In this document: positions 1 to 64,000 of the stretch, piece by piece
How the letters are laid out: every line of letters starts with the position of its first letter
Numbering within the stretch: position 1 is the stretch's first letter
Origin: Aeoliella mucimassa
GTDB lineage: Bacteria; Planctomycetota; Planctomycetia; Pirellulales; Lacipirellulaceae
Direction of reading: 5' to 3'
NCBI RefSeq assembly: GCF_007748035.1
Contig: NZ_CP036278.1
Coordinates: forward strand, 496,001-560,000
DNA length: 64,000 nt
Made by a program: the position numbers and the translations under genes
Notes under the pieces: model-generated
Told to the model about the DNA's origin: nothing
Seen by the model: only the letters and a program-made list of their open reading frames with translations
Database searches by the model: none

Positions 1-459
1 ACGATTGCCGGAGCCAGTGCTCGGGCGGTTGATCGACGGGCGCGACGTGCCTGGCTGAGTGACACTGGGTCGACTCACGCTGGGCCGTGATCCACCGGAG
101 TTGGGCAAATTCATCGAAGGGCGACTGCCAGAGCTGGGTCGGCTCGTTGCAGGTCGGCTTACACTGGGTCGACTCGTGTTGGGTCGACTCACGGAGGGGC
201 GACTCACCGAAGGGGTGCTCGGGCGGCTGATTGAGGGTCGGCTGCTGCCACCGCTGGGGCGGCTAATGTTCGGCGAGGGTCGACTCATCGACGGGGTGCG
301 CGAGGAGCCACCGCTGGGTCGGCTGATGCCGCCACCCCCGCGGCCTCCGCCGCCACCACCTCCGCCACGGCCAACTCCGCGGGCCCAACCAACGTCGGCC
401 GACGCCAGGGCGAGGGAAGTAACCACGGCGACAATCGCAAGTAGAGTGCGTCGGTACAT
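1..459 (-). CDS. Secreted Ser-Arg-Pro-Ser repeat protein, C-terminus beyond window
   Basis: An open minus-strand frame runs from the ATG at 459 off the left edge, so at least 153 codons are present without a stop. It begins with a signal peptide (MYRRTLLAIVAVVTSLALAS), continues with a glycine run of roughly residues 30-45, and then becomes a near-tandem array of SRPS, SRPN and SRPA units separated by short spacers (ISRPS, VSRPS, TSRPS). No globular domain is visible. The reverse strand also reads open, but only as an LGRL-type mirror of the same repeat; the signal peptide and start favour the minus strand. Family unknown. The composition suggests an exported, possibly wall-associated or glycosylated protein, which is inference. 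Confidence 0.7.
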   Translation of the reverse strand, partial: MYRRTLLAIVAVVTSLALASADVGWARGVGRGGGGGGGGRGGGGISRPSGGSSRTPSMSRPSPNISRPSGGSSRPSISRPSTPSVSRPSVSRPNTSRPSVSRPATSRPSSGSRPSMNLPNSGGSRPSVSRPSVTQPGTSRPSINRPSTGSGNR

Positions 460-525
460 GAGAATGTTCCGTTATAACGAGTATGATATTGAAAGGTGAA
501 AAGGTGTCGGGCGCCGCAAGCCGGG

Positions 526-1485
526 TTACTGGCGAACCAGTTCGACGGCGTCGATGCTCGGCATCAGCTCACCATCCACCTGACGGGCGGTCGACTCGAA
601 ACGCACCGTGTTGTCGTCGACCAATTCGTAGATGTTCATCGCGGTTCCTACGCGACCGTCCGGCAAGTGGTGCCGGGTTTGTACGATCCAGCGATTGCCA
701 TCCTGGCTCCAGAGCCCGACTCCAAAACCACCGTCGGAGTCAAACACCCACGAGCGAATCGTATCGGTGTGTGGGTCCCAGCCGATGACTTGCGTGCCTT
801 CGAAATCCACCTGGTCGCCGATGACGACCTGAAAACTGCGAATCAGGAAGTTGCGATTCGTGCTCCACCGGCAAGTGCTCAGGAAGGTCGACTCGTCGGA
901 GTCGTTGCTCCAGGTGCCGACCATCCATTCCAAGCTGGTGAGCTGCTCGTAGTGCGAGGGGGGAAGCTCCAGCGGAGCTCCTTCGCGAACGCTATCCATC
1001 TTCCAGCCGCTTGGGCCTTTGACGTGCACCACTTGGTACTCGGAATCTTCCGGCTCGCTATCGGGCGCGATCACGCGGGCGACGCCCGACTCGATGGCCA
1101 CGCAGGGCGAGACGCTCTCGACCACCATGTCGACGATCTCGATCTTCGCTTCTTTGTTCTCGGCAAAGTAGGCGGCAAAGGCTTTTTCGATGGCATCGTG
1201 ACCTTTGACCACCGCTCCGTCGGAGGTAATCAGCTCGCCCGATTCCGACCAGTGCGCAGCTAGCGCCTTGGCGTCGGCCCCGTTGAACGCGGCGACGTAA
1301 GAGTCGACCACCTTGCGAATGGCGGGGGTGGGGTCGTCGGCCGCAGGAGCGTCGGGAGTGGGTGTTTCTGAGGGAGCAGCTTCGGCCGCTGGCGGGGCGA
1401 CGGAGTCGGATTCGGGCGTCTGGCCAAGCACCGGAGCACCGCTGAACAATAGAGCCACAAGAGACAAGCGAGTAAGGTGCCGCAT
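526..1485 (-). CDS. Secreted SnoaL/DUF4440-like protein
   Basis: A 319-residue protein with an N-terminal signal peptide (MRHLTRLSLVALLFSGAPVLG) and a Pro/Ala/Glu-rich linker to about residue 50. Next comes a SnoaL/NTF2-like domain of the DUF4440 type at about 55-165, with the typical IRKVVDSYVAAFNGADAKAL opening. The C-terminal half, about 175-319, resembles a lipocalin-like DUF1579 module (LTSLEWMVGTWSN, then a series of beta strands). A GGAGGA ribosome binding site lies 6-7 bases before the ATG. NTF2-like folds bind small ligands or act as isomerases, and no catalytic residue can be assigned here. The same SnoaL-plus-C-terminal arrangement is common in planctomycete genomes, where its function is unknown. 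Confidence 0.75.
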   Translation of the reverse strand: MRHLTRLSLVALLFSGAPVLGQTPESDSVAPPAAEAAPSETPTPDAPAADDPTPAIRKVVDSYVAAFNGADAKALAAHWSESGELITSDGAVVKGHDAIEKAFAAYFAENKEAKIEIVDMVVESVSPCVAIESGVARVIAPDSEPEDSEYQVVHVKGPSGWKMDSVREGAPLELPPSHYEQLTSLEWMVGTWSNDSDESTFLSTCRWSTNRNFLIRSFQVVIGDQVDFEGTQVIGWDPHTDTIRSWVFDSDGGFGVGLWSQDGNRWIVQTRHHLPDGRVGTAMNIYELVDDNTVRFESTARQVDGELMPSIDAVELVRQ

Positions 1486-1632
1486 GATGGATCCTCCGCT
1501 GGGTGTGTTCGGATTACGCTGTAGGATACCTCACGCTCGCCAAGGCGAACAGCATTGTGGCCGAGATGGGGCACCTAATTATCGCCCGATGCCGTGGAGG
1601 GTCCAGTTTTCTTTCGCGAAACTACCCCAGTT

Positions 1633-2790
1633 TCACGGCGAATGCCGGGCGAGCGATGCGGCAATACTAGCAACTCGGCGACTCGGTACAGGCATTGCAT
1701 GTGGAACAAACGTGGTACACCGGAACCAATGATCGTCCGAGTCGTCTCCCAGCACCGTGAGGCCCGAGATCTGCGAGGCGTCGAAGCCTGCTTGTCGTAG
1801 TTTTGCCACCATTTGCTCCGGCTCGCTGGTGATTAGCGGAAACACCCAGTAAGTATGCGTTGGATTATTGCAACCCGCGGCCATCATCGAAGGCTCCAGG
1901 GCTCCGGCCAGCTGCTGGCCCCGGCGGGTTCGCTCGGCAATCGCCTGCTCGTCGAAGTGTTGCAGCCGGTGAGTCATCATGGCTTCGAGCGCGAGACAAG
2001 GCTGCTGACGCAAGGCGTCGAACAGTCCTTCGTCGGGGAACCCCTTCGCCGAGTGGCCGACAAACGCGTCGGCGTTGCCGCCGGTGCGATCGATCCACCA
2101 TACCAGAGGACCAAACAACCAAGGCTGCGACAGCAACTTGAGCAGCATGAACTTTCGCACCCGATGACAGTAGCTACGAGCCGATTGCCGTGGCCAGGTG
2201 CTGGCGACTTGTTGCATCCGCTCGCGAAGCGAGTCGTCGCGCACCAGGGCGATCCCTCCCCCGAGCGCGGTCGCTGTTTTGATCGGCCCGAAACTATACA
2301 GGCTGGCGTCGGCCGCAGGGTGCCGAGTGAGTGGACCACGAGTGAGCGCCTGCGCACAGTCTTCCACGAGTAGCAGTTCGTGCTGCTGGCAAAGCTCGCC
2401 GAGGTCCTCGAGCGGCATCCGCGAACCATACAAGTGGGCGACCATCAGCAGTTTGCTCTGCGGACTCAAGCGACTGGCGACGTCGGTGGGCGAGACCCCC
2501 AGCGTGCGGGCGTCGACCGGCACCGGCACCGGCACCAGGCGATGCTCGCGGACGATGCGCTCCATGTGCGGCACCGTGATTTCGCTCAGCAGCACTTCGC
2601 TGCCAGGCGGCAACTCGAGCGAGGTCAGCAGCAGGTCGAACGCAGTACGAACCGAGAGCGTCGCCAACGCTTCGCCGGCGTGCTCCGCAGCGGTCGGCAG
2701 CGCTACCGGTTCCCGCGGCGGGCGCAGGCAAAGGGACATCGCCCGCAGTAAATCCCTCCACGAGATATCAAACGCCAGGCGTGGGTACAT
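1633..2790 (-). CDS. DegT/DnrJ/EryC1/StrS family PLP-dependent aminotransferase
   Basis: A fold-type I PLP enzyme of the sugar aminotransferase family, about 385 residues, close to the family's usual length. Visible motifs are the cofactor-contacting Asp in LLVEDCAQAL (about D144) and the Schiff-base Lys in SFGPIKTATALGGG (about K171), which aligns with the family's HKxLTxGEGG region. Members usually aminate keto-sugars for surface polysaccharides. No partner sugar enzymes lie nearby, so the substrate is unknown. I chose the ATG at 2790 over an in-frame TTG three codons upstream. The gene stands alone between a secreted protein and a channel gene on the same strand. Confidence 0.8.
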   Translation of the reverse strand: MYPRLAFDISWRDLLRAMSLCLRPPREPVALPTAAEHAGEALATLSVRTAFDLLLTSLELPPGSEVLLSEITVPHMERIVREHRLVPVPVPVDARTLGVSPTDVASRLSPQSKLLMVAHLYGSRMPLEDLGELCQQHELLLVEDCAQALTRGPLTRHPAADASLYSFGPIKTATALGGGIALVRDDSLRERMQQVASTWPRQSARSYCHRVRKFMLLKLLSQPWLFGPLVWWIDRTGGNADAFVGHSAKGFPDEGLFDALRQQPCLALEAMMTHRLQHFDEQAIAERTRRGQQLAGALEPSMMAAGCNNPTHTYWVFPLITSEPEQMVAKLRQAGFDASQISGLTVLGDDSDDHWFRCTTFVPHAMPVPSRRVASIAASLARHSP

Positions 2791-2844
2791 GTTTGGCAAA
2801 GCGAAAAGAGGAGCTGCATCGACAACTGCGATTCCCTCTCTAGT

Positions 2845-5800
2845 TTACTCGTTGTTCGAGCCGCTTGTTTCAGCCGAGTCGCCCGATTCCGATGAATTGC
2901 CGCGTGCTGGATTGCGCAGCTTCTCTGGCGATTCCCAGTTCGGCGGCATCGAGCGGATGTGCAAATCGCGTTGCGGGAAGGCAATTTCGATCTCAGCCTC
3001 GTTGAAACGACGATTGATTATCGTATGCAGCTCGTGAATCGTCTGCAAACGATTGTCGAGGTTCGGCAGGTAGCACCGGACGATCAGGTTCAGAGTGCTG
3101 TCGCCAAAGCCATCGAAATTGATCAGCGGTGCAGGATCGTCGAGCACGATCGGATGCTCTTTAACGATCTGGCGAAGCAGGTCGCACGCCTGGTCGGTGT
3201 CCGACCCGTAAGCAATGCCGACCTCGATAACGACGCGATTAATCTGATCGGACAGAGTCCAGTTCAGTAGTCGCTCGGTCACCAGGTCCTTATTGGGTAC
3301 CACGTACTCTTTGCGGTCCCAGTCGGTAATGGTGGTCGCCCGGATGCGAATGCGGCTGACGATACCGGTTTTGTCGCCGAGCGTGATGATGTCGCCGACG
3401 CGGATCGGGCGTTCGAACAGCAGAATGATGCCCGACACGAAGTTGGCAAAGATCTCCTGCAAACCAAAGCCGAGACCGACGCCCATCGCAGCGACCAGCC
3501 AACTGATGCTGGTGCCATCGATGCCGAGCGCGGCGGCCGATACCACGATGCCGATCGCCAGCAGCGAATAGCGAGCCAACGTCGCGGTCGCATAACGCAC
3601 GCCTGAGTCGATCGGCAAATGCTGCAAGATCACCAGTTCGAGCAGGCTCGGTAAGTCGCGAACCGCAACGTAAGTAACCAGCGCGGCCAGCAGCGAGCGA
3701 AGCAGGTCGCCCCAAGTGGTGGGATGCTCGCCGCGCGACCAGGGCAGGGCGTTTTCGTCGAGCCAGGCCAGCGCGGTGAAAACATCTCGCCAGATCATGA
3801 TGACCCCGACCACACCGATGACGAATAGCATCACGCGAAGCAGTTTGCGGGTTTGTTGACTCAACGCGGAAAGGTCGACCGTTTCTTCCACGATCTCTGC
3901 GATGCTCGCGACTTCGTCTCCTTCGGTCGCCGCGGCCAGCAACTGAGCGCGACGCTTCATTGCCTGCTCGCGGGCGAGCAGGCGTCGGTTCAGTAGCACC
4001 CAGCGTCGCAGCAAGCCACCCGCGATGAGCAGCAACAGCAGCATCGCCAGCGTACCGAGCATGCGTTGGGCCAGTTGCTCGGCGGTGTAGTAATAGCCCA
4101 GCGTTGCCATCACCGCGAGCACGATCGGCACCAGGACGAACAGCGGTCGCCAGATCTTATGCAGGTTCACGATCCAGTTCGAGGTGCCGCGCATCACGAA
4201 CTGATAGAGCGAACTGTTATGTGATAGCAGCAAGCGATACAGCACGAAGGTGGAGTAAGCCAGGATGGCGAGAAACAACAGTCGGCCGAGTGAGTCGCTA
4301 CGGAGCGATTCGCCAGTTTGTGCGTCGAGGCCGATTTGCCAGAACGCCAGCGGGATGGCTACGATCGGCATCCAGCGAAGGTAACGTCGTAGCTGGGCGA
4401 GCCACGAACGCTGCGCGTCGAGATGAGCCTCGACCAGTCCGTTGGCTCGACAGCATTGGCGAGTGAACTCGGTAAGCAATAGCAACCAGGCAGTGAGTTG
4501 CAGTGCTTGTGACAGGGCAAGCGAAAAGTCGGCCTCCACCGGCGGACCTTCCAGCAGCTTACCAATGCCCCATAACAAGAGCGGCCAAGGCAGCGAAACA
4601 ATCACCGTGAGGTACAACGCACGGAGCGATAGCATGAAGTCGGTGCAGGTTTTCTTCTCCGCTTCTTCGCCAAGCTCGCGAAGCTGCACCCGTGAGCGTC
4701 GTTGCACCCATAACAGCAGCAGGAAGGCAACCGATAGGCTCAACGCGATAAACGGCTGGCGCGAGGCGGCCAACTGCAGATCGTTGAGCACCTGCAGCCA
4801 GTTTTCGGGGCTCAGGCTCCAGGCCAAGGCTTCAAGCGTGGGATCGAGATAGAATGGCCGCCAGTTCTTCAGGTTCGCATCGTGAGTCAGACGAACATCC
4901 GACGCCCATAGCGGACCGCAGCTACGTATCCACAAATCACGCTCCGCGATAAAGTCGCGAAAATCCTGAGCGGTATCTTTCAGACGAATCTGCGCAGCGA
5001 TCAGCGCGTTGAGATTCACCTCGAGTTCGTCGAGGTTCTCGATGTAGCTCTCCAGATACTCGGCTTTGCTCTCCAGTAGTTGCCGAATCACTTTGGCGGC
5101 CGCGCTGCGATCCTCCGCGCGAACTTTCTGCAGCATTTCAGCGACTACCTGATCGCGATTGCTCAGGTTCTTGCGTTCTTGCGTCGCATTGAAACGCACG
5201 AAGCTAATGTTGTTTCGCTGGTTGGTCCGCTTGAGAATCTCGCCTTGTAGTTGCGAAGGGCGGGGGAGTCGCTCGCGCTGCTTGCGCAACAGTTCGCCCG
5301 ACGCCTGGGCGAGTTGCGAGTCGTCGCCGAACTGTTGTTTGAACTCCGTGAAGTCGGTGCTGATTTCGCCTTGCAGCTTGGTGGCCGAAGTCGTTTCTTC
5401 GATCACCTGCTGGTCTTGTTCGACCAGCGATTGAATGTCCTTGGCCAGCGCCTGATTGTTGGTTGCCAGGGTGCCAAGCGAGTCGGGATTGCGTTCGATC
5501 AAAGCCTTGTAACGATTCGCTTCGGCCTCGGCTTCCTGTACCTGCTCGTTGGCGGCTCGCTGCCGACGGGCGTTGATCTCTCCGCGGACGTCCTTGAGTC
5601 GCTTGTCGTACGCGTCGGCCAGACGCTGCGTGTACTTCAGCTCCACGTCGTACACGCTCAAGGCCCGCTGGTAGGCATCGCGCTGGGCGTCGAGCGCTTG
5701 CAGCTCGGCGGTGAGTTTCGCCTGACGTTGCAGTAAGGCGACTCGCTTTGCGTTGCTAATGGTGCTGGAACCGCCGTTGGCGGTCAGTTCTTCCAGTTCT

Positions 5801-6537
5801 TTTTGCGTTTCGGACAGGCGTTCTTCAACTGCTTGGCGGGTGCTCGGGAAGCTATTGAGAAACGCTTTGTACTTGCTGGGGTCGGTGGTCAGTTTCTCGA
5901 GCTTCTTGTTCCATTCGTTCGACCGCTGTTCGAGCTCGGCAGCCCGTTTCTCCAGGTACGCCTGATCGGCCGTGCGAACGTCGAACTTCTCGATTTCCGA
6001 CACCCACGGGTGTTCGACCGGCAGCGCAAGGCGGCGTTCGTACCAGGATTTGCTGTACTGCTTGGGGCCATCGGGATCCTTCTCGTCCGGCTTTTCCAGG
6101 TGGTCGGCCGCGAACCTGCGAAGCTCCTCACGCTTTAGTTGCAACTCGTTGGTCGACTGAATGGCGTCCTGGTAATACTGCTTGGCTTCGGTTTTCTCTT
6201 CTTCGGGAACCGCCTGCGCGTCGAGACCCGATTGCATGGCCTCGATTTCGGCCTTGGTGAACTCCTTCTTCACCTCGGCTGGAGCTTGTTCGGTCGGTGG
6301 GTTTGCCGGAGCGGCTGCATCGCCATTCGCGGTCGGTTGCGGAGCCGACTCCCCATTGGCCGGCGGAGCCGCGGCGTTGTTGGTGTCGGTCGCCGCTGCA
6401 GCCGGCTGCGCGGCGGGCGTTTCGGCCGCACGCAACGGATTGATCGGCTCCGAGTCTTGGGCCAACGACCAGCTCGTCAGTGGCAAGCAACTGAGAATGA
6501 CGAGAGAAACAAAAAGGTGCAAGCGTGGCATATCCAT
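2845..6537 (-). CDS. Large MscS/MscK-type mechanosensitive ion channel
   Basis: A 1230-residue protein. It has a signal peptide (MDMPRLHLFVSLVILSCLPL), an Ala/Pro/Glu-rich stretch, and a long alpha-helical coiled-coil periplasmic region to about residue 560. Many transmembrane helices follow between about 600 and 1010, then the MscS pore and beta domain from about 1011 (GVGLGFGLQEIFANFVSG, then FERPIRVGDIITLGDKTG) to about 1200, and an acidic tail. This is the layout of MscK/YbdG-large channels, which open on hypo-osmotic shock in the inner membrane. An upstream in-frame start would add 50 residues without a signal peptide; the ATG at 6537 has a GAAGGA site before it and puts the signal peptide at the N-terminus, so it is preferred. 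Confidence 0.88.
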   Translation of the reverse strand: MDMPRLHLFVSLVILSCLPLTSWSLAQDSEPINPLRAAETPAAQPAAAATDTNNAAAPPANGESAPQPTANGDAAAPANPPTEQAPAEVKKEFTKAEIEAMQSGLDAQAVPEEEKTEAKQYYQDAIQSTNELQLKREELRRFAADHLEKPDEKDPDGPKQYSKSWYERRLALPVEHPWVSEIEKFDVRTADQAYLEKRAAELEQRSNEWNKKLEKLTTDPSKYKAFLNSFPSTRQAVEERLSETQKELEELTANGGSSTISNAKRVALLQRQAKLTAELQALDAQRDAYQRALSVYDVELKYTQRLADAYDKRLKDVRGEINARRQRAANEQVQEAEAEANRYKALIERNPDSLGTLATNNQALAKDIQSLVEQDQQVIEETTSATKLQGEISTDFTEFKQQFGDDSQLAQASGELLRKQRERLPRPSQLQGEILKRTNQRNNISFVRFNATQERKNLSNRDQVVAEMLQKVRAEDRSAAAKVIRQLLESKAEYLESYIENLDELEVNLNALIAAQIRLKDTAQDFRDFIAERDLWIRSCGPLWASDVRLTHDANLKNWRPFYLDPTLEALAWSLSPENWLQVLNDLQLAASRQPFIALSLSVAFLLLLWVQRRSRVQLRELGEEAEKKTCTDFMLSLRALYLTVIVSLPWPLLLWGIGKLLEGPPVEADFSLALSQALQLTAWLLLLTEFTRQCCRANGLVEAHLDAQRSWLAQLRRYLRWMPIVAIPLAFWQIGLDAQTGESLRSDSLGRLLFLAILAYSTFVLYRLLLSHNSSLYQFVMRGTSNWIVNLHKIWRPLFVLVPIVLAVMATLGYYYTAEQLAQRMLGTLAMLLLLLIAGGLLRRWVLLNRRLLAREQAMKRRAQLLAAATEGDEVASIAEIVEETVDLSALSQQTRKLLRVMLFVIGVVGVIMIWRDVFTALAWLDENALPWSRGEHPTTWGDLLRSLLAALVTYVAVRDLPSLLELVILQHLPIDSGVRYATATLARYSLLAIGIVVSAAALGIDGTSISWLVAAMGVGLGFGLQEIFANFVSGIILLFERPIRVGDIITLGDKTGIVSRIRIRATTITDWDRKEYVVPNKDLVTERLLNWTLSDQINRVVIEVGIAYGSDTDQACDLLRQIVKEHPIVLDDPAPLINFDGFGDSTLNLIVRCYLPNLDNRLQTIHELHTIINRRFNEAEIEIAFPQRDLHIRSMPPNWESPEKLRNPARGNSSESGDSAETSGSNNE

Positions 6538-6672
6538 AAACCCCCATCCTTCGGTAGACGGGGGGCAGTGCGGGTGAAACGGTGGCCTGAATCGATCGGA
6601 CGATAGACTATAGTCGTCCGCTGCCAAACAGCATGAAGCATATTGGCAAATCACGAAACCCCGCGCATGCAA

Positions 6673-6705
6673 ACGCCGCGCGCCCAAGCATTCGGACCGC
6701 GGCGT
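6673..6705 (-). terminator. Possible hairpin terminator after rplU
   Basis: ACGCCGCG pairs with CGCGGCGT across a 17-base loop, just downstream of the L21 gene. The following T tract is short (TTT), so termination efficiency is uncertain. Confidence 0.35.
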
Positions 6706-6731
6706 GCAAGCATGTAATTGGTCGCGTCGGA

Positions 6732-7043
6732 CTAGGCCGAGATCGACTCGATCTTCACGCGGGTGAACATCGCGCGGTGGCCCGTGTGGCGGCGGCTGTT
6801 CTTGCGGCGGCGAAGCTTCTGAACTTCCACCTTTTCGCCCTGGGTGGTGCCGATGATCTCGGCAGTCACGCTAGCACCTTCGATGGTCGGTGCGCCGAGC
6901 TTCACGTCGTCGACTCCGCCGATGGCCAGCACTTGGTCGAGCGTAAGCTTATCGCCCTTGGCTGCATCGCGGTAAGCCAGGTTCAGTTCTTGACCTTCTT
7001 CGACTTTGAGCTGCCGACCACCGTCAGCAATAATGGCGTACAT
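6732..7043 (-). CDS. rplU: 50S ribosomal protein L21
   Basis: A 103-residue protein matching L21 over its full length. It starts MYAIIADGGRQLKVEEGQ, has the central KLGAPTIEGASVTAEI region, and ends in the basic KLRRRKNSRRHTGHRAMFTRVKI segment that contacts 23S rRNA. L21 is a structural protein of the large ribosomal subunit. In most bacteria rplU is followed at once by rpmA (L27). Here the next gene downstream is the channel gene, so L27 must be encoded elsewhere. The ATG at 7043 fits the conserved N-terminus exactly. Confidence 0.97.
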   Translation of the reverse strand: MYAIIADGGRQLKVEEGQELNLAYRDAAKGDKLTLDQVLAIGGVDDVKLGAPTIEGASVTAEIIGTTQGEKVEVQKLRRRKNSRRHTGHRAMFTRVKIESISA

Positions 7044-7296
7044 CGGTTTCGGTTCCTAACGTAGGGCCGCAAATAATGGGTATTTGAGAGTCCCGAATTG
7101 TAACGGAGCAGTCGCGGAAGTGGAAGGGGTGACCCCAAACGAACAACCATTGATTTTGCCGCTCTGCGGGACGAAAATTCGGCAAAAACCTACCCCTTTG
7201 CCAAGGTTTTGGCCGAGATGACGAATACCGCAACACACGAACCCCCCGCCTGTGCGGGGGAATTTACCCCTTTGACTCTCGCCCCCACCGACGGCC

Positions 7297-7977
7297 ATGC
7301 TACCAATCTCGCACGCGATTCAACCGTTAAGATGGATTTTCTGGGGGCTCATGCTGTGCGTGTTCGATTTCGCGTTCAGTACTACCCAGGAGGTGAATGG
7401 GGTGGTCTCGGGTTTTCGGTTCGATGTTCTCAACGACCTTCTGGGGATGATCATCGTTACTTGTGGGGTTTCGAAACTTCGGAAGTTTGAGCTTCCGGGC
7501 AGTTATCAAAGCTTCATGTTATTTGTGTTTGTGGTGTCAGTACTCAATTGCCTGGTAGCCCTGAAGGAGCACTTTATCTTTCCGGAGCCGACTCCGCTCT
7601 CGCTGTTGTCCGATGGCATCAGTATCGCAACACTGCTGGCCGTGGTACTGTTTTGTTTGTGCATGCAGCAACTATCGCAAACCTATGGTCTGGTGCGATC
7701 AGTCCAAAGCTGGCGCATGACCATGCAGCTGGCCTTGTTCTTGTTGGTGCTTCCGCTCGGCATTATGCGTGTGGTCGGACTGCTGGCGATATTCCTCGGT
7801 CCCAACTTCGGAATTGCCTTGGGAGTATTGGCAATCCCAATTCTGCTGGCGATGCTCGTTCCGTTTATTCACTTCTTCATTTCCACCTCGCGAATGAAAC
7901 GCGAGGCCGAGATGGTCACGGCCCAATCGATCGACCTGCCTGATCCCTCCGTCGATGACACATCCGTTAGTTTCTAG
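7297..7977 (+). CDS. Hypothetical multi-pass membrane protein
   Basis: A 226-residue hydrophobic protein with about five to six predicted transmembrane segments (for example FWGLMLCVFDFAF, FMLFVFVVSVLNCLVAL, ISIATLLAVVLFCLCM, LALFLLVLPLGIMRVVGLLA and IPILLAMLVPFIHFF) and a short acidic cytoplasmic tail. No family recognised. No clear ribosome binding site precedes the ATG at 7297, so the start is uncertain. The gene is convergent with rne, which lies on the other strand downstream. Confidence 0.6.
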   Translation: MLPISHAIQPLRWIFWGLMLCVFDFAFSTTQEVNGVVSGFRFDVLNDLLGMIIVTCGVSKLRKFELPGSYQSFMLFVFVVSVLNCLVALKEHFIFPEPTPLSLLSDGISIATLLAVVLFCLCMQQLSQTYGLVRSVQSWRMTMQLALFLLVLPLGIMRVVGLLAIFLGPNFGIALGVLAIPILLAMLVPFIHFFISTSRMKREAEMVTAQSIDLPDPSVDDTSVSF

Positions 7978-8097
7978 GAAGTTATTAGATGACCTGGTGC
8001 GAACAACTCACCGGTTGCGAAGAGAACTCACGCGGCTCGTCGAACATCGCTGTTCAACAGCTGGTGAAGGAGTGGAGGTAAGCCACGCTTGATATGC

Positions 8098-8134
8098 AAA
8101 AAAACGAGGGGCACGACTCGTGTCGTACCCCTCG
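8098..8134 (-). terminator. Rho-independent terminator of rne
   Basis: CGAGGGGCACGAC pairs with GTCGTACCCCTCG (one C-A mismatch) around a 4-base loop and is followed on the minus strand by seven T residues. It lies about 40 bases after the rne stop codon. Confidence 0.85.
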
Positions 8135-8171
8135 GGAGTGTTCGCGTTGGATGATCTTCTGGCGGTGGAAG

Positions 8172-10460
8172 CTAGATCCGGTCGATCGCCAGCAGTCGTC
8201 CAGTTTCGTCTTCGCAAGAGATATCCAAATGCTCGGGCGCGATGCCTTCGCGGCCGATCACGGTGATCGTTAGCGAACTGTCGTCTTCCAGGCGGGTCAG
8301 CTCGCGGCGCTTGCGATTGTTCAAGTAGGTGGCCACTTCCTCTTCCACCGTGACGGTGATCTTGGCGACGCGGTCGATCTGAGCGGCCATTATCAGCTTG
8401 CGGACCACTTCGATCGACATGCTCTCGGCGCTCTTGACCAGGCCGGCGCCGCTGCAGCTCGGGCATTCCTTGAACACGCTCCGTTTCAAGCTCGGCCGCA
8501 CCCGTTGGCGGGTCATTTCGATCAGGCCGAAGGGGCTGATGCGGAGGATCTTGGTGCGGGCGCGGTCGCGTTTCACCGCGTCGCGAAGCGTTCGCTCGAT
8601 GATCCGACGATGACGATCGCGACGCATGTCGATGAAGTCGTTGACGATCACTCCGCCCAGGTCGCGGAGGCGAAGCTGCCGGGCGATCTCTTTCGCGGCG
8701 ATGCGATTGAGCTGGAAGGCCGACTCTTCGGCGGTGCCATCGGTGCGGAAGCTGCCGCTGTTCACATCGATCGCCACGAGGGCTTCGGTTTGATCGATCA
8801 CCAGCGAGCCACCACCCTTAAGCGGCACCTTGCGTTGATTGATCTGCGAGATCTCTTCGTCGATCTTGTACTTGTGGAACAGTGGTTCGCGACCCTCGTA
8901 CAAATGCAACCGATTCACGTACCGCGGCATCACGATCTGCAGGAACTCCTTCGCCCGCTCGTAGGCCGAAGGCTCGTCGATGTGAATCGCATCCACGTCC
9001 GCGGTAAAGATATCGCGGATCGTGCGAATGATCATATCGCTTTCTTCGTAGATGTCGGTCGGCGCTTCGGCGCTCTTGATCCGCCGGACGATGGTCTTCC
9101 ACAGCCGTAGCAGGTACGCCAGGTCGCGGGAGATCTCTTTCTTGGTACGGTCGGTACCAGCGGTGCGGACGATGAAGCCGAGACCCTTGGGAGGATTCAG
9201 CTCACGCAGGATGTCGCGCAACCGGCGGCGATCTTCTTCGCTCTCGATCTTCCGCGACACGCCGATCCGCCCGAGGGCGGGCATCAGCACCACGTAACGA
9301 CCGGGGATGCTGATGTAGGTCGAAAGGGTCGGGCCTTTGGTACCGATGCCTTCCTTGATGACCTGCACCACGACCTCGTCGCCGCGTTGGAAGATCTCTT
9401 GAATCGGTGGCTTGATCCGCGGACGCACACCAGGGCGGTGGCGACGGTTGCCCCGCTGACGGCGTGGTCCCGATTCGTCGACATCATCGTCGTCGATGTC
9501 GTCGTCGCCATCGTAGTCGGTCTGGTCACCTTGTTGGGTGCCGTCGGATTGAATTGGCTTGTCGGGGTCGAACCCACCTTGGCGGAAGTACTGAGGTTCC
9601 ACGTCGCTGATGTGCAAGAACCCGTTGCGGCCGACACCGAAGTCGACAAACGCGGCTTGGATGCTGGGCTCGAGGTTAACGATCTTGCCCTTGTAGATGT
9701 TGCCGACGTAGTTGTCCTGGCTGCTACGCTCCACGTACAACTCTTCGAGGATGCCATCCTCGAGAATGCCGATGCGGCACTCTTCGGGCTGGGCCACGTT
9801 GATCAGCATCTCTTGCTTCACGGTGGGGCGGCCCGACTCTTCGTCGTCGCTGACTTCCGCCGCCTTCTTGGCGACCTTCTTCTTCTTGCGACGCGCTCCT
9901 CGACGGCGGCGACGCTTGGGGCGACCCTCGCCTTCGCCTTCGGTCGGCGCTTCGCCCGAGCCTTCTTCGGCGGTGGCTGCTTCCGCGTTGTCTTCGGCCG
10001 ATTTGTCGTCATCGGCTTTCGCGTCCGACTCCTCCGCTTCGTCGGTCGTCTCCAACTTGGCTTCGGTGTCGCTATCGGTTTCCGCTGCGGAAGTCTCCGC
10101 TTCGATCACTTCGGTGTCGTCGTCAGCAATCGAGTCTTCCTCGTCCTCCACTTCGTCGGTGGAGGCTGCGTCGGCTTCGTCTTGTTCCGAGGGGGTTTCA
10201 GTGGCCGCTTCTTCCTCCGAGGTTTCTGTCTCGTCGGTTTCGGCCTCTTCCTCAGGTTCTACTTCGGCGGCTACCGGTTCGTCCTGCGGTGCTTCGTCGC
10301 TGGGAAGTTGGTCTGCTGCGTCGTCTGGTTCCAGATTCGCTTGCTCGAGCGTTTGATCTTCGGGCGCTTCGTCGGTCGAAACCTGAGTTTCGGCTACCGC
10401 ACGAAGTCCACCCGGATCGTCTGGCTGGAGTTCGTCGTTAGGGGTGTTGGATTTGTCCAT
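8172..10460 (-). CDS. rne: Ribonuclease E/G family endoribonuclease
   Basis: A single-strand-specific endonuclease that starts mRNA decay and processes rRNA. The first 190 or so residues are strongly acidic and repetitive (Glu/Asp/Ala/Thr), followed by a basic KRRRRRGARRKKKK cluster. The S1 domain follows (NIYKGKIVNLEPSIQAAFVD) with an Asp-rich insertion, then the RNase E/G catalytic core: VAIDVNSGSF and VIVNDFIDMRR carry the metal-binding Asp residues, and CPSCSGAG is the zinc-link CPxC motif. Unlike E. coli RNase E, the extension is N-terminal, and the C-terminus stops soon after the zinc link, as in RNase G. The ATG at 10460 is preferred; a GTG at 10502 overlaps the ptsI stop codon but lacks a ribosome binding site. 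It is probably co-transcribed with ptsI. Confidence 0.93.
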   Translation of the reverse strand: MDKSNTPNDELQPDDPGGLRAVAETQVSTDEAPEDQTLEQANLEPDDAADQLPSDEAPQDEPVAAEVEPEEEAETDETETSEEEAATETPSEQDEADAASTDEVEDEEDSIADDDTEVIEAETSAAETDSDTEAKLETTDEAEESDAKADDDKSAEDNAEAATAEEGSGEAPTEGEGEGRPKRRRRRGARRKKKKVAKKAAEVSDDEESGRPTVKQEMLINVAQPEECRIGILEDGILEELYVERSSQDNYVGNIYKGKIVNLEPSIQAAFVDFGVGRNGFLHISDVEPQYFRQGGFDPDKPIQSDGTQQGDQTDYDGDDDIDDDDVDESGPRRQRGNRRHRPGVRPRIKPPIQEIFQRGDEVVVQVIKEGIGTKGPTLSTYISIPGRYVVLMPALGRIGVSRKIESEEDRRRLRDILRELNPPKGLGFIVRTAGTDRTKKEISRDLAYLLRLWKTIVRRIKSAEAPTDIYEESDMIIRTIRDIFTADVDAIHIDEPSAYERAKEFLQIVMPRYVNRLHLYEGREPLFHKYKIDEEISQINQRKVPLKGGGSLVIDQTEALVAIDVNSGSFRTDGTAEESAFQLNRIAAKEIARQLRLRDLGGVIVNDFIDMRRDRHRRIIERTLRDAVKRDRARTKILRISPFGLIEMTRQRVRPSLKRSVFKECPSCSGAGLVKSAESMSIEVVRKLIMAAQIDRVAKITVTVEEEVATYLNNRKRRELTRLEDDSSLTITVIGREGIAPEHLDISCEDETGRLLAIDRI

Positions 10461-10498
10461 GAGTTCTCTTGATGTGCCTGTAGGTTTCAGGTGTTTCG

Positions 10499-12241
10499 TC
10501 ACACCGGTTGGTCGGGGAGGATGCGGATGATCTCATCGCGCAGGGCGGTGCGTACGTCGCGCGCGCTCTCGAGAGACAAGGCTCGCGCGGCGAGTTCTTC
10601 GCACTGCGGAATGGTTACCGACCGGCAGACGCGTTTAATTTCGGGAATGGCTGCTGGCACAACGCTAAAGGTGCGAAGACCAAGCCCCAGCAGCACCATC
10701 GTGTAAATGGGGTTGCCGCACATCTGACCGCACATGCTAATTGGGCGGTCGTGTTGGTTGGCGGTATCGATCGCCATTTTGATTAAACGCAGAATCGAGG
10801 GGTCGCTTCCGGTATACAGCGAAGCGACGTCCTTGTTGCTGCGGTCAACTGCCAAGGCGTATTGAATCAGGTCGTTGGTGCCAATGCTGAAGAAATCGAC
10901 CTCTTCCACGAAGTGATCCATCATCACCACGGCCGAGGGTACCTCGACCATCATGCCGACTTGGATATCGCGGCTGAAGGGAATGCCTTCTTCGTCGAGA
11001 TCTTCCATCGCGTCGCTGAGCACCATCTTTGCGCGACGCAACTCAATAAGGTTCGTGATTAAGGGGAACATAATCCGCATCGGGCCTTCGACGCTTGCTC
11101 GGAGCATCGCGCGAAGTTGGGTGCGGAACATATCAACGTGTTTCAATGCAAGTCGCGTGCTGCGGAGACCGAGGAACGGGTTGCGTTCGTCGTCGGGCAG
11201 CGGGAAGTTTGGAATCTTGTCCGCACCAAGGTCGAGCGTCCGCATCACGACGGGGGCTCCACCAGTGGCTTGTAGCACTTCGTGATAAGCCTGGTAGTGA
11301 TCCTCTTCGTCAGGCTGTACTTCGCGGGTGAGGAACAGGAACTCGGTGCGGTACAGGCCGATGCCTTCGGCACCGCGGTCGAGGCATTGCTTCACTTCGC
11401 TCGGTAGCTCGATGTTGCCAAGCATGGTGACATGCACGCCATCCTTGGTATCGCTCGGCAGGTCGCGGAACGTTTCGAGCTTGGCCGCCAGACTCAGTTG
11501 CTCGTCGACTTCGTGACGGTAACGAGCAATGGTCTCTTCATCCGGCTGCAGAATCACCAGACCGTTGTCGCCATCGACGATCACGGTTTCGCCGCCGGAG
11601 ACTTCGGTGAGGAACGATCCCACGCCGACCACGGCGGGAATGTTGAGCGCTTCGGCCACGATGGCGGTATGGCTACCGGGGCCGCCGACTTCGGTCACGA
11701 ATCCTTTGACAAAGTCCGGATTCAGATTGGCCGTTTCGCTCGGCGTAAGGTTGTGGGCCAGGATCAGTACTTCGCTGGTAAGCTGTGTGGGGCCCTCGCG
11801 TCGCTCGCCAAGCAGGTGGCGGAGCAAGCGTTTTTCGATATCGAAGATGTCGTTCGCCCGCTCGGCCATGGTGTCGCCTTCGAGCGACAGGAACACCTTG
11901 GCATACCGCCGCATCGCCCGACTCACCGAGTACTCCGGCGAGTAATGGCGGTCGCGGATCATCTGCTCCAACTCGTTGTGGAGCTTGGGATCGAGCAGCA
12001 TCTGCAGGTGGGCAGAGAAGATGGCCGCGTAGTCGTCGCCGAGTTGTTCGGCGACCCGCTGGCGGTTGGTGTCGAGCTCTTTGGCAGCAGCGGCGATCGC
12101 TTGATCCAAGCGGTCGATTTCGGTGTTCACCGATTCGCGCGAAAGGAAGCGCCGAGAGATGCGAAATCCCTCGTTGCCAAATACGGCAGCCTCGGCGATG
12201 GCAACGCCAGGCGATACGGCAATTCCTTGCAAGCGCTGCAT
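10499..12241 (-). CDS. ptsI: PTS enzyme I (phosphoenolpyruvate-protein phosphotransferase)
   Basis: Transfers phosphate from phosphoenolpyruvate to HPr. It is 580 residues, the usual length for enzyme I, with no N-terminal GAF domain, so it is not the PtsP type. The HPr-binding and phosphohistidine domain carries GGPGSHTAIVAEALNIPAVVG-like sequence with the active His at about 191. The C-terminal PEP-binding barrel shows LYRTEFLF, GTNDLIQYALAVDR and the catalytic Cys region SMCGQMCGNP. It ends against the rne reading frame, suggesting co-transcription with rne. HPr and a IIA protein are encoded upstream on the same strand, but no EIIB/EIIC permease is present in the window. Confidence 0.95.
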   Translation of the reverse strand: MQRLQGIAVSPGVAIAEAAVFGNEGFRISRRFLSRESVNTEIDRLDQAIAAAAKELDTNRQRVAEQLGDDYAAIFSAHLQMLLDPKLHNELEQMIRDRHYSPEYSVSRAMRRYAKVFLSLEGDTMAERANDIFDIEKRLLRHLLGERREGPTQLTSEVLILAHNLTPSETANLNPDFVKGFVTEVGGPGSHTAIVAEALNIPAVVGVGSFLTEVSGGETVIVDGDNGLVILQPDEETIARYRHEVDEQLSLAAKLETFRDLPSDTKDGVHVTMLGNIELPSEVKQCLDRGAEGIGLYRTEFLFLTREVQPDEEDHYQAYHEVLQATGGAPVVMRTLDLGADKIPNFPLPDDERNPFLGLRSTRLALKHVDMFRTQLRAMLRASVEGPMRIMFPLITNLIELRRAKMVLSDAMEDLDEEGIPFSRDIQVGMMVEVPSAVVMMDHFVEEVDFFSIGTNDLIQYALAVDRSNKDVASLYTGSDPSILRLIKMAIDTANQHDRPISMCGQMCGNPIYTMVLLGLGLRTFSVVPAAIPEIKRVCRSVTIPQCEELAARALSLESARDVRTALRDEIIRILPDQPV

Positions 12242-12819
12242 AAAGCACTCGTCAAGGCACCCAGCGCCGTCGCAAGTATGCGGTTGCTCTAGCCGTTTAT
12301 GGTCGGAAGTTCACCGGATCAGGTAGGGCAAAGCAAGCATTCACGTTCGGATTCGCTAATTCGGAAGGCAACCAGCAAGTGGCAACGGCAAGCAGCAGGT
12401 AGGCGGAGCGAACGCGACCAGTGTGGTTCCGCGACGGTCCGCAATTGGCGACCTTGCGTTGCATTCGTGTCGGATTTTGCACACCCCAAGGTGGTGTCGG
12501 TGGGACGTGCGACGATAAGCCGAACACTTGCATGGCTGGCTTCGCAGGGCTTTCCGTGGGTATCAGGCAGGCATTGCCTTACCGCAGCGGACAGCACTGG
12601 TGTGCCAGTAAATGGGTAATGTAGTGGGTTAATGTTCTGGTACCCCGCGGAAGCCGGAGGCTGCGAGCCGTGCGATGCGGCTGCCAGCAGGGGGCTCCCC
12701 ATGGGGTGGTTACGCTGTTCTGGTTATCGATGCATGACCGCTCGATACCCTCCCATTACGTTATACGCACCGGAGGGGGCGATGGTTCTCTACATCAATC
12801 ATTCGGCAATCCGCCGGCA
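12242..12819. other. Intergenic gap ptsH-ptsI, no convincing gene
   Basis: 578 bases between ptsH and ptsI. Several short open frames exist on both strands but they overlap each other, are Arg/Ser/Pro/Cys-rich and show no recognisable protein signature. No terminator with a T tract and no tRNA-like fold was seen. The gap makes direct co-transcription of ptsH and ptsI uncertain. Confidence 0.5.
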
Positions 12820-13116
12820 TTATTGTTGCTTAGGGGAGTCGCCGTTGGCAAAATCGCTGGCAAACAGGTGCACAATCGACTCTACCGCTGCTTCCGCGTC
12901 GTTGCCACGCGCTTCGATTACCACGCTCGCGCCCTGTTGGGCACCCAGAGTGAGTAATTCTAGGATGCTTTTGGCATCCACGCGTTGACTCTCGTAAATT
13001 ATGCCAATCTGAGACGTAAACTGGTTGGCCAGCCGAACCAATTGTTCGGCGGGTCGGATGTGGAGCCCGTTTTCGCAGGTCACCACCGTCGTTTCAGTGA
13101 TCACGGTTTCAGCCAT
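12820..13116 (-). CDS. ptsH: HPr phosphocarrier protein
   Basis: A 98-residue HPr. The phosphorylated His is in CENGLHIRPAEQL (His19 with this start, equal to His15 of E. coli), and the regulatory Ser in VDAKSILELLTLGA (Ser50, equal to Ser46) is kept, so it could be an HPr kinase substrate. No hprK is visible in the window. An in-frame ATG eight codons upstream (13140) would move the His to residue 27, which is unusual for HPr, so the ATG at 13116 is chosen. It lies about 70 bases after ptsN. Confidence 0.9.
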   Translation of the reverse strand: MAETVITETTVVTCENGLHIRPAEQLVRLANQFTSQIGIIYESQRVDAKSILELLTLGAQQGASVVIEARGNDAEAAVESIVHLFASDFANGDSPKQQ

Positions 13117-13184
13117 AACTTCGCTCGCCGTGAGGTACATTGCGGTCTTAGCAACAGCACCGCCTTACGCCTGGGCTCCAAAGG

Positions 13185-13661
13185 TTACGAACCGAACTGG
13201 TTGTTGTCGGCCTCTTCCAGCAGGGTCCAGACGTCTTCATCGGTCTTCGACTGCTTGAGGAAACGGCAGAACGTATCGTTGCGGAGCTGACGCGAGATAT
13301 TCTCGAGGGCTCGCAGGTGGTCGCCAGGGCGATCGGGAGGCGACACCAGCATGAACAGCAGGTGCACCTTTTCGCCATCCAGGCTATCGAACTCCACGCC
13401 CTCTTCACTAATACCAACCGCTCCGCACAGCTTGTCGACCGTGGGATGCTTGGTGTGAGGGACGGCGACGCCACGACCGATGCCGGTGCTGCCAAGTTCT
13501 TCTCGCTTGAGAATGGCTTCGACAACGCTCTCCATCTGGTCTGCGGCGATCGAATGAGCCGTTTGCAGTGCAGAGGTCATCTCGCGAATCACCGATTCCT
13601 TATCCGTCGAAGATAGATTGGTGCAAATGGCGTCTTTAGTGATGAACTCAGAAAACTTCAT
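13185..13661 (-). CDS. ptsN: PTS IIA component, PtsN/fructose type
   Basis: A 158-residue EIIA of the nitrogen/fructose class. The active-site His is in [12 protein letters not shown] (about His69), and the C-terminal helices contain [19 protein letters not shown]. Such proteins, phosphorylated by HPr or NPr, usually act as regulators when no permease is linked. The ATG at 13661 has AAGGA ten bases before it; an in-frame TTG three codons upstream is less likely. It lies between hpf and ptsH, resembling the hpf-ptsN-ptsH order of proteobacterial rpoN operons, although rpoN itself is not next to it here. Confidence 0.93.
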
Positions 13662-13770
13662 TCCTAACAATTCCTTGTATCAAGCGGGGCAACCTTTGGG
13701 CCCCGATAGGGTAAGCAGCCTGCAGCGAGGGCCGACTGGCAAGAAGTCAATCGTGCAAACCGCTACGGGC

Positions 13771-14127
13771 CTATTCTTCTTCGTCCGCGGTGTACTCGCT
13801 CTCTGCTTGCCGGCCTTCTCGATCGCGATCACGGTGTCGTTCTACTACTTTTTCTTTGTACCGGCGCAATTGCTTCTCCAGCTTATCGAGCACCAGGTCC
13901 AAAGCGGCCATCATCTCCGTAGACTTCTCGCTGGCCACGAAATCCTTGGCCTTTTCGGCCGAAGCTTGCACTTCCACAATCGGATTGTGTTCGTCTTTTA
14001 GGTCCACCACCACCTGAATATCATTCAAGCGGTCGAAAAGCCGCCGGAGCTTCTCCACCTTCTTGGTGATCTTCTCCTTGCTGGCTTCACTCAGATGTCC
14101 GTGACGCGTCGATACTCGTACTTGCAC
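13771..14127 (-). CDS. hpf: Ribosome hibernation promoting factor (short HPF/YfiA family)
   Basis: A 118-residue protein with the S30AE fold: MQVRVSTRHGHLSEASKEKI, then KKVEKLRRLFDRL and VVVDLKDEHNPIVEV. The family binds the 30S decoding region and helps form inactive ribosomes in stationary phase. The core ends at about residue 95, and a charged tail (RHRDRDREGRQ, then acidic) replaces the dimerisation domain of long HPF, so it is a short form. It is the first gene of the hpf-ptsN-ptsH group on the minus strand. Confidence 0.92.
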   Translation of the reverse strand: MQVRVSTRHGHLSEASKEKITKKVEKLRRLFDRLNDIQVVVDLKDEHNPIVEVQASAEKAKDFVASEKSTEMMAALDLVLDKLEKQLRRYKEKVVERHRDRDREGRQAESEYTADEEE

Positions 14128-14311
14128 CGATGATGTCCTTCGGGGGCCTTGTTGTCTTAGCTTCTGCCGGTGCCGCTGAAAAGCGGGGGGAAACGCGAAA
14201 CACGCCTGGGATTCCCCTTAGCAGACCCTCTAGTCTACCACCCTCTGGAGAATCTGGAAACCGAGCAAATCTCTGGCCATTTTGCAGCTTACCACACCTT
14301 TTTCCGGATTT

Positions 14312-15181
14312 TCAGCCTCGGCGAAATCGGCTTAATCCTACGGCGGCTAGCAGCAGGCACAGGCTCCACTCGGTGCTCGGCTCGGCCACCTGCTCCGAGG
14401 GGGCGAAAACGCCGGCATTTGCGGAAAAGTGGTCGCGCCATACCGTGTAATCGGCCAGCCCGACCGTACCGTCCAACGAGCCATCGGCCCCGCTGCCGGG
14501 GGGCGCTGACTGCCCAAAGCTCGCTTTCCATGTTGCATAATCGGCCAAGTCGACGGTGCCACTGCGATCGTAATCGCCCGGAATTACCGGATTGGTGAAG
14601 AACGTAAAGGTCACTTCGTCGGCAACAAAGCCCGCCAGCGGTTCCCCGGTGCTATCATCGCCAATGTATACCCGGTAGGTGGCAAAGTATTCCGACTCCA
14701 GCGGATTAGCGATCGCGTAGAGATTGTGGGTCATGCTGCCGCTCCACCGCCATCGCAAACTGCTGCCATCGGTACCAAATATTGGTTGGCCTTCGGGATT
14801 CGCCGGCGGGCGCTGGTAGGTGCGTAGCTCGGGCGAGGCGTCGAGCTGCTCGATCCAAATACTCGAATTGTCCGGCGGATAGGCATCAAATCGGCTTGGG
14901 TTCCAGCCGTACTGAAAGTTGTACGCATCGCCGTTGATCATGCCCCAAATGCCTTCGGGGTCGAAGCTCAGCCCCTCTTCGAGCGGCACCAGCCAGGGAA
15001 TCGGTACCGACTCGTCGATCACCACGTCGATCGTGCCATTGGTGAACGAAATGTCCGCATGCTTCATGGCCACCTCGCCCCAGGCCGACTGGCCACCCCC
15101 CATGGTGGGTTCCACGTAGGTTGCACCGGCCGGCGCGGCGAACATCGCCGCTGCGAGCAAACAGTAAGTCAAATATCGCAT
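14312..15181 (-). CDS. Secreted protein with dockerin-like domain and PEP-CTERM-like tail
   Basis: A 289-residue exported protein with a signal peptide (MRYLTYCLLAAAMFAAPAGA). A beta-rich domain spans about 25-200, and a type I dockerin-like pair of calcium loops spans about 205-260 (GDYDRSGTVDLADYATWKAS and GADGSLDGTVGLADYTVW). The C-terminus is VAEPST, a hydrophobic helix and RFRRG, the layout of a PEP-CTERM sorting signal with one changed residue (AEP for PEP). The next gene upstream is a paralogue sharing QYGWN, a W-rich stretch and TYRVYIGD/TYEVYLGD. Planctomycete dockerins are widespread without cellulosomes. Ligand and role unknown. Confidence 0.85.
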   Translation of the reverse strand: MRYLTYCLLAAAMFAAPAGATYVEPTMGGGQSAWGEVAMKHADISFTNGTIDVVIDESVPIPWLVPLEEGLSFDPEGIWGMINGDAYNFQYGWNPSRFDAYPPDNSSIWIEQLDASPELRTYQRPPANPEGQPIFGTDGSSLRWRWSGSMTHNLYAIANPLESEYFATYRVYIGDDSTGEPLAGFVADEVTFTFFTNPVIPGDYDRSGTVDLADYATWKASFGQSAPPGSGADGSLDGTVGLADYTVWRDHFSANAGVFAPSEQVAEPSTEWSLCLLLAAVGLSRFRRG

Positions 15182-15278
15182 CAGGTTGGTTCCTGGTTGT
15201 GAAGAGTATCAGGCAAAGCCAATCGAGGGCGGGGCCGTCCTGACGAACTTTGGCCCCGCACCTCGAACGAGCAAACGC

Positions 15279-15962
15279 TTACCAGCACGAAGCGCGCGAT
15301 CGCATTACCGCGATACCTCCAGCGATGCCGAGCACTAACAACGCGGCAGTACCTGGTTCCGGCACTGGAACCGTCCAGCCGATGGTCGTCGTGGCCGAAC
15401 CATACGACGCAAGCGCCTCGCCGGTGGTCGGGTCGCCTAGATAGACCTCATAGGTCATGGAGTACTCGCCTGGCATGTCGGCCACGTACATGTCGTGCTG
15501 CATGTCGCCATCCCACATCCAGCGATCCCCATCGTTGAGATACAACGGCTGCATCGTCCAGTTTGCCATGCCCATTCCCATGCCCCCTTCGTACACGCGG
15601 AGCGTCGCGCCGGCCGGGGTGGTTTGATCCATCCGGCGAATCCAAATGGCCGAGTCTTCGGGCAGCACCACGATGTTGTCGAAGTTCCACCCGTACTGGC
15701 TGTTGAAGTACTGGTTCTCAATCACATCGAACTGGTCGGGTGTGTAGTCGACTCCCTCGCCGGACATCATGGTGACCATCGTGGTGGCTGCGTGCACGGT
15801 AACGCTCGACTCGTCGAAGTCGATCGAGAGGTGCTTCATGCCATTGTTGGCGACGATGCCATCGCCATTGGTGGCACTCGGCAGCGGTGGCAGCACCGCC
15901 CCCGCGTTGGCACCCAAGGCGAGCAAGGTAAGTAGTAAGAAGCTGGTACGTTGAATATTCAC
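15279..15962 (-). CDS. PEP-CTERM domain protein, paralogue of its downstream neighbour
   Basis: A 227-residue exported protein. It has a signal peptide (VNIQRTSFLLLTLLALGANA read with the GTG as Met) and a beta-rich domain with SQYGWNFDNI and MTYEVYLGDPTTGEALASYG. The C-terminal sorting signal is clear: VPEPGT, a hydrophobic helix and MRSRASCW. PEP-CTERM tails are recognised by exosortase. The GTG start at 15962 is chosen because AAGGA lies nine bases upstream and because the leader matches that of the downstream paralogue (both read CAACnAGGAACCAnCC before the start). Longer in-frame starts place extra charged sequence before the signal peptide. Confidence 0.85.
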   Translation of the reverse strand: MNIQRTSFLLLTLLALGANAGAVLPPLPSATNGDGIVANNGMKHLSIDFDESSVTVHAATTMVTMMSGEGVDYTPDQFDVIENQYFNSQYGWNFDNIVVLPEDSAIWIRRMDQTTPAGATLRVYEGGMGMGMANWTMQPLYLNDGDRWMWDGDMQHDMYVADMPGEYSMTYEVYLGDPTTGEALASYGSATTTIGWTVPVPEPGTAALLVLGIAGGIAVMRSRASCW

Positions 15963-16030
15963 TTGGCTGGTTCCTTGTTGAAATATCATGAGCTTGTTGA
16001 AGTGTTGTGAGAGAGTAGAGCGGTCGAACG

Positions 16031-16726
16031 TCAGCGCAGGCCGGCCATGCCGGGATCCCAGCGATCGATCGATTGCTCCATGTCGAACGTCTCGTTCAGC
16101 AGGTGCGACGAAACGTGTCCATCGACCCACAGGTAGTTACTGACGCCTTGATGTCGGTCGAAAGCCACTTCCGGCGCGCCGCCGAGTCTCCAAAAATGGG
16201 CCATGATGTGATCGGTGGTCGAGTCGGATAGTAACTCGCCGACCATTACCGTGCGGCTGGTCGACTCGATGCTCCGCAACCGATGGTAGGTGGGGCCTTC
16301 GCGCACCCCCTCCACGTTGCCGGTTTCGACCGACGTCAATTCGAACCACACGTTCTTGCCATAGCTCCAAAGTTGCAGGTTGTCGCGATCGTCCTCAGGG
16401 CATCGAAACGACTGGCGCATCAGCGCGTCGGGCAGGGGGCCCAAGGCTGGCTCGACCGTGGGGTCGAGGTACGGCGCAATCCGCTGCCCCCATTGGAACT
16501 CGCGATGGGCGAATGCCGAATGGCTGCTGCGAGGGAATCTGCCCTGGTTGTCTTCCAGAAACAGATGAAACGCCAAGCCGATTTGTTTGAGGTTGTTCGC
16601 GCACTCGGTCCGGCGAGCTGCACTGCGGGCCGCCTGAACTGCTGGTAGCAACAGCGCTACCAGCACTCCGATAATGGCGATCACCACCAGCAGCTCGACG
16701 AGCGTAAAGCCACGTCGAGTGGACAT
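16031..16726 (-). CDS. DUF1559 family pseudopilin-like protein
   Basis: A 231-residue protein starting [20 protein letters not shown]. This is a type IV pilin/pseudopilin prepilin-peptidase site (cleavage after the Gly of RRG, Phe as mature residue 1, Glu at +5) followed by one transmembrane helix. The rest is the DUF1559/H-X9-DG type domain seen in large numbers in planctomycetes: [18 protein letters not shown], then a C-terminal [14 protein letters not shown]. Role unknown. It is probably exported by a type II secretion-like system. GGAG seven bases before the ATG at 16726 supports this start. Confidence 0.88.
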
Positions 16727-16824
16727 AGAATCTCCTTCGCGCACGCTCTCACGTCAGGCCAAGCCAGGTCGGCAAGGCGCGCAGCTCGAGCGCGGTGAAT
16801 GCGGACAGTAAAAATTGTCGCGAT

Positions 16825-17457
16825 TCAGCTGATGTGCTGAGGAGGGGGCGTGGCAGGCTCGTAAGACATCGAGCTGCAAAGACTCCCAGCCAGCGGTACG
16901 AGTCGCTCAGGCGACGCGGCTGGCCAGGCTATTTGGATTTCGGGCGGAGTGGTCTTCAGCATGCAGAGCCACCACTTCAGCGTTCCGCCACAGGTGGCTG
17001 CTTGCCAGGCTGAGGTGCGACTGCAAGGCTCCGCGGCATCGGCGACTTCTTCCGTCGCAGCGGTTTCGGCGGATTGGCAACAGCAGCAACAAGGCTTGCT
17101 CGACTTGGTGCTGGTTGCACATGTCTCGGGCGAGCTTGTCGTCGACTCGCAAACGGTTGGTTCCTCGATCCAGGGGGCGACGTTCAGCCGTTGCTCGCGG
17201 GCTAGGGCCAGGGCGAACTCCGGCGGCCGCACACCTTCGTTGCGCGCCCACGCGAGGCGTTCGGCAAGCGTATGGCAGCAGCAGTTGGTCCAGCACACCA
17301 GCGCCGAATCGCAGCCGCAGCTACAGTTTTCGCACGGATAGCGTTCGATCGTGCGTTTCGCAATCCGCGGCAAGTCGAGCGGCACCCCCACCGCAGCGAC
17401 TGCGAAGGCAGTCAGCAGCAGCGCAGCGATGAATCGGCGGTGGCGAACCAGCGACAT
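16825..17457 (-). CDS. Exported cysteine-rich protein, function unknown
   Basis: A 210-residue protein with a hydrophobic N-terminal helix (FIAALLLTAFAVAAVGV) followed by unusually many Cys residues: CENCSCGCDSALVCWTNCCC, then KPCCCCCQS and further single Cys. The first cluster with CWTNCCCHTLAERLAWA looks conserved in style and could bind metal, but no known metal-binding family is recognised. The middle is Ser/Thr/Glu-rich. No clear ribosome binding site; the ATG at 17457 is preferred over a TTG four codons upstream. It lies between the DUF1559 gene and a large membrane protein gene on the same strand. Confidence 0.65.
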   Translation of the reverse strand: MSLVRHRRFIAALLLTAFAVAAVGVPLDLPRIAKRTIERYPCENCSCGCDSALVCWTNCCCHTLAERLAWARNEGVRPPEFALALAREQRLNVAPWIEEPTVCESTTSSPETCATSTKSSKPCCCCCQSAETAATEEVADAAEPCSRTSAWQAATCGGTLKWWLCMLKTTPPEIQIAWPAASPERLVPLAGSLCSSMSYEPATPPPQHIS

Positions 17458-17581
17458 AGCAACCGACAAACGGGGCGAGTGTGCGAAAACAGACCATTAT
17501 TACAGTTCACGCACACTTCGCTAGCCAGTGTGTCAGAATGTCGCAGTTAGCCACCCGTAGGAGGTGGGTATATAGGTCGGG

Positions 17582-19948
17582 TTACCGTCCGCCGGGCACG
17601 AGTTCGTTGTCGGCCAAACGGGTCCGCCAGAGCTTCACCGCGCGTTGCTGACGATTAGGCTCGGTGACTACCGGATTGTAGCCCAACGTCTTGCCACCAT
17701 AGATTTGCTTAAGGTTATGGATGGCCAGCACGCGATACTCCAGGCGATCGTGCTCGAGCCAATCGATCAGTTGGCGGGTGATGCCGCTCTTGACCTGATC
17801 GGGGGTCGTGCCGATTTGCGCGGGAGTGTAACCGCGAAGCATGTTAAACAAGTCGTCGGCCAGGTCGGCACCTCGTTGCTCGGTAAGCGTCTGGTGAACC
17901 AGCTTCGCCGCTTGGGTGCTACGCGACATCGCCAAGCGAAGTTGCGTGATGTGGTCGTCCCAGTTCGATTGCTGCTGCGTGTCGGCCAACGCTTGCACGA
18001 AGGGTACGAACTGACCAACATGCGTCGCACACGTGGCCGCGAGTGCTTTGTCTTCGCGACGGCGAGAGGTTTCGAACAGTTCCAGCAACTGAATGCGGGC
18101 GGGGCGTTCGGTGTCGAGTTGCTCTTCGAACGAACTCGATACGTTCTTCTCCAGGTAGTCGAGCGACTTGCCTTCGAGCCAACCCGCGTCGTCGGTCAAC
18201 GCCACCGGCGCGGCATCATGCCATTCCCATTGCGAGGCCGTGGCCACCGGCAGGGTGCCCCAGGTCAGGTTGCCCGTGGGAGCGTAGAGCATCGCGTGGA
18301 ATGCACCCAGCGAGTTCTCGACATCCGCGCCGGGGATGAAGGGGCGATCGACATCCAAGGCCAGCACGGCCGTCGATTCCATCACTACCTTCTTCGACTC
18401 GTCGCCGATCATTAGTTCCACTTCTACCGGTTCCATCCCGGTGTTGAGCAGCAGGAAGCGGCCATAGGTCACCGCGATCCGCGGCATCTTGCCATCGTCG
18501 CCATAGCTAACCACTGCATTCGCCCCGTCGCACATCTCTACACGCAAGGCACCCGAGGCCAACGCGAGCGAGGGTCGATAGGTCGGCAGCGACAGCAGGT
18601 GGTCGCCTTCGATGATGCTCGGGCGAGTCGGCAAACGGAGCCAAGCCCCTTTCGCTTCGTCCCAGCGGAGCAGCACTTCCTGCGAAGTTACCACGGTGCC
18701 CAGCGGCATCGGCCCAGCAGGCTCAGTGGCTTCGTCGGTGGCTGATTCCATCTCGGCGGCATCGACCGAGGGGTCGGCCGTCGGATCCACTAGCGGATCC
18801 ACCAACGGATCGACCACGTTGTTGGGATTCATCGCAATGAGAGGTTCGGTGGTGTCGGCCGCATCGGTCACGGGAGGTTGCTCGACGATGGTGGTCTCTT
18901 CCACCACCACGTCAGGCGTGACAGCCGTGTCGGGTATTTCGAGCGGTGGTACTTCAATCGCCGGAGTCGAGTCGACCATCGCTTCGTCACCGTCGGCTGG
19001 TTCCACGACCGGTACCATTTCTTCGACGACGGCTTCGGGAGTCGGATCTTCGAGCGGGCCATCCAGACCGGTGATCACCGGTAGTACAAAGTCGTCTTGC
19101 TCGTCTTCGGTTGCGGGAGCCGGAGTCAGTTCGTCGGGACCACCTGGAACGGTGGGAGCATCAATCGTAAGTACCTCGGGCTCAACATTCTCTTCGGGAT
19201 CGACCGGCGCTGCAGGAGTGCCAGCATCGGGCGCGGGGGTGTTCGCATCGGCCTGGGCGACCTCTGTTTCCGACGAGTTGTCGGAGTTGAGCATGCCGTT
19301 GGGGCCGAACAGCATGAAGCCGCCGAAGCCAAGCAGCAGGGCAGCCGCGAACATCAGCGCGTAGCGACCCATCGACGACGATTCGCTCGCCCGCAGGTAG
19401 TCGGGCACTTCCGACTTGTGGGGCTCGGCCAGCGTGCTCTTGGGGGTGACCTTCTCGGCCGGGGCGGGAGTGGTTTCCACCGGGGCTTCGGCCTCCGCTT
19501 CGGCGGTGGCTGCGCCGGCCATGGGGTGGGGAGCATCGAGTCGCAGCTTGCGCCACTCGTCGACACGGGTGGGGATGCCGTACATCCGCTCGCGCATGGC
19601 GGGGTCGATCTCGGCCGGTTCGCCGAGGACCATTGTCAGGATGTGATGGCAAGAAGCCACTTCGGCAAGATGCACATCGGAGTCCAAGCAGACCTGCTGG
19701 TATTCCGACATGTCGTCGGCCGACATCGTGCTGTCGAGGTATTCGGCTGCCGCGTTGGGGTCGAGGTCCATGCCATCGCCGAGTACCGGAGGGGCGCCCA
19801 GACGCAGCCGCCGCATGGCATCGCGGGTGCGGTGCAGCAGTTCGGTCGCGTTCTCGCTGGAAGCTACCTGTTTGGCCAAGTTCTCTTGATCTGCGGGATC
19901 AAGAATATCGTCCATATAAGCCAGTAGGGTGCGTAGGGTAAGTCGCAT
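17582..19948 (-). CDS. Large planctomycete membrane protein with anti-sigma/FecR-like layout
   Basis: A 788-residue protein beginning MRLTLRTLLAYMDDILDPAD. The first 130 or so residues are a soluble helical region recalling zinc-less anti-sigma factors. A single transmembrane helix follows at about 192-215 (YALMFAAALLLGFGGFMLF), then a Pro/Asp/Glu/Val-rich linker to about 410 with VDPLVDPLVDP-type repeats. From about 415 there is a beta-rich domain resembling FecR (TSQEVLLRWDEAKGAWLRLP, then RFLLLNTGMEPVEVELMIG), ending in an all-helical segment. I read it as cytoplasmic N-terminus and outside C-terminus. No sigma factor gene is adjacent, so a role in signalling is only inferred. Confidence 0.8.
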   Translation of the reverse strand: MRLTLRTLLAYMDDILDPADQENLAKQVASSENATELLHRTRDAMRRLRLGAPPVLGDGMDLDPNAAAEYLDSTMSADDMSEYQQVCLDSDVHLAEVASCHHILTMVLGEPAEIDPAMRERMYGIPTRVDEWRKLRLDAPHPMAGAATAEAEAEAPVETTPAPAEKVTPKSTLAEPHKSEVPDYLRASESSSMGRYALMFAAALLLGFGGFMLFGPNGMLNSDNSSETEVAQADANTPAPDAGTPAAPVDPEENVEPEVLTIDAPTVPGGPDELTPAPATEDEQDDFVLPVITGLDGPLEDPTPEAVVEEMVPVVEPADGDEAMVDSTPAIEVPPLEIPDTAVTPDVVVEETTIVEQPPVTDAADTTEPLIAMNPNNVVDPLVDPLVDPTADPSVDAAEMESATDEATEPAGPMPLGTVVTSQEVLLRWDEAKGAWLRLPTRPSIIEGDHLLSLPTYRPSLALASGALRVEMCDGANAVVSYGDDGKMPRIAVTYGRFLLLNTGMEPVEVELMIGDESKKVVMESTAVLALDVDRPFIPGADVENSLGAFHAMLYAPTGNLTWGTLPVATASQWEWHDAAPVALTDDAGWLEGKSLDYLEKNVSSSFEEQLDTERPARIQLLELFETSRRREDKALAATCATHVGQFVPFVQALADTQQQSNWDDHITQLRLAMSRSTQAAKLVHQTLTEQRGADLADDLFNMLRGYTPAQIGTTPDQVKSGITRQLIDWLEHDRLEYRVLAIHNLKQIYGGKTLGYNPVVTEPNRQQRAVKLWRTRLADNELVPGGR

Positions 19949-20096
19949 GGTATTCGCAGGGAGTAAAAGGCATCACTCGGTTCGCCGTACGGCTTGCGTG
20001 CGGGCGAGGGTACGCGGAACCGCGCGTATCCATAAGAGTTAGTGGCAACTCGGCGACCGATCCGTGCAAGAAAATGCCACAAAGGCGAAAAAATCG

Positions 20097-20357
20097 CTAC
20101 GAGCGGTGCGTTGCCACCAGCACCGCGATGCCAGCCAACGTCACAAACCCTGTGACCACAAAGGGATGCAGCGGCGGCTCGACCGGCGGCGGGGTTTGCC
20201 AACTGCTCGGCTGTTCCCACCCGTCGACGGTGCGGACCCACGTGAGTTGCGTGGGAGAGTGGGCCATTTCAGTCTCGAGATCGTTGCGCGTTGGCACCAC
20301 GGCCGCTATCGCTCCTACCGATAGCAAAAACAACGTGATGAAAAGGATGCTACGCAA
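20097..20357 (-). CDS. Small membrane protein, two predicted TM helices
   Basis: An 86-residue reading frame with a hydrophobic N-terminus (RSILFITLFLLSVGAIAAVV), a middle part containing LTWVRTVDGWEQPSSWQ, and a second hydrophobic helix near the end (PFVVTGFVTLAGIAVLVA). The start is taken as TTG at 20357 because the upstream in-frame sequence to 20612 is Arg/Cys/His-rich and looks non-coding. The TTG start and the lack of a clear ribosome binding site keep confidence moderate. It lies 148 bases upstream of the large membrane protein gene on the same strand. Confidence 0.5.
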   Translation of the reverse strand: MRSILFITLFLLSVGAIAAVVPTRNDLETEMAHSPTQLTWVRTVDGWEQPSSWQTPPPVEPPLHPFVVTGFVTLAGIAVLVATHRS

Positions 20358-20690
20358 CGGACTTGCCCACCAGCGAAGAGAATCGCTCGAGTGGTGCTGC
20401 CAGAGAGAACCCAGGCAGCACCACTGGAGACGAAAGAAGGATGCTGGGGATGGGTAAACGCAGCCGTCGTGCCAGAGCCGCGGGGGGAAGCTCGCGATGC
20501 GATGCAAGTGCTTGCGATTACGGCACTTAGGGCGTTTCGCCGCCCAATGCACCGAGTCGCTGGTGTGGCAAAAGCACCTCATCGCTGTGGGTGCGCGTCG
20601 CGGAAGTGCCACGTGTCGCTAGGAAGCAACGAGCCGCTTGCCGAGTAGCCGAGGGCAAACCGGTTCGACAATTGGGCCGTTTTTCGCTGG

Positions 20691-21277
20691 AAATTGGCCA
20701 CTGATAGTGGTCTAATGAATAGGTATTTGAGGCTTTTGGCTATCCGCTTTCGGCTGTTGGCTTTCGGTGAAAGGAGGTTTGCGAGATGTGATGCTTGTTT
20801 GAATGGCAGACTCATAGCGACGCGCAGGCGAATGGTTGCTGGCGTGGGCGCTGGCTGCTGCGCGTGTTGGTAATTTGGGTGATGGGGCTGCGTCGCTGTC
20901 GCTCCTGGACCGCATCCTACAACTTGCGCGTTGGTAATGCGTGTGAAGTGACTCGCTGAGATCTTTCAGTCGCTGGAAGCTCCCTCAAGATGACATCCCC
21001 TATCTCCTGACCCCCGAATCCTGACTCCTCCCAACAATAGTTTCCCACCCATGGGAATCTATTTTGGGCAACTATCGCGGAGGTGTTGATGCAACTTGTT
21101 ACCGGTCAACGACTTGCGATAGATTCCCATCGCGAAAATAGATTCCCACTCGATGCGTTTTGGGAAATGGGAATCTATTGGGGCGCGAAAACCGCTGGTT
21201 TTGCAGCGTGGGCGAAGATTCAATTTTCCCATCGGTGGGTAAATTGGGAATCTATTCGCACGGCGTGGGAATCTATT
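20691..21277. repeat. Composite intergenic repeat, copy A
   Basis: This gene-poor stretch shares four blocks, in the same order and orientation, with 46597-47119. (i) AATTGGCCAC followed by TCTAATG and AGGT at about 20691-20724. (ii) A segment with GTGATGCTTGTTT and AGCGACGCGCAGGCGAA at about 20750-20865. (iii) A REP-like block at 20959-20996. (iv) A 242-base core at 21036-21277. The core opens with AATAGTTTCCCA-CCCA-TGGGAATCTATT (a 12-base hairpin with one mismatch) and carries TGGGAATCTATT again at 21168, 21245 and 21266, plus inverted at 21138 and, without its last base, at 21119. Core A and core B have equal length with no gaps. Confidence 0.85.
20959..20996. repeat. REP-like dispersed repeat, copy 1
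   Basis: GATCTTTCAGTCGCTGGAAG followed by CTCCCTCAAGATGACAT. The same short block recurs at 37121, 38548 (inverted), 38672 and 46794. Confidence 0.75.
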
Positions 21278-21753
21278 CTGATCCGGCGGCAAGTTAGCGG
21301 ACTTGGGTGGAGTGCAAAGGCAAGCAGGCATGCCCAACCTGCTGAGGCTGCCAATCCGCAACTTGCGGTTCGGTCCGCTTTCGCGAGGCTTGTACGAACG
21401 AGTATGCAATCGCATTTTTATTTATCTTCGCGCGGTGTTGGTTGGTGCTTTACAGCCTCGCTATTCGGCACCAATTATTGCTTCAGTAATTCCGAAAATT
21501 TGCATCCGTGCGCGCAGCAAGAGAGTGTCCAATGCGCCACAGATTACCAGGCGATTACAAGCAGTAGCTTCGCGCAACTCGTTTTTTGGATGTTAGTCGA
21601 GTAATGCCAAGTACTTGCGACGCGATTTTAAAATTAGTGCTTGGGTCCTACGGAATGAGTGCATAGAATGCACTCACACCACAGAGCGCGTGCCGTGTGC
21701 AAGGAAGCTTTCGGCCTGTGAACAAGCTGCCCTCTCACGTGCATAACATCATC

Positions 21754-22266
21754 ATGCCCCAACGCAATTCACGTACAACTCGTGCGATCCGCGAAGCGGA
21801 AGGTTACTTGGAACTAGGACTCCCTGAGTACGCAGCGATGGTGCTGCGTCGCCGGCAAACCGTCGTTGTCGACAGCGCCAGGGCCAACTACCTGCTTGGC
21901 GAAGCACTGCGCGAAGTCGAGCGATATAACGAAGCCGCGGAACCACTCGAACGGGCGATCGAGCTCATGCCCGAAGACATGCATGCGAGCCTCGCGCTGG
22001 CATGGTGTTACAAGCGAACCGGTCGGCTGAAGCATGCGATCGAGACCTTGGAAGTCGCCCTGGAGAGCGACCCCCGCGAAGCGATTCTGCATTACAACCT
22101 GGCTTGCTATTGGAGCTTGGCTCGCAATCGTCGCCGGGCGCTCCGGTGCTTGAGTCGCGCGCTCGATCTCGATGGCAACTACCTGGACCTGGTGCCTTAC
22201 GAGTCGGACTTTGACGCGATGCGTGATGATCCCGACTTTCAGTTGCTCACTAGCCTGATCGTGTGA
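21754..22266 (+). CDS. TPR repeat protein
   Basis: A 170-residue soluble protein beginning MPQRNSRTTRAIREAEGYLE. About three to four TPR-like helical pairs follow, for example ARANYLLGEALREVERYNEA, MHASLALAWCYKRTGRLKHA and AILHYNLACYWSLARNRRRA. TPR arrays mediate protein contacts, and the partner is unknown. The ATG at 21754 is chosen; a GTG at 21697 would add 19 residues unlike the rest. It is followed after 169 bases by a glycosyltransferase gene on the same strand, with no clear functional link. Confidence 0.8.
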   Translation: MPQRNSRTTRAIREAEGYLELGLPEYAAMVLRRRQTVVVDSARANYLLGEALREVERYNEAAEPLERAIELMPEDMHASLALAWCYKRTGRLKHAIETLEVALESDPREAILHYNLACYWSLARNRRRALRCLSRALDLDGNYLDLVPYESDFDAMRDDPDFQLLTSLIV

Positions 22267-22435
22267 GTGATTCGCTAGTCAAGTCAGCTACTCGGCTGCA
22301 TGCAACATCCGGCGATACGATCGCCGGCCCGCTAGAACGCTCTCCGCGGAACTGGTAGGTTTGCGTAGAACGGGTGGCCTGTAGCAGGTACAGGCGACCA
22401 TCGCGCCGCTCCGCACGTTTATCGCTGAGAGTCCG

Positions 22436-23239
22436 TTGAATACTGCCGCATCGTCTGAGTCTGCCTCGTTGTCGTCGGAGCCTGGTCCGCAGCTTCTGGT
22501 ATCGATCTGCACGTATAACGAGCGCGAGAATCTACCGCCGCTGGTGGAGTCGATTCACGAGCACGCACCCGACGCCCACATACTGGTAGTCGACGACGGC
22601 TCGCCCGACGGCACCGGCGAGCTAGCCGACCAACTGGCCGAGAGCGACCCTCGGTTTCGTGTGCTGCACCGAGCCGGCAAGCAGGGGCTCGGCACCGCCA
22701 TCCTGGCAGCGGTGAACTACGCCATCGAGCATCACTACGACCAGTGGCTTAACCTCGATGCCGACTTTAGCCATCATCCGAAGTACATACCCGCCATCCG
22801 CGCAGCGATGGGCCACGCCGACGTAGTGATCGGTTCGCGCTACGTGCCCGGCGGCGGTACTGTGGACTGGGGATTCAAACGCCGGGCGATGAGCTGGGCC
22901 ATCAACACCTACGCTCGCACGCTGCTGCGATTGCCGGTACGCGACACCAGCGGCAGCTACCGTTGCTACCGACTCGATCGGTTGCGCGAGCTCGACTTCA
23001 GCCTGTTCAAAGCCCGCGGCTACGCAGTGCTCGAAGAGCTGCTGTACCGCTGTCGGCGGATCGGTTGCCGCTTTGCCGAGGTGCCGATCGTGTTCGAAGA
23101 CCGCCGCTACGGGCAGTCGAAAATCAACTACGGCGAAGTCTTCGCTGCCTTGAGGGTGATCGCCAGCCTAAGCCTCGAAAGCCTGACCAGTAAACGCGTG
23201 ACGAAAGCGAGTGTGAGTGAAGCGGAAGGAGTTTCGTGA
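22436..23239 (+). CDS. Polyprenol-phosphate mannosyltransferase-like GT2 enzyme
   Basis: A family 2 glycosyltransferase of the dolichol-phosphate mannose synthase type, 267 residues. Motifs: VSICTYNERENLPPLV at the start of the GT-A fold, VVDDGSPDGTGELAD (nucleotide binding), LNLDADFSHHP (the DxD-like metal site), GSRYVPGGGTVDWG and the C-terminal VPIVFEDRRYGQSKI. It would transfer a sugar, probably mannose or glucose from GDP or UDP, to a polyprenyl phosphate at the inner membrane. No C-terminal membrane helices are present, as in the single-domain DPM1 class. The start is TTG at 22436 after a GAGAG site. This start is the least certain part. Confidence 0.88.
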   Translation: MNTAASSESASLSSEPGPQLLVSICTYNERENLPPLVESIHEHAPDAHILVVDDGSPDGTGELADQLAESDPRFRVLHRAGKQGLGTAILAAVNYAIEHHYDQWLNLDADFSHHPKYIPAIRAAMGHADVVIGSRYVPGGGTVDWGFKRRAMSWAINTYARTLLRLPVRDTSGSYRCYRLDRLRELDFSLFKARGYAVLEELLYRCRRIGCRFAEVPIVFEDRRYGQSKINYGEVFAALRVIASLSLESLTSKRVTKASVSEAEGVS

Positions 23240-23281
23240 GTGTTCCGCTAACAGCAATGGAAGAAGAAGCTTAGCTTCGTG

Positions 23282-23761
23282 CTAAGCGGCGGCGAAGAGT
23301 TCGGCGTAGTCGAGTACCCAGCGTTCGATGATTTGCTTGAACTCATCGAGGTCGGTGTCGTCGAGTTTGCGGAAGAACTGGCGATTGAAGTTCTCTTTGT
23401 TCCGCACCGCCCCTTTGGCGGTCAGCTCGAGCACGTGGTACGTGTTGAAGGTGCCGACCAGTAGTTGCACTCGGCTGTAAGCGTTGTTGCGTTTGCCGCG
23501 GTCGAGCACCAGGTCGTCGCGAGTCACGGCGCCGCCCCAGCCGCGTTCTTCCATCACGGTCTCGTAGCGAAAGCCGGGAAAGTTATCCGACAGTTGCGCA
23601 AGGCAGTGCTCGATGTGATCGGTCAGTTCCAACCGATAGTTCGAGTGCAACCGGCGGAGTTCCTCCTCGCTCATCGCCGCGGCCGCTTCGCGCTGCTCGC
23701 GTTCGTCGCGGGCGCGTTTTCCTCGTTCGGTGGCAATCTGCAATCGCTGGCGAAAATCCAT
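23282..23761 (-). CDS. Conserved hypothetical protein
   Basis: A 159-residue soluble protein with a highly charged N-terminal helix (RQRLQIATERGKRARDEREQ). The domain after it contains FRYETVMEERGWGGAVTRDD, YSRVQLLVGTFNTYHVLEL and ends FKQIIERWVLDYAELFAAA. There is no signal peptide, no membrane segment and no known family that I recognise. It is convergent with the upstream glycosyltransferase gene and co-directional with tex, 140 bases downstream of it. Confidence 0.7.
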   Translation of the reverse strand: MDFRQRLQIATERGKRARDEREQREAAAAMSEEELRRLHSNYRLELTDHIEHCLAQLSDNFPGFRYETVMEERGWGGAVTRDDLVLDRGKRNNAYSRVQLLVGTFNTYHVLELTAKGAVRNKENFNRQFFRKLDDTDLDEFKQIIERWVLDYAELFAAA

Positions 23762-23901
23762 AGAGCGGCAACAAGGGGGATAGGGCAGGGGGGCGAAAGG
23801 GCGAAACAGCCAATTCTACGCCAGCGACGGGGCTCCGCCCACCCCGTTCCGTGCGGAACGGGGATCGGTAGCCAGCGGGCCTTCGGCAAATCTCGGCAAG
23901 A

Positions 23902-26517
23902 TTAGCTGCCGCTGTTCGAATCGTCCTGCTTGTCTTTCGTCGACTGCTTTTTGTGGAATTGCAGCAAATCGCTGAAGCTTCGCATCGCTTCTTTGCCCTC
24001 TTCCATCTCCTTGGTGAGCGGCACCACCTCGCGTTTGGCTCGCTTCTCGAAGCTGCCAGTGCGGGGTCGTTGAGGCTTCTCGCCGCGGCGGCCACGTCGA
24101 TCGCCCCGGCGTCCGCCGCCGCCACCGCCAGCCGAGCCGCGCGAGTCGTCGCGACGACCACCACCGCTGCGGGGTGGGCGCGAGGAGGTCGAGGCGGAAG
24201 CGCCTTGCTCGCCACCGCCACTGCCAGCGGCCGGAGCGGCTTCTCCTGGTTTTGCCCCGGAGCTGTCGGTCTTCGGCTTTTGCGGTCGCCGCTTCGGTCG
24301 TCGCCGAGGAGCTTTCTCGGGCTTAGGACGTTCGGTGCCAGGTTCGATCATCGTCAGCGCGACCCGACGGCGCTCCGTGTCGATCGCGGTCACCCAGCAG
24401 TCGACTTGATCGCCGACCGATACGACCTGATGCGGATCGCGAACGTAGTCGTTCTGCATCTGGCTCACATGAACCAGACCTGAGTCGGACAGGCCGACGT
24501 CGACGAACGCTCCGAAGTCGACCACGTTCAGCACAGTGCCGCTGAGCTTCATGCCGACTTCCAGGTCGTCGAGCTTCACCACGTCGCGGCGGAACACCGG
24601 CGGCGGCAAGTCGCTACGCAGGTCGCGGCCGGGACGCTCGAGGGCTTCGATCAACTGCGCAACGGAGTGCTCGCCGAGTTCCAGCTTGGCTGCCAGTTCG
24701 GCGCGGTCACGTCCTTCGAGCGCGGCGGCAAACTTCTTGGCCCAACCTTCGCGGCCAACCTCGGAAGTTTCGATGCCAAGCTCGGACAGCAATCGCTCGG
24801 CGGCTGCGTAGCTTTCGGGGTGCACCCAAGTGGTATCAAGCGGATTGTCGCCGCCGTCGATCTTCAAGAAGCCAGCGGCTTGCACGAACGTCGCCTCGCC
24901 TAGCCCGTTGACGTCAAGCAGCTGCTGACGCGACTGGAACGGGCCTTTCTCGGTGCGGTGTTCTAGGATGCGTCGGGCGACCAACTGGTTGAGACCTGCG
25001 ACGTTCTTCAGCAGCGCACTACTGGCGGTGTTCACGTCGACACCCACGAAGCTCACGCACGACTCGACTGTTTGGTTGAGCGTGTCCTTCAGATGGGCCG
25101 GCTTCGCGTCGTGTTGGTAGAGACCAACGCCGATACTGGCCGGATCGATTTTCACGAGCTCGCTCAGCGGATCCTGCAGGCGGCGACCGATGGAAATCGC
25201 GCTGCGGTCGATCGCTTCGCAGTCGGGGAACTCCTCGCGGCCGATCGCACTGGTGGAGTACACGCTGGCGCCGGCTTCGTTAACAATCACATACTGAATT
25301 TCGGTGTCGGCCAGTTCGCCGGCCAGCAGTTCGCTCACCATGTTCTCAGTCGGGCGACAAGCCGAGCCGTTGCCGATGGCAATCACCGACGGCGAATGCT
25401 CGCGGATAAACTCGAGCAACTGTGTGCGGGCCTCGGCGGTTTTCTCTTCGCTGCCGGTGATGTTCACCAGCCCGATGGTTACCAGGTTGCCATGCTCGTC
25501 GATCATGGCCAGCTTGCAGCCGTTCTTATAACCAGGATCGATCGCCAGTACGCGTCGCCCCGGCACCGGTGGTTGCAGCAACAGCGCCCGCAAGTTGCGC
25601 GCGAACACTTCGATCGCGTGGGTCTCGGCTTTGTCAGTCAGCTCCCGGCGCGATTCGCGTTCGAGGCTCGGCAACACCAGCCGCTCGAGGGCGTCCTTCA
25701 TGCAGCCCCGCAGGTACTCGGCATGCGCGTGCTCGGCGGGCACGGCTTGCTCGATGGCCAACTGCTCGAGCGCGGCGGCGTCGCATTCCACGCCGACGCG
25801 AAGCACCTTGGCCTTCTCGCCGCGGTTGATGGCCAGCACCCGATGGGGCGGCACCCGCGAAAGTGGTTCGCGATAGTCGAAATAGTCTTTGAACTGGGCG
25901 TTCTTCTTGTGATCGTCCGAAATCTTGGTCGCAACCAACTTGCCGGTCTTGCGATACAGTTTGCGCAGTCGTTGACGCAACTCCGCTTGCTCGCTGTACC
26001 GCTCGGCCAGGATGTGGCCAGCACCAATCAGCGCGGCCGCACCGTTTTCGACTTTGCGATCTTCGCTAACGAACTGAGCCGCCCGGGCGTCGAGATCCTG
26101 GGCCGCTTCGGCCTGGTCGAGAATCTCCATGGCCAGCGGTTCGAGCCCTTGCTCGCGAGCCTTGGAAGCCAGCGACTGCTTCTTTGGCTTGTACGGCAGA
26201 TAGAGGTCTTCGAGGCGCCGGAGCGTCTCGGCCGCCTCGACACTGGCCCGCAACTCGTCGGTGAGTTTGTGCTGCGACTCAAGCGAGCGAAGGATGGTTC
26301 CCTTGCGTGCCTCCAAGTTTCGCAGATCGGCCACCGCGGCGCGTATGTGTTCGATTTGTTCTTCATCAAGCCCGCCAGTCTGATCGCGGCGGTAGCGGGT
26401 GATGAACGGAATGGTGTTACCTGCGTCGAGTAGCTCGACCGTGGCGCGCACTTGTTCCACTGGCAACTTAGTGGACCGGGCAACCCTAGTGAGATCGACT
26501 GCGAGAGAGGAATCCAT
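23902..26517 (-). CDS. tex: Tex-like S1 RNA-binding transcription accessory protein
   Basis: An 871-residue Tex. It has an N-terminal helical part (VEQVRATVELLDAGNTIPFI, then TRYRRDQTGGLDEEQ), the YqgF/RNase H-like domain (VLAIDPGYKNGCKLAMID), HhH repeats (VESCVSFVGVDVNTAS, then GPFQSRQQLLDVNGLGEATF) and an S1 domain at about 648-728 (LSGTVLNVVDFGAFVDVGL). Beyond the usual end, a tail of about 140 residues is basic and Gly/Arg-rich, low in complexity, and ends in a charged helix. Tex affects transcription of stress and toxin genes in several bacteria, and the S1 domain binds nucleic acid. The long RG-rich tail is an addition not found in E. coli YhgF. Confidence 0.93.
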   Translation of the reverse strand: MDSSLAVDLTRVARSTKLPVEQVRATVELLDAGNTIPFITRYRRDQTGGLDEEQIEHIRAAVADLRNLEARKGTILRSLESQHKLTDELRASVEAAETLRRLEDLYLPYKPKKQSLASKAREQGLEPLAMEILDQAEAAQDLDARAAQFVSEDRKVENGAAALIGAGHILAERYSEQAELRQRLRKLYRKTGKLVATKISDDHKKNAQFKDYFDYREPLSRVPPHRVLAINRGEKAKVLRVGVECDAAALEQLAIEQAVPAEHAHAEYLRGCMKDALERLVLPSLERESRRELTDKAETHAIEVFARNLRALLLQPPVPGRRVLAIDPGYKNGCKLAMIDEHGNLVTIGLVNITGSEEKTAEARTQLLEFIREHSPSVIAIGNGSACRPTENMVSELLAGELADTEIQYVIVNEAGASVYSTSAIGREEFPDCEAIDRSAISIGRRLQDPLSELVKIDPASIGVGLYQHDAKPAHLKDTLNQTVESCVSFVGVDVNTASSALLKNVAGLNQLVARRILEHRTEKGPFQSRQQLLDVNGLGEATFVQAAGFLKIDGGDNPLDTTWVHPESYAAAERLLSELGIETSEVGREGWAKKFAAALEGRDRAELAAKLELGEHSVAQLIEALERPGRDLRSDLPPPVFRRDVVKLDDLEVGMKLSGTVLNVVDFGAFVDVGLSDSGLVHVSQMQNDYVRDPHQVVSVGDQVDCWVTAIDTERRRVALTMIEPGTERPKPEKAPRRRPKRRPQKPKTDSSGAKPGEAAPAAGSGGGEQGASASTSSRPPRSGGGRRDDSRGSAGGGGGGRRGDRRGRRGEKPQRPRTGSFEKRAKREVVPLTKEMEEGKEAMRSFSDLLQFHKKQSTKDKQDDSNSGS

Positions 26518-26982
26518 GAAAAGCCTTGTGACAGGCGAGCGACACGTGTCACCCGAGGAAGGGGTGATAGACGAACCTAGTAGCTAGTGGCTCGTGGCTC
26601 GAACAGAAAGGAAAGGTCTGAAGTTTACGAATGCAATTCAAAAGACAATGGGGGGATTATTCAAAACGTCGGCGAGTGACCAATAGGTAGATCGAGAAGA
26701 GGATGCGATGGTTCGGTTCTCTCGCTCAACGATGGGATGGGAATGCAATGCTATCAAAGATTCATCATACAGGTTTTCACAGGGTATTTTGAATGGCTCG
26801 GGCCGAACCTGTCAAGAAATCCCGGCAGCATTGCTAGCGGTTAAAACAGTTTTTTTCCTCAAAACCGGCCTATACCGCCAATCGGGCTAATTGCTCGCTG
26901 ATGGGCTACCCGATGTTAACCGAGCCGGAAAGATGCCGGCCGCTCGTCTACCCCCAACGATTGAAGTGAAGGATTCACGCCG
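26518..26982. other. Intergenic stretch, no gene seen
   Basis: 465 bases between the divergent tex and small-protein genes, more AT-rich than the flanks. It should hold both promoters. I saw a run of seven T residues at about 26850 followed by a CCTCAAAACCGGCC segment, but no hairpin or RNA gene that can be supported. Confidence 0.4.
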
Positions 26983-27228
26983 ATGCCTGCTACCAGACTT
27001 CGACTGTATCGTGGCCCGGAACAACCCACCGAAGGTGCCGAACCAGAGCTGCAAAGCTCGGAGCGGAAGAAGGTGACTCGGCCGGCAGGCGAAGTCATGG
27101 CACTGCTAGCCGACGCGTATGCGAGTAGAAGGACCTGGTTGTCCGATTTCGACGAAGATCACATCACCATCTCCAACGATCTGTACGAAGTGTTGCTCGC
27201 GTACCGCTTTTTCAATCGTCCTGCATAG
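26983..27228 (+). CDS. Small conserved-looking hypothetical protein
   Basis: An 81-residue soluble protein (MPATRLRLYRGPEQPTEG, ending DLYEVLLAYRFFNRPA). The C-terminal half is acidic and aromatic (RRTWLSDFDEDHITISNDLY), which looks like a folded mini-domain rather than random translation. GTGAAGGA lies about 12 bases upstream of the ATG. No family recognised. Confidence 0.6.
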   Translation: MPATRLRLYRGPEQPTEGAEPELQSSERKKVTRPAGEVMALLADAYASRRTWLSDFDEDHITISNDLYEVLLAYRFFNRPA

Positions 27229-27381
27229 TCAGCAACCCGCGTCATCAGGCTCGCCTTGCGTGTTCGGCACGAATTAGGGGGCCTGGCAGTCTCAGGCTGG
27301 TTCTCCGTGTGATCATAACGACTGCGCTTGCAGATGGATGCGCCGCGATGGTGCGACGTGCCGAAAAACCTGGTTTTCTCC

Positions 27382-27406
27382 TAAGTTGTTTCCTGAAAAC
27401 AACTTA
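27382..27406. promoter_or_regulatory. Inverted repeat upstream of the PDZ gene
   Basis: TAAGTTGTTT and AAACAACTTA form perfect 10-base arms around CCTGA. It lies about 120 bases before the PDZ protein start and is not followed by a T tract, so an operator or leader hairpin is more likely than a terminator. Confidence 0.4.
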
Positions 27407-27523
27407 ATGCGATTGTCGCGGCTTCGGTCGGGGCTTCTGGCACTGTGGTTGCCTTAACGGTATGGCATGACCGGCCAACGCCGGAAACCACTTTCCACCT
27501 TCTTTCGCATGGGAGACCCAGTC

Positions 27524-28153
27524 ATGTCACGTTTCACTACTTTCGCCGCTCTTGTTTGTGTTGCTGTCGTTTCGTTCGCCGCTACTAGCTCGGCTCAAAC
27601 CGCCAAGATGTTCATCGGTGGTCCTCCTCAGGCTCAGCCTCAGCCTCGAGTGCAACCCTTCGTGCAACCGGTTCCCGATACGGTTCCGTTGCCTGCCTTC
27701 GGTTTCCAGAGCTACAACATCGCCGGCTACGGCGAACGCGTTACTCACGTCAACTGCTACGGCCGCGCATCGCAGCTCGGCTTGGAGCCGGGCGACACCA
27801 TCCTGACGCTCAACGGCATCCCGCTGACCTACCACGGTTCTTGGAATCAGGCCCTTTACAGTGCCATGCAACAGGGCGGTTCGGTAACTTTGGCTATCCG
27901 CGACGTTCGCTCCGGAGCAGTCGTGTATCGCACCACCTACCTCGGCGGCGGCGTGATCGGCAACCCGGTTGGCCCCATCACCCCGAAGAGCATGCCAGTG
28001 GCCCCTCCCACGTTGAAGCACCAGGTGCCCAAGAACAGCAACCATGGTCATGGTAGTGCTCAGAACTACAACCCCGGAACCACCATCCAGGTCGGCAACG
28101 TCGCCAAGGTTCAGCTTCCCAATCTCGGTAACCTGATCAAGAAGGGTAACTAA
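27524..28153 (+). CDS. Secreted PDZ-domain protein
   Basis: A 209-residue exported protein with a signal peptide (MSRFTTFAALVCVAVVSFAA) and a Pro/Gln-rich linker (about 30-55). One PDZ domain spans about 60-140: GFQSYNIAGYGERVTHVNCY, GRASQLGLEPGDTILTLNGI, then QGGSVTLAIRDVRSG. The tail is Pro/Asn/His-rich. There is no protease domain, so it is probably a peptide-binding or scaffolding protein outside the cell membrane. GGAG eight bases before the ATG at 27524 supports this start over one 19 codons upstream. A strong terminator follows. Confidence 0.85.
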   Translation: MSRFTTFAALVCVAVVSFAATSSAQTAKMFIGGPPQAQPQPRVQPFVQPVPDTVPLPAFGFQSYNIAGYGERVTHVNCYGRASQLGLEPGDTILTLNGIPLTYHGSWNQALYSAMQQGGSVTLAIRDVRSGAVVYRTTYLGGGVIGNPVGPITPKSMPVAPPTLKHQVPKNSNHGHGSAQNYNPGTTIQVGNVAKVQLPNLGNLIKKGN

Positions 28154-28185
28154 GACCACAACCGCCGTACGGCGTTCTACATAAC

Positions 28186-28223
28186 CAACCGGTCGGTGTC
28201 CCGCGGGATGCCGACCGGTTTTT
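28186..28223 (+). terminator. Rho-independent terminator of the PDZ gene
   Basis: AACCGGTCGG pairs with CCGACCGGTT around a 14-base loop, followed by a run of T residues. Confidence 0.88.
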
Positions 28224-28247
28224 TGTGCGCTGCGAGTGAGGTGAAGC

Positions 28248-28814
28248 TCAATCGAGCCAGATGGAAATACCGACTGCAGCAAGAAGAGATTTGGCTGCCG
28301 CGAAGAAACCAACGGTCGTGATTAGCAAGACCAGACCAATTCCATGCATGAGGCGTCTGTCGATGTTGCCAGCAAACAAAGTAACCACTACAGCGATTTC
28401 CAGTCCCAGGAAGGTAAGCGTGGCGAGGAAAAGCAACCATCCCCACAAGTTAAGTCTGCCTAAGTCGAAGTTGGCGAACCTATGCTGAAGGCTTGCATGA
28501 GTTGAGCTCCGAATGGTTGGATGCTTACTTAGGTCTTCTACGAAGCGATTTTGCAGTGTTTTGAAATGGTCATTTGTTGCTTCGGTTGAATTGGATTCGC
28601 TTCGTTCAGCAATTCGGACTTGCCGAATACCAAAGGTTAGTAGAAGAGTGCCAATGCTTGCCAAAATCGCCATGGCAATCCACTCTTCAGGTTTCAGGCC
28701 TTGATTCGTAAGCGTCGTGAGCCCGACCGCTAGAATCACGAGCGTCACGATACCGAAGCTCACCAAGGTGATTCCGATAGCATATCGAAATTTTATGGCA
28801 GTTGATCTTTCCAT
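28248..28814 (-). CDS. Hypothetical four-helix membrane protein
   Basis: A 188-residue protein with two transmembrane helices at the N-terminus (GITLVSFGIVTLVILAVGL and AMAILASIGTLLLTFGI), a charged middle stretch of about 50 residues, and two at the C-terminus (LNLWGWLLFLATLTFLGLEI and MHGIGLVLLITTVGFFAAA). No family recognised. Its codon use is less GC-rich than that of the neighbours. The ATG at 28814 lies only 14 bases after the hemDE stop codon, so it may be transcribed with hemDE. Confidence 0.65.
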   Translation of the reverse strand: MERSTAIKFRYAIGITLVSFGIVTLVILAVGLTTLTNQGLKPEEWIAMAILASIGTLLLTFGIRQVRIAERSESNSTEATNDHFKTLQNRFVEDLSKHPTIRSSTHASLQHRFANFDLGRLNLWGWLLFLATLTFLGLEIAVVVTLFAGNIDRRLMHGIGLVLLITTVGFFAAAKSLLAAVGISIWLD

Positions 28815-28828
28815 CGTGGCACGTGTTC

Positions 28829-30748
28829 TTAAGAGCTCAACTCGTGCACCATATCCACCAGTGCCCGCGCGTTGTCGGGCGGGGTTTGTTGCAGTACGCC
28901 GTGGCCGAGGTTGAAGATGTGCCCCGGGCGGCCGGCCGCTTGGTCGAGCACTTGTTGAGTGCGGGCGCGAATCGTATCGCGATCGGCCAGCAGCACCAGC
29001 GGTTCCAAGTTGCCTTGCACCGCGCGGTCGTGCCCAACGCGTTGCCACGCTTCGTCGAGATCGATTCGCCAGTCGACTCCTACTACGTGCCCGCCAGCGT
29101 CGGCCATCGGCTTGAGCAGTTCGGGGTTGCCGGTGCCGAAGTGAATGACCGGCACGCCCGGCGTGAGACTCGCGATGAGCGACTTCACGTGCGGCGCGAC
29201 GTAGGTGTTGTAGTCGCTGGGGCCAAGACAGCCGACCCAACTATCGAACAGTTGCACTGCTTGCGCGCCGGCTGCGATCTGAGCGTTCAGGTACGACGCG
29301 ACCGAGCGGGCGAGGCGGCTCAGCAGGGCGTCCCAGGCCGAGCGGTCGCGGTACATCAGCGTTTTGGTGTGCAGGTAATTGCGACTCGAGCCCCCTTCGA
29401 TGGCATAGCTGGCCAGCGTGAAGGGAGCCCCCGCAAAGCCAATCAGCGGCAAGTCGGCAGGCAGGTCCGCCCGCGTTTGCTTGACCGTTTCCATCACGTA
29501 GTCGAGCGAGTCGATGCTCTCGAGGTCGAACACCCGATCGACATCACTCGCTTCGCGAACCGGATTGTGAATCACGGGACCATCGCCAGGAGCGAACTCG
29601 AGGTCGAGCCCCATCGGTTCGAGAATCGGCAGCAGGTCGGAGAAGATGATGGCCGCGTCGACGCCGAGAAACTCGACCGCCGTACACATCACTTCGCTGC
29701 AGAGTTGAGGGTTGCGACAGAGTTCAAGGAAGCTGACCTTCGCGCGGACTTCACGGTACTCAGGCATGTAGCGGCCTGCTTGTCGCATCAACCACACCGG
29801 CGTGTAATCGGTTGGCTCGCCGCGGCAGGCTTTGAGGAACGCGCTCTGCTGGTACGGTTGGTCGGCCTGCTCCGCAGGCGGGGTGAGTGTGGAGAGCGTC
29901 GCGACGCGTTGCTTTCGAGCGACCAGTTCGTGCGATTGCTCGGCCAGGCGATTGACCAGGATGCCCATCTTCGGTGGCGACGCTTCGAAGTCGACTGGCA
30001 GTTCCAATTCGCGGAGCGCGTCGCTACAGGTGGGACCAATCGAAGCGAACACAGTTTGCCTCGCTGCTTGCCGCACTGCATCGGCCAGTCCCAGGTCGTC
30101 GGCCATCTTCAGCACGTTGTGCACCTGGTTGGCCGAGGTGAACATGGCGATGTCGAGCTTGCCATCGGCCAGCAAGCGAATGTTGGCTTCGAGCGGGGCG
30201 GAGTCTTCCGGGAAGTCCCACGTGTAGACCTGCAGTTGGTCGACCTTCGCACCGCGGGCTTCGAGCCCGGCGATCAAGCTTGGGTTCGAGACGCCGTACT
30301 CTTGCAGACCGACCGTCAGGTTGGCCACGGGGAAGCTCGCGTCGAGCGTGTTCAGGAGCTCGCGCCAGGTGTTGGGTTCCGGAACACGGAGTGACGGGGT
30401 GATGCCGAGTTGTTTGAGCACTGCGGTTGGCTTTGGACCACGGACTAGCGTGGTGGTGTCGCTAATCGCGTCGAGCAATCGCTGCTTGCCGACGTGCCGC
30501 TCGACCTGATCGACAAAATGCTGGGTGCCGACGCCGGTCATCAAAACGAACAGATCGATCTGCCCGGTCATCAGCCGATTGGCGAACTCGATGGCCGGGC
30601 GGGGGTCGGGATTCGGCACCTCGCGCATCGAGGGACTCACGTGGGCCTGCCCGCCAGCTCGCTCGATGAGTCGCTGCATGTCGTCGGCGCGACGGCTTTC
30701 AAACGAAGCGACGTGAAGTCCAGCGAAGTTGCGCGATTGGTCAGGCAT
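28829..30748 (-). CDS. hemE: HemD-HemE fusion: uroporphyrinogen-III synthase / decarboxylase
   Basis: A 639-residue bifunctional heme-pathway protein. Residues 1 to about 280 look like HemD, which closes hydroxymethylbilane to uroporphyrinogen III: LHVASFESRRADDMQRLIER, then AMFTSANQVHNVLKMA and FASIGPTCSDALRELEL. A linker of about 20 residues leads to HemE, which removes four carboxyl groups to give coproporphyrinogen III: PVWLMRQAGRYMPEYREVRA (about 317-336), the catalytic Asp region IIFSDLLPILEPMG and GFAGAPFTLASYAIEGG. The two enzymes act in sequence on an unstable intermediate. The ATG at 30748 puts the HemD fold at the N-terminus; an earlier in-frame start adds 43 non-conserved residues. 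HemD sequences diverge fast, so that half is assigned from motifs and context. Confidence 0.9.
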   Translation of the reverse strand: MPDQSRNFAGLHVASFESRRADDMQRLIERAGGQAHVSPSMREVPNPDPRPAIEFANRLMTGQIDLFVLMTGVGTQHFVDQVERHVGKQRLLDAISDTTTLVRGPKPTAVLKQLGITPSLRVPEPNTWRELLNTLDASFPVANLTVGLQEYGVSNPSLIAGLEARGAKVDQLQVYTWDFPEDSAPLEANIRLLADGKLDIAMFTSANQVHNVLKMADDLGLADAVRQAARQTVFASIGPTCSDALRELELPVDFEASPPKMGILVNRLAEQSHELVARKQRVATLSTLTPPAEQADQPYQQSAFLKACRGEPTDYTPVWLMRQAGRYMPEYREVRAKVSFLELCRNPQLCSEVMCTAVEFLGVDAAIIFSDLLPILEPMGLDLEFAPGDGPVIHNPVREASDVDRVFDLESIDSLDYVMETVKQTRADLPADLPLIGFAGAPFTLASYAIEGGSSRNYLHTKTLMYRDRSAWDALLSRLARSVASYLNAQIAAGAQAVQLFDSWVGCLGPSDYNTYVAPHVKSLIASLTPGVPVIHFGTGNPELLKPMADAGGHVVGVDWRIDLDEAWQRVGHDRAVQGNLEPLVLLADRDTIRARTQQVLDQAAGRPGHIFNLGHGVLQQTPPDNARALVDMVHELSS

Positions 30749-31570
30749 CGAGTGAGTGATCCGAGGGGGAGTGATACTAAACGTATGGATAGTGAATGGA
30801 GTCCGCAATGGTTCGCCGGGAGCGGAAAATGTCAATCCTTGTCGCCTGGTTATTGTAGGTGAGTTTTCATCGCGCAACCATGGTCGGCAATTGGAGATGG
30901 CGGTAAGCCATATCGCGAAATCAATCGTCTACAAACTTGATAATTACATCTAGGATATCGCAGGAGCGCGCGAAATTGTTTTGAAAACAAGGGCTTAAAA
31001 AAAGAACGAATAGAGACGTTGACAATTCTTGGTGACTTCGCACAATAGCTCCCAGTGGACGTGACAACCAATTGACGAACCAACCTTGTACTAGTTCACG
31101 AATCGATAAAACTCACCTGTTGATATTAAATCAAATAGGGTTTATCCTTTCGATTACTCATAACTTTCGGAGTAGTTTCTCAATCAATGGCCACTGGCTT
31201 GGAACGACCTTTGGCCGACATTCTTGAGTACCGCGCGCAGTAGCGGCAGCACGTCGACGGAGTTCGGCAGTTGTCGTGTTCAACGATTGAAACTCGCATC
31301 GCGGCTTGTCGGTAACGAGAACTACTTTTCCTGGCGGACGTCGGTCAAGGGAACGGACTGACGATGGGTTATGACTGCGGTTTTCGTTTCCCCACTATGC
31401 TCAACTGCGCACGGAGTGCGCTAATGTGTAACGGGGAGCTCAACTGATGGATCGACCTTGGCGACATTAGTCGTGGGCTCAGGATACCCTCCCCTTTATC
31501 TTTTAGCTGTGGGGCTTTTCGCTGCGATTCGTAGCACTTTTCACCTTCGCCCCTCCTGTATTGATCTCGC
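30749..31570. other. Long intergenic stretch, no gene seen
   Basis: 822 bases between the divergent hemDE and folK genes, clearly more AT-rich than the coding DNA. Only short, unrelated open frames are present. No tRNA fold, terminator or repeat family member was found by eye. Confidence 0.4.
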
Positions 31571-32359
31571 ATGGTTCACTCGTTGTTGGCCCTCGGTTCC
31601 AACTTGGGTGACTCTCAAGCAACCGTCGAAAACGCACTAACAGCGATCGACGATTTGCCGCATACCTCGTTGGTGCGACGCAGCGAGCTGCATGCAACTT
31701 CGGCCGTCGGCGGACCAACTGGGCAGCCGATGTTTGTGAACGCAGCTGCGGTGGTGGAGACCACACTCGAGCCCGCCGCGCTGCTAGCGGCTCTGCACGG
31801 CATCGAGCAGCAATTCGGCCGCGAGCGCATGGTGCGGTGGGCCTCGCGAACGCTGGACATTGATTTGCTGCTGGTCGATCAACAACAGCTTGTTAGCGAA
31901 ACGCTGGTGCTGCCTCACCCACGGATGAGCTTTCGCCCGTTCGTGCTACAGCCAGCCGTTGAAATCGCCGGCGACTGGGTGCACCCTGGGTTGCAAACTA
32001 CCCTTTCTGACTTGTTGACGACGCTCATCACAGCCGACGGCGGCTTGTCGATCTACGGCGGCAGCAGCGACGCGCGGCAGTATCACGCGGAACAAATTGC
32101 CAAAGAGTTTTCCGCAATGCGCATCCAAAACGATGGTCGCGATGCGTTGCGTTTGGTGCTGGGGGAAAGTCGCGAGCCATTGCCGACTCCACGACTGGCG
32201 ATCGAGCTAGTCGTGCGCCGCGGGGCGACGCGACCAGGTGTCCCGACGCTTTCGGTCATGGCCGATGCGCGAAGTGAGGTGCTGTTCGACACAATTGCCG
32301 CAGTCGAGTTGGCCTGGCCCGAGTTGTGTCGCAGTGAAGTGAGGGCGGATCGCGCGTAG
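31571..32359 (+). CDS. folK: 2-amino-4-hydroxy-6-hydroxymethyldihydropteridine pyrophosphokinase, extended
   Basis: HPPK of folate synthesis, transferring pyrophosphate from ATP to the pterin. The first 160 or so residues are the enzyme: SLLALGSNLGDSQATVENAL, FVNAAAVVETTLEP, IEQQFGRERMVRWASRTLDI (then DLLLVD) and LPHPRMSFRPFVLQPAVEIA. The protein continues for about 100 residues beyond the usual end with an extra domain (IQNDGRDALRLVLGESREPL, then LAIELVVRRGATRPGVPTLS), whose function I cannot name. It is followed after 153 bases by panC, also a cofactor gene. Confidence 0.9.
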   Translation: MVHSLLALGSNLGDSQATVENALTAIDDLPHTSLVRRSELHATSAVGGPTGQPMFVNAAAVVETTLEPAALLAALHGIEQQFGRERMVRWASRTLDIDLLLVDQQQLVSETLVLPHPRMSFRPFVLQPAVEIAGDWVHPGLQTTLSDLLTTLITADGGLSIYGGSSDARQYHAEQIAKEFSAMRIQNDGRDALRLVLGESREPLPTPRLAIELVVRRGATRPGVPTLSVMADARSEVLFDTIAAVELAWPELCRSEVRADRA

Positions 32360-32512
32360 TGCGGGCGGGGCGATTTGATTTCTGCCCTTTAAAGCGGCGT
32401 AAGCGCGACCGTTTCGTGCATCGTGGGGTAGCGGATAGAATGCCAGCAGTGTTTCCCGCCGAATTGCCGGCCGCCGCAGCGTTTGCCCACCGTTTGATCG
32501 TGTTTTGCTTTT

Positions 32513-33373
32513 ATGACCAGTACCAAGATGCCGTCGATTGTCCATACCGGCGCTGAGATTCGCCAGCTCATTCACTCGGCCCAACTCTCTGGCAAGCGCG
32601 TCGGCGTGGTGCCGACCATGGGAGCCTTGCACGCGGGGCACCTGAGCTTGATCGACGCCGCCCGCGAGCAATGCGACTTGGTGGTGGCCACGATTTTCGT
32701 GAACCCGACGCAGTTTGCGCCTGGGGAAGACTTTGAACGCTACCCGCGCAACCTCGAAGCCGACGCGGCGAAGCTCGCTTCGTGTGGTTGCGACATCGTG
32801 TTCGCCCCGGCGGTCGACGAGATGTACCCGCAAGGCTATGGCACCTCGATCGACGTCGGCGCCGTGTCGCGGCCGCTCGAAGGGGAACGCCGACCTACGC
32901 ACTTTGCCGGCGTGGCGACCGTTGTGCTCAAGTTGTTTCAGCTGGTGCCAGCCAATCGGGCGTACTTTGGCCACAAAGACTATCAGCAAACGTTGGTGGT
33001 GCGTCAGATGGTGCGGGATCTGAACGTGCCGATCGACATCGTGGTCTGCCCAACCGTTCGAGAAACCGACGGACTGGCGATGAGTTCTCGCAATGCGTAC
33101 CTGAGCCCCGACGAGCGCAAGCGGGCCACCGCGCTGCACGACAGCATGCAGCTGGCTGCACAGCTTGCTAGCACCGGCGAGCGGAGCGTCGCCAAACTTA
33201 CCGCAGCGATGGAACAGCATCTGAACGAGGTCGGCGGGTTCGTGCTCGACTACATCGCGTTCGTTCGCCAGGATACCGTGGAACTGGTAGACGAGGTGAC
33301 CGGCCCGACGGTCATCCTGATTGCGGCCCATTTGGGACAAACAAGGTTGATCGATAACTTGGTGATCGGCTAA
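32513..33373 (+). CDS. panC: Pantothenate synthetase
   Basis: Joins pantoate and beta-alanine with ATP to make pantothenate. It is 286 residues, the family's normal length. Motifs: VPTMGALHAGHLSLIDAA (HxGH nucleotidyl site, about H40 and H43), TIFVNPTQFAPGEDFERYPR, FAGVATVVLKLFQLVPANRA, FGHKDYQQTLVVRQMVRDL and the KMSKS-equivalent MSSRNAYL. The ATG at 32513 is the first start in frame, and a second Met lies five codons later. Lgt follows after 37 bases, so the two are probably co-transcribed. Confidence 0.96.
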   Translation: MTSTKMPSIVHTGAEIRQLIHSAQLSGKRVGVVPTMGALHAGHLSLIDAAREQCDLVVATIFVNPTQFAPGEDFERYPRNLEADAAKLASCGCDIVFAPAVDEMYPQGYGTSIDVGAVSRPLEGERRPTHFAGVATVVLKLFQLVPANRAYFGHKDYQQTLVVRQMVRDLNVPIDIVVCPTVRETDGLAMSSRNAYLSPDERKRATALHDSMQLAAQLASTGERSVAKLTAAMEQHLNEVGGFVLDYIAFVRQDTVELVDEVTGPTVILIAAHLGQTRLIDNLVIG

Positions 33374-33410
33374 AACCCGCGAATTGCCTTTCTTCACCGA
33401 GTGACTCACC

Positions 33411-34697
33411 ATGTGCACGAATCTATTCATCGTACCGAGCAAGCTGTTCGGCATTCCCCTGTTTGGCGTGGGGCTGTTGCTAGCATTGCTGGTGGTGGTC
33501 ACTGCGGTGTGGGCGGCCATCGTCTGGCGGCGGCCCAACGGCAAGGCCGAGGTGTTCGGCGCGCTGCCGGTGCTCGGCATCGTCGCGCTCGGCATCTTGT
33601 TCATGCCGCGGGTGTTTCCCAGCGGGTTTCCCGTGCGTGGCTACGGGGTGATGCTCGTCGCCGCGTCGGCCGCAGGACTGCTGCTGGCGTACGTTCGCAT
33701 GAAACAAGCGGGACTGAATACCGATCTGTTGTTTTCGCTCACCTTAACGATGTTCGTGCTCGGCATCGCCGGTGGTCGGTTATTCTACGTGATCGAATAC
33801 TGGGAGCGGGTGTACGCCCCGTTGCCGCTGAACGTTGCGCTCGTCGAAGCGCTGAAGTACGCCAATGGTGGGCTCGTGGTCTACGGGGCGCTGTTCGGCG
33901 CGACCGTGGCCTTTGTGTGGTTCACCTGGCGACACAAGCTGCCGATGCTCGCGATGGCCGACTTGCTGGCCCCCAGTTTGTTGATTGGATTGTCGCTCGG
34001 ACGAATCGGCTGCCTGCTGAACGGCTGCTGCTTCGGTGGCGTGGTCGATTTGCCGTGGGCGGTGACGTTTCCCCAGGAAGGGCAGATGGCTTACAGCCCT
34101 CCGTACGGCACGCAGTTGTCGCATGGCGAGTTCTTTGGCATGTACGTCACCGAGCGCGAGGGGCAACTGGTGATCAGTCGGGTGACCGAAGGCTCGGCGG
34201 CGGCCGACGCTGGCATCGCCGTGGACGACGTGCTCGTGGGGCTCGATGGTTACAAGGTGAGCAATCTCGATGACGTCGGGCAGACGTTTCGCAACGTGAT
34301 GGTCGAACCGGTGCCGCTCCGCGTGCATCTGGCTGACAAGCCCGATATCACGCTGCCGGCAAAACCGCTTCCCGCCCGGTCGCTCCCGGTGCATCCCACG
34401 CAGATCTACAGTTCGGTGAACGCAGGGCTGATGGCCTGGCTGCTGTGGAGCTTCTACCCAGCCCGCCGGCGCGATGGCGAGGTGTTTGCCTTGATGATCA
34501 CGCTGTATCCGATCGCCCGGTTCCTGCTCGAGATGATTCGCATCGACGAGGCCTCGTTCCTCGGTACCGGGCTGAGCATTTCGCAAAACGTGAGCCTGCT
34601 GTTGCTAGCATCGGCCGGGCTGCTCTGGCTGTATCTCAGCCGCCAACCGCGGCAACGGGTGTTCGACGCCGAAAGCCCCGCAGCCTTGCCCGCTTAA
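33411..34697 (+). CDS. lgt: Prolipoprotein diacylglyceryl transferase with inserted PDZ domain
   Basis: Lgt attaches diacylglycerol from phosphatidylglycerol to the lipobox Cys of prolipoproteins in the inner membrane. Family features: FPVRGYGVMLVAA in an early helix, ANGGLVVYGALFGATVAF (about 151-168), GRIGCLLNGCCFGG (about 197-210, with the essential Arg and Asn) and LPVHPTQIYSSVNAGL (about 325-340). At about 235-318, where normal Lgt has a short periplasmic loop, a whole PDZ domain is inserted: GQLVISRVTEGSAAADAGIA, then VDDVLVGLDGYKVSNLDDVG. The His of the E. coli HGGL motif is Tyr here (VVYGAL), a variant that I believe other phyla share. Length 428 versus about 290 normally. Confidence 0.92.
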   Translation: MCTNLFIVPSKLFGIPLFGVGLLLALLVVVTAVWAAIVWRRPNGKAEVFGALPVLGIVALGILFMPRVFPSGFPVRGYGVMLVAASAAGLLLAYVRMKQAGLNTDLLFSLTLTMFVLGIAGGRLFYVIEYWERVYAPLPLNVALVEALKYANGGLVVYGALFGATVAFVWFTWRHKLPMLAMADLLAPSLLIGLSLGRIGCLLNGCCFGGVVDLPWAVTFPQEGQMAYSPPYGTQLSHGEFFGMYVTEREGQLVISRVTEGSAAADAGIAVDDVLVGLDGYKVSNLDDVGQTFRNVMVEPVPLRVHLADKPDITLPAKPLPARSLPVHPTQIYSSVNAGLMAWLLWSFYPARRRDGEVFALMITLYPIARFLLEMIRIDEASFLGTGLSISQNVSLLLLASAGLLWLYLSRQPRQRVFDAESPAALPA

Positions 34698-34951
34698 ATT
34701 TTTCTCCCTGCGAACCACCGCCAAGTGGGCTGCGTAGAAGATCTATGGTGAGCTGAAATACAGCTGGATGGCACCACACAGACACTGCCGTTTCTGATCG
34801 AACGCACCCCCCCCTTGGGGGGAGCCCCCGATTCGAGGCGGCAGCGTTGCATTATACGCACTACCAGCAAGCTATGCTTGCAAATGGCGGAACGCCTGGT
34901 TGAACGTAAACGCACGAGTCGGTTTTTGAGCAAACAAAGGAGACTCAGAAA

Positions 34952-35920
34952 ATGAACATTCCATGGCAAAGAGTATTGTCGGTAGCCTTGGCCAGCTTGC
35001 TGGCGGTAGGAGTCACCCTGTCGCTGGCAGTCGCGCAGGACGATGGCGCCGACGAAGGGCGAGTGGTTCCGGTCGATCCACAGCAAAACGATCCGCTGCC
35101 CGGCATCCTCGGTGGCCCTCAGGTGCTGCAGCGTCGCTCGGCCAATGGGCCTGGCATGTTTTTGTTCCCTGGTAACCCAGCCGACATCACTCGACAAACC
35201 TCTCCCTACTACATTGGTGTAGCGGTTGCTCCCGCGAGCGATCACCTGCGGGCGCACATTGATCTTCCCGAGCAAGTGGGACTCGTCGTCGAGCATGTGT
35301 GGGAAGGTAGCCCAGCCGAAGAAGCGGGCATCGAAGTGCACGACGTGTTAGTTGCTGCTGATGGTAGCGACCTGCGTACGATGGAAGATTTGGTGAATGC
35401 GGTAAACGATCACTCGGGCGACCAGTTCACACGGTTTTCGCTCGATATCATTCGCCATGGCCAGCCACAAACCGTGTTTGTCACGCCGACCGAGCGCCCG
35501 CAGTCGCAGCAGCATCCGCTACTGCCGCATGCGATGCCGAACGCTGGGTTTGGGTTCAACGGACTACAACCGGGTACCAACAGCATGTCGGTGCAGGTTC
35601 AACGACAAGACAATGGTCCCCCGCATATCGTGATTGAGCGCGATGGCGAGCGGTGGGAAATCGATGGCGGCGACCAAGCAGCCATTGATGAGCTACCGGA
35701 AGATCTGCAACCGGTCGTCGAGCGGATGCTCAACAGCGAAGCCAACGGTCAGATGAACTTCCAGTTCTTCTCGCAGCAGCCAGGTGGATCGGCGCAGCCG
35801 ATGCCGCAAATGGACGAACTGCAACGCCAGATGCAAGAGCGGATGCAGCAGATGGAAAACCAACTGCGCCGGCTTGAGCAGCAACTCGACAACCAGATTG
35901 AAGAAGACGAGCGGGCCTGA
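34952..35920 (+). CDS. Secreted PDZ-domain protein with C-terminal coiled coil
   Basis: A 322-residue exported protein with a signal peptide (VLSVALASLLAVGVTLSLAV). One PDZ domain spans about 85-175: YYIGVAVAPASDHLRAHIDL, VWEGSPAEEAGIEVHDVLVA, then SLDIIRHGQPQTVFV. A Gln/Pro/Asn-rich middle region follows, and a Gln/Met/Glu-rich helix (about 275-322) with strong coiled-coil character ends the protein. No protease catalytic residues. AAAGGAG eight bases before the ATG and a terminator just after the gene make it a clear single unit. It lies next to the PDZ-bearing lgt, which may or may not be meaningful. Confidence 0.85.
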   Translation: MNIPWQRVLSVALASLLAVGVTLSLAVAQDDGADEGRVVPVDPQQNDPLPGILGGPQVLQRRSANGPGMFLFPGNPADITRQTSPYYIGVAVAPASDHLRAHIDLPEQVGLVVEHVWEGSPAEEAGIEVHDVLVAADGSDLRTMEDLVNAVNDHSGDQFTRFSLDIIRHGQPQTVFVTPTERPQSQQHPLLPHAMPNAGFGFNGLQPGTNSMSVQVQRQDNGPPHIVIERDGERWEIDGGDQAAIDELPEDLQPVVERMLNSEANGQMNFQFFSQQPGGSAQPMPQMDELQRQMQERMQQMENQLRRLEQQLDNQIEEDERA

Positions 35921-35958
35921 ACAGAGATCCGCTAGCGAATAATCGTCAACTAGCACCT

Positions 35959-36002
35959 GGGGGTTGGGGAAAGTCATTCACTGCTTTCCCTGGCCCCTTT
36001 TT
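35959..36002 (+). terminator. Rho-independent terminator
   Basis: GGGGTTGGGGAAAG pairs with CTTTCCCTGGCCCC (minor mismatches) around a 10-base loop, followed by five T residues. It lies 38 bases after the PDZ gene. Confidence 0.85.
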
Positions 36003-36031
36003 CATGCGCAAAAGGACCGTGAAGTGTTGCC

Positions 36032-37075
36032 CTAATCGATCTGAGTAAGCGACTCGTTGGTTCCTCTGCGCAACTGCCCGCACGCGGCGTTGATCTTATC
36101 CCCTTTGCGATGCCGGAACCGCACCGCGAGGTCTCCCTCTTCCAGAATCCGCCGGAACGTTTGCTGGGCGTCGCTCGACGGAGTGCGATACGGCAAGCCC
36201 GACACCGGGTTGTACGGGATCACGTTCACCAGCGCGGTGCGTCCCTGCAGCAGGTCGACCAGTTGATGGGCGTGCTCCGGGCGATCGTTCAGGTCGGCTA
36301 GCAGCACGTACTCAAACGTAAGCCGCCGCCCGCTACGCTCAAAGTAGTAGTCGGCTGCGTTCAAGATATCATCGAGCGGCATCTTGCGATTCACCGGTAC
36401 GATCTCGTCGCGGAGCGCGTCGTTCGGGGCGTGCAGCGAGATCGCCAGGCGGTATCGTGTATCGAGATCGGCTAGCTTGCGAATCGAATTCGGCAATCCC
36501 ACGGTCGACACGGTGATCCGGCGGTGGCTAATGCCGAGTCCATCGTCGCGGGCAACGTACTCCAAGGCCGGCAACAGCGCTGGCAAGTTGGCCAGCGGCT
36601 CGCCCATGCCCATTATCACGATGTGGCTCAGTCGCTCGTCGTCGTCGAGCAGGCGTTGTAGCAGCAGGATTTGTTCGAGGATTTCGCCGGTCGTCAGGTT
36701 GCGATCGACCCCATCGAGTCCGCTGGCGCAGAACACGCAGCCCATACCGCAACCAACCTGGGTGCTGATGCAAAGCGTGCGACGCACCTTATCGCGGAGC
36801 AGCACGCACTCAATCTGCCCCCCGCCGGCGAGGGTGAGCAGCAGTTTCTCGGTGCCATCGTCGGCCTGGGTATGTTTGGCAACCGTGGAGGTCCACAACG
36901 TAAAGGTGTCGGCCAGGTCGTCGCGAAGTTTCTTCGACAGGTCGCTCATCGACTCGAAGTCGCCAGCACGACCCTCGAACAGCCATCGCCGAACTTGCTT
37001 GATGCGAAACTTCGGCAGCTTACGCGCAGCAGCCCACTCGGCCAGTTGTCCGTCGATGTCGTTTAACAGGTGCAT
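36032..37075 (-). CDS. rlmN: 23S rRNA (adenine2503-C2)-methyltransferase
   Basis: A radical SAM enzyme methylating A2503 of 23S rRNA, and in many bacteria also A37 of some tRNAs. It is 347 residues with the family order: an N-terminal HhH-like part (KFRIKQVRRWLFEGRAGDFE), the cluster motif VGCGMGCVFCASG (C109, C113, C116), GMGEPLANLPALLPAL, ITVSTVGLPNSIRKLA, then a C-terminal INAACGQLRRG holding the methyl-carrying Cys. The ATG at 37075 matches the expected N-terminus. It is convergent with the PDZ gene and co-directional with the GTPases upstream. Confidence 0.95.
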   Translation of the reverse strand: MHLLNDIDGQLAEWAAARKLPKFRIKQVRRWLFEGRAGDFESMSDLSKKLRDDLADTFTLWTSTVAKHTQADDGTEKLLLTLAGGGQIECVLLRDKVRRTLCISTQVGCGMGCVFCASGLDGVDRNLTTGEILEQILLLQRLLDDDERLSHIVIMGMGEPLANLPALLPALEYVARDDGLGISHRRITVSTVGLPNSIRKLADLDTRYRLAISLHAPNDALRDEIVPVNRKMPLDDILNAADYYFERSGRRLTFEYVLLADLNDRPEHAHQLVDLLQGRTALVNVIPYNPVSGLPYRTPSSDAQQTFRRILEEGDLAVRFRHRKGDKINAACGQLRRGTNESLTQID

Positions 37076-37120
37076 AAATTGGACGTATGGAGAATCGAGT
37101 AGGAGGCTAGTTTGCCGTTG

Positions 37121-37156
37121 CCGGATGTCATTCCGGAAGCTCCCTCAGAATGACAG
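37121..37156. repeat. REP-like dispersed repeat, copy 2
   Basis: GTCATTCCGGAAGCTCCCTC then AGAATGACAG, between rlmN and a GTPase gene; same family as 20959, 38548, 38672 and 46794. Confidence 0.75.
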
Positions 37157-37173
37157 AAATGCTGACTTACTGT

Positions 37174-38520
37174 CTATCCCTTGGTCGAATAGCGATTCTT
37201 CGACAGCTTGTTCTTGATCTCGTTCTTCAGGTGTTCGATCACCGACTGCTTGTCGGTGTTTTCGAGAATGCGAGCGACCACTCGCTTGGGACCTTTCTCG
37301 CCCCAGCTTGCGCCGTGTTCGAAGTAGTAGCGGGCGGCTTGTCCGACGATGTACGAACCGTAGCCGGCAGCCGCGCCTTGGGGCAACGCGCTGATGGCGG
37401 TGCTGGCGCCCCAGGTGAGTCCCTTGAAGAAACTCGAAACCGAACTGACGATCACTTCGCCGGCCATCATCCACCCAGCCGCTTTCAGGATGGAGGTCAC
37501 TAGGTCGCGGGCGTTATCGGTGGTGATGTTGATGCCGTACACTTTGCCGAGAGTCACCACCATCGCCGCGTCGACCGCGGTGCCGCCGACCACGTCGAGC
37601 ACGGGGAAGTGATTCACGGCCACGGCAATGCTCTTCACGGCCGCGTAGCTCCAGATAATGCTGTTCGCCCGATCGTTGCGCATCTTCACCCGCATCGCGC
37701 CGACACGGTCGCTACGGTCGGCAGCAAACATCGACGCGTTCAAGGCAATCAGATCCGAACCATCGTGTTGCAGCACTTCGAGAATGCGTACCCGCAGTGC
37801 GTCGACATTCGGCTCGGGCTCGCGCCATTCCTGACGCACGGAACCGTCGGCCGACTCGATGTGGTATTCCACCGGACGCGGATCGGCGGTGACTTGCACG
37901 ATGTTCTCTGGCTCGACCAGACCCTTGAGTCGCGGGCCACGGAAGAGCGACATCAGATCGTCGAGCTGTTTCGGCGTGTAGAGGTCGACCTTGTTCAGCA
38001 CCAGGATGATCGGCTTGTGCCCGGTCGCGAGTTCGGCCAGGGCGGTGTACTCGGTTTCGTTCAGGTCGGAGTCGGTAACGAACAGTACCAGGTCGGCCCG
38101 CTCGGCGGTGTCGCGAGCCATGTCGGCCCGGCGTTTGCCATCCACCTCGTTCAGGCCCGGCGTGTCGAGCAGTACCACCGACGAATCCGCAAAGCCCGGC
38201 ACCACGTAGCCGTCGGCATTCCACGGAACGTCCCAGATGTCTTTGGTCCAGCCGCCGCGGATGTTGACCGAAGCCACTTGCTCGCCAACCAGGGCGTTGA
38301 TCAGCGCGCTCTTGCCGGTGCTGATCTCGCCGAACACGGCAATCTCCACCCGCCCCGCTTGCAGCTTCGCAAGCATGTCGCGGAGCGAGCGAATATCGGC
38401 CGACAAGGCTTCCTTCTCTTTGTCGGTGCAATCATCAAGCTGCCCCAGCGCATGCTCCACCGCCCCCAGCGCATCAAGCAACTGGTCGTCGTCTTTCGAA
38501 GGGGTAGGTTCGTTGGTCAT
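37174..38520 (-). CDS. GTPase with C-terminal DUF697-like membrane region
   Basis: A 448-residue Era/dynamin-like small GTPase. The P-loop is GEISTGKS (about 64-71) followed by ALINALVG; DTPGLNEVDG is the G3 motif and LVLNKVDLY the G4 motif. The C-terminal part (about 290-430) has weakly hydrophobic helices (SIAVAVNHFPVLDVVGGTAV, then DAAMVVTLGKVYG) of the DUF697 type, which associates with membranes. Ends in a basic tail. The next gene upstream is a paralogue with the same order of domains, separated by an inverted repeat pair. Bacterial proteins of this type are poorly studied. Heterotypic pairing with the neighbour is an inference from dynamin-like pairs. Confidence 0.85.
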   Translation of the reverse strand: MTNEPTPSKDDDQLLDALGAVEHALGQLDDCTDKEKEALSADIRSLRDMLAKLQAGRVEIAVFGEISTGKSALINALVGEQVASVNIRGGWTKDIWDVPWNADGYVVPGFADSSVVLLDTPGLNEVDGKRRADMARDTAERADLVLFVTDSDLNETEYTALAELATGHKPIILVLNKVDLYTPKQLDDLMSLFRGPRLKGLVEPENIVQVTADPRPVEYHIESADGSVRQEWREPEPNVDALRVRILEVLQHDGSDLIALNASMFAADRSDRVGAMRVKMRNDRANSIIWSYAAVKSIAVAVNHFPVLDVVGGTAVDAAMVVTLGKVYGINITTDNARDLVTSILKAAGWMMAGEVIVSSVSSFFKGLTWGASTAISALPQGAAAGYGSYIVGQAARYYFEHGASWGEKGPKRVVARILENTDKQSVIEHLKNEIKNKLSKNRYSTKG

Positions 38521-38547
38521 GTTGGTTGGGGGGAGCTTGTTCAGTCA

Positions 38548-38710
38548 CTTGTCATCCTGAGGGAGCCTAAGCGACTGAAGGATCTCAGGCTACGGTCGGC
38601 CCTTTTGTGGGCCGATACCCTGCAATGTTACTGCGTACTATGTGCCTCAAAGAACATACTGTTCGATCCACTAGATTCTTCGGTCGCCGGAAGCTCCCTC
38701 AGAATGACAG
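38548..38710. repeat. Inverted pair of REP-like repeats
   Basis: Copy 3 (38548-38589, CTTGTCATCCTGAGGGAGCC, then GCGACTGAAGGATCT) and copy 4 (38672-38710, ending GAAGCTCCCTCAGAATGACA) face each other with arms of about 38 bases and roughly 80 bases between them. The pair fills the gap between the two GTPase genes and could form a long hairpin. Confidence 0.75.
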
Positions 38711-38733
38711 TAACAGGTGTTGTGTCAATTGTA

Positions 38734-40290
38734 TCAGTCGTCGAGTTTTTGCCGTCCCATGGTGATTAGTTTTCGCAGCTGTTCGGGGCTGGTGACCTCT
38801 GACCATTGGCGGCGGGCGAGTTCGGCGATGCCTCCTTCGGGGGGCTTCATTTCGTTTCGGAAGTATTGCATGAACACCCGTCCGATCCAACGGGTGACGA
38901 GCGCCTGCACGAGTCCCTGCAGCAGCCCACCTGCGATGGTGCCGACGCCGGGAATGGTTTTCAGCACCGTGGCTACCGCGCTGGTAAATGCCGGCGCGGC
39001 GGTGATGGCGCTGACACCTAGGATGGCGAGCAGGTTCTTCGTGAGCTGGCCCAGCAGTTCGATGATGGTTTCCGAATCGATCTTCTGCTTGTAGATCGCT
39101 GCCAGGTCGATCACCATTTTGGCGGTGACAGCCGTACCGCCAGCGATGTCGAGAAGCGGCACCGGGTTTGCCCCGGTCACGCCGGCCGCGGCCCACATGT
39201 ACCGATCAACCACTCGCGACGCCTGTTCGTCGAGCGCGGCCAGCACCCGCTCTTTCGCGTCGTCGACCAATCCCCGGGATTGCATCAGCAGGTTGGCCAG
39301 CAGTAGTGTTTCGCCTTCCTTTTTGACGATCTGCAGCAAGCGGTTCGCCAGCGGCACGATGTCGGGCGGTTCGGTCACGGTGTCGGGCTGTTGGGTGCCA
39401 TCGGCCAGCATCCGCACGATCGGCCGCTCGACCGACCGCGACCGCACGCTTACGACGTCGTCGGCCGCAACCAGCCCTCGCACTTGCTCGGCAATCTGGG
39501 CACACAGCTCCGCCCGTTCGCTGTCGGTGTACCAGTCGGCTTTGTTCAGGCACACGACCACGCGTTTGCCCATCGAGGCCAGGGCCTCGAGCAGTTCGTG
39601 TTCGTAGTCGCGAATCGGCCCGTCGATCACCATCAGCACCAGGTCGGCGTTCTTCGCGGCTTCGGCGGCTTGCTGGCCTCGCTCGCTGCCGGCGACTTCG
39701 GCCAGGCCAGGCGTGTCGACCAGCACCACGCGATCGCTGCCGGGCCATTCGATGTTGCTTTGCGCGGTGGTGGTACCGCCGACCACTCCGGTGCGGAACA
39801 CATCGCGCCCCGCCAGGGCGTTGAGCAGCGAACTCTTGCCGCTCGAGATGGCGCCGAACGCGACGATCTCCAGGCGTTCGGCTTCGCGCTTGGCTTCCAT
39901 CTCGGCCACTGCCCGCTCGATCTCCGCCCGCACTGCGTCGCCGATGCCGCCGGTGGCAGCATAGTCGCGACCTGCTTCGATGTTGTCGTCAAGTTCCGCG
40001 CGACGATCTGCAGCCGATAGTTTGTTGGGATCGGTCGACCGCCGGCGTTCGCTCTGCTGGCGGGTGCGGGTGTTGATCCACAGCTTCCACATGGTCCATG
40101 CGGCAAGTCCCGCAAGCACTAACCCGCCGAGCGACACCACCGCCAGGTAGCCGTAGCCAACGAGCTGGCTCTGCTCCATCGCAGCGTTGTACTGTTCCAG
40201 GACCTTCGGCGGTAACGTGACCGCCAGATACGCCGCCACGGCGATTACTGCTAGCAGTAAAAATCGGAACGTGGTCGTGCGATTGGGCAT
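38734..40290 (-). CDS. Membrane GTPase, DUF697 type, paralogue of downstream gene
   Basis: A 518-residue protein with two N-terminal transmembrane helices (FRFLLLAVIAVAAYLAVTL at about 8-26 and YLAVVSLGGLVLAGLAAWTM at about 48-67). A charged linker precedes the GTPase: P-loop GAISSGKSS (about 146-154), LVDTPGLAEVAG, and VVCLNKADWY. The C-terminal part (about 350-500) is DUF697-like: GANPVPLLDIAGGTAVTAKM, then AGGLLQGLVQALVTRWIGR. It shares the DLVL and LNKxD segments and the DUF697 core with its neighbour, so the two come from a duplication; only this one is anchored at its N-terminus. Confidence 0.85.
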   Translation of the reverse strand: MPNRTTTFRFLLLAVIAVAAYLAVTLPPKVLEQYNAAMEQSQLVGYGYLAVVSLGGLVLAGLAAWTMWKLWINTRTRQQSERRRSTDPNKLSAADRRAELDDNIEAGRDYAATGGIGDAVRAEIERAVAEMEAKREAERLEIVAFGAISSGKSSLLNALAGRDVFRTGVVGGTTTAQSNIEWPGSDRVVLVDTPGLAEVAGSERGQQAAEAAKNADLVLMVIDGPIRDYEHELLEALASMGKRVVVCLNKADWYTDSERAELCAQIAEQVRGLVAADDVVSVRSRSVERPIVRMLADGTQQPDTVTEPPDIVPLANRLLQIVKKEGETLLLANLLMQSRGLVDDAKERVLAALDEQASRVVDRYMWAAAGVTGANPVPLLDIAGGTAVTAKMVIDLAAIYKQKIDSETIIELLGQLTKNLLAILGVSAITAAPAFTSAVATVLKTIPGVGTIAGGLLQGLVQALVTRWIGRVFMQYFRNEMKPPEGGIAELARRQWSEVTSPEQLRKLITMGRQKLDD

Positions 40291-40470
40291 GGAAAAAAGA
40301 TAGAGTTCAGTGGTCGGAGCGTACTAGCGGGCAACCACCGAGCTCTCCCTCGGCGGAATAATCGAACCACTAAGTATACTCCTAAAAGCCTCGGCGGCGA
40401 TTGCCAAACATCGCTTATCGCGGGAAGATGGCAGAATGCGATTTCCAACTCAACCAGGGCGCGATCCATC

Positions 40471-41468
40471 ATGAAAGCAGCTTATATCAATGACACCGGT
40501 TCTCCCGACGTAATCCAGGTAGGCGAGGTGCCGACGCCTGAGCCGCTCGAAGGGCAGGTGCTGGTTCGTGTGACCGCCGCCGCAGTGAATCCCATCGACA
40601 CGTACATTCGTAGCGGAGCGGTGACCGCCGAGTTGCCCAAGCCGTTTGTGATCGGCAGTGACTTCGCCGGAGTGATCGAAGCCATGGGGCCCGGCGTCGA
40701 CGAGCTTCCGCCCGGGCTGCGGGTGTGGGGCACCAACCAAGGACTCCTCGGCCGGCAGGGGAGCTTCGCCGAGTACCTGGTGGCCGACGCCGACATGGTG
40801 TACCAAACGCCGGGCAACGTGAGCGACGAGCAGGCGGCCGCCGCATCGTTGGTCGGCATGACCGCCCACTTGGGACTGGTTCGCGAAGCCAACTTGCAGG
40901 CGGGCGAAACCTTGTTCGTCAACGGTGGCTCCGGCGGTGTCGGTTCGATGGTCGTGCAGATGGCCAAGCTGCTCGGGGCCACGGTGATCACGACGGCCGG
41001 CTCCGACGAGAAGGCCGAAATCTGCCGCCAGTACGGTGCCGACCTGGTGCTCAACTATCGCACCGACGACGTCGAGGCCGAGGTGCGTAAGTTCGCTTCG
41101 TGGGGAGTCGACGTCTGGTGGGAAACGCTTCGCGAGCCCGACTTCCGCCGCACGGTCGACCTGCTAGCCCGCGCGGGCGGATGATCGTCATGGCTGGGCG
41201 CGACGCGCATCCTGAGTTCCCCGTCGGACCGTTCTACGTGAAAGAGTGCCGGCTGATGGGCTTCGTGGTGTTCAAAGCTCCCCGGCACGAACAACGCGCG
41301 GCCGCGATTGCCATGAACGAATGGCTGGCGGCCGGCAAGCTGCAGGTGCCAATCGGGGCGACCTTCCCGCTCGAACAAACCGCCGACGCCCATCGCCTGC
41401 AGGAAGACAACACCCTGCATGGCAAAGACACGCTGCGTGGTAAAATCGTGGTGACCATCGGCGACTAA
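40471..41468 (+). pseudogene. Quinone oxidoreductase (zinc-less MDR), single-base frameshift
   Basis: A medium-chain NAD(P)H:quinone oxidoreductase split into two frames. Frame one (40471-41184) gives MKAAYINDTGSPDVIQVGEV, the GroES-like fold and the NADPH motif NGGSGGVGSMVVQMAK, then stops just after RRTVDLLARAGG. The missing part (RMIVMAGRDAHPEFPVGPFY, then GKDTLRGKIVVTIGD) reads on in another frame to 41468. Adding one G in the GC-rich palindrome GCCCGCGCGGGC at about 41166-41177 restores LARGGRMIVMAG, the family sequence. So one base was lost, either in the genome or in the sequencing read. There is no in-frame zinc site, as expected for this class. Confidence 0.85.
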
Positions 41469-41521
41469 ACTCGCGCCCGCCCGTTCTTGCTTCGACCACT
41501 GTTTAACCACCCCCACGCTGC

Positions 41522-42583
41522 ATGTCCTCCGTTCGTTTCGCCAAGGTGACCAAATCGTATGGCGGAGCGTCGCCGGCTGTTTGCGATTTGACCGCGAGCA
41601 TCGACGAGGGAGAGTTGGTAGTGCTGGTCGGTCCGAGTGGTTCCGGCAAGAGCACCGCGCTGCGGATGCTGGCCGGGCTCGAGACCCCCACCGCCGGCGA
41701 GCTGTTCATCGGCGACGCGCGGGTGAACGACCTTCCGCCAGCCAAGCGGGATGTCGCCATGGTGTTCCAAGACTACGCGCTCTTCCCGCACATGACCGCC
41801 CGCAACAACATGGCGTTCGGTCTCAAGATGCAAGGCACCCCGCGGGCCGAGATTGCCAGCCGAGTCGAGCGAGCCGCCAGCCTGCTGGGCATCGCCGAGC
41901 TGCTCGATCGCAAGCCGCAGCAACTCTCGGGGGGCGAGCAGCAACGGGTCGCGCTAGGGCGGGCGATCGTTCGCCGGCCGGCCGTGTTTTTACTGGATGA
42001 GCCCCTCGCGAACCTCGACGCCCAACTCCGCGCCGGCATGCGGGCCGAATTGGCCGAACTGCAACGCGAGCTGGCAGCGACCATGTTGTACGTAACCCAC
42101 GACCAGGTCGAAGCGATGACCCTCGGGCACCGCCTGGTGCTGCTCGATCGCGGAGTCGTGCAGCAAATCGGTCCGCCGATGGAAGTCTACCGCCGCCCCG
42201 CGAATCGGTTCGTCGCCTCGTTTCTCGGCAGCCCACCGATGAACCTGATCGCGGGCCAGGTCGATGCTGGCGTGTTCCGCTCCGGCGAGCTAACCTGGAC
42301 CGTCGGCGGCAGTCATCAAGGCCCCGCCGTGCTCGGCATCCGCCCCGAGCATCTGGTGCCAGTCACCAGCAACGAGCCCCCGCTGGTGGAGCAGAAGCCG
42401 ACCTTCGTCGAACACCTGGGCCACGAACTGCTGCTGCACTTCACGCTGCCAACCACCACGCTCATCGCCCGCTGGCCCACCAACCGCCCGCTAACCACCG
42501 ACCAACCCGTGAAGCTCACCGTGACCAGTCACGAGCACCACCTTTTCGCCGCGGATGAAGAAGGCTTGGTACTGGAGGGATAG
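41522..42583 (+). CDS. ABC transporter ATP-binding protein, MalK/UgpC type
   Basis: A 353-residue import-type ATPase. Walker A is GPSGSGKST (about 37-45), the Q-loop VFQDYALFPHM, the signature LSGGEQQRVALGRA, Walker B VFLLDEPLANLD and the switch His is in YVTHDQVEAMT. A TOBE-like C-terminal domain follows from about 240 (GSPPMNLIAGQVDAGVF, then VLGIRPEHLV). This class powers uptake of sugars, glycerol phosphate or other small solutes. No permease or binding-protein gene is next to it, so the substrate is unknown and it may serve permeases encoded elsewhere. It starts 53 bases after the broken oxidoreductase gene. Confidence 0.92.
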   Translation: MSSVRFAKVTKSYGGASPAVCDLTASIDEGELVVLVGPSGSGKSTALRMLAGLETPTAGELFIGDARVNDLPPAKRDVAMVFQDYALFPHMTARNNMAFGLKMQGTPRAEIASRVERAASLLGIAELLDRKPQQLSGGEQQRVALGRAIVRRPAVFLLDEPLANLDAQLRAGMRAELAELQRELAATMLYVTHDQVEAMTLGHRLVLLDRGVVQQIGPPMEVYRRPANRFVASFLGSPPMNLIAGQVDAGVFRSGELTWTVGGSHQGPAVLGIRPEHLVPVTSNEPPLVEQKPTFVEHLGHELLLHFTLPTTTLIARWPTNRPLTTDQPVKLTVTSHEHHLFAADEEGLVLEG

Positions 42584-42931
42584 GGGGGAAGTCTGCAGGC
42601 GATAGTGATAACTACCGGAAAAGCACCGGTGTGGTTAAGCTTTAGTGATAGTGTAATGCTGAATCGCTGTGATCAGCGACATCGATGTAATTGAGTTGCT
42701 CCGTGTAGTGAGATCATCTTCCAGCAATGAGCGAGAAGCTGACTTGAAGACATTTTTAATTGCAATTCTCCAGCGCATTTCAGTCTGTCCGAAATGCTTG
42801 GATTATCGCAACGCTGGTTGCGAGGCTTTTCGTTTTCCGCAATGCGACCATGGATATCTGATAGTACAAAGGTCGCTTTCAAAATGCCCAGAAACCTACT
42901 AACTGCCAACCATCTTTAATGGCCAGATACA
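42584..42931. other. Intergenic stretch before the interrupted gene
   Basis: 348 bases, much more AT-rich than the ABC gene before it. A 77-codon open frame at 42669 lacks any domain and is not called. An in-frame TAA at 42917-42919 just upstream of the ATG at 42932 shows that the interrupted gene really begins there. Confidence 0.45.
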
Positions 42932-42961
42932 ATGGCAACTAATAACGAACGCGACCGACTA

Positions 42962-44121
42962 GTACGTCTTTCCTGAAATCCATTCCGCTGCTATATGCTG
43001 CGGAATGAAAAAGCACATTGTTTGCCTGGACCACCAGGCCCGTGGAGGTTTGGAGCAGCTAGCACGCTCAGGCGCCCGCGCGGCGCAAGTGGTGCGTCGC
43101 TGCCAGATATTATTGAAATCGGACTCGGGATGCACCGACGAAGAGATCGCCGAGCATGTGGGCTGCACGACGCGCAACGTCCGAGCCGTCCGAAAGCGGT
43201 TCTGCGAAGAGGGCGTCCAGCGGGCGGTGTACGATGCGCCTCGCTCGGGCCGCCCCCCAGAGTTCACCAAGCGGCAGCAGCAACAGGTAATCGCCCTGGC
43301 GTGCAGCGAGCCGCCCGAGGGACGGGCTCGCTGGACGCTGGAATTGTTGTGCGAGCACGCGGTGAAGGAAGGCTTCGTCGATTCGCTCAGCGTGACGGAG
43401 GTCTCGCTGTGGCTCAAGGAACACGACCTGAAGCCGTGGCGAAAAAAACTTGGTGCGTGCCCAAGCTGAACGACGAGTTCTGTGAGCGGATGGAGGACGT
43501 CCTCGAGCAGTACGAGAAGCCGCTCGACCCGAACGAGCCGGTCGTCTGCCTCGACGAGCAGCCCTATCAGAGGGTCGACGACGCGCGGCCGCCCGAGCCC
43601 GCGGCACCCGGCAAGATCGCGAAGCAGGACTACGAGTACCGCCGCTGCGGAACCTGCAGCGTGTTCGTGGCGGTCGAGCCGAAGGCGGGCAAGCGATTCG
43701 TTCAGGCCAAGCGTCACCGCAAGCGAGCCGACTTCGCCCGGTTCGTCCGCGACCTCTTGAAGCGCTATCCCGACGCAGAGCGGGTTCATCTGGTGATGGA
43801 CAACCTCAACACGCACAACGAGAAGTCGTTGATCGAAACCTTTGGCGAGGAGGCGGCTCGGCCAATGCTGGAGCGGATTGTGTGGCATTTTACCCCCAAG
43901 CATGCCAGTTGGCTCAACATGGCCGAGATCGAAATCTCGGCCATACAGCGACAATGCCTGGGACGTCGGTTGGCTTCGCTCGACAAGGTTCAAAGCGAAC
44001 TCTCCCACTGTTCACGCGACCGCAATCGGAAGAAAATCAAAATCAATTGGACCTTCCATCGAAAAGACGCCAAACGCGTCTTCCCTGAACTCTATAGGAA
44101 ATGACTTCCGGGACGACGTAC
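42962..44121 (+). mobile_element. IS630 family insertion sequence
   Basis: A complete 1160-base element flanked by TA (42960-42961 and 44122-44123), the family's target. The 25-base imperfect terminal inverted repeats are at 42962-42986 and 44097-44121, both starting GTACGTC, with 19 of 25 positions matching. It carries one two-frame transposase gene whose stop lies inside the right repeat. Confidence 0.92.
43005..44104 (+). CDS. IS630 transposase, made by -1 ribosomal frameshifting
   Basis: The first frame (43005-43469) holds the N-terminal helix-turn-helix region (SDSGCTDEEIAEHVGCTTRN) and ends shortly after HDLKPWRKK. The catalytic part reads in the -1 frame to 44104: VVCLDEQPYQ (first Asp), HLVMDNLNTHN (second Asp) and HASWLNMAEIEIS (Glu), the DDE triad of the IS630/Tc1 group. 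The frames meet at A AAA AAA (43442-43448), a classic -1 slippery heptamer in the right codon phase. The joined protein would be about 366 residues and probably functional. Confidence 0.9.
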
Positions 44122-44140
44122 TAGATTCCGAGTGGGTAAC

Positions 44141-45175
44141 GGCCTTGTTGAACAATTAGTCACAAACCTCCGTAAAAACTAACGTGGAATGGAACCACGT
44201 ACCTTTTTTACGGAGATCGAACATGGCTACGAAAGAAAAACGAACCTACAAAGTCACGAACTGGAAGGAGTATAACAAGTCGCTCATCGAGCGTGGAAAC
44301 ATCACTATTTGGTTTAGCGACGAGGCGTTGGAGAACTGGGAACATCCTAACGACCAGACAAAAGTCGGTCGCCCTTTTGTCTTCAGCGATACGGCGATCG
44401 AGTGCTTGCTGACGATTCGCGAACTGCTGAAACTTCCCTATCGGCAGACTGAGGGATTCGGCCGCTCGCTGGTGGCGATGTTGGGCGTCGAGGCAGCGAT
44501 TCCCAATTATTCTTCGCTCGCCAAGCGAGCCAGCAAGCTGAATGTTTCGCTCGATATCGCTAACAAGAGGGGCGACATCGATATCGTGGTGGATAGCACC
44601 GGCATGAAAGTGTTTGGCGAGGGCGAATGGAAGATGCGGACGCATGGCAAGTCGAAGCGGCGGACATGGCGGAAGCTGCATTTGTCGGTGAATCCTGACA
44701 CCCGCGAGATTGTGGCGGAGATTTTGACCGAGAACAGTTGCCACGATGCCGATGCGGTTCCCGAAATGCTGGAGCAGGTGGAGCAGCCCGTAAAAAAGTT
44801 TCACGGCGACGGTAGTTACGACAAGTGGAAGGTTTATGAAGGGCTGGAATCCGAAGGCATTGAGCCGGTGATTCCGCCGCAGCACAACGCCAAGATCAAA
44901 CAACATGGCAACTCTGCGGAGGAGCCTTTGCCCCGGGACGAGGCAATTCGTCAGATTCGACGCAAGGGGCGTAGGAGTTGGAAAGAGGAAGTGGGCTATC
45001 ATCGTAGAAGCTTGGCGGAAACGACCATGTACCGAGTGAAACAAAGCTTTGGGAGCCATCTCAAAAACCGAGTATTCGAAAACCAACAAACGGAAGCCCG
45101 CTTGCGCTGTAAAATCATCAATCAATTCACCCAACTCGGGCTTCCACAGTTCGAGTGGAGTTAGTCAACAAGGCC
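44141..45175 (+). mobile_element. IS5 family (IS903 group) insertion sequence, copy 1
   Basis: A 1035-base element whose ends start GGCCTTGTTGA, like IS903. It is flanked by a 9-bp direct repeat GTGGGTAAC (44132-44140 and 45176-45184), the target duplication length of the IS903 group. No base difference from the copy at 61325 was seen. Confidence 0.95.
44223..45164 (+). CDS. IS5 family transposase, copy 1
   Basis: A 313-residue DDE transposase. The first catalytic Asp is in DIVVDSTGMKVFGEGEWK, followed by SKRRTWRKLHLSVNPDTREI. The second Asp is probably in KFHGDGSYDKWKVYE, and the Glu-containing motif is YHRRSLAETTMYRVKQSFG (Y-(2)-R-(3)-E-(6)-K). These are IS5/IS903 signatures. GGAG eight bases before the ATG at 44223 supports this start; a longer frame from 44184 runs through the left end. 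The second copy at 61407 encodes the same protein. Confidence 0.95.
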   Translation: MATKEKRTYKVTNWKEYNKSLIERGNITIWFSDEALENWEHPNDQTKVGRPFVFSDTAIECLLTIRELLKLPYRQTEGFGRSLVAMLGVEAAIPNYSSLAKRASKLNVSLDIANKRGDIDIVVDSTGMKVFGEGEWKMRTHGKSKRRTWRKLHLSVNPDTREIVAEILTENSCHDADAVPEMLEQVEQPVKKFHGDGSYDKWKVYEGLESEGIEPVIPPQHNAKIKQHGNSAEEPLPRDEAIRQIRRKGRRSWKEEVGYHRRSLAETTMYRVKQSFGSHLKNRVFENQQTEARLRCKIINQFTQLGLPQFEWS

Positions 45176-45185
45176 GTGGGTAACT

Positions 45186-46241
45186 GTGAATGCAGTACGC
45201 GAGCTGATTCGACTCGCAACGGAAGGTGATGGTAGGAAAAGTACGTACGACCAAGCGTTGGAGTTAGGTGCATTGATCTGTCCGGAGATCCTGGGGCCCG
45301 ATGTCAGTCTGATTCGACGTAACCGTGAAAGCGACACTGCTCGGGAGTATCGGCAACGGGCCGAAGCAAAGACGCTGAAAGAAGGTAAGCAGGTCGAAGC
45401 ACTTGAGCTCCTGGATGTAGAAATAGCTGAGTTGGAGTCGCTTTTCAATACGGCAAAGAATCAACAGAAAACCGACCGACTCAAACGGCGTCTTACTGAA
45501 TTAAGAAGAGCGAGAGGAGAGATCGCTCCACAGCGACAGACTGAACATGCTATTATCTTTCGCGACGCTTATAATGTCGAGAGAGATGTACCTGAGTTAG
45601 GCATGGGGAATGCTTGCCGCGATTTCCTTCTGTCTGATGGTGAGGTTCTTCGGTTGCGAGTTTTTCATCCTGACAATGCTGAGCATGTGAGCGGTGCGGA
45701 TGTTATTTATGAAAAGCATCACCCTAAGGAGCAGAAAGCCAGCATTGCGGCCATACAATATAAAATCTGGGAAGATAGGACTTTGTACCTTAATGACCCG
45801 AGGATGAAACAGCAATTACTCAAGCTTAAGAGTTTTTTCTGTGACAAGAATGTTTGTGTGGCCGGTCACGAAGACCATCCATTTAGGTTCCCATATTGCG
45901 CGGGGTTTCTCAGGCCAACCGATCGCCTTCAAATGGAAGACCAGAAATTGGCTTCCAGTGGTGAGCACATTCCTGTTTGCCAAATCGATCGACTTAAATC
46001 TGAAGGAGTGAAGGGTGGCGAGTGTCTTACATACAACGATGTAAGACGACTATCACTGTCTCATGAAGAGTTTGAGGGGCTATTTACCACAGGTAAAATT
46101 GGTTCGAAAACTCTAACCTATCCGGAATTGCTTGATCTCTACAAAGGCATTTCAGGGTTGACTGATCCGAATCGTGTCTTAATACATGCGCAAGAATTTG
46201 CTTCACCGTCGGAAGATCAACCAAGTTTGTTTAGCACTTGA
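45186..46241 (+). CDS. Remaining open part of the interrupted putative nuclease gene
   Basis: A 351-codon frame left downstream of the IS903-type copy, readable from a GTG at 45186 that was an internal Val codon before the insertions. It keeps all recognisable parts: GADVIYE at about 189-195, AAIQYKIWED at about 209-218 and the later Cys/His segments, losing only the first 16 residues. It could still be made if a promoter reads out of the IS, but there is no clear ribosome binding site. The gene is markedly more AT-rich than the ABC gene before and the kinase gene after it, which suggests acquisition by transfer. Family unassigned. Confidence 0.7.
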   Translation: MNAVRELIRLATEGDGRKSTYDQALELGALICPEILGPDVSLIRRNRESDTAREYRQRAEAKTLKEGKQVEALELLDVEIAELESLFNTAKNQQKTDRLKRRLTELRRARGEIAPQRQTEHAIIFRDAYNVERDVPELGMGNACRDFLLSDGEVLRLRVFHPDNAEHVSGADVIYEKHHPKEQKASIAAIQYKIWEDRTLYLNDPRMKQQLLKLKSFFCDKNVCVAGHEDHPFRFPYCAGFLRPTDRLQMEDQKLASSGEHIPVCQIDRLKSEGVKGGECLTYNDVRRLSLSHEEFEGLFTTGKIGSKTLTYPELLDLYKGISGLTDPNRVLIHAQEFASPSEDQPSLFST

Positions 46242-46596
46242 GAATGCTAGTTCTTACCGCTATTTCACTTGGCTGACTGTCCGCTCGGAGGGGAGCTTTA
46301 GGTAGCCAGGAGTGTTGTCGTACTGTGTTTGACTGTGTGGGAAACTATTCTAGACACGGACGAACACAGATCATAACGGATGGGGCAGCCTCCTGGGCTT
46401 CGCCCACCGACAACTGGGCGTAGTGCGTTTTTCGGAGTGGCATCGCGTAGTGCGCCCGGCTGTCGGTGCTACCCAGTTGCTCCGCGGGCTCCGCGACTCT
46501 GCGTGAGAATGTTTACGGTCGCTCTTGTTCCACATCGCTAGCCATCGCTTTCGGCTGCGGGCTAAACGGTTCTTCGGATCTTTCCAGTTTTCACTG
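46242..46596. other. Intergenic stretch after the interrupted gene
   Basis: No convincing gene. TGGGAAACTATT at 46338-46349 is a single extra copy of the variant motif found inverted at the start of both composite repeat cores. The rest shows nothing that can be supported. Confidence 0.45.
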
Positions 46597-47119
46597 GGAA
46601 TTGGCCACCTGTGGTGTTCTAATGGACAGGTGGTTGTTGGCTGTCGGCTTTTTAGTGAATGGAGGTGATGGAGAGGTGATGCTTGTTTTCGTCTCAAACT
46701 TCTAGCGACGCGCAGGCGAAATGGTTGCTTGCGTGGGCGTTTGCTGCTGCGCGGTTGTGAAAGCTCTAGGCTTTAGGCTTTAAGCGATAGGCTAGATCTT
46801 TCAGTCGCCGGAAGCTCCTTCAAGATGACATATTCGCATTCCGCATTCCGCAATCCCCATTCGTGTCTCCTCCCCAGAATAGTTTCCCACCCATGGGAAT
46901 CTATTTTGGACAACTATCGCGGAGGTGTCGATGCAACTTGTTGCTAACAAACGACTTGTGATTGATTCCCACTGCGAAAATAGATTCCCACTCGATGCGT
47001 TTTGGGAAATGGGAATCTATTCGCAGCCGAAAACCACTGGTTTTGTAGAGTGGGCGGAGATTCAATTTTCCCATCGGTGGGTAAATTGGGAATCTATTGC
47101 TGTGTCGTGGGAATCTATT
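46597..47119. repeat. Composite intergenic repeat, copy B
   Basis: Shares with 20691-21277 the same four blocks in the same order. The REP-like block is at 46794-46830 and the 242-base core at 46878-47119. The core opens with the same 12-base hairpin (46878-46905) and has TGGGAATCTATT at 47010, 47087 and 47108 and inverted at 46979, the same offsets as in copy A. One inverted copy present in A is degenerate here. The core ends 52 bases from the stop codon of the histidine kinase gene, and the frame that runs through it continues antisense into that gene. Confidence 0.85.
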
Positions 47120-47170
47120 TGCCGAGCGGTGGGAAACTATCGCTCGCTGGCACTTGCAGGTGTCGCTTGG

Positions 47171-48550
47171 TTAGACCATTGGGAGTTGCACCCAGAATCG
47201 GCTGCCGTGGCCGACGGTGCTGTCGACTCCTACGGTGCCGCCGAACGATTGCACCAGGTGTTTGACGATTGCCAGGCCCAGGCCGGTGCTGCCGAGTTCG
47301 CGGGAGCGGGCTTTGTCGACCCGATAGAATCGCTCGAACACGCGGGCGACGTCGGTGCGGGGGATACCTGGCCCGTTGTCGATTACTTCGAACAGAACCT
47401 GGGGGCCTTGCTTGCTCCAGCGGACTTCGACTCGGCCGCCTGCGGGGGTGTACTTCACCGCGTTGTCGATCAGGTTGTTGCAGATGACCCGCACGCCTTC
47501 CTCGTCGGCTTGCACCACGACTGGCGACAGGTCTTCGGGCGTGACCAACTCGATCGACTTGCTGTTGGCCTGCGGGCGCGAGTCGTCGACCGACCGCATG
47601 ACTACCTGGGCGATGTCGACCGCTTCGATGTCGAAGGTCTGCTGCTGGTCTTCGATGCGAGCCAGGCTGAGCATGTCCTGAATCAGGTTATTGAGTCGGC
47701 CCCCTTGCTCGGCGATACGGCTGAGGAAGCTATCGCGAATTTCGGTATCGTTTACTGCACCCCGTTGTAAGGTTTCGGTGTAAGCCATGATGCTACTAAG
47801 CGGAGTCTTTAACTCGTGCGACACATTGGCAACGAACTCGCGACGGATGTTCTCGAGCCGGCGCAGTTCGGTGTTGTCGTGCAGCACGATCACTGCACCA
47901 ACGTCCGACGACTGCGGCAGCGGGTTTAGTTGCACCGCAAAGATACGAGGGGTGTCGAGTTGCCATTCGAGCTCGAACTCAATCGGCTTGCGAGTCTCGA
48001 TCACCTGCCGGGCGGAGTCGTGCAGTTGGTGGTCGCGAACCACTTCGAGCAGCGGGCGACCGACCGCACTCGGCGGCAGGAAGCCAAACAGCTTGCCGGC
48101 TGCGGAGTTAGCAAACAGCACGCGAAGGTCGTCGCCGACGGCGACCACGCCTTCGACCATGCCTGTGAGGACGGCCGCCTGGCGTTCGTCGCTATCGCGC
48201 AGACGCGAGAGTTGGGCAACAAGCTCACCGCCGATTTGGTTGAGCGAGCGGGCAAGGTCGCCGAGTTCGTCGCTCGACTGCACCGGCACCCGTTCGGCGT
48301 AGTCGCCAGCAGCAATGGTGCGGGTCGCGCGACCGAGCGCAAGGATCGGAGCGACGACGCCGCGTAACACCCAGGAGGTAAACACCGCCGCGGCTACGAG
48401 TTCGACGAGTACGAGTCGTTGCAGGCGAACTGCCAAATCGGGTTCGTCGCGCCAGCGATACGCGAGCATCGCAGTGAGTACGGTCACGACCAGCGCCATT
48501 CCGAAGGTGGCGATGAAGCGACGGACAAACAGGCGTGAGCGGACAAACAT
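47171..48550 (-). CDS. PhoR-like sensor histidine kinase
   Basis: A 459-residue membrane kinase with two transmembrane helices (about 12-30 and 46-62) and almost no periplasmic part. A HAMP domain follows (about 60-115), a PAS domain (about 122-230), HisKA with the phosphorylated His in FVANVSHELKTPLSS (about H245), and a HATPase domain with NLIDNAVKYTPAGG (N box), VIDNGPGIP, FERFYRVDKARS and GSTGLGLAIVKHLVQ. This is the PhoR/ResE layout, typical for phosphate response, but no response regulator gene is in the window, so the signal is unknown. The ATG at 48550 is chosen over a TTG nine codons upstream. Confidence 0.92.
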   Translation of the reverse strand: MFVRSRLFVRRFIATFGMALVVTVLTAMLAYRWRDEPDLAVRLQRLVLVELVAAAVFTSWVLRGVVAPILALGRATRTIAAGDYAERVPVQSSDELGDLARSLNQIGGELVAQLSRLRDSDERQAAVLTGMVEGVVAVGDDLRVLFANSAAGKLFGFLPPSAVGRPLLEVVRDHQLHDSARQVIETRKPIEFELEWQLDTPRIFAVQLNPLPQSSDVGAVIVLHDNTELRRLENIRREFVANVSHELKTPLSSIMAYTETLQRGAVNDTEIRDSFLSRIAEQGGRLNNLIQDMLSLARIEDQQQTFDIEAVDIAQVVMRSVDDSRPQANSKSIELVTPEDLSPVVVQADEEGVRVICNNLIDNAVKYTPAGGRVEVRWSKQGPQVLFEVIDNGPGIPRTDVARVFERFYRVDKARSRELGSTGLGLAIVKHLVQSFGGTVGVDSTVGHGSRFWVQLPMV

Positions 48551-48740
48551 GAACCTATCATGCCCTGAAACCGGCAAGTTGCGAAGAGTAAAACAGCCGC
48601 ACCTGCCGAGCGGGCGGACACGAATATACGAATTATGCAGGGTGAAGAGCGTGCAGGGTCAAAAACAAACGCAAGTTGCAGGTAACCATGGGCGGCGGGC
48701 GAGTGCGCCGGCCGCCCGAGGATTGGGTAGACGAGGGTGT

Positions 48741-49820
48741 TTACTCGATGGCTTCCAGGCCAGGCAAACCGCCGTACAGGAAGTAAGCCCGCGGGGTTGC
48801 CATGTTCTGCAGGGTCTGGATCGACATGGGATCGGCCTTCGACTCGATCTTGGCGTTGCCGGTCAACGCGTCGAACGCACTGGGAGCACGCTTGTAATCC
48901 ACGCAGCGAACGTTCTGGAGGTCGGTTCCGCCGAGTTCGGCCGCGCGGGCCATGGCGTCTTCGAGGTAACCCTTCTTGTCGACCAGCTTCAACTCGATCG
49001 CCTGGTCGGTGGAGAAGATCTGCCCGGTAGCAATCTCGTCGAGGTCCTGCGGATGCTCCTGGAACACGGGACGACCCGCTTTAATTTTGTCCTTGAAGTC
49101 GTCGAGCATTTCATCGACCAAGGTCTGCAGGATCTCGCGTTGCTCTTCGGTCATCTCTTTGGTCATCGAGAGAATCTCCTTGAGCGGATGCGTGGCAATC
49201 GAGTCGTTCTCGATGCTCCAGTTCGCGAGCAAGCCCGAGAGGTCGTAGTGGGGGATGATCACGCCGATCGAACCGGTGATGGTCGCAGGCTCGGCGAAGA
49301 TGCTGTCGGGCGTGTCGCCGACGGCCGAGGCAATGTAGTACCCGCCGCTCGCACACAGGCTGCCCATGCTCACGACGATCGGCAGCGGCTGGTCTTTGCC
49401 GGCGCCTTGGCGGATTTCGCCGGTCGCGAGCTGACGCAGCTTGTGGTGCAGGTAGTCGCTATAGGTGACGGTTCCGCCGGGCGAGTTGATTCGCAGCACC
49501 ACGGCGACCACCTGGTCGTCTTTGGCAACGCGGTCGATCTGCTCTTTGACAAACGTGTCGGCTTCGCTGATGGTGCCAGAGACTTTGATCACGGCAATCT
49601 TTTTCTGCGCGAAACGCTCGCCATGGAGATAGCGTTCTTGCGGCCCCCCGGCTTCGTTGAAGTAGCTTTGGTAGGCGGTTCGCATGCCGATGATCACCAT
49701 AATTGCCAGTACAAGACCGGCAATAAGAAACTTGCCGTAGCGGCCGAACATGCTTTCTTTTTGCTGGATAATGATCTGAGGCGAAGGCTGATCGGACGGC
49801 ATCGGGTTTTCTCCACTCAT
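48741..49820 (-). CDS. sppA: Signal peptide peptidase SppA, short form
   Basis: A 359-residue membrane serine protease of family S49 that cleaves remnant signal peptides. One N-terminal transmembrane helix (about 31-47, FLIAGLVLAIMVIIGM), then INSPGGTVTYSDYLHHKL, the nucleophile in VSMGSLCASGGYYIASAVGD (Ser at about 158) and ATITGSIGVIIPHYDL. The general-base Lys is likely in THPLKEILSMTKEMTEEQ (about K214). It is the length of the Bacillus-type short SppA rather than the duplicated E. coli form. It lies 190 bases upstream of the histidine kinase gene on the same strand. Confidence 0.9.
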   Translation of the reverse strand: MSGENPMPSDQPSPQIIIQQKESMFGRYGKFLIAGLVLAIMVIIGMRTAYQSYFNEAGGPQERYLHGERFAQKKIAVIKVSGTISEADTFVKEQIDRVAKDDQVVAVVLRINSPGGTVTYSDYLHHKLRQLATGEIRQGAGKDQPLPIVVSMGSLCASGGYYIASAVGDTPDSIFAEPATITGSIGVIIPHYDLSGLLANWSIENDSIATHPLKEILSMTKEMTEEQREILQTLVDEMLDDFKDKIKAGRPVFQEHPQDLDEIATGQIFSTDQAIELKLVDKKGYLEDAMARAAELGGTDLQNVRCVDYKRAPSAFDALTGNAKIESKADPMSIQTLQNMATPRAYFLYGGLPGLEAIE

Positions 49821-50109
49821 GTTATTCAGTCCCCGCCGGCGGCAGGGATCCTAGGTATTCGAGTCGGGTGGATCGCTCGCAAACAGTCATCCCCAGAGGA
49901 CGATGAGGATGAAGTCACTGCTAGCACAGGTGCGATGGAACCATTCATTCTAAGTCGGTAGTATCCGCAAGTGTAGCACGTCCCCGGGGCGACGGGTGTT
50001 GCCTTTGAGCTGGATTCAGAGGTACAGTACGCCAGTTCCCCAACGAATTATGGAATAATAGACCCAGCGTCTACAGGCCCCCACAAAAAAGCGACAAAGG
50101 ACTGGCATC

Positions 50110-50859
50110 GTGTTTATTTGTGCTTCGACCGAGTGTTTTCCCGAACTGGGACCCAAGGAAGTCTTGCAGCAACTGGTCGATCTGGAATTTACGGCCGTCG
50201 AGCTAGCACTGCATGAAGAAAATGGCTGGATGAAGCCGAGCGAGGTGCTCGGCGATTTCGAGCGCGCGGTGCAAACTTGCGGCGACACTCATCGCATGCA
50301 CATTGCCGCGCTGTCGGTCGACATTCACGCGACCGGCGACGACTACTACAAGCAGTTTGCTGCGATCTGCAAGCTGGCCAAGGCCATCAAGGTGGTCACG
50401 CTGGTGGTTCCCTCGTCGGAACTCGGCACCCCGTTCAACGAAGAGATCGAGCGACTCAAGAACCTGGTCGGCATCGCCGCATTTGAAGGAGCGGTGGTTT
50501 CGATGAAGACCACCATCGGCTGCATGACCCAGGATCCCGACACCGCTGCGGTGATTTGCGACAACGTGAAGGGTCTCGCTTTGACGCTCGACCCCAGCCA
50601 TTACATTGCCGGCCCGCACCAGGGACGCAGTTACGACAAACTACTGAAGTACGTGCAGCACGTGCACTTGCGTGATACCTCGAAAGACAGCCTGCAGGTT
50701 CGCGTGGGGCAGGGCGAGATCGACTACGGTCGGCTCGCGACCATGCTCACCAAGCAAGGCTACAGCCGAGCACTCGGCGTGCACATCACCCCGAGCGAAG
50801 GGGTCGATCACTTCGGCGAAATGCGCAAGATGCGACTGTTGCTCGATAGCCTGCTGTAA
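50110..50859 (+). CDS. Sugar phosphate isomerase/epimerase-like TIM barrel protein
   Basis: A 249-residue member of the xylose isomerase-like/AP endonuclease 2 superfamily. Barrel elements are visible as strand-plus-Glu/His segments: FTAVELALHEENGWMKPSEV, MHIAALSVDIHATGDD, KVVTLVVPSSELG, LALTLDPSHYIAGPHQG, VQHVHLRDTSKDSLQVRVGQ and GVHITPSEG. These would form a divalent-metal site with Glu, Asp and His. Family members isomerise or epimerise sugars and inositols, and planctomycetes have many of unknown substrate. The start is GTG at 50110 after AAAGGA. Its 3' end begins a 24-base tandem repeat. Confidence 0.85.
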   Translation: MFICASTECFPELGPKEVLQQLVDLEFTAVELALHEENGWMKPSEVLGDFERAVQTCGDTHRMHIAALSVDIHATGDDYYKQFAAICKLAKAIKVVTLVVPSSELGTPFNEEIERLKNLVGIAAFEGAVVSMKTTIGCMTQDPDTAAVICDNVKGLALTLDPSHYIAGPHQGRSYDKLLKYVQHVHLRDTSKDSLQVRVGQGEIDYGRLATMLTKQGYSRALGVHITPSEGVDHFGEMRKMRLLLDSLL

Positions 50860-50913
50860 GGGGTGTTCGATCGCCTTTTGTAACGGGTACTCGATCGCTT
50901 GCTGCTGTGGCAA
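50842..50913. repeat. Three 24-base tandem repeats at a gene's 3' end
   Basis: Units CTCGATAGCCTGCTGTAAGG (50842), TTCGATCGCCTTTTGTAACG (50866) and CTCGATCGCTTGCTGCTGTG (50890), each 24 bases with its last four omitted here. The first unit includes the isomerase stop codon, so the array copies the end of that gene. Confidence 0.65.
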
Positions 50914-50978
50914 AAAGCCACCTGACGACGGTTCGTTTGAACGGTCACGAAACAAGGACGTTTCTCAAGGAGCCAACC

Positions 50979-51251
50979 ATGCGACTCGCGTTACTCAGCC
51001 TGGTGATGGTATCGACGCTCGGCTGCACCGGGCCCATGTTCACCAACGTGGGAGTCGGCAGAAATTACGGGGTGCGTGAAAACTATGTGCAGAAGTACGC
51101 CGAGCGGCACAACATCACCTACGAGCAGGCGATCGAAGAGGTCCGCGATAAGACCGAGCAGGCAGCCATCGCCGAGCACGCCGAGAAGTACGGCATCTCG
51201 GCCGAAGAAGCCCGCAAGCAACTCGGCTACGCAGCAGCCAATGAAGAGTAG
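50979..51251 (+). CDS. Small lipoprotein
   Basis: A 90-residue lipoprotein precursor with signal MRLALLSLVMVSTLGCTGPM and a lipobox STLGC, so lipidation at Cys16 is expected. The mature part is about 75 residues and highly charged: VRENYVQKYAERHNITYEQA, then EHAEKYGISAEEARKQLG, two similar helices of the YxxKYxEKxGIxxEEA kind. AAGGAG lies seven bases before the ATG at 50979, which rejects a longer frame from 50907. Family unknown; likely inner or outer membrane. Confidence 0.82.
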   Translation: MRLALLSLVMVSTLGCTGPMFTNVGVGRNYGVRENYVQKYAERHNITYEQAIEEVRDKTEQAAIAEHAEKYGISAEEARKQLGYAAANEE

Positions 51252-51364
51252 CGACCTGCTTGTTCGCAAGTCGGCGTGATCGATGAATCGTGGTGGTTTT
51301 GCAGCGGAGCAGCTGCTCTAATGCGTGAGTACCCGCTCCCGCACCCACCCGCAGGCATCGAGCC

Positions 51365-52447
51365 ATGGCACTGCCGATCGAAGGTTACACGGTTGTTCTC
51401 CTGAAGCAGCGTGTCGCCGCGCTTTTGGAGCAAGGCAAGATTACGCCGCCGAACAGCACCGTGCTGCAGGACGAGCACTTATGGCGGTGCTCGTTCATGG
51501 CCGAGCAGGACGCCATCGACTTCGTCGAGCAACTAGCGGCCTTGGAGCTGAACACCACGCAGGGGCCGGACCCCGATGTGGTGCTCGCCAGCGAGTTCGA
51601 CCAGTCGGTCGCACCCTACTGCGAATGGCTGCAGCTTGCCACGTGGGAGCAGGCAATCATCGCCTGGAGGGCTGGTACCAAGCCCGACAGCGTGACCGCC
51701 CGCGAGGGATGGGATCCCAAGAAAGGATCGGGGCTCACGTATGGTACGCAATACGACATAGAGAAGCTGGAGTTCGTCCGCTTAGAAGGCAACATCGAAG
51801 TCTATCGCGACAAGGAGTCGGGCAAGCTGTTGTACATCGGCCGCCAGACACCAAGCTTGCAGGCGGTGCTCAAGTCGGCCAGCGAGTTCATCGGTCAGCA
51901 CATGATACAACCCGGCCGGCGCCCGCTCACGGGAGAACTGCACACCAAGATGAGCCAGGTGGTTGAGCAGTTGGAGTCGATCCGTGAGAAGCATCGCGAT
52001 AAGTGGAATCTGCACTGGATGCTGGGGAAAGGCTATCAATCGCTCGGCAACAACGCCCAGGCGTACAAGTCGTTCCGCACGGCGCTGGAGCTCAACAACA
52101 ACGAGGAAGCGATCCTCCGCGAACTAGCTGGACTCTGCCTGACCGCGCGACGATTCGACGAAGCGGTCGGCTACGCCCAAACGGCCGCCAGCGCCAAGCC
52201 CGACGATCCCCAGGTGCTCGGCAATCTGGCGATCTCCTATTTGCTGGCAGGGCGCATGGAAAAAGCGTCGAAGACCATTCGAGCGGCGATGCCGCTCAAC
52301 GAGCAGGATCAGGTGAATCAACACATCTACTCACTGATCCTCCAGGTGGAACAAGGCCACGCGGCACCCCCTCGCTCGCTGACCGAGGCCATGCTCAGCC
52401 AAGTTCCTGTGAAACGGAAGAAGAAGTTCTGGCAGATCTGGAAGTAA
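51365..52447 (+). CDS. TPR-containing hypothetical protein
   Basis: A 360-residue soluble protein. The first 200 or so residues (IEGYTVVLLKQRVAALLEQG, then FMAEQDAIDFVEQLAALELN) form an unknown domain. The second part has three to four TPR units: NLHWMLGKGYQSLGNNAQAY, EAILRELAGLCLTARRFDEA, DPQVLGNLAISYLLAGRMEK, then a basic C-terminus KRKKKFWQIWK. No membrane segment or signal. Probably a protein-protein contact module. Confidence 0.8.
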   Translation: MALPIEGYTVVLLKQRVAALLEQGKITPPNSTVLQDEHLWRCSFMAEQDAIDFVEQLAALELNTTQGPDPDVVLASEFDQSVAPYCEWLQLATWEQAIIAWRAGTKPDSVTAREGWDPKKGSGLTYGTQYDIEKLEFVRLEGNIEVYRDKESGKLLYIGRQTPSLQAVLKSASEFIGQHMIQPGRRPLTGELHTKMSQVVEQLESIREKHRDKWNLHWMLGKGYQSLGNNAQAYKSFRTALELNNNEEAILRELAGLCLTARRFDEAVGYAQTAASAKPDDPQVLGNLAISYLLAGRMEKASKTIRAAMPLNEQDQVNQHIYSLILQVEQGHAAPPRSLTEAMLSQVPVKRKKKFWQIWK

Positions 52448-52575
52448 CGCGCGGCTTCATCGTAGGGAACTCAAGGGGGGTATCGGGATGGGAAGTCAAA
52501 ATCGCCTGGCCTTGCTGCTACTCGGCTGCTTGCAGCTGGGGATTGCTGGTTGGTAGGGCGATTCGCCCAGCAGTG

Positions 52576-53364
52576 CTAAGCCGACGCGACGTGCAGGAAG
52601 CCGGTGCTGTAGGTCACTGCGCGGCCGCCGATGGCGACTCGCTCGCCGCGGTGTTCGCAGCTCAATTCGCCGCCGCGTTGCGAGACTTGTAGCGCCCATA
52701 GTTGGCTGCGATCGAGTTGTTCGGCCCAGTACGGAATCAGCGTGCAGTGAGCCGAGCCGCATACGGGGTCTTCCGGCACGCCGGCACCAGGGGCGAAGAA
52801 CCGCGAGACGAAGTCGGCCTGGTGTCCTGGTGCGGTCGCGATCACCCCCAGGCAATCCAGCTCTTTGAGCAACGTCATGTTCGGGCTCAGATTGAGCACG
52901 TCATCTTCCGATTCGAATACCGCCATGTAGTCGCGCGACTTGATCACCGTATGAGGTTCGGCACCGAGGGCATCGATCAAGGTTTGCGGTGCTTGGCACC
53001 GCTCGCCAGCGCGGGTGGGAAGGTCGAGCGTCATTAGGTCGCCAGACGCCTGCACGGCGATCCGCCCAGCGCAGGTTTCGAAGTCGAGTCGCTCATTGCG
53101 ATAGCCAAGGTGCTGCATTACCACGTGGGCGGTCGCCAGGGTCGCGTGCCCGCAGAGGTCGACCTCGCGGGCGGGGGTGAACCATCGCAGGTCGAAGTAC
53201 TCGCCGCGGGGCACCACGAAGGCGGTTTCCGAAAGGTTGTTCTCGGCGGCGATCGACAGCATCAACTCGTCGGGCAGCCACTCGGCTAGCACGCAAACGC
53301 CAGCCGGGTTACCGGCAAACACGTGGGAAGTAAATGCATCGACCTGATAATACGGAATGCTCAT
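52576..53364 (-). CDS. PhzF family isomerase-like protein
   Basis: A 262-residue PhzF fold protein, the usual length. It opens MSIPYYQVDAFTSHVFAGNP with GVCVL, has AAENNLSETAFVVP (the family Glu) and LRWFTPAREVDLCGHATLAT, and in the second half ends DPVCGSAHCTLIPYWAEQL. These are diaminopimelate epimerase-like halves using a conserved Glu rather than two Cys. PhzF itself isomerises a phenazine precursor. No phenazine genes are nearby, so the substrate is unknown. The ATG at 53364 gives the conserved N-terminus; an earlier in-frame start adds 25 residues. Confidence 0.9.
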   Translation of the reverse strand: MSIPYYQVDAFTSHVFAGNPAGVCVLAEWLPDELMLSIAAENNLSETAFVVPRGEYFDLRWFTPAREVDLCGHATLATAHVVMQHLGYRNERLDFETCAGRIAVQASGDLMTLDLPTRAGERCQAPQTLIDALGAEPHTVIKSRDYMAVFESEDDVLNLSPNMTLLKELDCLGVIATAPGHQADFVSRFFAPGAGVPEDPVCGSAHCTLIPYWAEQLDRSQLWALQVSQRGGELSCEHRGERVAIGGRAVTYSTGFLHVASA

Positions 53365-53651
53365 GGCAATTTGCTCGAAGCCAGGCGGGGGAGCTAAGGG
53401 GGAACTTACCATTCTATCGGTAAGCCGAAGTCGCGTCACGCGCCCGGTGACCTCCGACAGCCAGAAGACAAGCCACCCCGCAGGGTGGTTCGATGGACAG
53501 ATGGGAGGGCTGGTTTTGGGGAGAATGAATTTTTATGAGGGAATAGTCCCACTGTTTTTTAGGGAAGTATTTCTAGTCGATCCGTTTGTGGTAGGATCGC
53601 TGGAACTGTTCGCGATCGATGCAGACAAATCCTGGTAAGGAGCGTGCTGTT

Positions 53652-55151
53652 GTGAGCGATGAAAAAGAGATTCCCGATCAAGCTCGTAACATGCTGTCGC
53701 AGCATGGCAGGAGCATCGACTTTTCCGATGGCTGCTCATTGGGCCTTGTTGACCTCTCGCGCACCAAGGTCGACAACGACGACTTGCAAAGCCTGGTTTT
53801 CTATCCTGGGATCAGCAAGTTAAATCTGGAAGGTACCACGATCTCCGACGCTGGCATGGTGCACGTGGGCAAGATGCAACACCTTGAGTCGCTGAACGTC
53901 GACGGTACGCTTGTTTCCGATAGCAGTCTTGCGAAGCTCCTGGAGCTTACCAGGCTCGAGCGGCTGAATCTCGGTTGCGCGCAGCCATGTTCTCCTGCAG
54001 GCCAGCGACCGATGCCAGTGTCCGCGGTGCTGAGAAACCGGATTACCAACCGGGGACTGGCGGTATTGGTCGACTGCATCTCGCTCCGTCGATTGAACTT
54101 GCAAGCAACCCACGTGAACGATCGTGGGCTTCTACACTCGCTTCCCGAGATGCCTGGCCTGCAAAGGTTAACGCTCAGCTATCTCGATATCACCGACCAC
54201 GGCATCGACGCCCTCGAGTCGCTCAAGTGGTTAGTGGAACTAAGACTCGAACATACCGCGATCAGTAGCGATGCGATGATCCGCTTGATGTCGAGCAAGG
54301 TACATTCGCTTCGCGATCTCGATTTGTCGAATACCGTGGTTAGCGACGCAACGCTTGCCGCGTTTCCCGCGGATTGCCTGCTGCAAGAGTTGCGACTGAT
54401 CGACACGGTCGTTTCCGACGCTGGTTGTCAGCATTTGTCCCAATACAAGTCGCTTCAGAATCTTCGCTTGGATTACACGCAGGTCACCGACGACGGCGTG
54501 CGTGAGTTAGCCGCTTGCGGTCAGTTGCGAAATCTCGAACTTTTTCGGACCAAAGTGTCCGATACCTGCTTGGTATGGCTCTCCGATCTCTGGCTCGAGC
54601 ACTTGGGACTTGGTTACACGGATGTGACCGACGTCGGCATGCCCGACGCGGCGGAGTTTCCCGCGCTCAAGAGTCTCGATCTGCGCGGCACGAAACTCAC
54701 CGATCGAGGGCTGCGGCATTTGGTGCAATCCTCCAGCCTCGAGCAGCTATTCCTCGACCACACATCGATCACTGGCGAGGGGCTGCGTTGCTTGATCGGC
54801 GGCCGGCTGCAATCGCTCTCGTTGCACTCGCGAATAGGTGACGACGGACTGCAGGTGCTGGCGAACTGTCCGAGTCTGGTACGGCTTGCCGTCCGCTCGG
54901 CGGGCGCGAGCGACTGGCGTCCGCTCGCTGAGCTACAGCAACTCGAAGTACTGTTGATCGACGACGAAGTTGCCGACTTGTCGCCGCTGCAATCGCTCCG
55001 CAACCTGAAATACCTGCTCCTCTGGGGCGACCGGTTCTCGGCCGCTTCGCTGGCCAGGCTTCGGCTAGCACTGCCCGACTGCCAGATTGCCACCTATGAA
55101 CCCAAGATGGTTGCCTGGTGCGATTTCCGCAAGCTTTGTCCTTATGGCTAG
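53652..55151 (+). CDS. Leucine-rich repeat protein
   Basis: A 499-residue protein made almost wholly of about 15 leucine-rich repeats of the planctomycete type, each about 24 residues with L-x-x-L-x-L followed by T-x-V/I-S/T-D (for example LVDLSRTKVDNDDLQSL, LNLEGTTISDAGMVHV, LRLDYTQVTDDGVRELA, LDLRGTKLTDRGLRHLV). No signal peptide or membrane helix. Such arrays form a curved binding surface. The start is GTG at 53652 with AAGGAG nine bases before it; an ATG 11 codons upstream (53619) lacks such a site. Isolated from its neighbours. Confidence 0.88.
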   Translation: MSDEKEIPDQARNMLSQHGRSIDFSDGCSLGLVDLSRTKVDNDDLQSLVFYPGISKLNLEGTTISDAGMVHVGKMQHLESLNVDGTLVSDSSLAKLLELTRLERLNLGCAQPCSPAGQRPMPVSAVLRNRITNRGLAVLVDCISLRRLNLQATHVNDRGLLHSLPEMPGLQRLTLSYLDITDHGIDALESLKWLVELRLEHTAISSDAMIRLMSSKVHSLRDLDLSNTVVSDATLAAFPADCLLQELRLIDTVVSDAGCQHLSQYKSLQNLRLDYTQVTDDGVRELAACGQLRNLELFRTKVSDTCLVWLSDLWLEHLGLGYTDVTDVGMPDAAEFPALKSLDLRGTKLTDRGLRHLVQSSSLEQLFLDHTSITGEGLRCLIGGRLQSLSLHSRIGDDGLQVLANCPSLVRLAVRSAGASDWRPLAELQQLEVLLIDDEVADLSPLQSLRNLKYLLLWGDRFSAASLARLRLALPDCQIATYEPKMVAWCDFRKLCPYG

Positions 55152-55271
55152 AGCGAACCTAGTTCCGCCGCGGGCACGACGATGGCTCTCTTGCTTCGGA
55201 CGGGGCCAAAGTTCGAGAGCCATCGCTGGAGTGATTCCCGCTGGCGGGTATCGGGGCTCTATCGGCGGCGG

Positions 55272-55877
55272 CTAGATGGCTTCGAGATAGCGCCGGGAGA
55301 CTTCTTGCCAGTGGATGAGTGAGAAGAAGGCCGACACGTAGTCGGGCCGGCGGTTCTGGTAGCTCAGGTAGTAGGCGTGCTCCCAGACATCGAGCCCCAG
55401 GATCGGCGTGCGGCCTTCCATCAGCGGGCTGTCCTGGTTCGGGGTGCTTTCGACCACGAGGTTGCCGGAGTCGACACTCAGCCAGGCCCAGCCGCTGCCG
55501 AAACGGCTGGTTGCCGCGTTGGCGAACTCGGTCTTGAACGACTCGTAGCTACCAAACGTCGTTTCGATGGCTTCGTGCAGCTTGCCGCTCGGCGCGGTGA
55601 TTCCTTCAGGGGTCAGCACGCTCCAGAACAACGAGTGATTGGCGTGACCGCCGCCGTTGTTGCGAACCGCGGTACGCTTGGCCTCGGGGATCGCCGAGAG
55701 GTTGCCGAGAATCTCTTCGAGCGGCTTATCCTCGAAGCCGGTGCCCGCCAAGGCGTCGTTCAGTTTGGCGACATAGCCTGCATGGTGCTTCCCGTGATGG
55801 GTCTCCATGGTCAGGCGATCGATGGCTGGTTCGAACGCATCGGTCGCGTAGGGGAGGGCGGGTAGTTCAAATGGCAT
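55272..55877 (-). CDS. sodA: Superoxide dismutase, Mn/Fe family, probably Mn type
   Basis: Dismutes superoxide to oxygen and peroxide. It is 201 residues with the four metal ligands in the usual places: His27 in [13 protein letters not shown], His81 in [13 protein letters not shown], Asp163 and His167 in [12 protein letters not shown]. The Gly/Gln arrangement (GGGHANHS and [11 protein letters not shown]) fits the Mn type better than the Fe type, though metal use cannot be read with certainty. It has no signal peptide. It lies close to the SDR and SoxR genes, which makes a redox-stress group. Confidence 0.95.
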
Positions 55878-55954
55878 GATCGTTTAATCCTTGATAGGGA
55901 GAGTGTTGAGAGGGGGGAGCGTGCTGGCCGCGCCGCGGCGGCACGGCAAACGCG

Positions 55955-56686
55955 TTACCACACGTGTACCCCTTCGCGGTCGAAGAACCCGCCGGTGGGG
56001 CCGTCGTCGCCGATCAAGGCGTACTTCACCGACGATTCAGCGCCGACTTCCACCGGTTGCGCCCCCTCGAGGGTCACGTAGCGGGTCGCGGTCAAACCAG
56101 GTTCCACTGCGTTGACCTTGATGCCGGAGTCTTTCAGTTCGCGGGCGAAGTGAATGGTCAAAGCGTTGAGCGCCGCCTTCGATGCCGCGTAGGATGGCAG
56201 CACGACGGAGTAGTAGCGACTGTTCTCGTCGGACATGTTCAACAGCGACGCTAACCTGCTGGAGACGATCACGATGCGTCCTTGCGACGACTTGCGAATC
56301 AGCGGCAAGAAGAGCTTGGTGACCGAGAAGGTGCCGATCACATTGGTTTGGAACGTGAGCGTGAAGTCTTCGATCGACATCTCGCTCAGCGGGGTGCGAT
56401 CCAACGCAATGCCGGCGTTGTTTACCAGCACGTCGAGCCGACCGTACTGCTCGCCGACCTGCTGAGCTGCTTTCTCGATGCTCTCCCGGTCGGTCACGTC
56501 GAGTTGCACCAGGCCGACTGAGAGTCCGGCTGCGGCAAACGCCTCGACCACTTTCTGACCCTTCTCCAGGCTTCGCGAGCCAATCAGCACCTGCAGACCC
56601 TGCTGCGCTAGCTGGCGTGCGGTCTCTTTGCCGATTCCGTCGGATGCTCCGGTAACCAAGGCGATCTTTTGTTCTTGTTCGCTCAT
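55955..56686 (-). CDS. SDR family NAD(P)-dependent oxidoreductase, likely SoxR target
   Basis: A 243-residue classical short-chain dehydrogenase. The cofactor motif is VTGASDGIGKETA (about 13-25), NNAGIALDRTPL follows, then the catalytic Ser region IVIVSSRLASLL, and YAASKAALN holds the YxxxK pair. Substrate unknown; the type often reduces small carbonyl compounds. AAGGA lies before the ATG at 56686. It is divergent from soxR, and the near-perfect SoxR box lies about 90 bases upstream with -35-like TTCACC and -10-like TATACC on its strand, so it is probably induced by redox-cycling agents. Confidence 0.9.
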   Translation of the reverse strand: MSEQEQKIALVTGASDGIGKETARQLAQQGLQVLIGSRSLEKGQKVVEAFAAAGLSVGLVQLDVTDRESIEKAAQQVGEQYGRLDVLVNNAGIALDRTPLSEMSIEDFTLTFQTNVIGTFSVTKLFLPLIRKSSQGRIVIVSSRLASLLNMSDENSRYYSVVLPSYAASKAALNALTIHFARELKDSGIKVNAVEPGLTATRYVTLEGAQPVEVGAESSVKYALIGDDGPTGGFFDREGVHVW

Positions 56687-56749
56687 CTCTCTTTTTCCTT
56701 GAACTGTTGACGGTTAGGTTGCGGCCTACCAGAATTGGAAGGACTAGTC

Positions 56750-56792
56750 ACCTCAACCAAGCTTGAGGTATAACCTCAAGTTAACTTTAGGT
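56750..56792. promoter_or_regulatory. SoxR-type operator in the soxR-SDR intergenic region
   Basis: CCTCAAGTTAACTTTAGG (56775-56792) matches the known E. coli soxS SoxR box CCTCAAGTTAACTTGAGG at 17 of 18 positions. On the minus strand it sits between TTCACC and TATACC, 17 bases apart, as MerR-type activators require. A further inverted repeat ACCTCAA-CCAAGC-TTGAGGT lies at 56750-56770. Confidence 0.88.
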
Positions 56793-56805
56793 GAAGGGCC
56801 GGCTT

Positions 56806-57255
56806 ATGTCTAGCCAGGACAACGACGAGACTTTGCTAGCGATCGGAGAGCTAGCCCAACGCAGCGGCATCGCCGTGTCGGCCATCCATTTCTATGAGTC
56901 GAAAGGGCTGGTCCGCAGCACTCGAAACAAGCGGAATCAACGGCTTTTTTCGCGTCGCGAACTCCGCGTGCTTGGCCTGATCAAAGTGGCCCAGGACCTG
57001 GGATTCACGCTCGACGAGATCGGCGAGGCCTTCAGCGGTATCCCTACCGATCGGGTTCCCACAACCCGCGACTGGCAACGGGTGAGTCGCGCGCTCGACG
57101 AAGCACTGCAGGCAAAGATCGAACTCGCTACGCGGATGCGGAACAAGCTGAACCAGTGCATCGGGTGCGGGTGCCTGTCGCTGAACGACTGCCCGCTACG
57201 TAATCCGAGCGACGAACTTGCCGAGAAAGGTCCGGGACCTCACTTGCTGCGGTAG
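56806..57255 (+). CDS. soxR: Redox-sensitive transcriptional activator SoxR
   Basis: A 149-residue MerR-family regulator. It has the N-terminal helix-turn-helix (LLAIGELAQRSGIAVSAIHF, then YESKGL), a coiled-coil dimer helix and the [2Fe-2S] motif CIGCGCLSLNDC (C118, C121, C123, C129), identical in spacing to E. coli SoxR. Oxidation of the cluster by redox-active compounds untwists target promoters. The ATG at 56806 is used; a GTG five codons upstream overlaps the operator. The intergenic operator probably serves the divergent SDR gene and may also affect soxR itself. Confidence 0.96.
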   Translation: MSSQDNDETLLAIGELAQRSGIAVSAIHFYESKGLVRSTRNKRNQRLFSRRELRVLGLIKVAQDLGFTLDEIGEAFSGIPTDRVPTTRDWQRVSRALDEALQAKIELATRMRNKLNQCIGCGCLSLNDCPLRNPSDELAEKGPGPHLLR

Positions 57256-57691
57256 CCGGTACGAAGCTCCTCTCAAGGTACTGGCGATGGGCTCAAACTG
57301 GCGACGGGGTGGCTCTTTTGGCAAGCCAATTCCCGTATTTTGCCGCCGAAAGTGGCCAATAATCGCGCTGGATTTGCCGGAAGAGTTTGGTCTAATGGAG
57401 GATGGTCGGCTACCAGCGTGGTAGCGGCCCGAAGGGGCGGATTTCGCCCCACCCTGTAATCACCGCAACCAACTTGCGACAATGGTGCTCGATGTAAATA
57501 GTGCGTTGCAAACGACTTACGCAGCTTGGGTGCGACGTAAGAAATGCCCCCACCCATCGATTTTCCCGTTTTGGGGGCAAAACCACTTCGGGCGGAATCC
57601 CCGAAGCACCTGCGTTGCTACCACGAAACTAGTCGTACCCCTCGGGGTTTAACTTTCCAGGTCAACCGAACTAACAACCAACCAACACCAC
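57256..57691. other. Intergenic stretch before the sigma factor gene
   Basis: 436 bases. A TGGCCA and GGTCTAATGGA pair at about 57350-57400 weakly resembles block (i) of the composite repeats at 20691 and 46597. No gene, terminator or RNA is supported. Confidence 0.4.
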
Positions 57692-58327
57692 GTGAGCGTC
57701 AGCCAAGCAACCATCGACCGATATACGCAGGCGGATCCCGACGTACGGCTGATGCTGCGCGTCGCGGCCGACGATGCGTATGCGTTCGAAGAGCTGATGC
57801 GGCGATATCAGAATCGCGTGGTCGCGGTACTTACCCACCTGGTGGGACGACGCGACATGGCCGAGGACCTGGCACAGGATGTGTTCTTGCGGATTTATCG
57901 TGCTCGCAAGCGGTACGTGCCGGCTTCGAAGTTTAGCACCTGGCTTTTCACCATCACCAACAACGTGGCTTCCAACGCGCTGCGATCGCTCTCGCGGCGC
58001 AAAGAAGTGAACGTAACGCCGGCTTCGCCGAATGCCTCGGGGGCGAATCCCATCGAGAACACCGCGCTAGCAGCCAGCGGCCTGATGCCCACCCGGCAAC
58101 TCGACAAGTCGGAGATGTCGCAGGTCGTGCGTCAGGCGATCGAGAGCCTCAACGAGCGGCAACGCATGGCGGTGCTGCTCGCCAAATTCGAACAACTCAG
58201 CTACGCCGAGATTGGCGAGATCATGGACCTCACCCCGCAGGCCATCAAGTCGCTGCTCAGTCGCGCTAGAGCCAACTTAAGAGAAGTACTCGAGCCCTAC
58301 CTGGAACAGGGCGAAGTGAAGGTTTAA
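57692..58327 (+). CDS. ECF-type sigma-70 family RNA polymerase sigma factor
   Basis: A 211-residue sigma factor with regions 2 and 4 only. Region 2 reads AYAFEELMRRYQNRVVAVLT, DMAEDLAQDVFLRIYRARKR and FSTWLFTITNNVASNALRSL. Region 4 reads LNERQRMAVLLAKFEQLSYA, then EIGEIMDLTPQAIKSLLSRA. A longer Pro/Ser/Ala/Asn linker (about 110-135) separates them. The start is GTG at 57692. The next gene, 75 bases downstream on the same strand, has an anti-sigma-like N-terminus and one transmembrane helix, so they probably form a sigma/anti-sigma pair. Confidence 0.93.
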   Translation: MSVSQATIDRYTQADPDVRLMLRVAADDAYAFEELMRRYQNRVVAVLTHLVGRRDMAEDLAQDVFLRIYRARKRYVPASKFSTWLFTITNNVASNALRSLSRRKEVNVTPASPNASGANPIENTALAASGLMPTRQLDKSEMSQVVRQAIESLNERQRMAVLLAKFEQLSYAEIGEIMDLTPQAIKSLLSRARANLREVLEPYLEQGEVKV

Positions 58328-58402
58328 TCCACTTTCGGCACACGCAACTCAACCCAACTCCCGATTATCGAATACTAACCAACTCCACCCCCTCCATTTT
58401 CC

Positions 58403-60286
58403 ATGTCCAGTCCTCAACAATCTGACGAGATGCTCCGCGAAGAGCTGGTTGCGTATCTCGATGGCGAGTTGTCGGCCGCGGATAGCGAGTCGATAGAGCT
58501 TCGCATTAGCAAGGACGATTTCGCGCGGGAAGAACTGCAACAGTTCGATCGCATTTGGAATGCACTGGACGAATTGCCTCGGGTGGAAGTGGGCGACGGC
58601 TTTACGAAGACCACCATCGAGATGGCGGCCGTCGAAGCCCAAAAGGAACTCGCGGCCGAAACCGCGATGCTGCCGGTCCGCAAGCGGAACCGCCGGCTCA
58701 AGACGATTGGCATGATCGCCGCGGCCGTGGTGGTTGGCTTCGCCGCGCTCGGCGTGCTAGCGCCGAATCAAAATCTGCAGCTCTACAACAATTTGCCGGT
58801 GATCATGCAGCTCGACGCTTACAGCGAAGCGCATGATGTCGACTTCCTGCGCCTGCTGCATGCGAACTGCGGCGACTGGCTGCTCAAGGAATGGGCTTCG
58901 GAAGTGGACGACGACGTCGTGTCGCTCGAACAACTCACCACGGCCAGCTACCGCGATCGCGTGACATTCGTCGAAAACCTACCCGCGGATCGGCGGACCG
59001 AACTCGCCAGCCAGCATCAGCGGTACGAGAGTCTTAGCTCCGATAAGCGTGCCGAACTCGCCAGCTGGCACCAGACGATGGCCAGCGATCCCGATGCGGA
59101 AGTGCTGCAGAAAACGATGCTGGCTTATTACGCCTGGCTGTCGCGCATTCCCGAGAGCGATCAGTTCCGCTTGCGAGCGCTGCCGGCTGACGAACGAGTG
59201 GCCCGCGTCGAGCAAATGCACCGAGAGGCGGTGCAGAAAGACCTGAGTCGACTGACTCCGGCCAATGCGGCCGCGCTGCGCAAGGCCATGAATCGCATGG
59301 CTCAAGATCCCAAGATCCTGCGGCTGCAAGCCGAAATGCAGGCGGCCATCCCCGATCTGGATCAGCGCGAAGAACAGTTCCCCCCTCGATTGATCGAAGG
59401 GCTAAACCGGATGAAAGAAACCTCGCCGCAGATGGCGATGCGGGGGGTGTTGTGGATCTCGGCAGGCGCCCAGCCTGCGAAGGGAGTGTTTCCCAAGTTC
59501 GAAGCCTACAGCCAGGCGATCGAAGATGGCTTGATGAGCGCTCTGGACGACGAAGCGGCCTCGCGACTGCGGGGCTTCGATGAAGGGCATCGCCGCGGAT
59601 TGCTCACTTACTGGCTCTGGATTGCCTCGCAGGATCGTCCCAGCAAGCTCGATGTTGCCACGCTGGAAGAGTACTTCTCGAACGGCGACCTGTCGGACGA
59701 GGATAAGGCGGTGCTGCTGGCGATGCCGAAAGAGCAGATGATGACCGAGCTTCAATTCCGGTACTACAAAGAATACTTTGCCGACGAAGAGCAACGCGAC
59801 CGCATGGACGAAGTGTTCCGCAGCTTTGGTCAGCGTCCCTGGGGACGTGGGCCAGGGGGGCGTTACAACGGACGTGGAGGCCCCCGCGGCGGCGACGATC
59901 GTGGTCCCCGTGGCGACGACCGCGGTGGTCCTCGTGGCGAAGATTCCGACGCCATGCAGAATGGCGACCGTGGCGGCCCCGGCGGTAACGAACGTGGCGG
60001 CGGTCCCCGCAACGGCGGCGAACGTGGCCCACGCGGTGAGCAAGGTGGCCCCCGCGGCGAAATGGGGCCTCGCGGTAACCAGGGCGGTCCTCCCTTCGGA
60101 CCGAGGGGACCTGCCGACGAGCAGCCAGGCCCTGGGCCTCGGCCGAACGATGCTCCCCCCGCCGAGCGGAATGCTACTGACAACAAACCAGCTGCTGATC
60201 TGGATGCAGCAGACAACACGCCCGCCAGTCCGGCTGCTGAATCCAGCGAGTCGCCCGCGGGTACTTCAGAGAGTACTACCGAGTAA
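58403..60286 (+). CDS. Probable membrane anti-sigma factor with RG-rich outer tail
   Basis: A 627-residue protein. The N-terminus (about 8-75, REELVAYLDGELSAADSESI, then DRIWNALDELPRVEV) looks like an anti-sigma domain lacking the His/Cys zinc residues. One transmembrane helix follows at about 99-118 (GMIAAAVVVGFAALGVLA). The outer part is a helical Glu/Arg/Leu-rich region (about 150-470) with similar segments LPADRRTELASQHQRYESLS and KRAELASWHQTMASDPDAEV, resembling DUF3106-like repeats. From about 475 it is a Gly/Arg/Asp/Pro-rich tail (RGGPRGGDDRGPRG and similar). It probably holds the upstream sigma factor at the membrane. Confidence 0.8.
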   Translation: MSSPQQSDEMLREELVAYLDGELSAADSESIELRISKDDFAREELQQFDRIWNALDELPRVEVGDGFTKTTIEMAAVEAQKELAAETAMLPVRKRNRRLKTIGMIAAAVVVGFAALGVLAPNQNLQLYNNLPVIMQLDAYSEAHDVDFLRLLHANCGDWLLKEWASEVDDDVVSLEQLTTASYRDRVTFVENLPADRRTELASQHQRYESLSSDKRAELASWHQTMASDPDAEVLQKTMLAYYAWLSRIPESDQFRLRALPADERVARVEQMHREAVQKDLSRLTPANAAALRKAMNRMAQDPKILRLQAEMQAAIPDLDQREEQFPPRLIEGLNRMKETSPQMAMRGVLWISAGAQPAKGVFPKFEAYSQAIEDGLMSALDDEAASRLRGFDEGHRRGLLTYWLWIASQDRPSKLDVATLEEYFSNGDLSDEDKAVLLAMPKEQMMTELQFRYYKEYFADEEQRDRMDEVFRSFGQRPWGRGPGGRYNGRGGPRGGDDRGPRGDDRGGPRGEDSDAMQNGDRGGPGGNERGGGPRNGGERGPRGEQGGPRGEMGPRGNQGGPPFGPRGPADEQPGPGPRPNDAPPAERNATDNKPAADLDAADNTPASPAAESSESPAGTSESTTE

Positions 60287-61406
60287 CGCGAGCGACCTTT
60301 GGTCGTTAGGCTCGGTTAGCTAACAGGACTACGTTTGAGCACGCCCAAGGCGATGCCCACCGGGTCGTCACGCTGGCAAAGAATGGCTTCGTAGCGTTGC
60401 CAGTCGCCACACTTGGCAGCCAGTTCCACCAGTCGTGGTGCGTAAGGCGATAGCCGAATGCCTTCGGGCACCAATCGCTCGTACACGGCCATGGCTTCGT
60501 CGGCCGCTCCACAGCGATCGAGCAGCACCATCAAGGTTTCGATGGCTGCGGTGCCATCGCTGGCCGGATCGCTGTTTTCGGCCTGCTGGCGGAAGAATGC
60601 CAGGGCTTCGTCGGTGGCTTCACCGAGCGAGGCCTGAAAAAAGAACCGATGGGCCGGGTACAGCTCGGCAAACGGTAAGTCGCCCGCGTATTGCAGCGTA
60701 GGGTCGAGCTGCCGCCCGTAGTCGCACAGCTCGAGCGCCAGGCGCACAAGCGGCGGATGCGTGATGACTCGCGCAAACCGCACGGTCGCTGCCAGGTGCG
60801 AAGCATCCACGTGCGACGCTTGCGACTGGAACAACCAGGGACGGTTCGCGATCAGCTGCGGCACGGTGTCGTTCGCAGCCGGCGCGGTGCCTTCCTGATC
60901 GGTAATGTGCGTGCGAAGTCCGCTACGGAGTTCGCGATCGACATGCCGCACCAGCGCGGTAGCGCACGAGATAACCTCGGCCGGCGTAAGCTGCGGGGCG
61001 ATGCCTTCGAGCGTGGTAATCGCGTTGCAGGTGCCGAAGTGGCCAAGCAACCAGGCGAAGCCTCGCTCGACATCGATGCCTTCGTGAAGAGCGAGCTCGA
61101 TGAGCTCCTCGATGTTGTCAGGGTTCGGCACCGCTCGGCCTAGGACCTGCTGCAGCGGAGCCTTGTCGCCGGCTGCACGCAGGTACTGCCAGCCTTCGCG
61201 AAGCCGCCCGGCGTCGACCAGCAACCCGCCGACTTCGCGGCAAGCAGCTGTGTAGTCGTCCTCAAGTTGAACACGAACCGGCTCTTCCAGATCGTCGAGC
61301 CTTGGAGAATTGATGAGTGGAATAGGCCTTGTTGAACAATTAGTCACAAACCTCCGTAAAAACTAACGTGGAATGGAACCACGTACCTTTTTTACGGAGA
61401 TCGAAC

Positions 61407-62348
61407 ATGGCTACGAAAGAAAAACGAACCTACAAAGTCACGAACTGGAAGGAGTATAACAAGTCGCTCATCGAGCGTGGAAACATCACTATTTGGTTTA
61501 GCGACGAGGCGTTGGAGAACTGGGAACATCCTAACGACCAGACAAAAGTCGGTCGCCCTTTTGTCTTCAGCGATACGGCGATCGAGTGCTTGCTGACGAT
61601 TCGCGAACTGCTGAAACTTCCCTATCGGCAGACTGAGGGATTCGGCCGCTCGCTGGTGGCGATGTTGGGCGTCGAGGCAGCGATTCCCAATTATTCTTCG
61701 CTCGCCAAGCGAGCCAGCAAGCTGAATGTTTCGCTCGATATCGCTAACAAGAGGGGCGACATCGATATCGTGGTGGATAGCACCGGCATGAAAGTGTTTG
61801 GCGAGGGCGAATGGAAGATGCGGACGCATGGCAAGTCGAAGCGGCGGACATGGCGGAAGCTGCATTTGTCGGTGAATCCTGACACCCGCGAGATTGTGGC
61901 GGAGATTTTGACCGAGAACAGTTGCCACGATGCCGATGCGGTTCCCGAAATGCTGGAGCAGGTGGAGCAGCCCGTAAAAAAGTTTCACGGCGACGGTAGT
62001 TACGACAAGTGGAAGGTTTATGAAGGGCTGGAATCCGAAGGCATTGAGCCGGTGATTCCGCCGCAGCACAACGCCAAGATCAAACAACATGGCAACTCTG
62101 CGGAGGAGCCTTTGCCCCGGGACGAGGCAATTCGTCAGATTCGACGCAAGGGGCGTAGGAGTTGGAAAGAGGAAGTGGGCTATCATCGTAGAAGCTTGGC
62201 GGAAACGACCATGTACCGAGTGAAACAAAGCTTTGGGAGCCATCTCAAAAACCGAGTATTCGAAAACCAACAAACGGAAGCCCGCTTGCGCTGTAAAATC
62301 ATCAATCAATTCACCCAACTCGGGCTTCCACAGTTCGAGTGGAGTTAG
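61407..62348 (+). CDS. IS5 family transposase, copy 2
   Basis: Encodes the same 313-residue DDE protein as 44223-45164, with the same GGAG site and the motifs VVDSTGMKVFGEGEW and YHRRSLAETTMYRVKQ. Two copies with no visible base difference point to recent transposition. Either copy could supply transposase. Confidence 0.95.
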   Translation: MATKEKRTYKVTNWKEYNKSLIERGNITIWFSDEALENWEHPNDQTKVGRPFVFSDTAIECLLTIRELLKLPYRQTEGFGRSLVAMLGVEAAIPNYSSLAKRASKLNVSLDIANKRGDIDIVVDSTGMKVFGEGEWKMRTHGKSKRRTWRKLHLSVNPDTREIVAEILTENSCHDADAVPEMLEQVEQPVKKFHGDGSYDKWKVYEGLESEGIEPVIPPQHNAKIKQHGNSAEEPLPRDEAIRQIRRKGRRSWKEEVGYHRRSLAETTMYRVKQSFGSHLKNRVFENQQTEARLRCKIINQFTQLGLPQFEWS

Positions 62349-62359
62349 TCAACAAGGCC

Positions 62360-62428
62360 CTGTAAAATCATCAATCAATTCACCCAACTCGGGCTTCCAC
62401 AGTTCGAGTGGAGTTAGTCAACAAGGCC
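62360..62428. repeat. Exact 69-base duplicate of the IS right end
   Basis: Identical to 62291-62359, starting CTGTAAAATCATC and ending AACAAGGCC. It gives this insertion two right terminal repeats and one left. Confidence 0.95.
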
Positions 62429-62643
62429 AGTGGAATACCTAACCTCGCCCGAGCAGCCATGAGCCTGGCCTCGAACAGTTCGTGCCACCTGCCGGCGGCC
62501 GCGAGTTCGTGTGTCAGGCGATCGAACAGTTCGTCGGTGGTTCCGGTCCAATTGGAGAAAGCTTGCAAGTCCATGTTTCTATTCTATCGACTTGGTGGGG
62601 TGGTCGGCTATCAATTCCTGGCCAAAGTCGGCGGGGTCGACAC

Positions 62644-62676
62644 AAAAAAAGCCCGGCTCCCAAGTGGAAGCCGGGC
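62644..62676 (-). terminator. Rho-independent terminator of the oxidoreductase gene
   Basis: GCCCGGCT pairs with AGCCGGGC around a 10-base loop, followed on the minus strand by seven T residues. Confidence 0.9.
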
Positions 62677-62707
62677 TCGTTCGAAACATTGCAGCGACAG
62701 ACGCTGG

Positions 62708-64000
62708 TTAGATCAATTCGTAGCCGTTTTGGTATTCGGGCTTGACGATCTTCTTCAGCTTGTCGTCGTTCAGCGGGGTCATGGTCTTGGCATCCCATTC
62801 CACGCGGTTGCCACTCCACACGGCCAGGTTGCCGAGCAGGATGGTTTCGGTCAGCGGACCGGCGTAGTTCGGGAAGTTCGACATCGGAGTCTTCGAGCGA
62901 TCCTTGATCGCATCGTAGAACTCACGCTCGTGACCACGCGAACGTGGGTATTCGACCTTCAGCGGATCGGCGCCGAGGATCTCGATGCCCTGCTCGGCGT
63001 AGTCGCCAGCAGCGTACATCTTGGCCTTGTCGCCGATGATCATGCAGCCCGAGGCCGAGGGGGCCGGGGTGCCATCGCCGTTCTTCACGGTCACGTCGGC
63101 AAACAGGGCGTTATCAGGCTTCTTGCCACCGTCGTACCAGTACATGGTGAACGGAGCACGACCGTCGAGTTCGGGGAACTCGAACTTGATGGTCGACCAT
63201 TCGGGATAGCTGTCGCCGTTGTGGCCCGAAGTTTGAGCTTCGACCGACACCGGGTCACGCATGTTGAGGCCCATGAACGGCAGGTTGCACGTATGGCAAG
63301 CCATGTCGCCGAGAGCACCGGTGCCGAAGTCCCACCAACCGCGCCACTTGAAGTCGTGGTAAGCGCCGGGAGCGTATTCACGCTTGGGAGCAACACCGAG
63401 CCACAGGTCCCAATGCACGTGCGACGGAACGGGAGCGCCAGCAGGGCGTTCGCCACCTTGAGGCCACACAGGACGGTTGGTCCAGATGTGAACTTCCTTC
63501 ACGTTGCCAAGGTTGCCTTCCTTGATGCGATGAGCTGCTTCACGCATCGGGTTGTAGGCCGTGAACTGGTTGCCCATCTGGGTAACCACGTTATTCTCCT
63601 TGGCCAATTCGCCGAGACGACGAGCTTCGTAGATGGTACGAGTCATTGGCTTCTGGCAGTACACATGCTTGCCGAGCTTCATGGCGGTAGCCGCGATGAT
63701 GGCGTGCATGTGGTCGGGAGTGCTGACCGTGACGACATCCAGCTTGTCGCCCATCTTGTCGAAGAACTCGCGGTAATCGTTGAACGTGTTACCGGTCTTC
63801 ATCAACGATTCCATGCCCGTGAGGGTTTGGTCGTCGATATCGCAAAGCGCGGCAATCTTGCCGAACTTCTTGGCGTTCTTGGTATCCGAATCGCCTTTAC
63901 CGCCAACGCCTACACAACCAATTTGAAGTTGCTCGTTTGCGGACTTGCTTTGTGCCAGAGCAACACCGCCCAGGGCCCAATAGCCTGCCCCCACGGCAGC
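62708..64000 (-). CDS. Gfo/Idh/MocA family oxidoreductase, N-terminus beyond window
   Basis: An open minus-strand frame entering from the right edge (at least 430 codons). The first visible residues AAVGAGYWALGGVALAQS look like the hydrophobic part and cleavage site of a twin-arginine signal, whose RR would lie outside the window. Then come IGCVGVGGKGDSDTKNAK (Rossmann fold), TVSTPDHMHAIIAATAMKLG, VYCQKPMTRTIYEARRL (the EKP-like catalytic Lys as QKP) and WWDFGTGALGDMACHTCNLP (family His/Asp region). Planctomycetes export many such NAD(P)-dependent enzymes acting on sugars or inositol. Substrate unknown. Confidence 0.92.
   Translation of the reverse strand, partial: AAVGAGYWALGGVALAQSKSANEQLQIGCVGVGGKGDSDTKNAKKFGKIAALCDIDDQTLTGMESLMKTGNTFNDYREFFDKMGDKLDVVTVSTPDHMHAIIAATAMKLGKHVYCQKPMTRTIYEARRLGELAKENNVVTQMGNQFTAYNPMREAAHRIKEGNLGNVKEVHIWTNRPVWPQGGERPAGAPVPSHVHWDLWLGVAPKREYAPGAYHDFKWRGWWDFGTGALGDMACHTCNLPFMGLNMRDPVSVEAQTSGHNGDSYPEWSTIKFEFPELDGRAPFTMYWYDGGKKPDNALFADVTVKNGDGTPAPSASGCMIIGDKAKMYAAGDYAEQGIEILGADPLKVEYPRSRGHEREFYDAIKDRSKTPMSNFPNYAGPLTETILLGNLAVWSGNRVEWDAKTMTPLNDDKLKKIVKPEYQNGYELI

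Follow-up and report, generated by a model that had tools for sequence, protein, structure and literature searches.

Two copies of a composite repeat

The window, that is, the whole 64,000-nucleotide stretch of the Aeoliella mucimassa chromosome analyzed here, contains two copies of an element of about 0.6 kb that consists of a left block and a motif-rich core, the motif being the 12-base word TGGGAATCTATT. Matches to this word at up to two mismatches number 19 in the window, as against a mean of 1.99 and a maximum of 6 in shuffled sequences. The cores of copy A (21036-21277) and copy B (46878-47119) are both 242 bases long, and each opens with a hairpin of 12-base arms with one mismatch and a 4-base loop (arms at 21036-21047/21052-21063 in copy A and 46878-46889/46894-46905 in copy B). 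Four further exact motifs stand at the same offsets in both cores, one inverted (starting at 21137 in copy A and 46979 in copy B) and three direct (starting at 21168, 21245 and 21266 in copy A and at 47010, 47087 and 47108 in copy B). The equal cores, the hairpin and the matching offsets had been reported in a first-pass annotation and were all recovered when re-measured in both copies, as was the common block order, in which the left blocks (20680-20731 and 46584-46633) precede the cores. A single motif variant, TGGGAAACTATT, lies at 46338-46349, about 540 bases upstream of the copy B core. The features are as follows, with copy counts referring to the genome-wide family.

20680..20731, + strand: copy A left block, TTTTTCGCTGGAAATTGGCCAC..GGTCTAATGAATAGG; anchor present in 87 of 100 copies
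20820..20864, + strand: copy A variable middle, inverted repeat ACGCGCAGGCGAA / GCTGCTGCGCG; in most copies
20960..20996, + strand: copy A optional middle module, GATCTTTCAGTCGCTGGAAGCTCC..AAGATGACAT; the region is an IS110-type insertion site in other copies
21036..21277, + strand: copy A core, 242 bases; 100 copies aligned
21036..21063, unstranded: hairpin 1, AATAGTTTCCCA-CCCA-TGGGAATCTATT; loop CCCA (39 copies) or, reverse-complemented, TGGG (30 copies)
21065..21129, unstranded: linker with hairpin 2, formed from motif variants TGGGCAACTATC / GATAGATTCCCA
21137..21179, unstranded: hairpin 3, AATAGATTCCCA-(19 bases)-TGGGAATCTATT; stems near-invariant among copies
21187..21202, unstranded: hairpin 4, GAAAACCGCTGGTTTT; 115 genome copies at up to 3 mismatches
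21217..21252, unstranded: hairpin 5 (right-hand), GATTCAATTTTCCCA-TCGG-TGGGTAAATTGGGAATC; most columns 93-100% conserved
21245..21277, + strand: copy A right end, two direct motifs at 21-base spacing; sharp element end after the last motif
46584..46633, + strand: copy B left block
46878..47119, + strand: copy B core, 242 bases
47130..47141, + strand: copy B third tail motif, TGGGAAACTATC
57353..57585, + strand: probable relic of an older subtype, assigned by eye, with left block TGGCCAATAATCGC..GGTCTAATGGA and core TGCCCCCA..TTTTGGGGGCAAAAC

A family across the chromosome

The description of the repeat as two-copy applies within the window but not to the genome, as pooled pattern searches located at least 134 cores in the 6.6-Mb Pirellulales chromosome. 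The whole-genome search proposed by the first-pass annotation thus yielded further copies, and neither of the outcomes on which the proposal was to be given up, no more copies or a match to a known IS or MITE end, came about. The motif pattern TGGGAAWCTATY has 746 matches genome-wide and 1 in a reversed control, and the core sequence is matched at 87% or better in at least 40 places. Pattern searches of the genome with a conserved 24-mer, the linker hairpin and the left block returned 125, 115 and 106 copies, respectively; the 106 left blocks (at up to two mismatches) lie nearly all immediately upstream of a same-strand core, and the pooled positions include 5 left blocks without a core. The general plan is a left block (..TTTTCGCTGGGAATTGGCCACC..TTCTAATGGACAGG), a variable middle, the core with its hairpins and motifs in two orientations, and 1-5 tail motifs per copy, 20-22 bases apart, ending in a sharp right boundary beyond which the sequence is unique.

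All 100 copies read in context with a simple gene caller are intergenic, the flanking genes being convergent in 30, ++ in 27, divergent in 26 and -- in 15. Where core orientation is known, 45 are on the forward and 83 on the reverse strand, a minus-strand surplus with P=0.001 that bears no relation to replication arm.

Comparison of 97 copies bore out the earlier remark that motifs stayed intact while linkers diverged, the majority base having a share of 97.9% in motif columns and 86% in other core columns. The closest pair of copies is 94.6% identical, so no copy looks recent. Private mutations per column are not significantly fewer in the motifs (0.33, against 0.50 elsewhere; P=0.15), and the motif constraint may therefore date from the time of spread; it looks like a need of the spreading phase and not like a function that each copy serves in the host, selection on the motifs after insertion being non-significant. 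Retrieval of copies through the motif biases the set towards intact motifs; a linker-based search gave no excess of copies lacking the motif. Linkage between variable sites is nearly lost beyond about 12 bases, with 99% of such pairs showing all four combinations, a sign of exchange among copies or of a long period of independent change. The pattern sits oddly with simple copying and calls for gene conversion or template switching. The presence of the hairpin 1 loop in both orientations (39 versus 30 copies) suggests that the hairpin forms and that its loop is occasionally flipped.

Spacing along the chromosome

The cores repel one another. Among the at least 134 cores, pairs closer than 10 kb number 3 where 27 are expected, pairs at 10-20 kb number 18 where 27 are expected, and spacing further out is random. 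The coefficient of variation (CV) of the spacing is 0.65, compared with 0.99 for random placement (P<5e-5). A 10-kb exclusion zone accounts for most of this regularity and little remains, the extra regularity being slight (P=0.011, or P=0.042 with soft exclusion). Copy density is flat round the chromosome, with gaps of up to 165 kb. A transposase between the closest pair, 3.1 kb apart, was considered, but the interval shows only an ordinary sulfatase-like gene. To our knowledge, few bacterial repeats show measurable self-avoidance over a whole chromosome. The exclusion range resembles that of phage Mu, whose cis-immunity peaks near 5 kb and tapers off from 5 to 25 kb (PMC7350765); the likeness is restricted to spacing.

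Related elements with other motifs

No DNA-level match to the element was found among 58 relatives, and the exact motif, present 586 times in this genome, occurs 0-4 times in each of 195 relatives. The other GTDB genomes lack a core 22-mer, viral contigs lack a 19-mer, and searches of plasmids and of Rfam models gave no match; in these collections, the earlier statement that no element of this kind had been described stands. Elements of the same architecture, built on other motifs, do occur in two of three same-genus genomes, here called G001 and G003 (the MAG Pirellulales bacterium IP29b_bin.126). A scan for this architecture, defined as four copies of one 10-mer in both orientations within 300 bases, detects these elements but nothing in 400 kb from four other-genus genomes, and the third same-genus genome gave none over 120 kb.

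In G003 the motif is AGTTTTGCCCCA where A. mucimassa has AATAGATTCCCA. The left block adjoins 6 of 9 G003 elements (0.2 expected, P=7e-8), and the linker word AACYYGTTRC occurs 5 times in 5.2 kb of elements and 8 times in the whole 227 kb sampled; the G003 P-values are optimistic because the linker word and the left-block pattern were picked after some elements had been viewed, and the remaining matches are still well over expectation. Since left block and linker word match those of A. mucimassa while the motif differs, the element is common to both. G001 is alike in architecture only: its motif, GTTTTGGGCCAA, has 70 exact copies there, none in the A. mucimassa genome and few elsewhere, a profile comparison of the A. 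mucimassa core with the G001 element gave no significant homology, and no left block turned up beside the G001 elements in the set tested.

The A. mucimassa genome itself probably retains an older subtype at 57353-57585, a relic whose core seems to carry a G003-like motif. At another locus (L256, 13126-13475) an older left block stands together with the A. mucimassa motif. The use of different words in sister species points to a word-reading protein that aided spread. At a locus of a further genus of the family (L175 in genome G014, 15420-17400), there is a cluster of a different local repeat made of CTCACGGAGTGAG palindromes.

Insertion sequences and the search for a partner enzyme

The Y1 proteins of the genome belong to an IS200-like element (six full and three truncated copies) and to two RAYT-type genes. 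The REP-type tyrosine transposase genes, two in number and intact (NCBIfam REP_Tyr_transpos), have their nearest copies at distances of about 2 and 10 kb, and a genome-wide Y1_Tnp search found no copy within about 2 kb of the RAYT-type genes. Of 11 Y1 proteins in G001, 3 have an element within 0.9 kb; the RAYT genes there (L248, L250, L251) have a different flanking hairpin, CACTGGCGAAGCCAGTG, with the motif element a few hundred bases off. A search with PF00665, whose matches all fall in frames of 334 aa (8 matches) or 374 aa (5 matches), found no large rve-type (Tn7/Tn402/IS21-like) transposase.

An autonomous copy with a gene of its own was considered and rejected, the inserts seen being IS110-, IS200- and IS5-type elements. 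At least four copies (L033, L066, L081, L100) have an IS110-type element at one identical site in their middle module, spanning about -1500 to -183 from the core, and a second insertion with IS110-like ends occurs in two further copies (L058, L110). These insertions are a natural example of a dispersed repeat that IS110 targets site-specifically; REP repeats likewise receive IS insertions (PMC1525189). Five of nine insertions of the IS200-like element lie directly beside the AATAGA end of the motif (L059, L119, L194, L197, L198), and the left halves of two of these copies (L059, L119), considered as a master element or a HEARO-like RNA, turned out to be the IS200-like insertion. A DDE (IS5-like) element lies just left of the core in three copies (L041, L048, L092), and its ends also occur in three more (L047, L113, L121). 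None of the ISs located within or beside copies has the ends of the element. No target duplication was seen, shared flanking k-mers being at chance level, and with no near-identical copies either, movement itself was not observed.

Origin and function of the element

We consider it slightly better than an even chance that the element is a non-autonomous, non-coding mobile repeat of about 0.6 kb, now mostly quiet, which excludes itself and whose sites are read by a co-evolving recombinase. A resident sequence-specific recombinase would read the 12-base sites in trans and would have moved the element from one intergenic place to another; an occupied site would make the surrounding 10 kb or so a poor target for a new copy, by analogy with transposition immunity. 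A change in the specificity of the protein would have led the sites of that lineage's element to change together, and the spread would now be mostly over. That left block and core travel together speaks for a mobile element, and the mild deficit of private mutations in the motifs fits a requirement during spread; against it, no partner enzyme is tied to the element.

The same facts can be read in terms of the host. The motif array might bind an architectural or segregation protein, with domain borders, anchoring or condensation as possible roles and copies kept at tens-of-kilobase spacing by a need of the chromosome. The spacing is slightly more regular than a 10-kb exclusion would give by itself, density is flat, motifs have been kept at more than 130 places without recent copies, and the tail sites lie two helical turns apart. 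Such a landmark nonetheless seems rather unlikely to us, given that the deficit of private mutations in motifs is not significant, that gaps reach 165 kb, that the element is missing from the other genera sampled and that orientation follows no rule by replication arm (56 of 100 copies on the leading strand, P=0.27, with arms inferred from GC skew). We give somewhat less credence again to its fuller form, a system of mutually excluding, protein-bound landmarks, about one per 49 kb, whose word (AATAGATTCCCA, GTTTTGGGCCAA or AGTTTTGCCCCA) changes at every copy from one same-genus species to another as it co-evolves with its binder, and which would be comparable, in bacteria, to the fast-evolving repeats of centromeres or insulators. 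That a RAYT (a tyrosine transposase of the Y1/HUH type) dispersed a REP/BIME-like repeat by way of hairpins in single-stranded DNA is unlikely too, even though the hairpins, strong on either strand (z about -6), the alternating site orientation, the want of target duplication, the IS110 targeting, the two resident REP_Tyr_transpos proteins and the proximity of Y1 proteins to elements in G001 would all suit it: no copy of the element flanks the resident RAYT genes, those of G001 are flanked by CACTGGCGAAGCCAGTG instead, the unit is about 600 bases long, the 12-base site is itself no palindrome, and no GTAG/GGAG foot was seen.

The first-pass annotation had proposed that the motifs are bound by a protein or fold in RNA. 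They do look like protein-binding sites, but the RNA alternative fared poorly. A transcribed structured RNA (terminator, attenuator or small RNA) would account for the stable folding and for the 30 of 100 copies that lie between convergent genes, yet we hold it very improbable, since both strands fold about equally well, a two-sided change occurs in only 1 of 43 predicted pairs, orientation towards genes is mixed and Rfam has no match. A protein-coding core was rejected, the best forward frame having stops in 38 of 100 copies and the variable columns showing, by eye, no third-position preference. With no coding, strand-specific fold or covariation, a gene or RNA is unsupported.

The case would amount either to target immunity on a miniature repeat or to a species-specific set of chromosome landmarks. 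The coordinated replacement of the word while other parts are kept offers a natural series in which to look for the protein and the change in its specificity.

Comparison with known systems

The element works like REP/BIME or BOX repeats, and it falls within the definition of no known family. Non-autonomous IS200/IS605 derivatives resemble it in their hairpins near the ends, in a full unit without terminal inverted repeats and in causing no target duplication, but the element has many copies of one site, and its ends differ from those of the resident IS200-like element, for which the motif (..TCTATT) serves as a target instead. It does not fit the definition of a MITE, as the core ends in an inverted motif pair while the full unit is without inverted ends, and no target-site duplication was seen. 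With the ends of phage Mu, Tn7 and Tn402 it shares arrays of short sites near an end and an apparent exclusion of new copies, over a range comparable to the 5-25 kb of Mu; unlike them, it has no TG..CA ends, no target duplication, and both site orientations in one core.

The BOX element of Streptococcus pneumoniae is similarly modular and intergenic and has a small internal unit in variable number, and in both cases no autonomous copy has been found, the likeness to boxA-boxB(n)-boxC being one of architecture (PMC3049150); the array of direct and inverted sites, the fixed 242-base core, the spacing rule and a motif that differs between same-genus species set the present element apart. From REP/BIME it differs in its unit of about 600 bases, in a 12-base non-palindromic site repeated 5-8 times and in strong mutual avoidance; no GTAG/GGAG-type foot was seen by eye in the 97-copy consensus, TGGGAATCTATT is not palindromic, and no RAYT flanks the element, whereas the RAYT of REP/BIME systems is flanked by the same repeat. 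Like REP/BIME, it is intergenic, is present in more than 100 copies of alternating orientation, forms hairpins, has a lineage-specific word and serves as a target for IS110-type elements.
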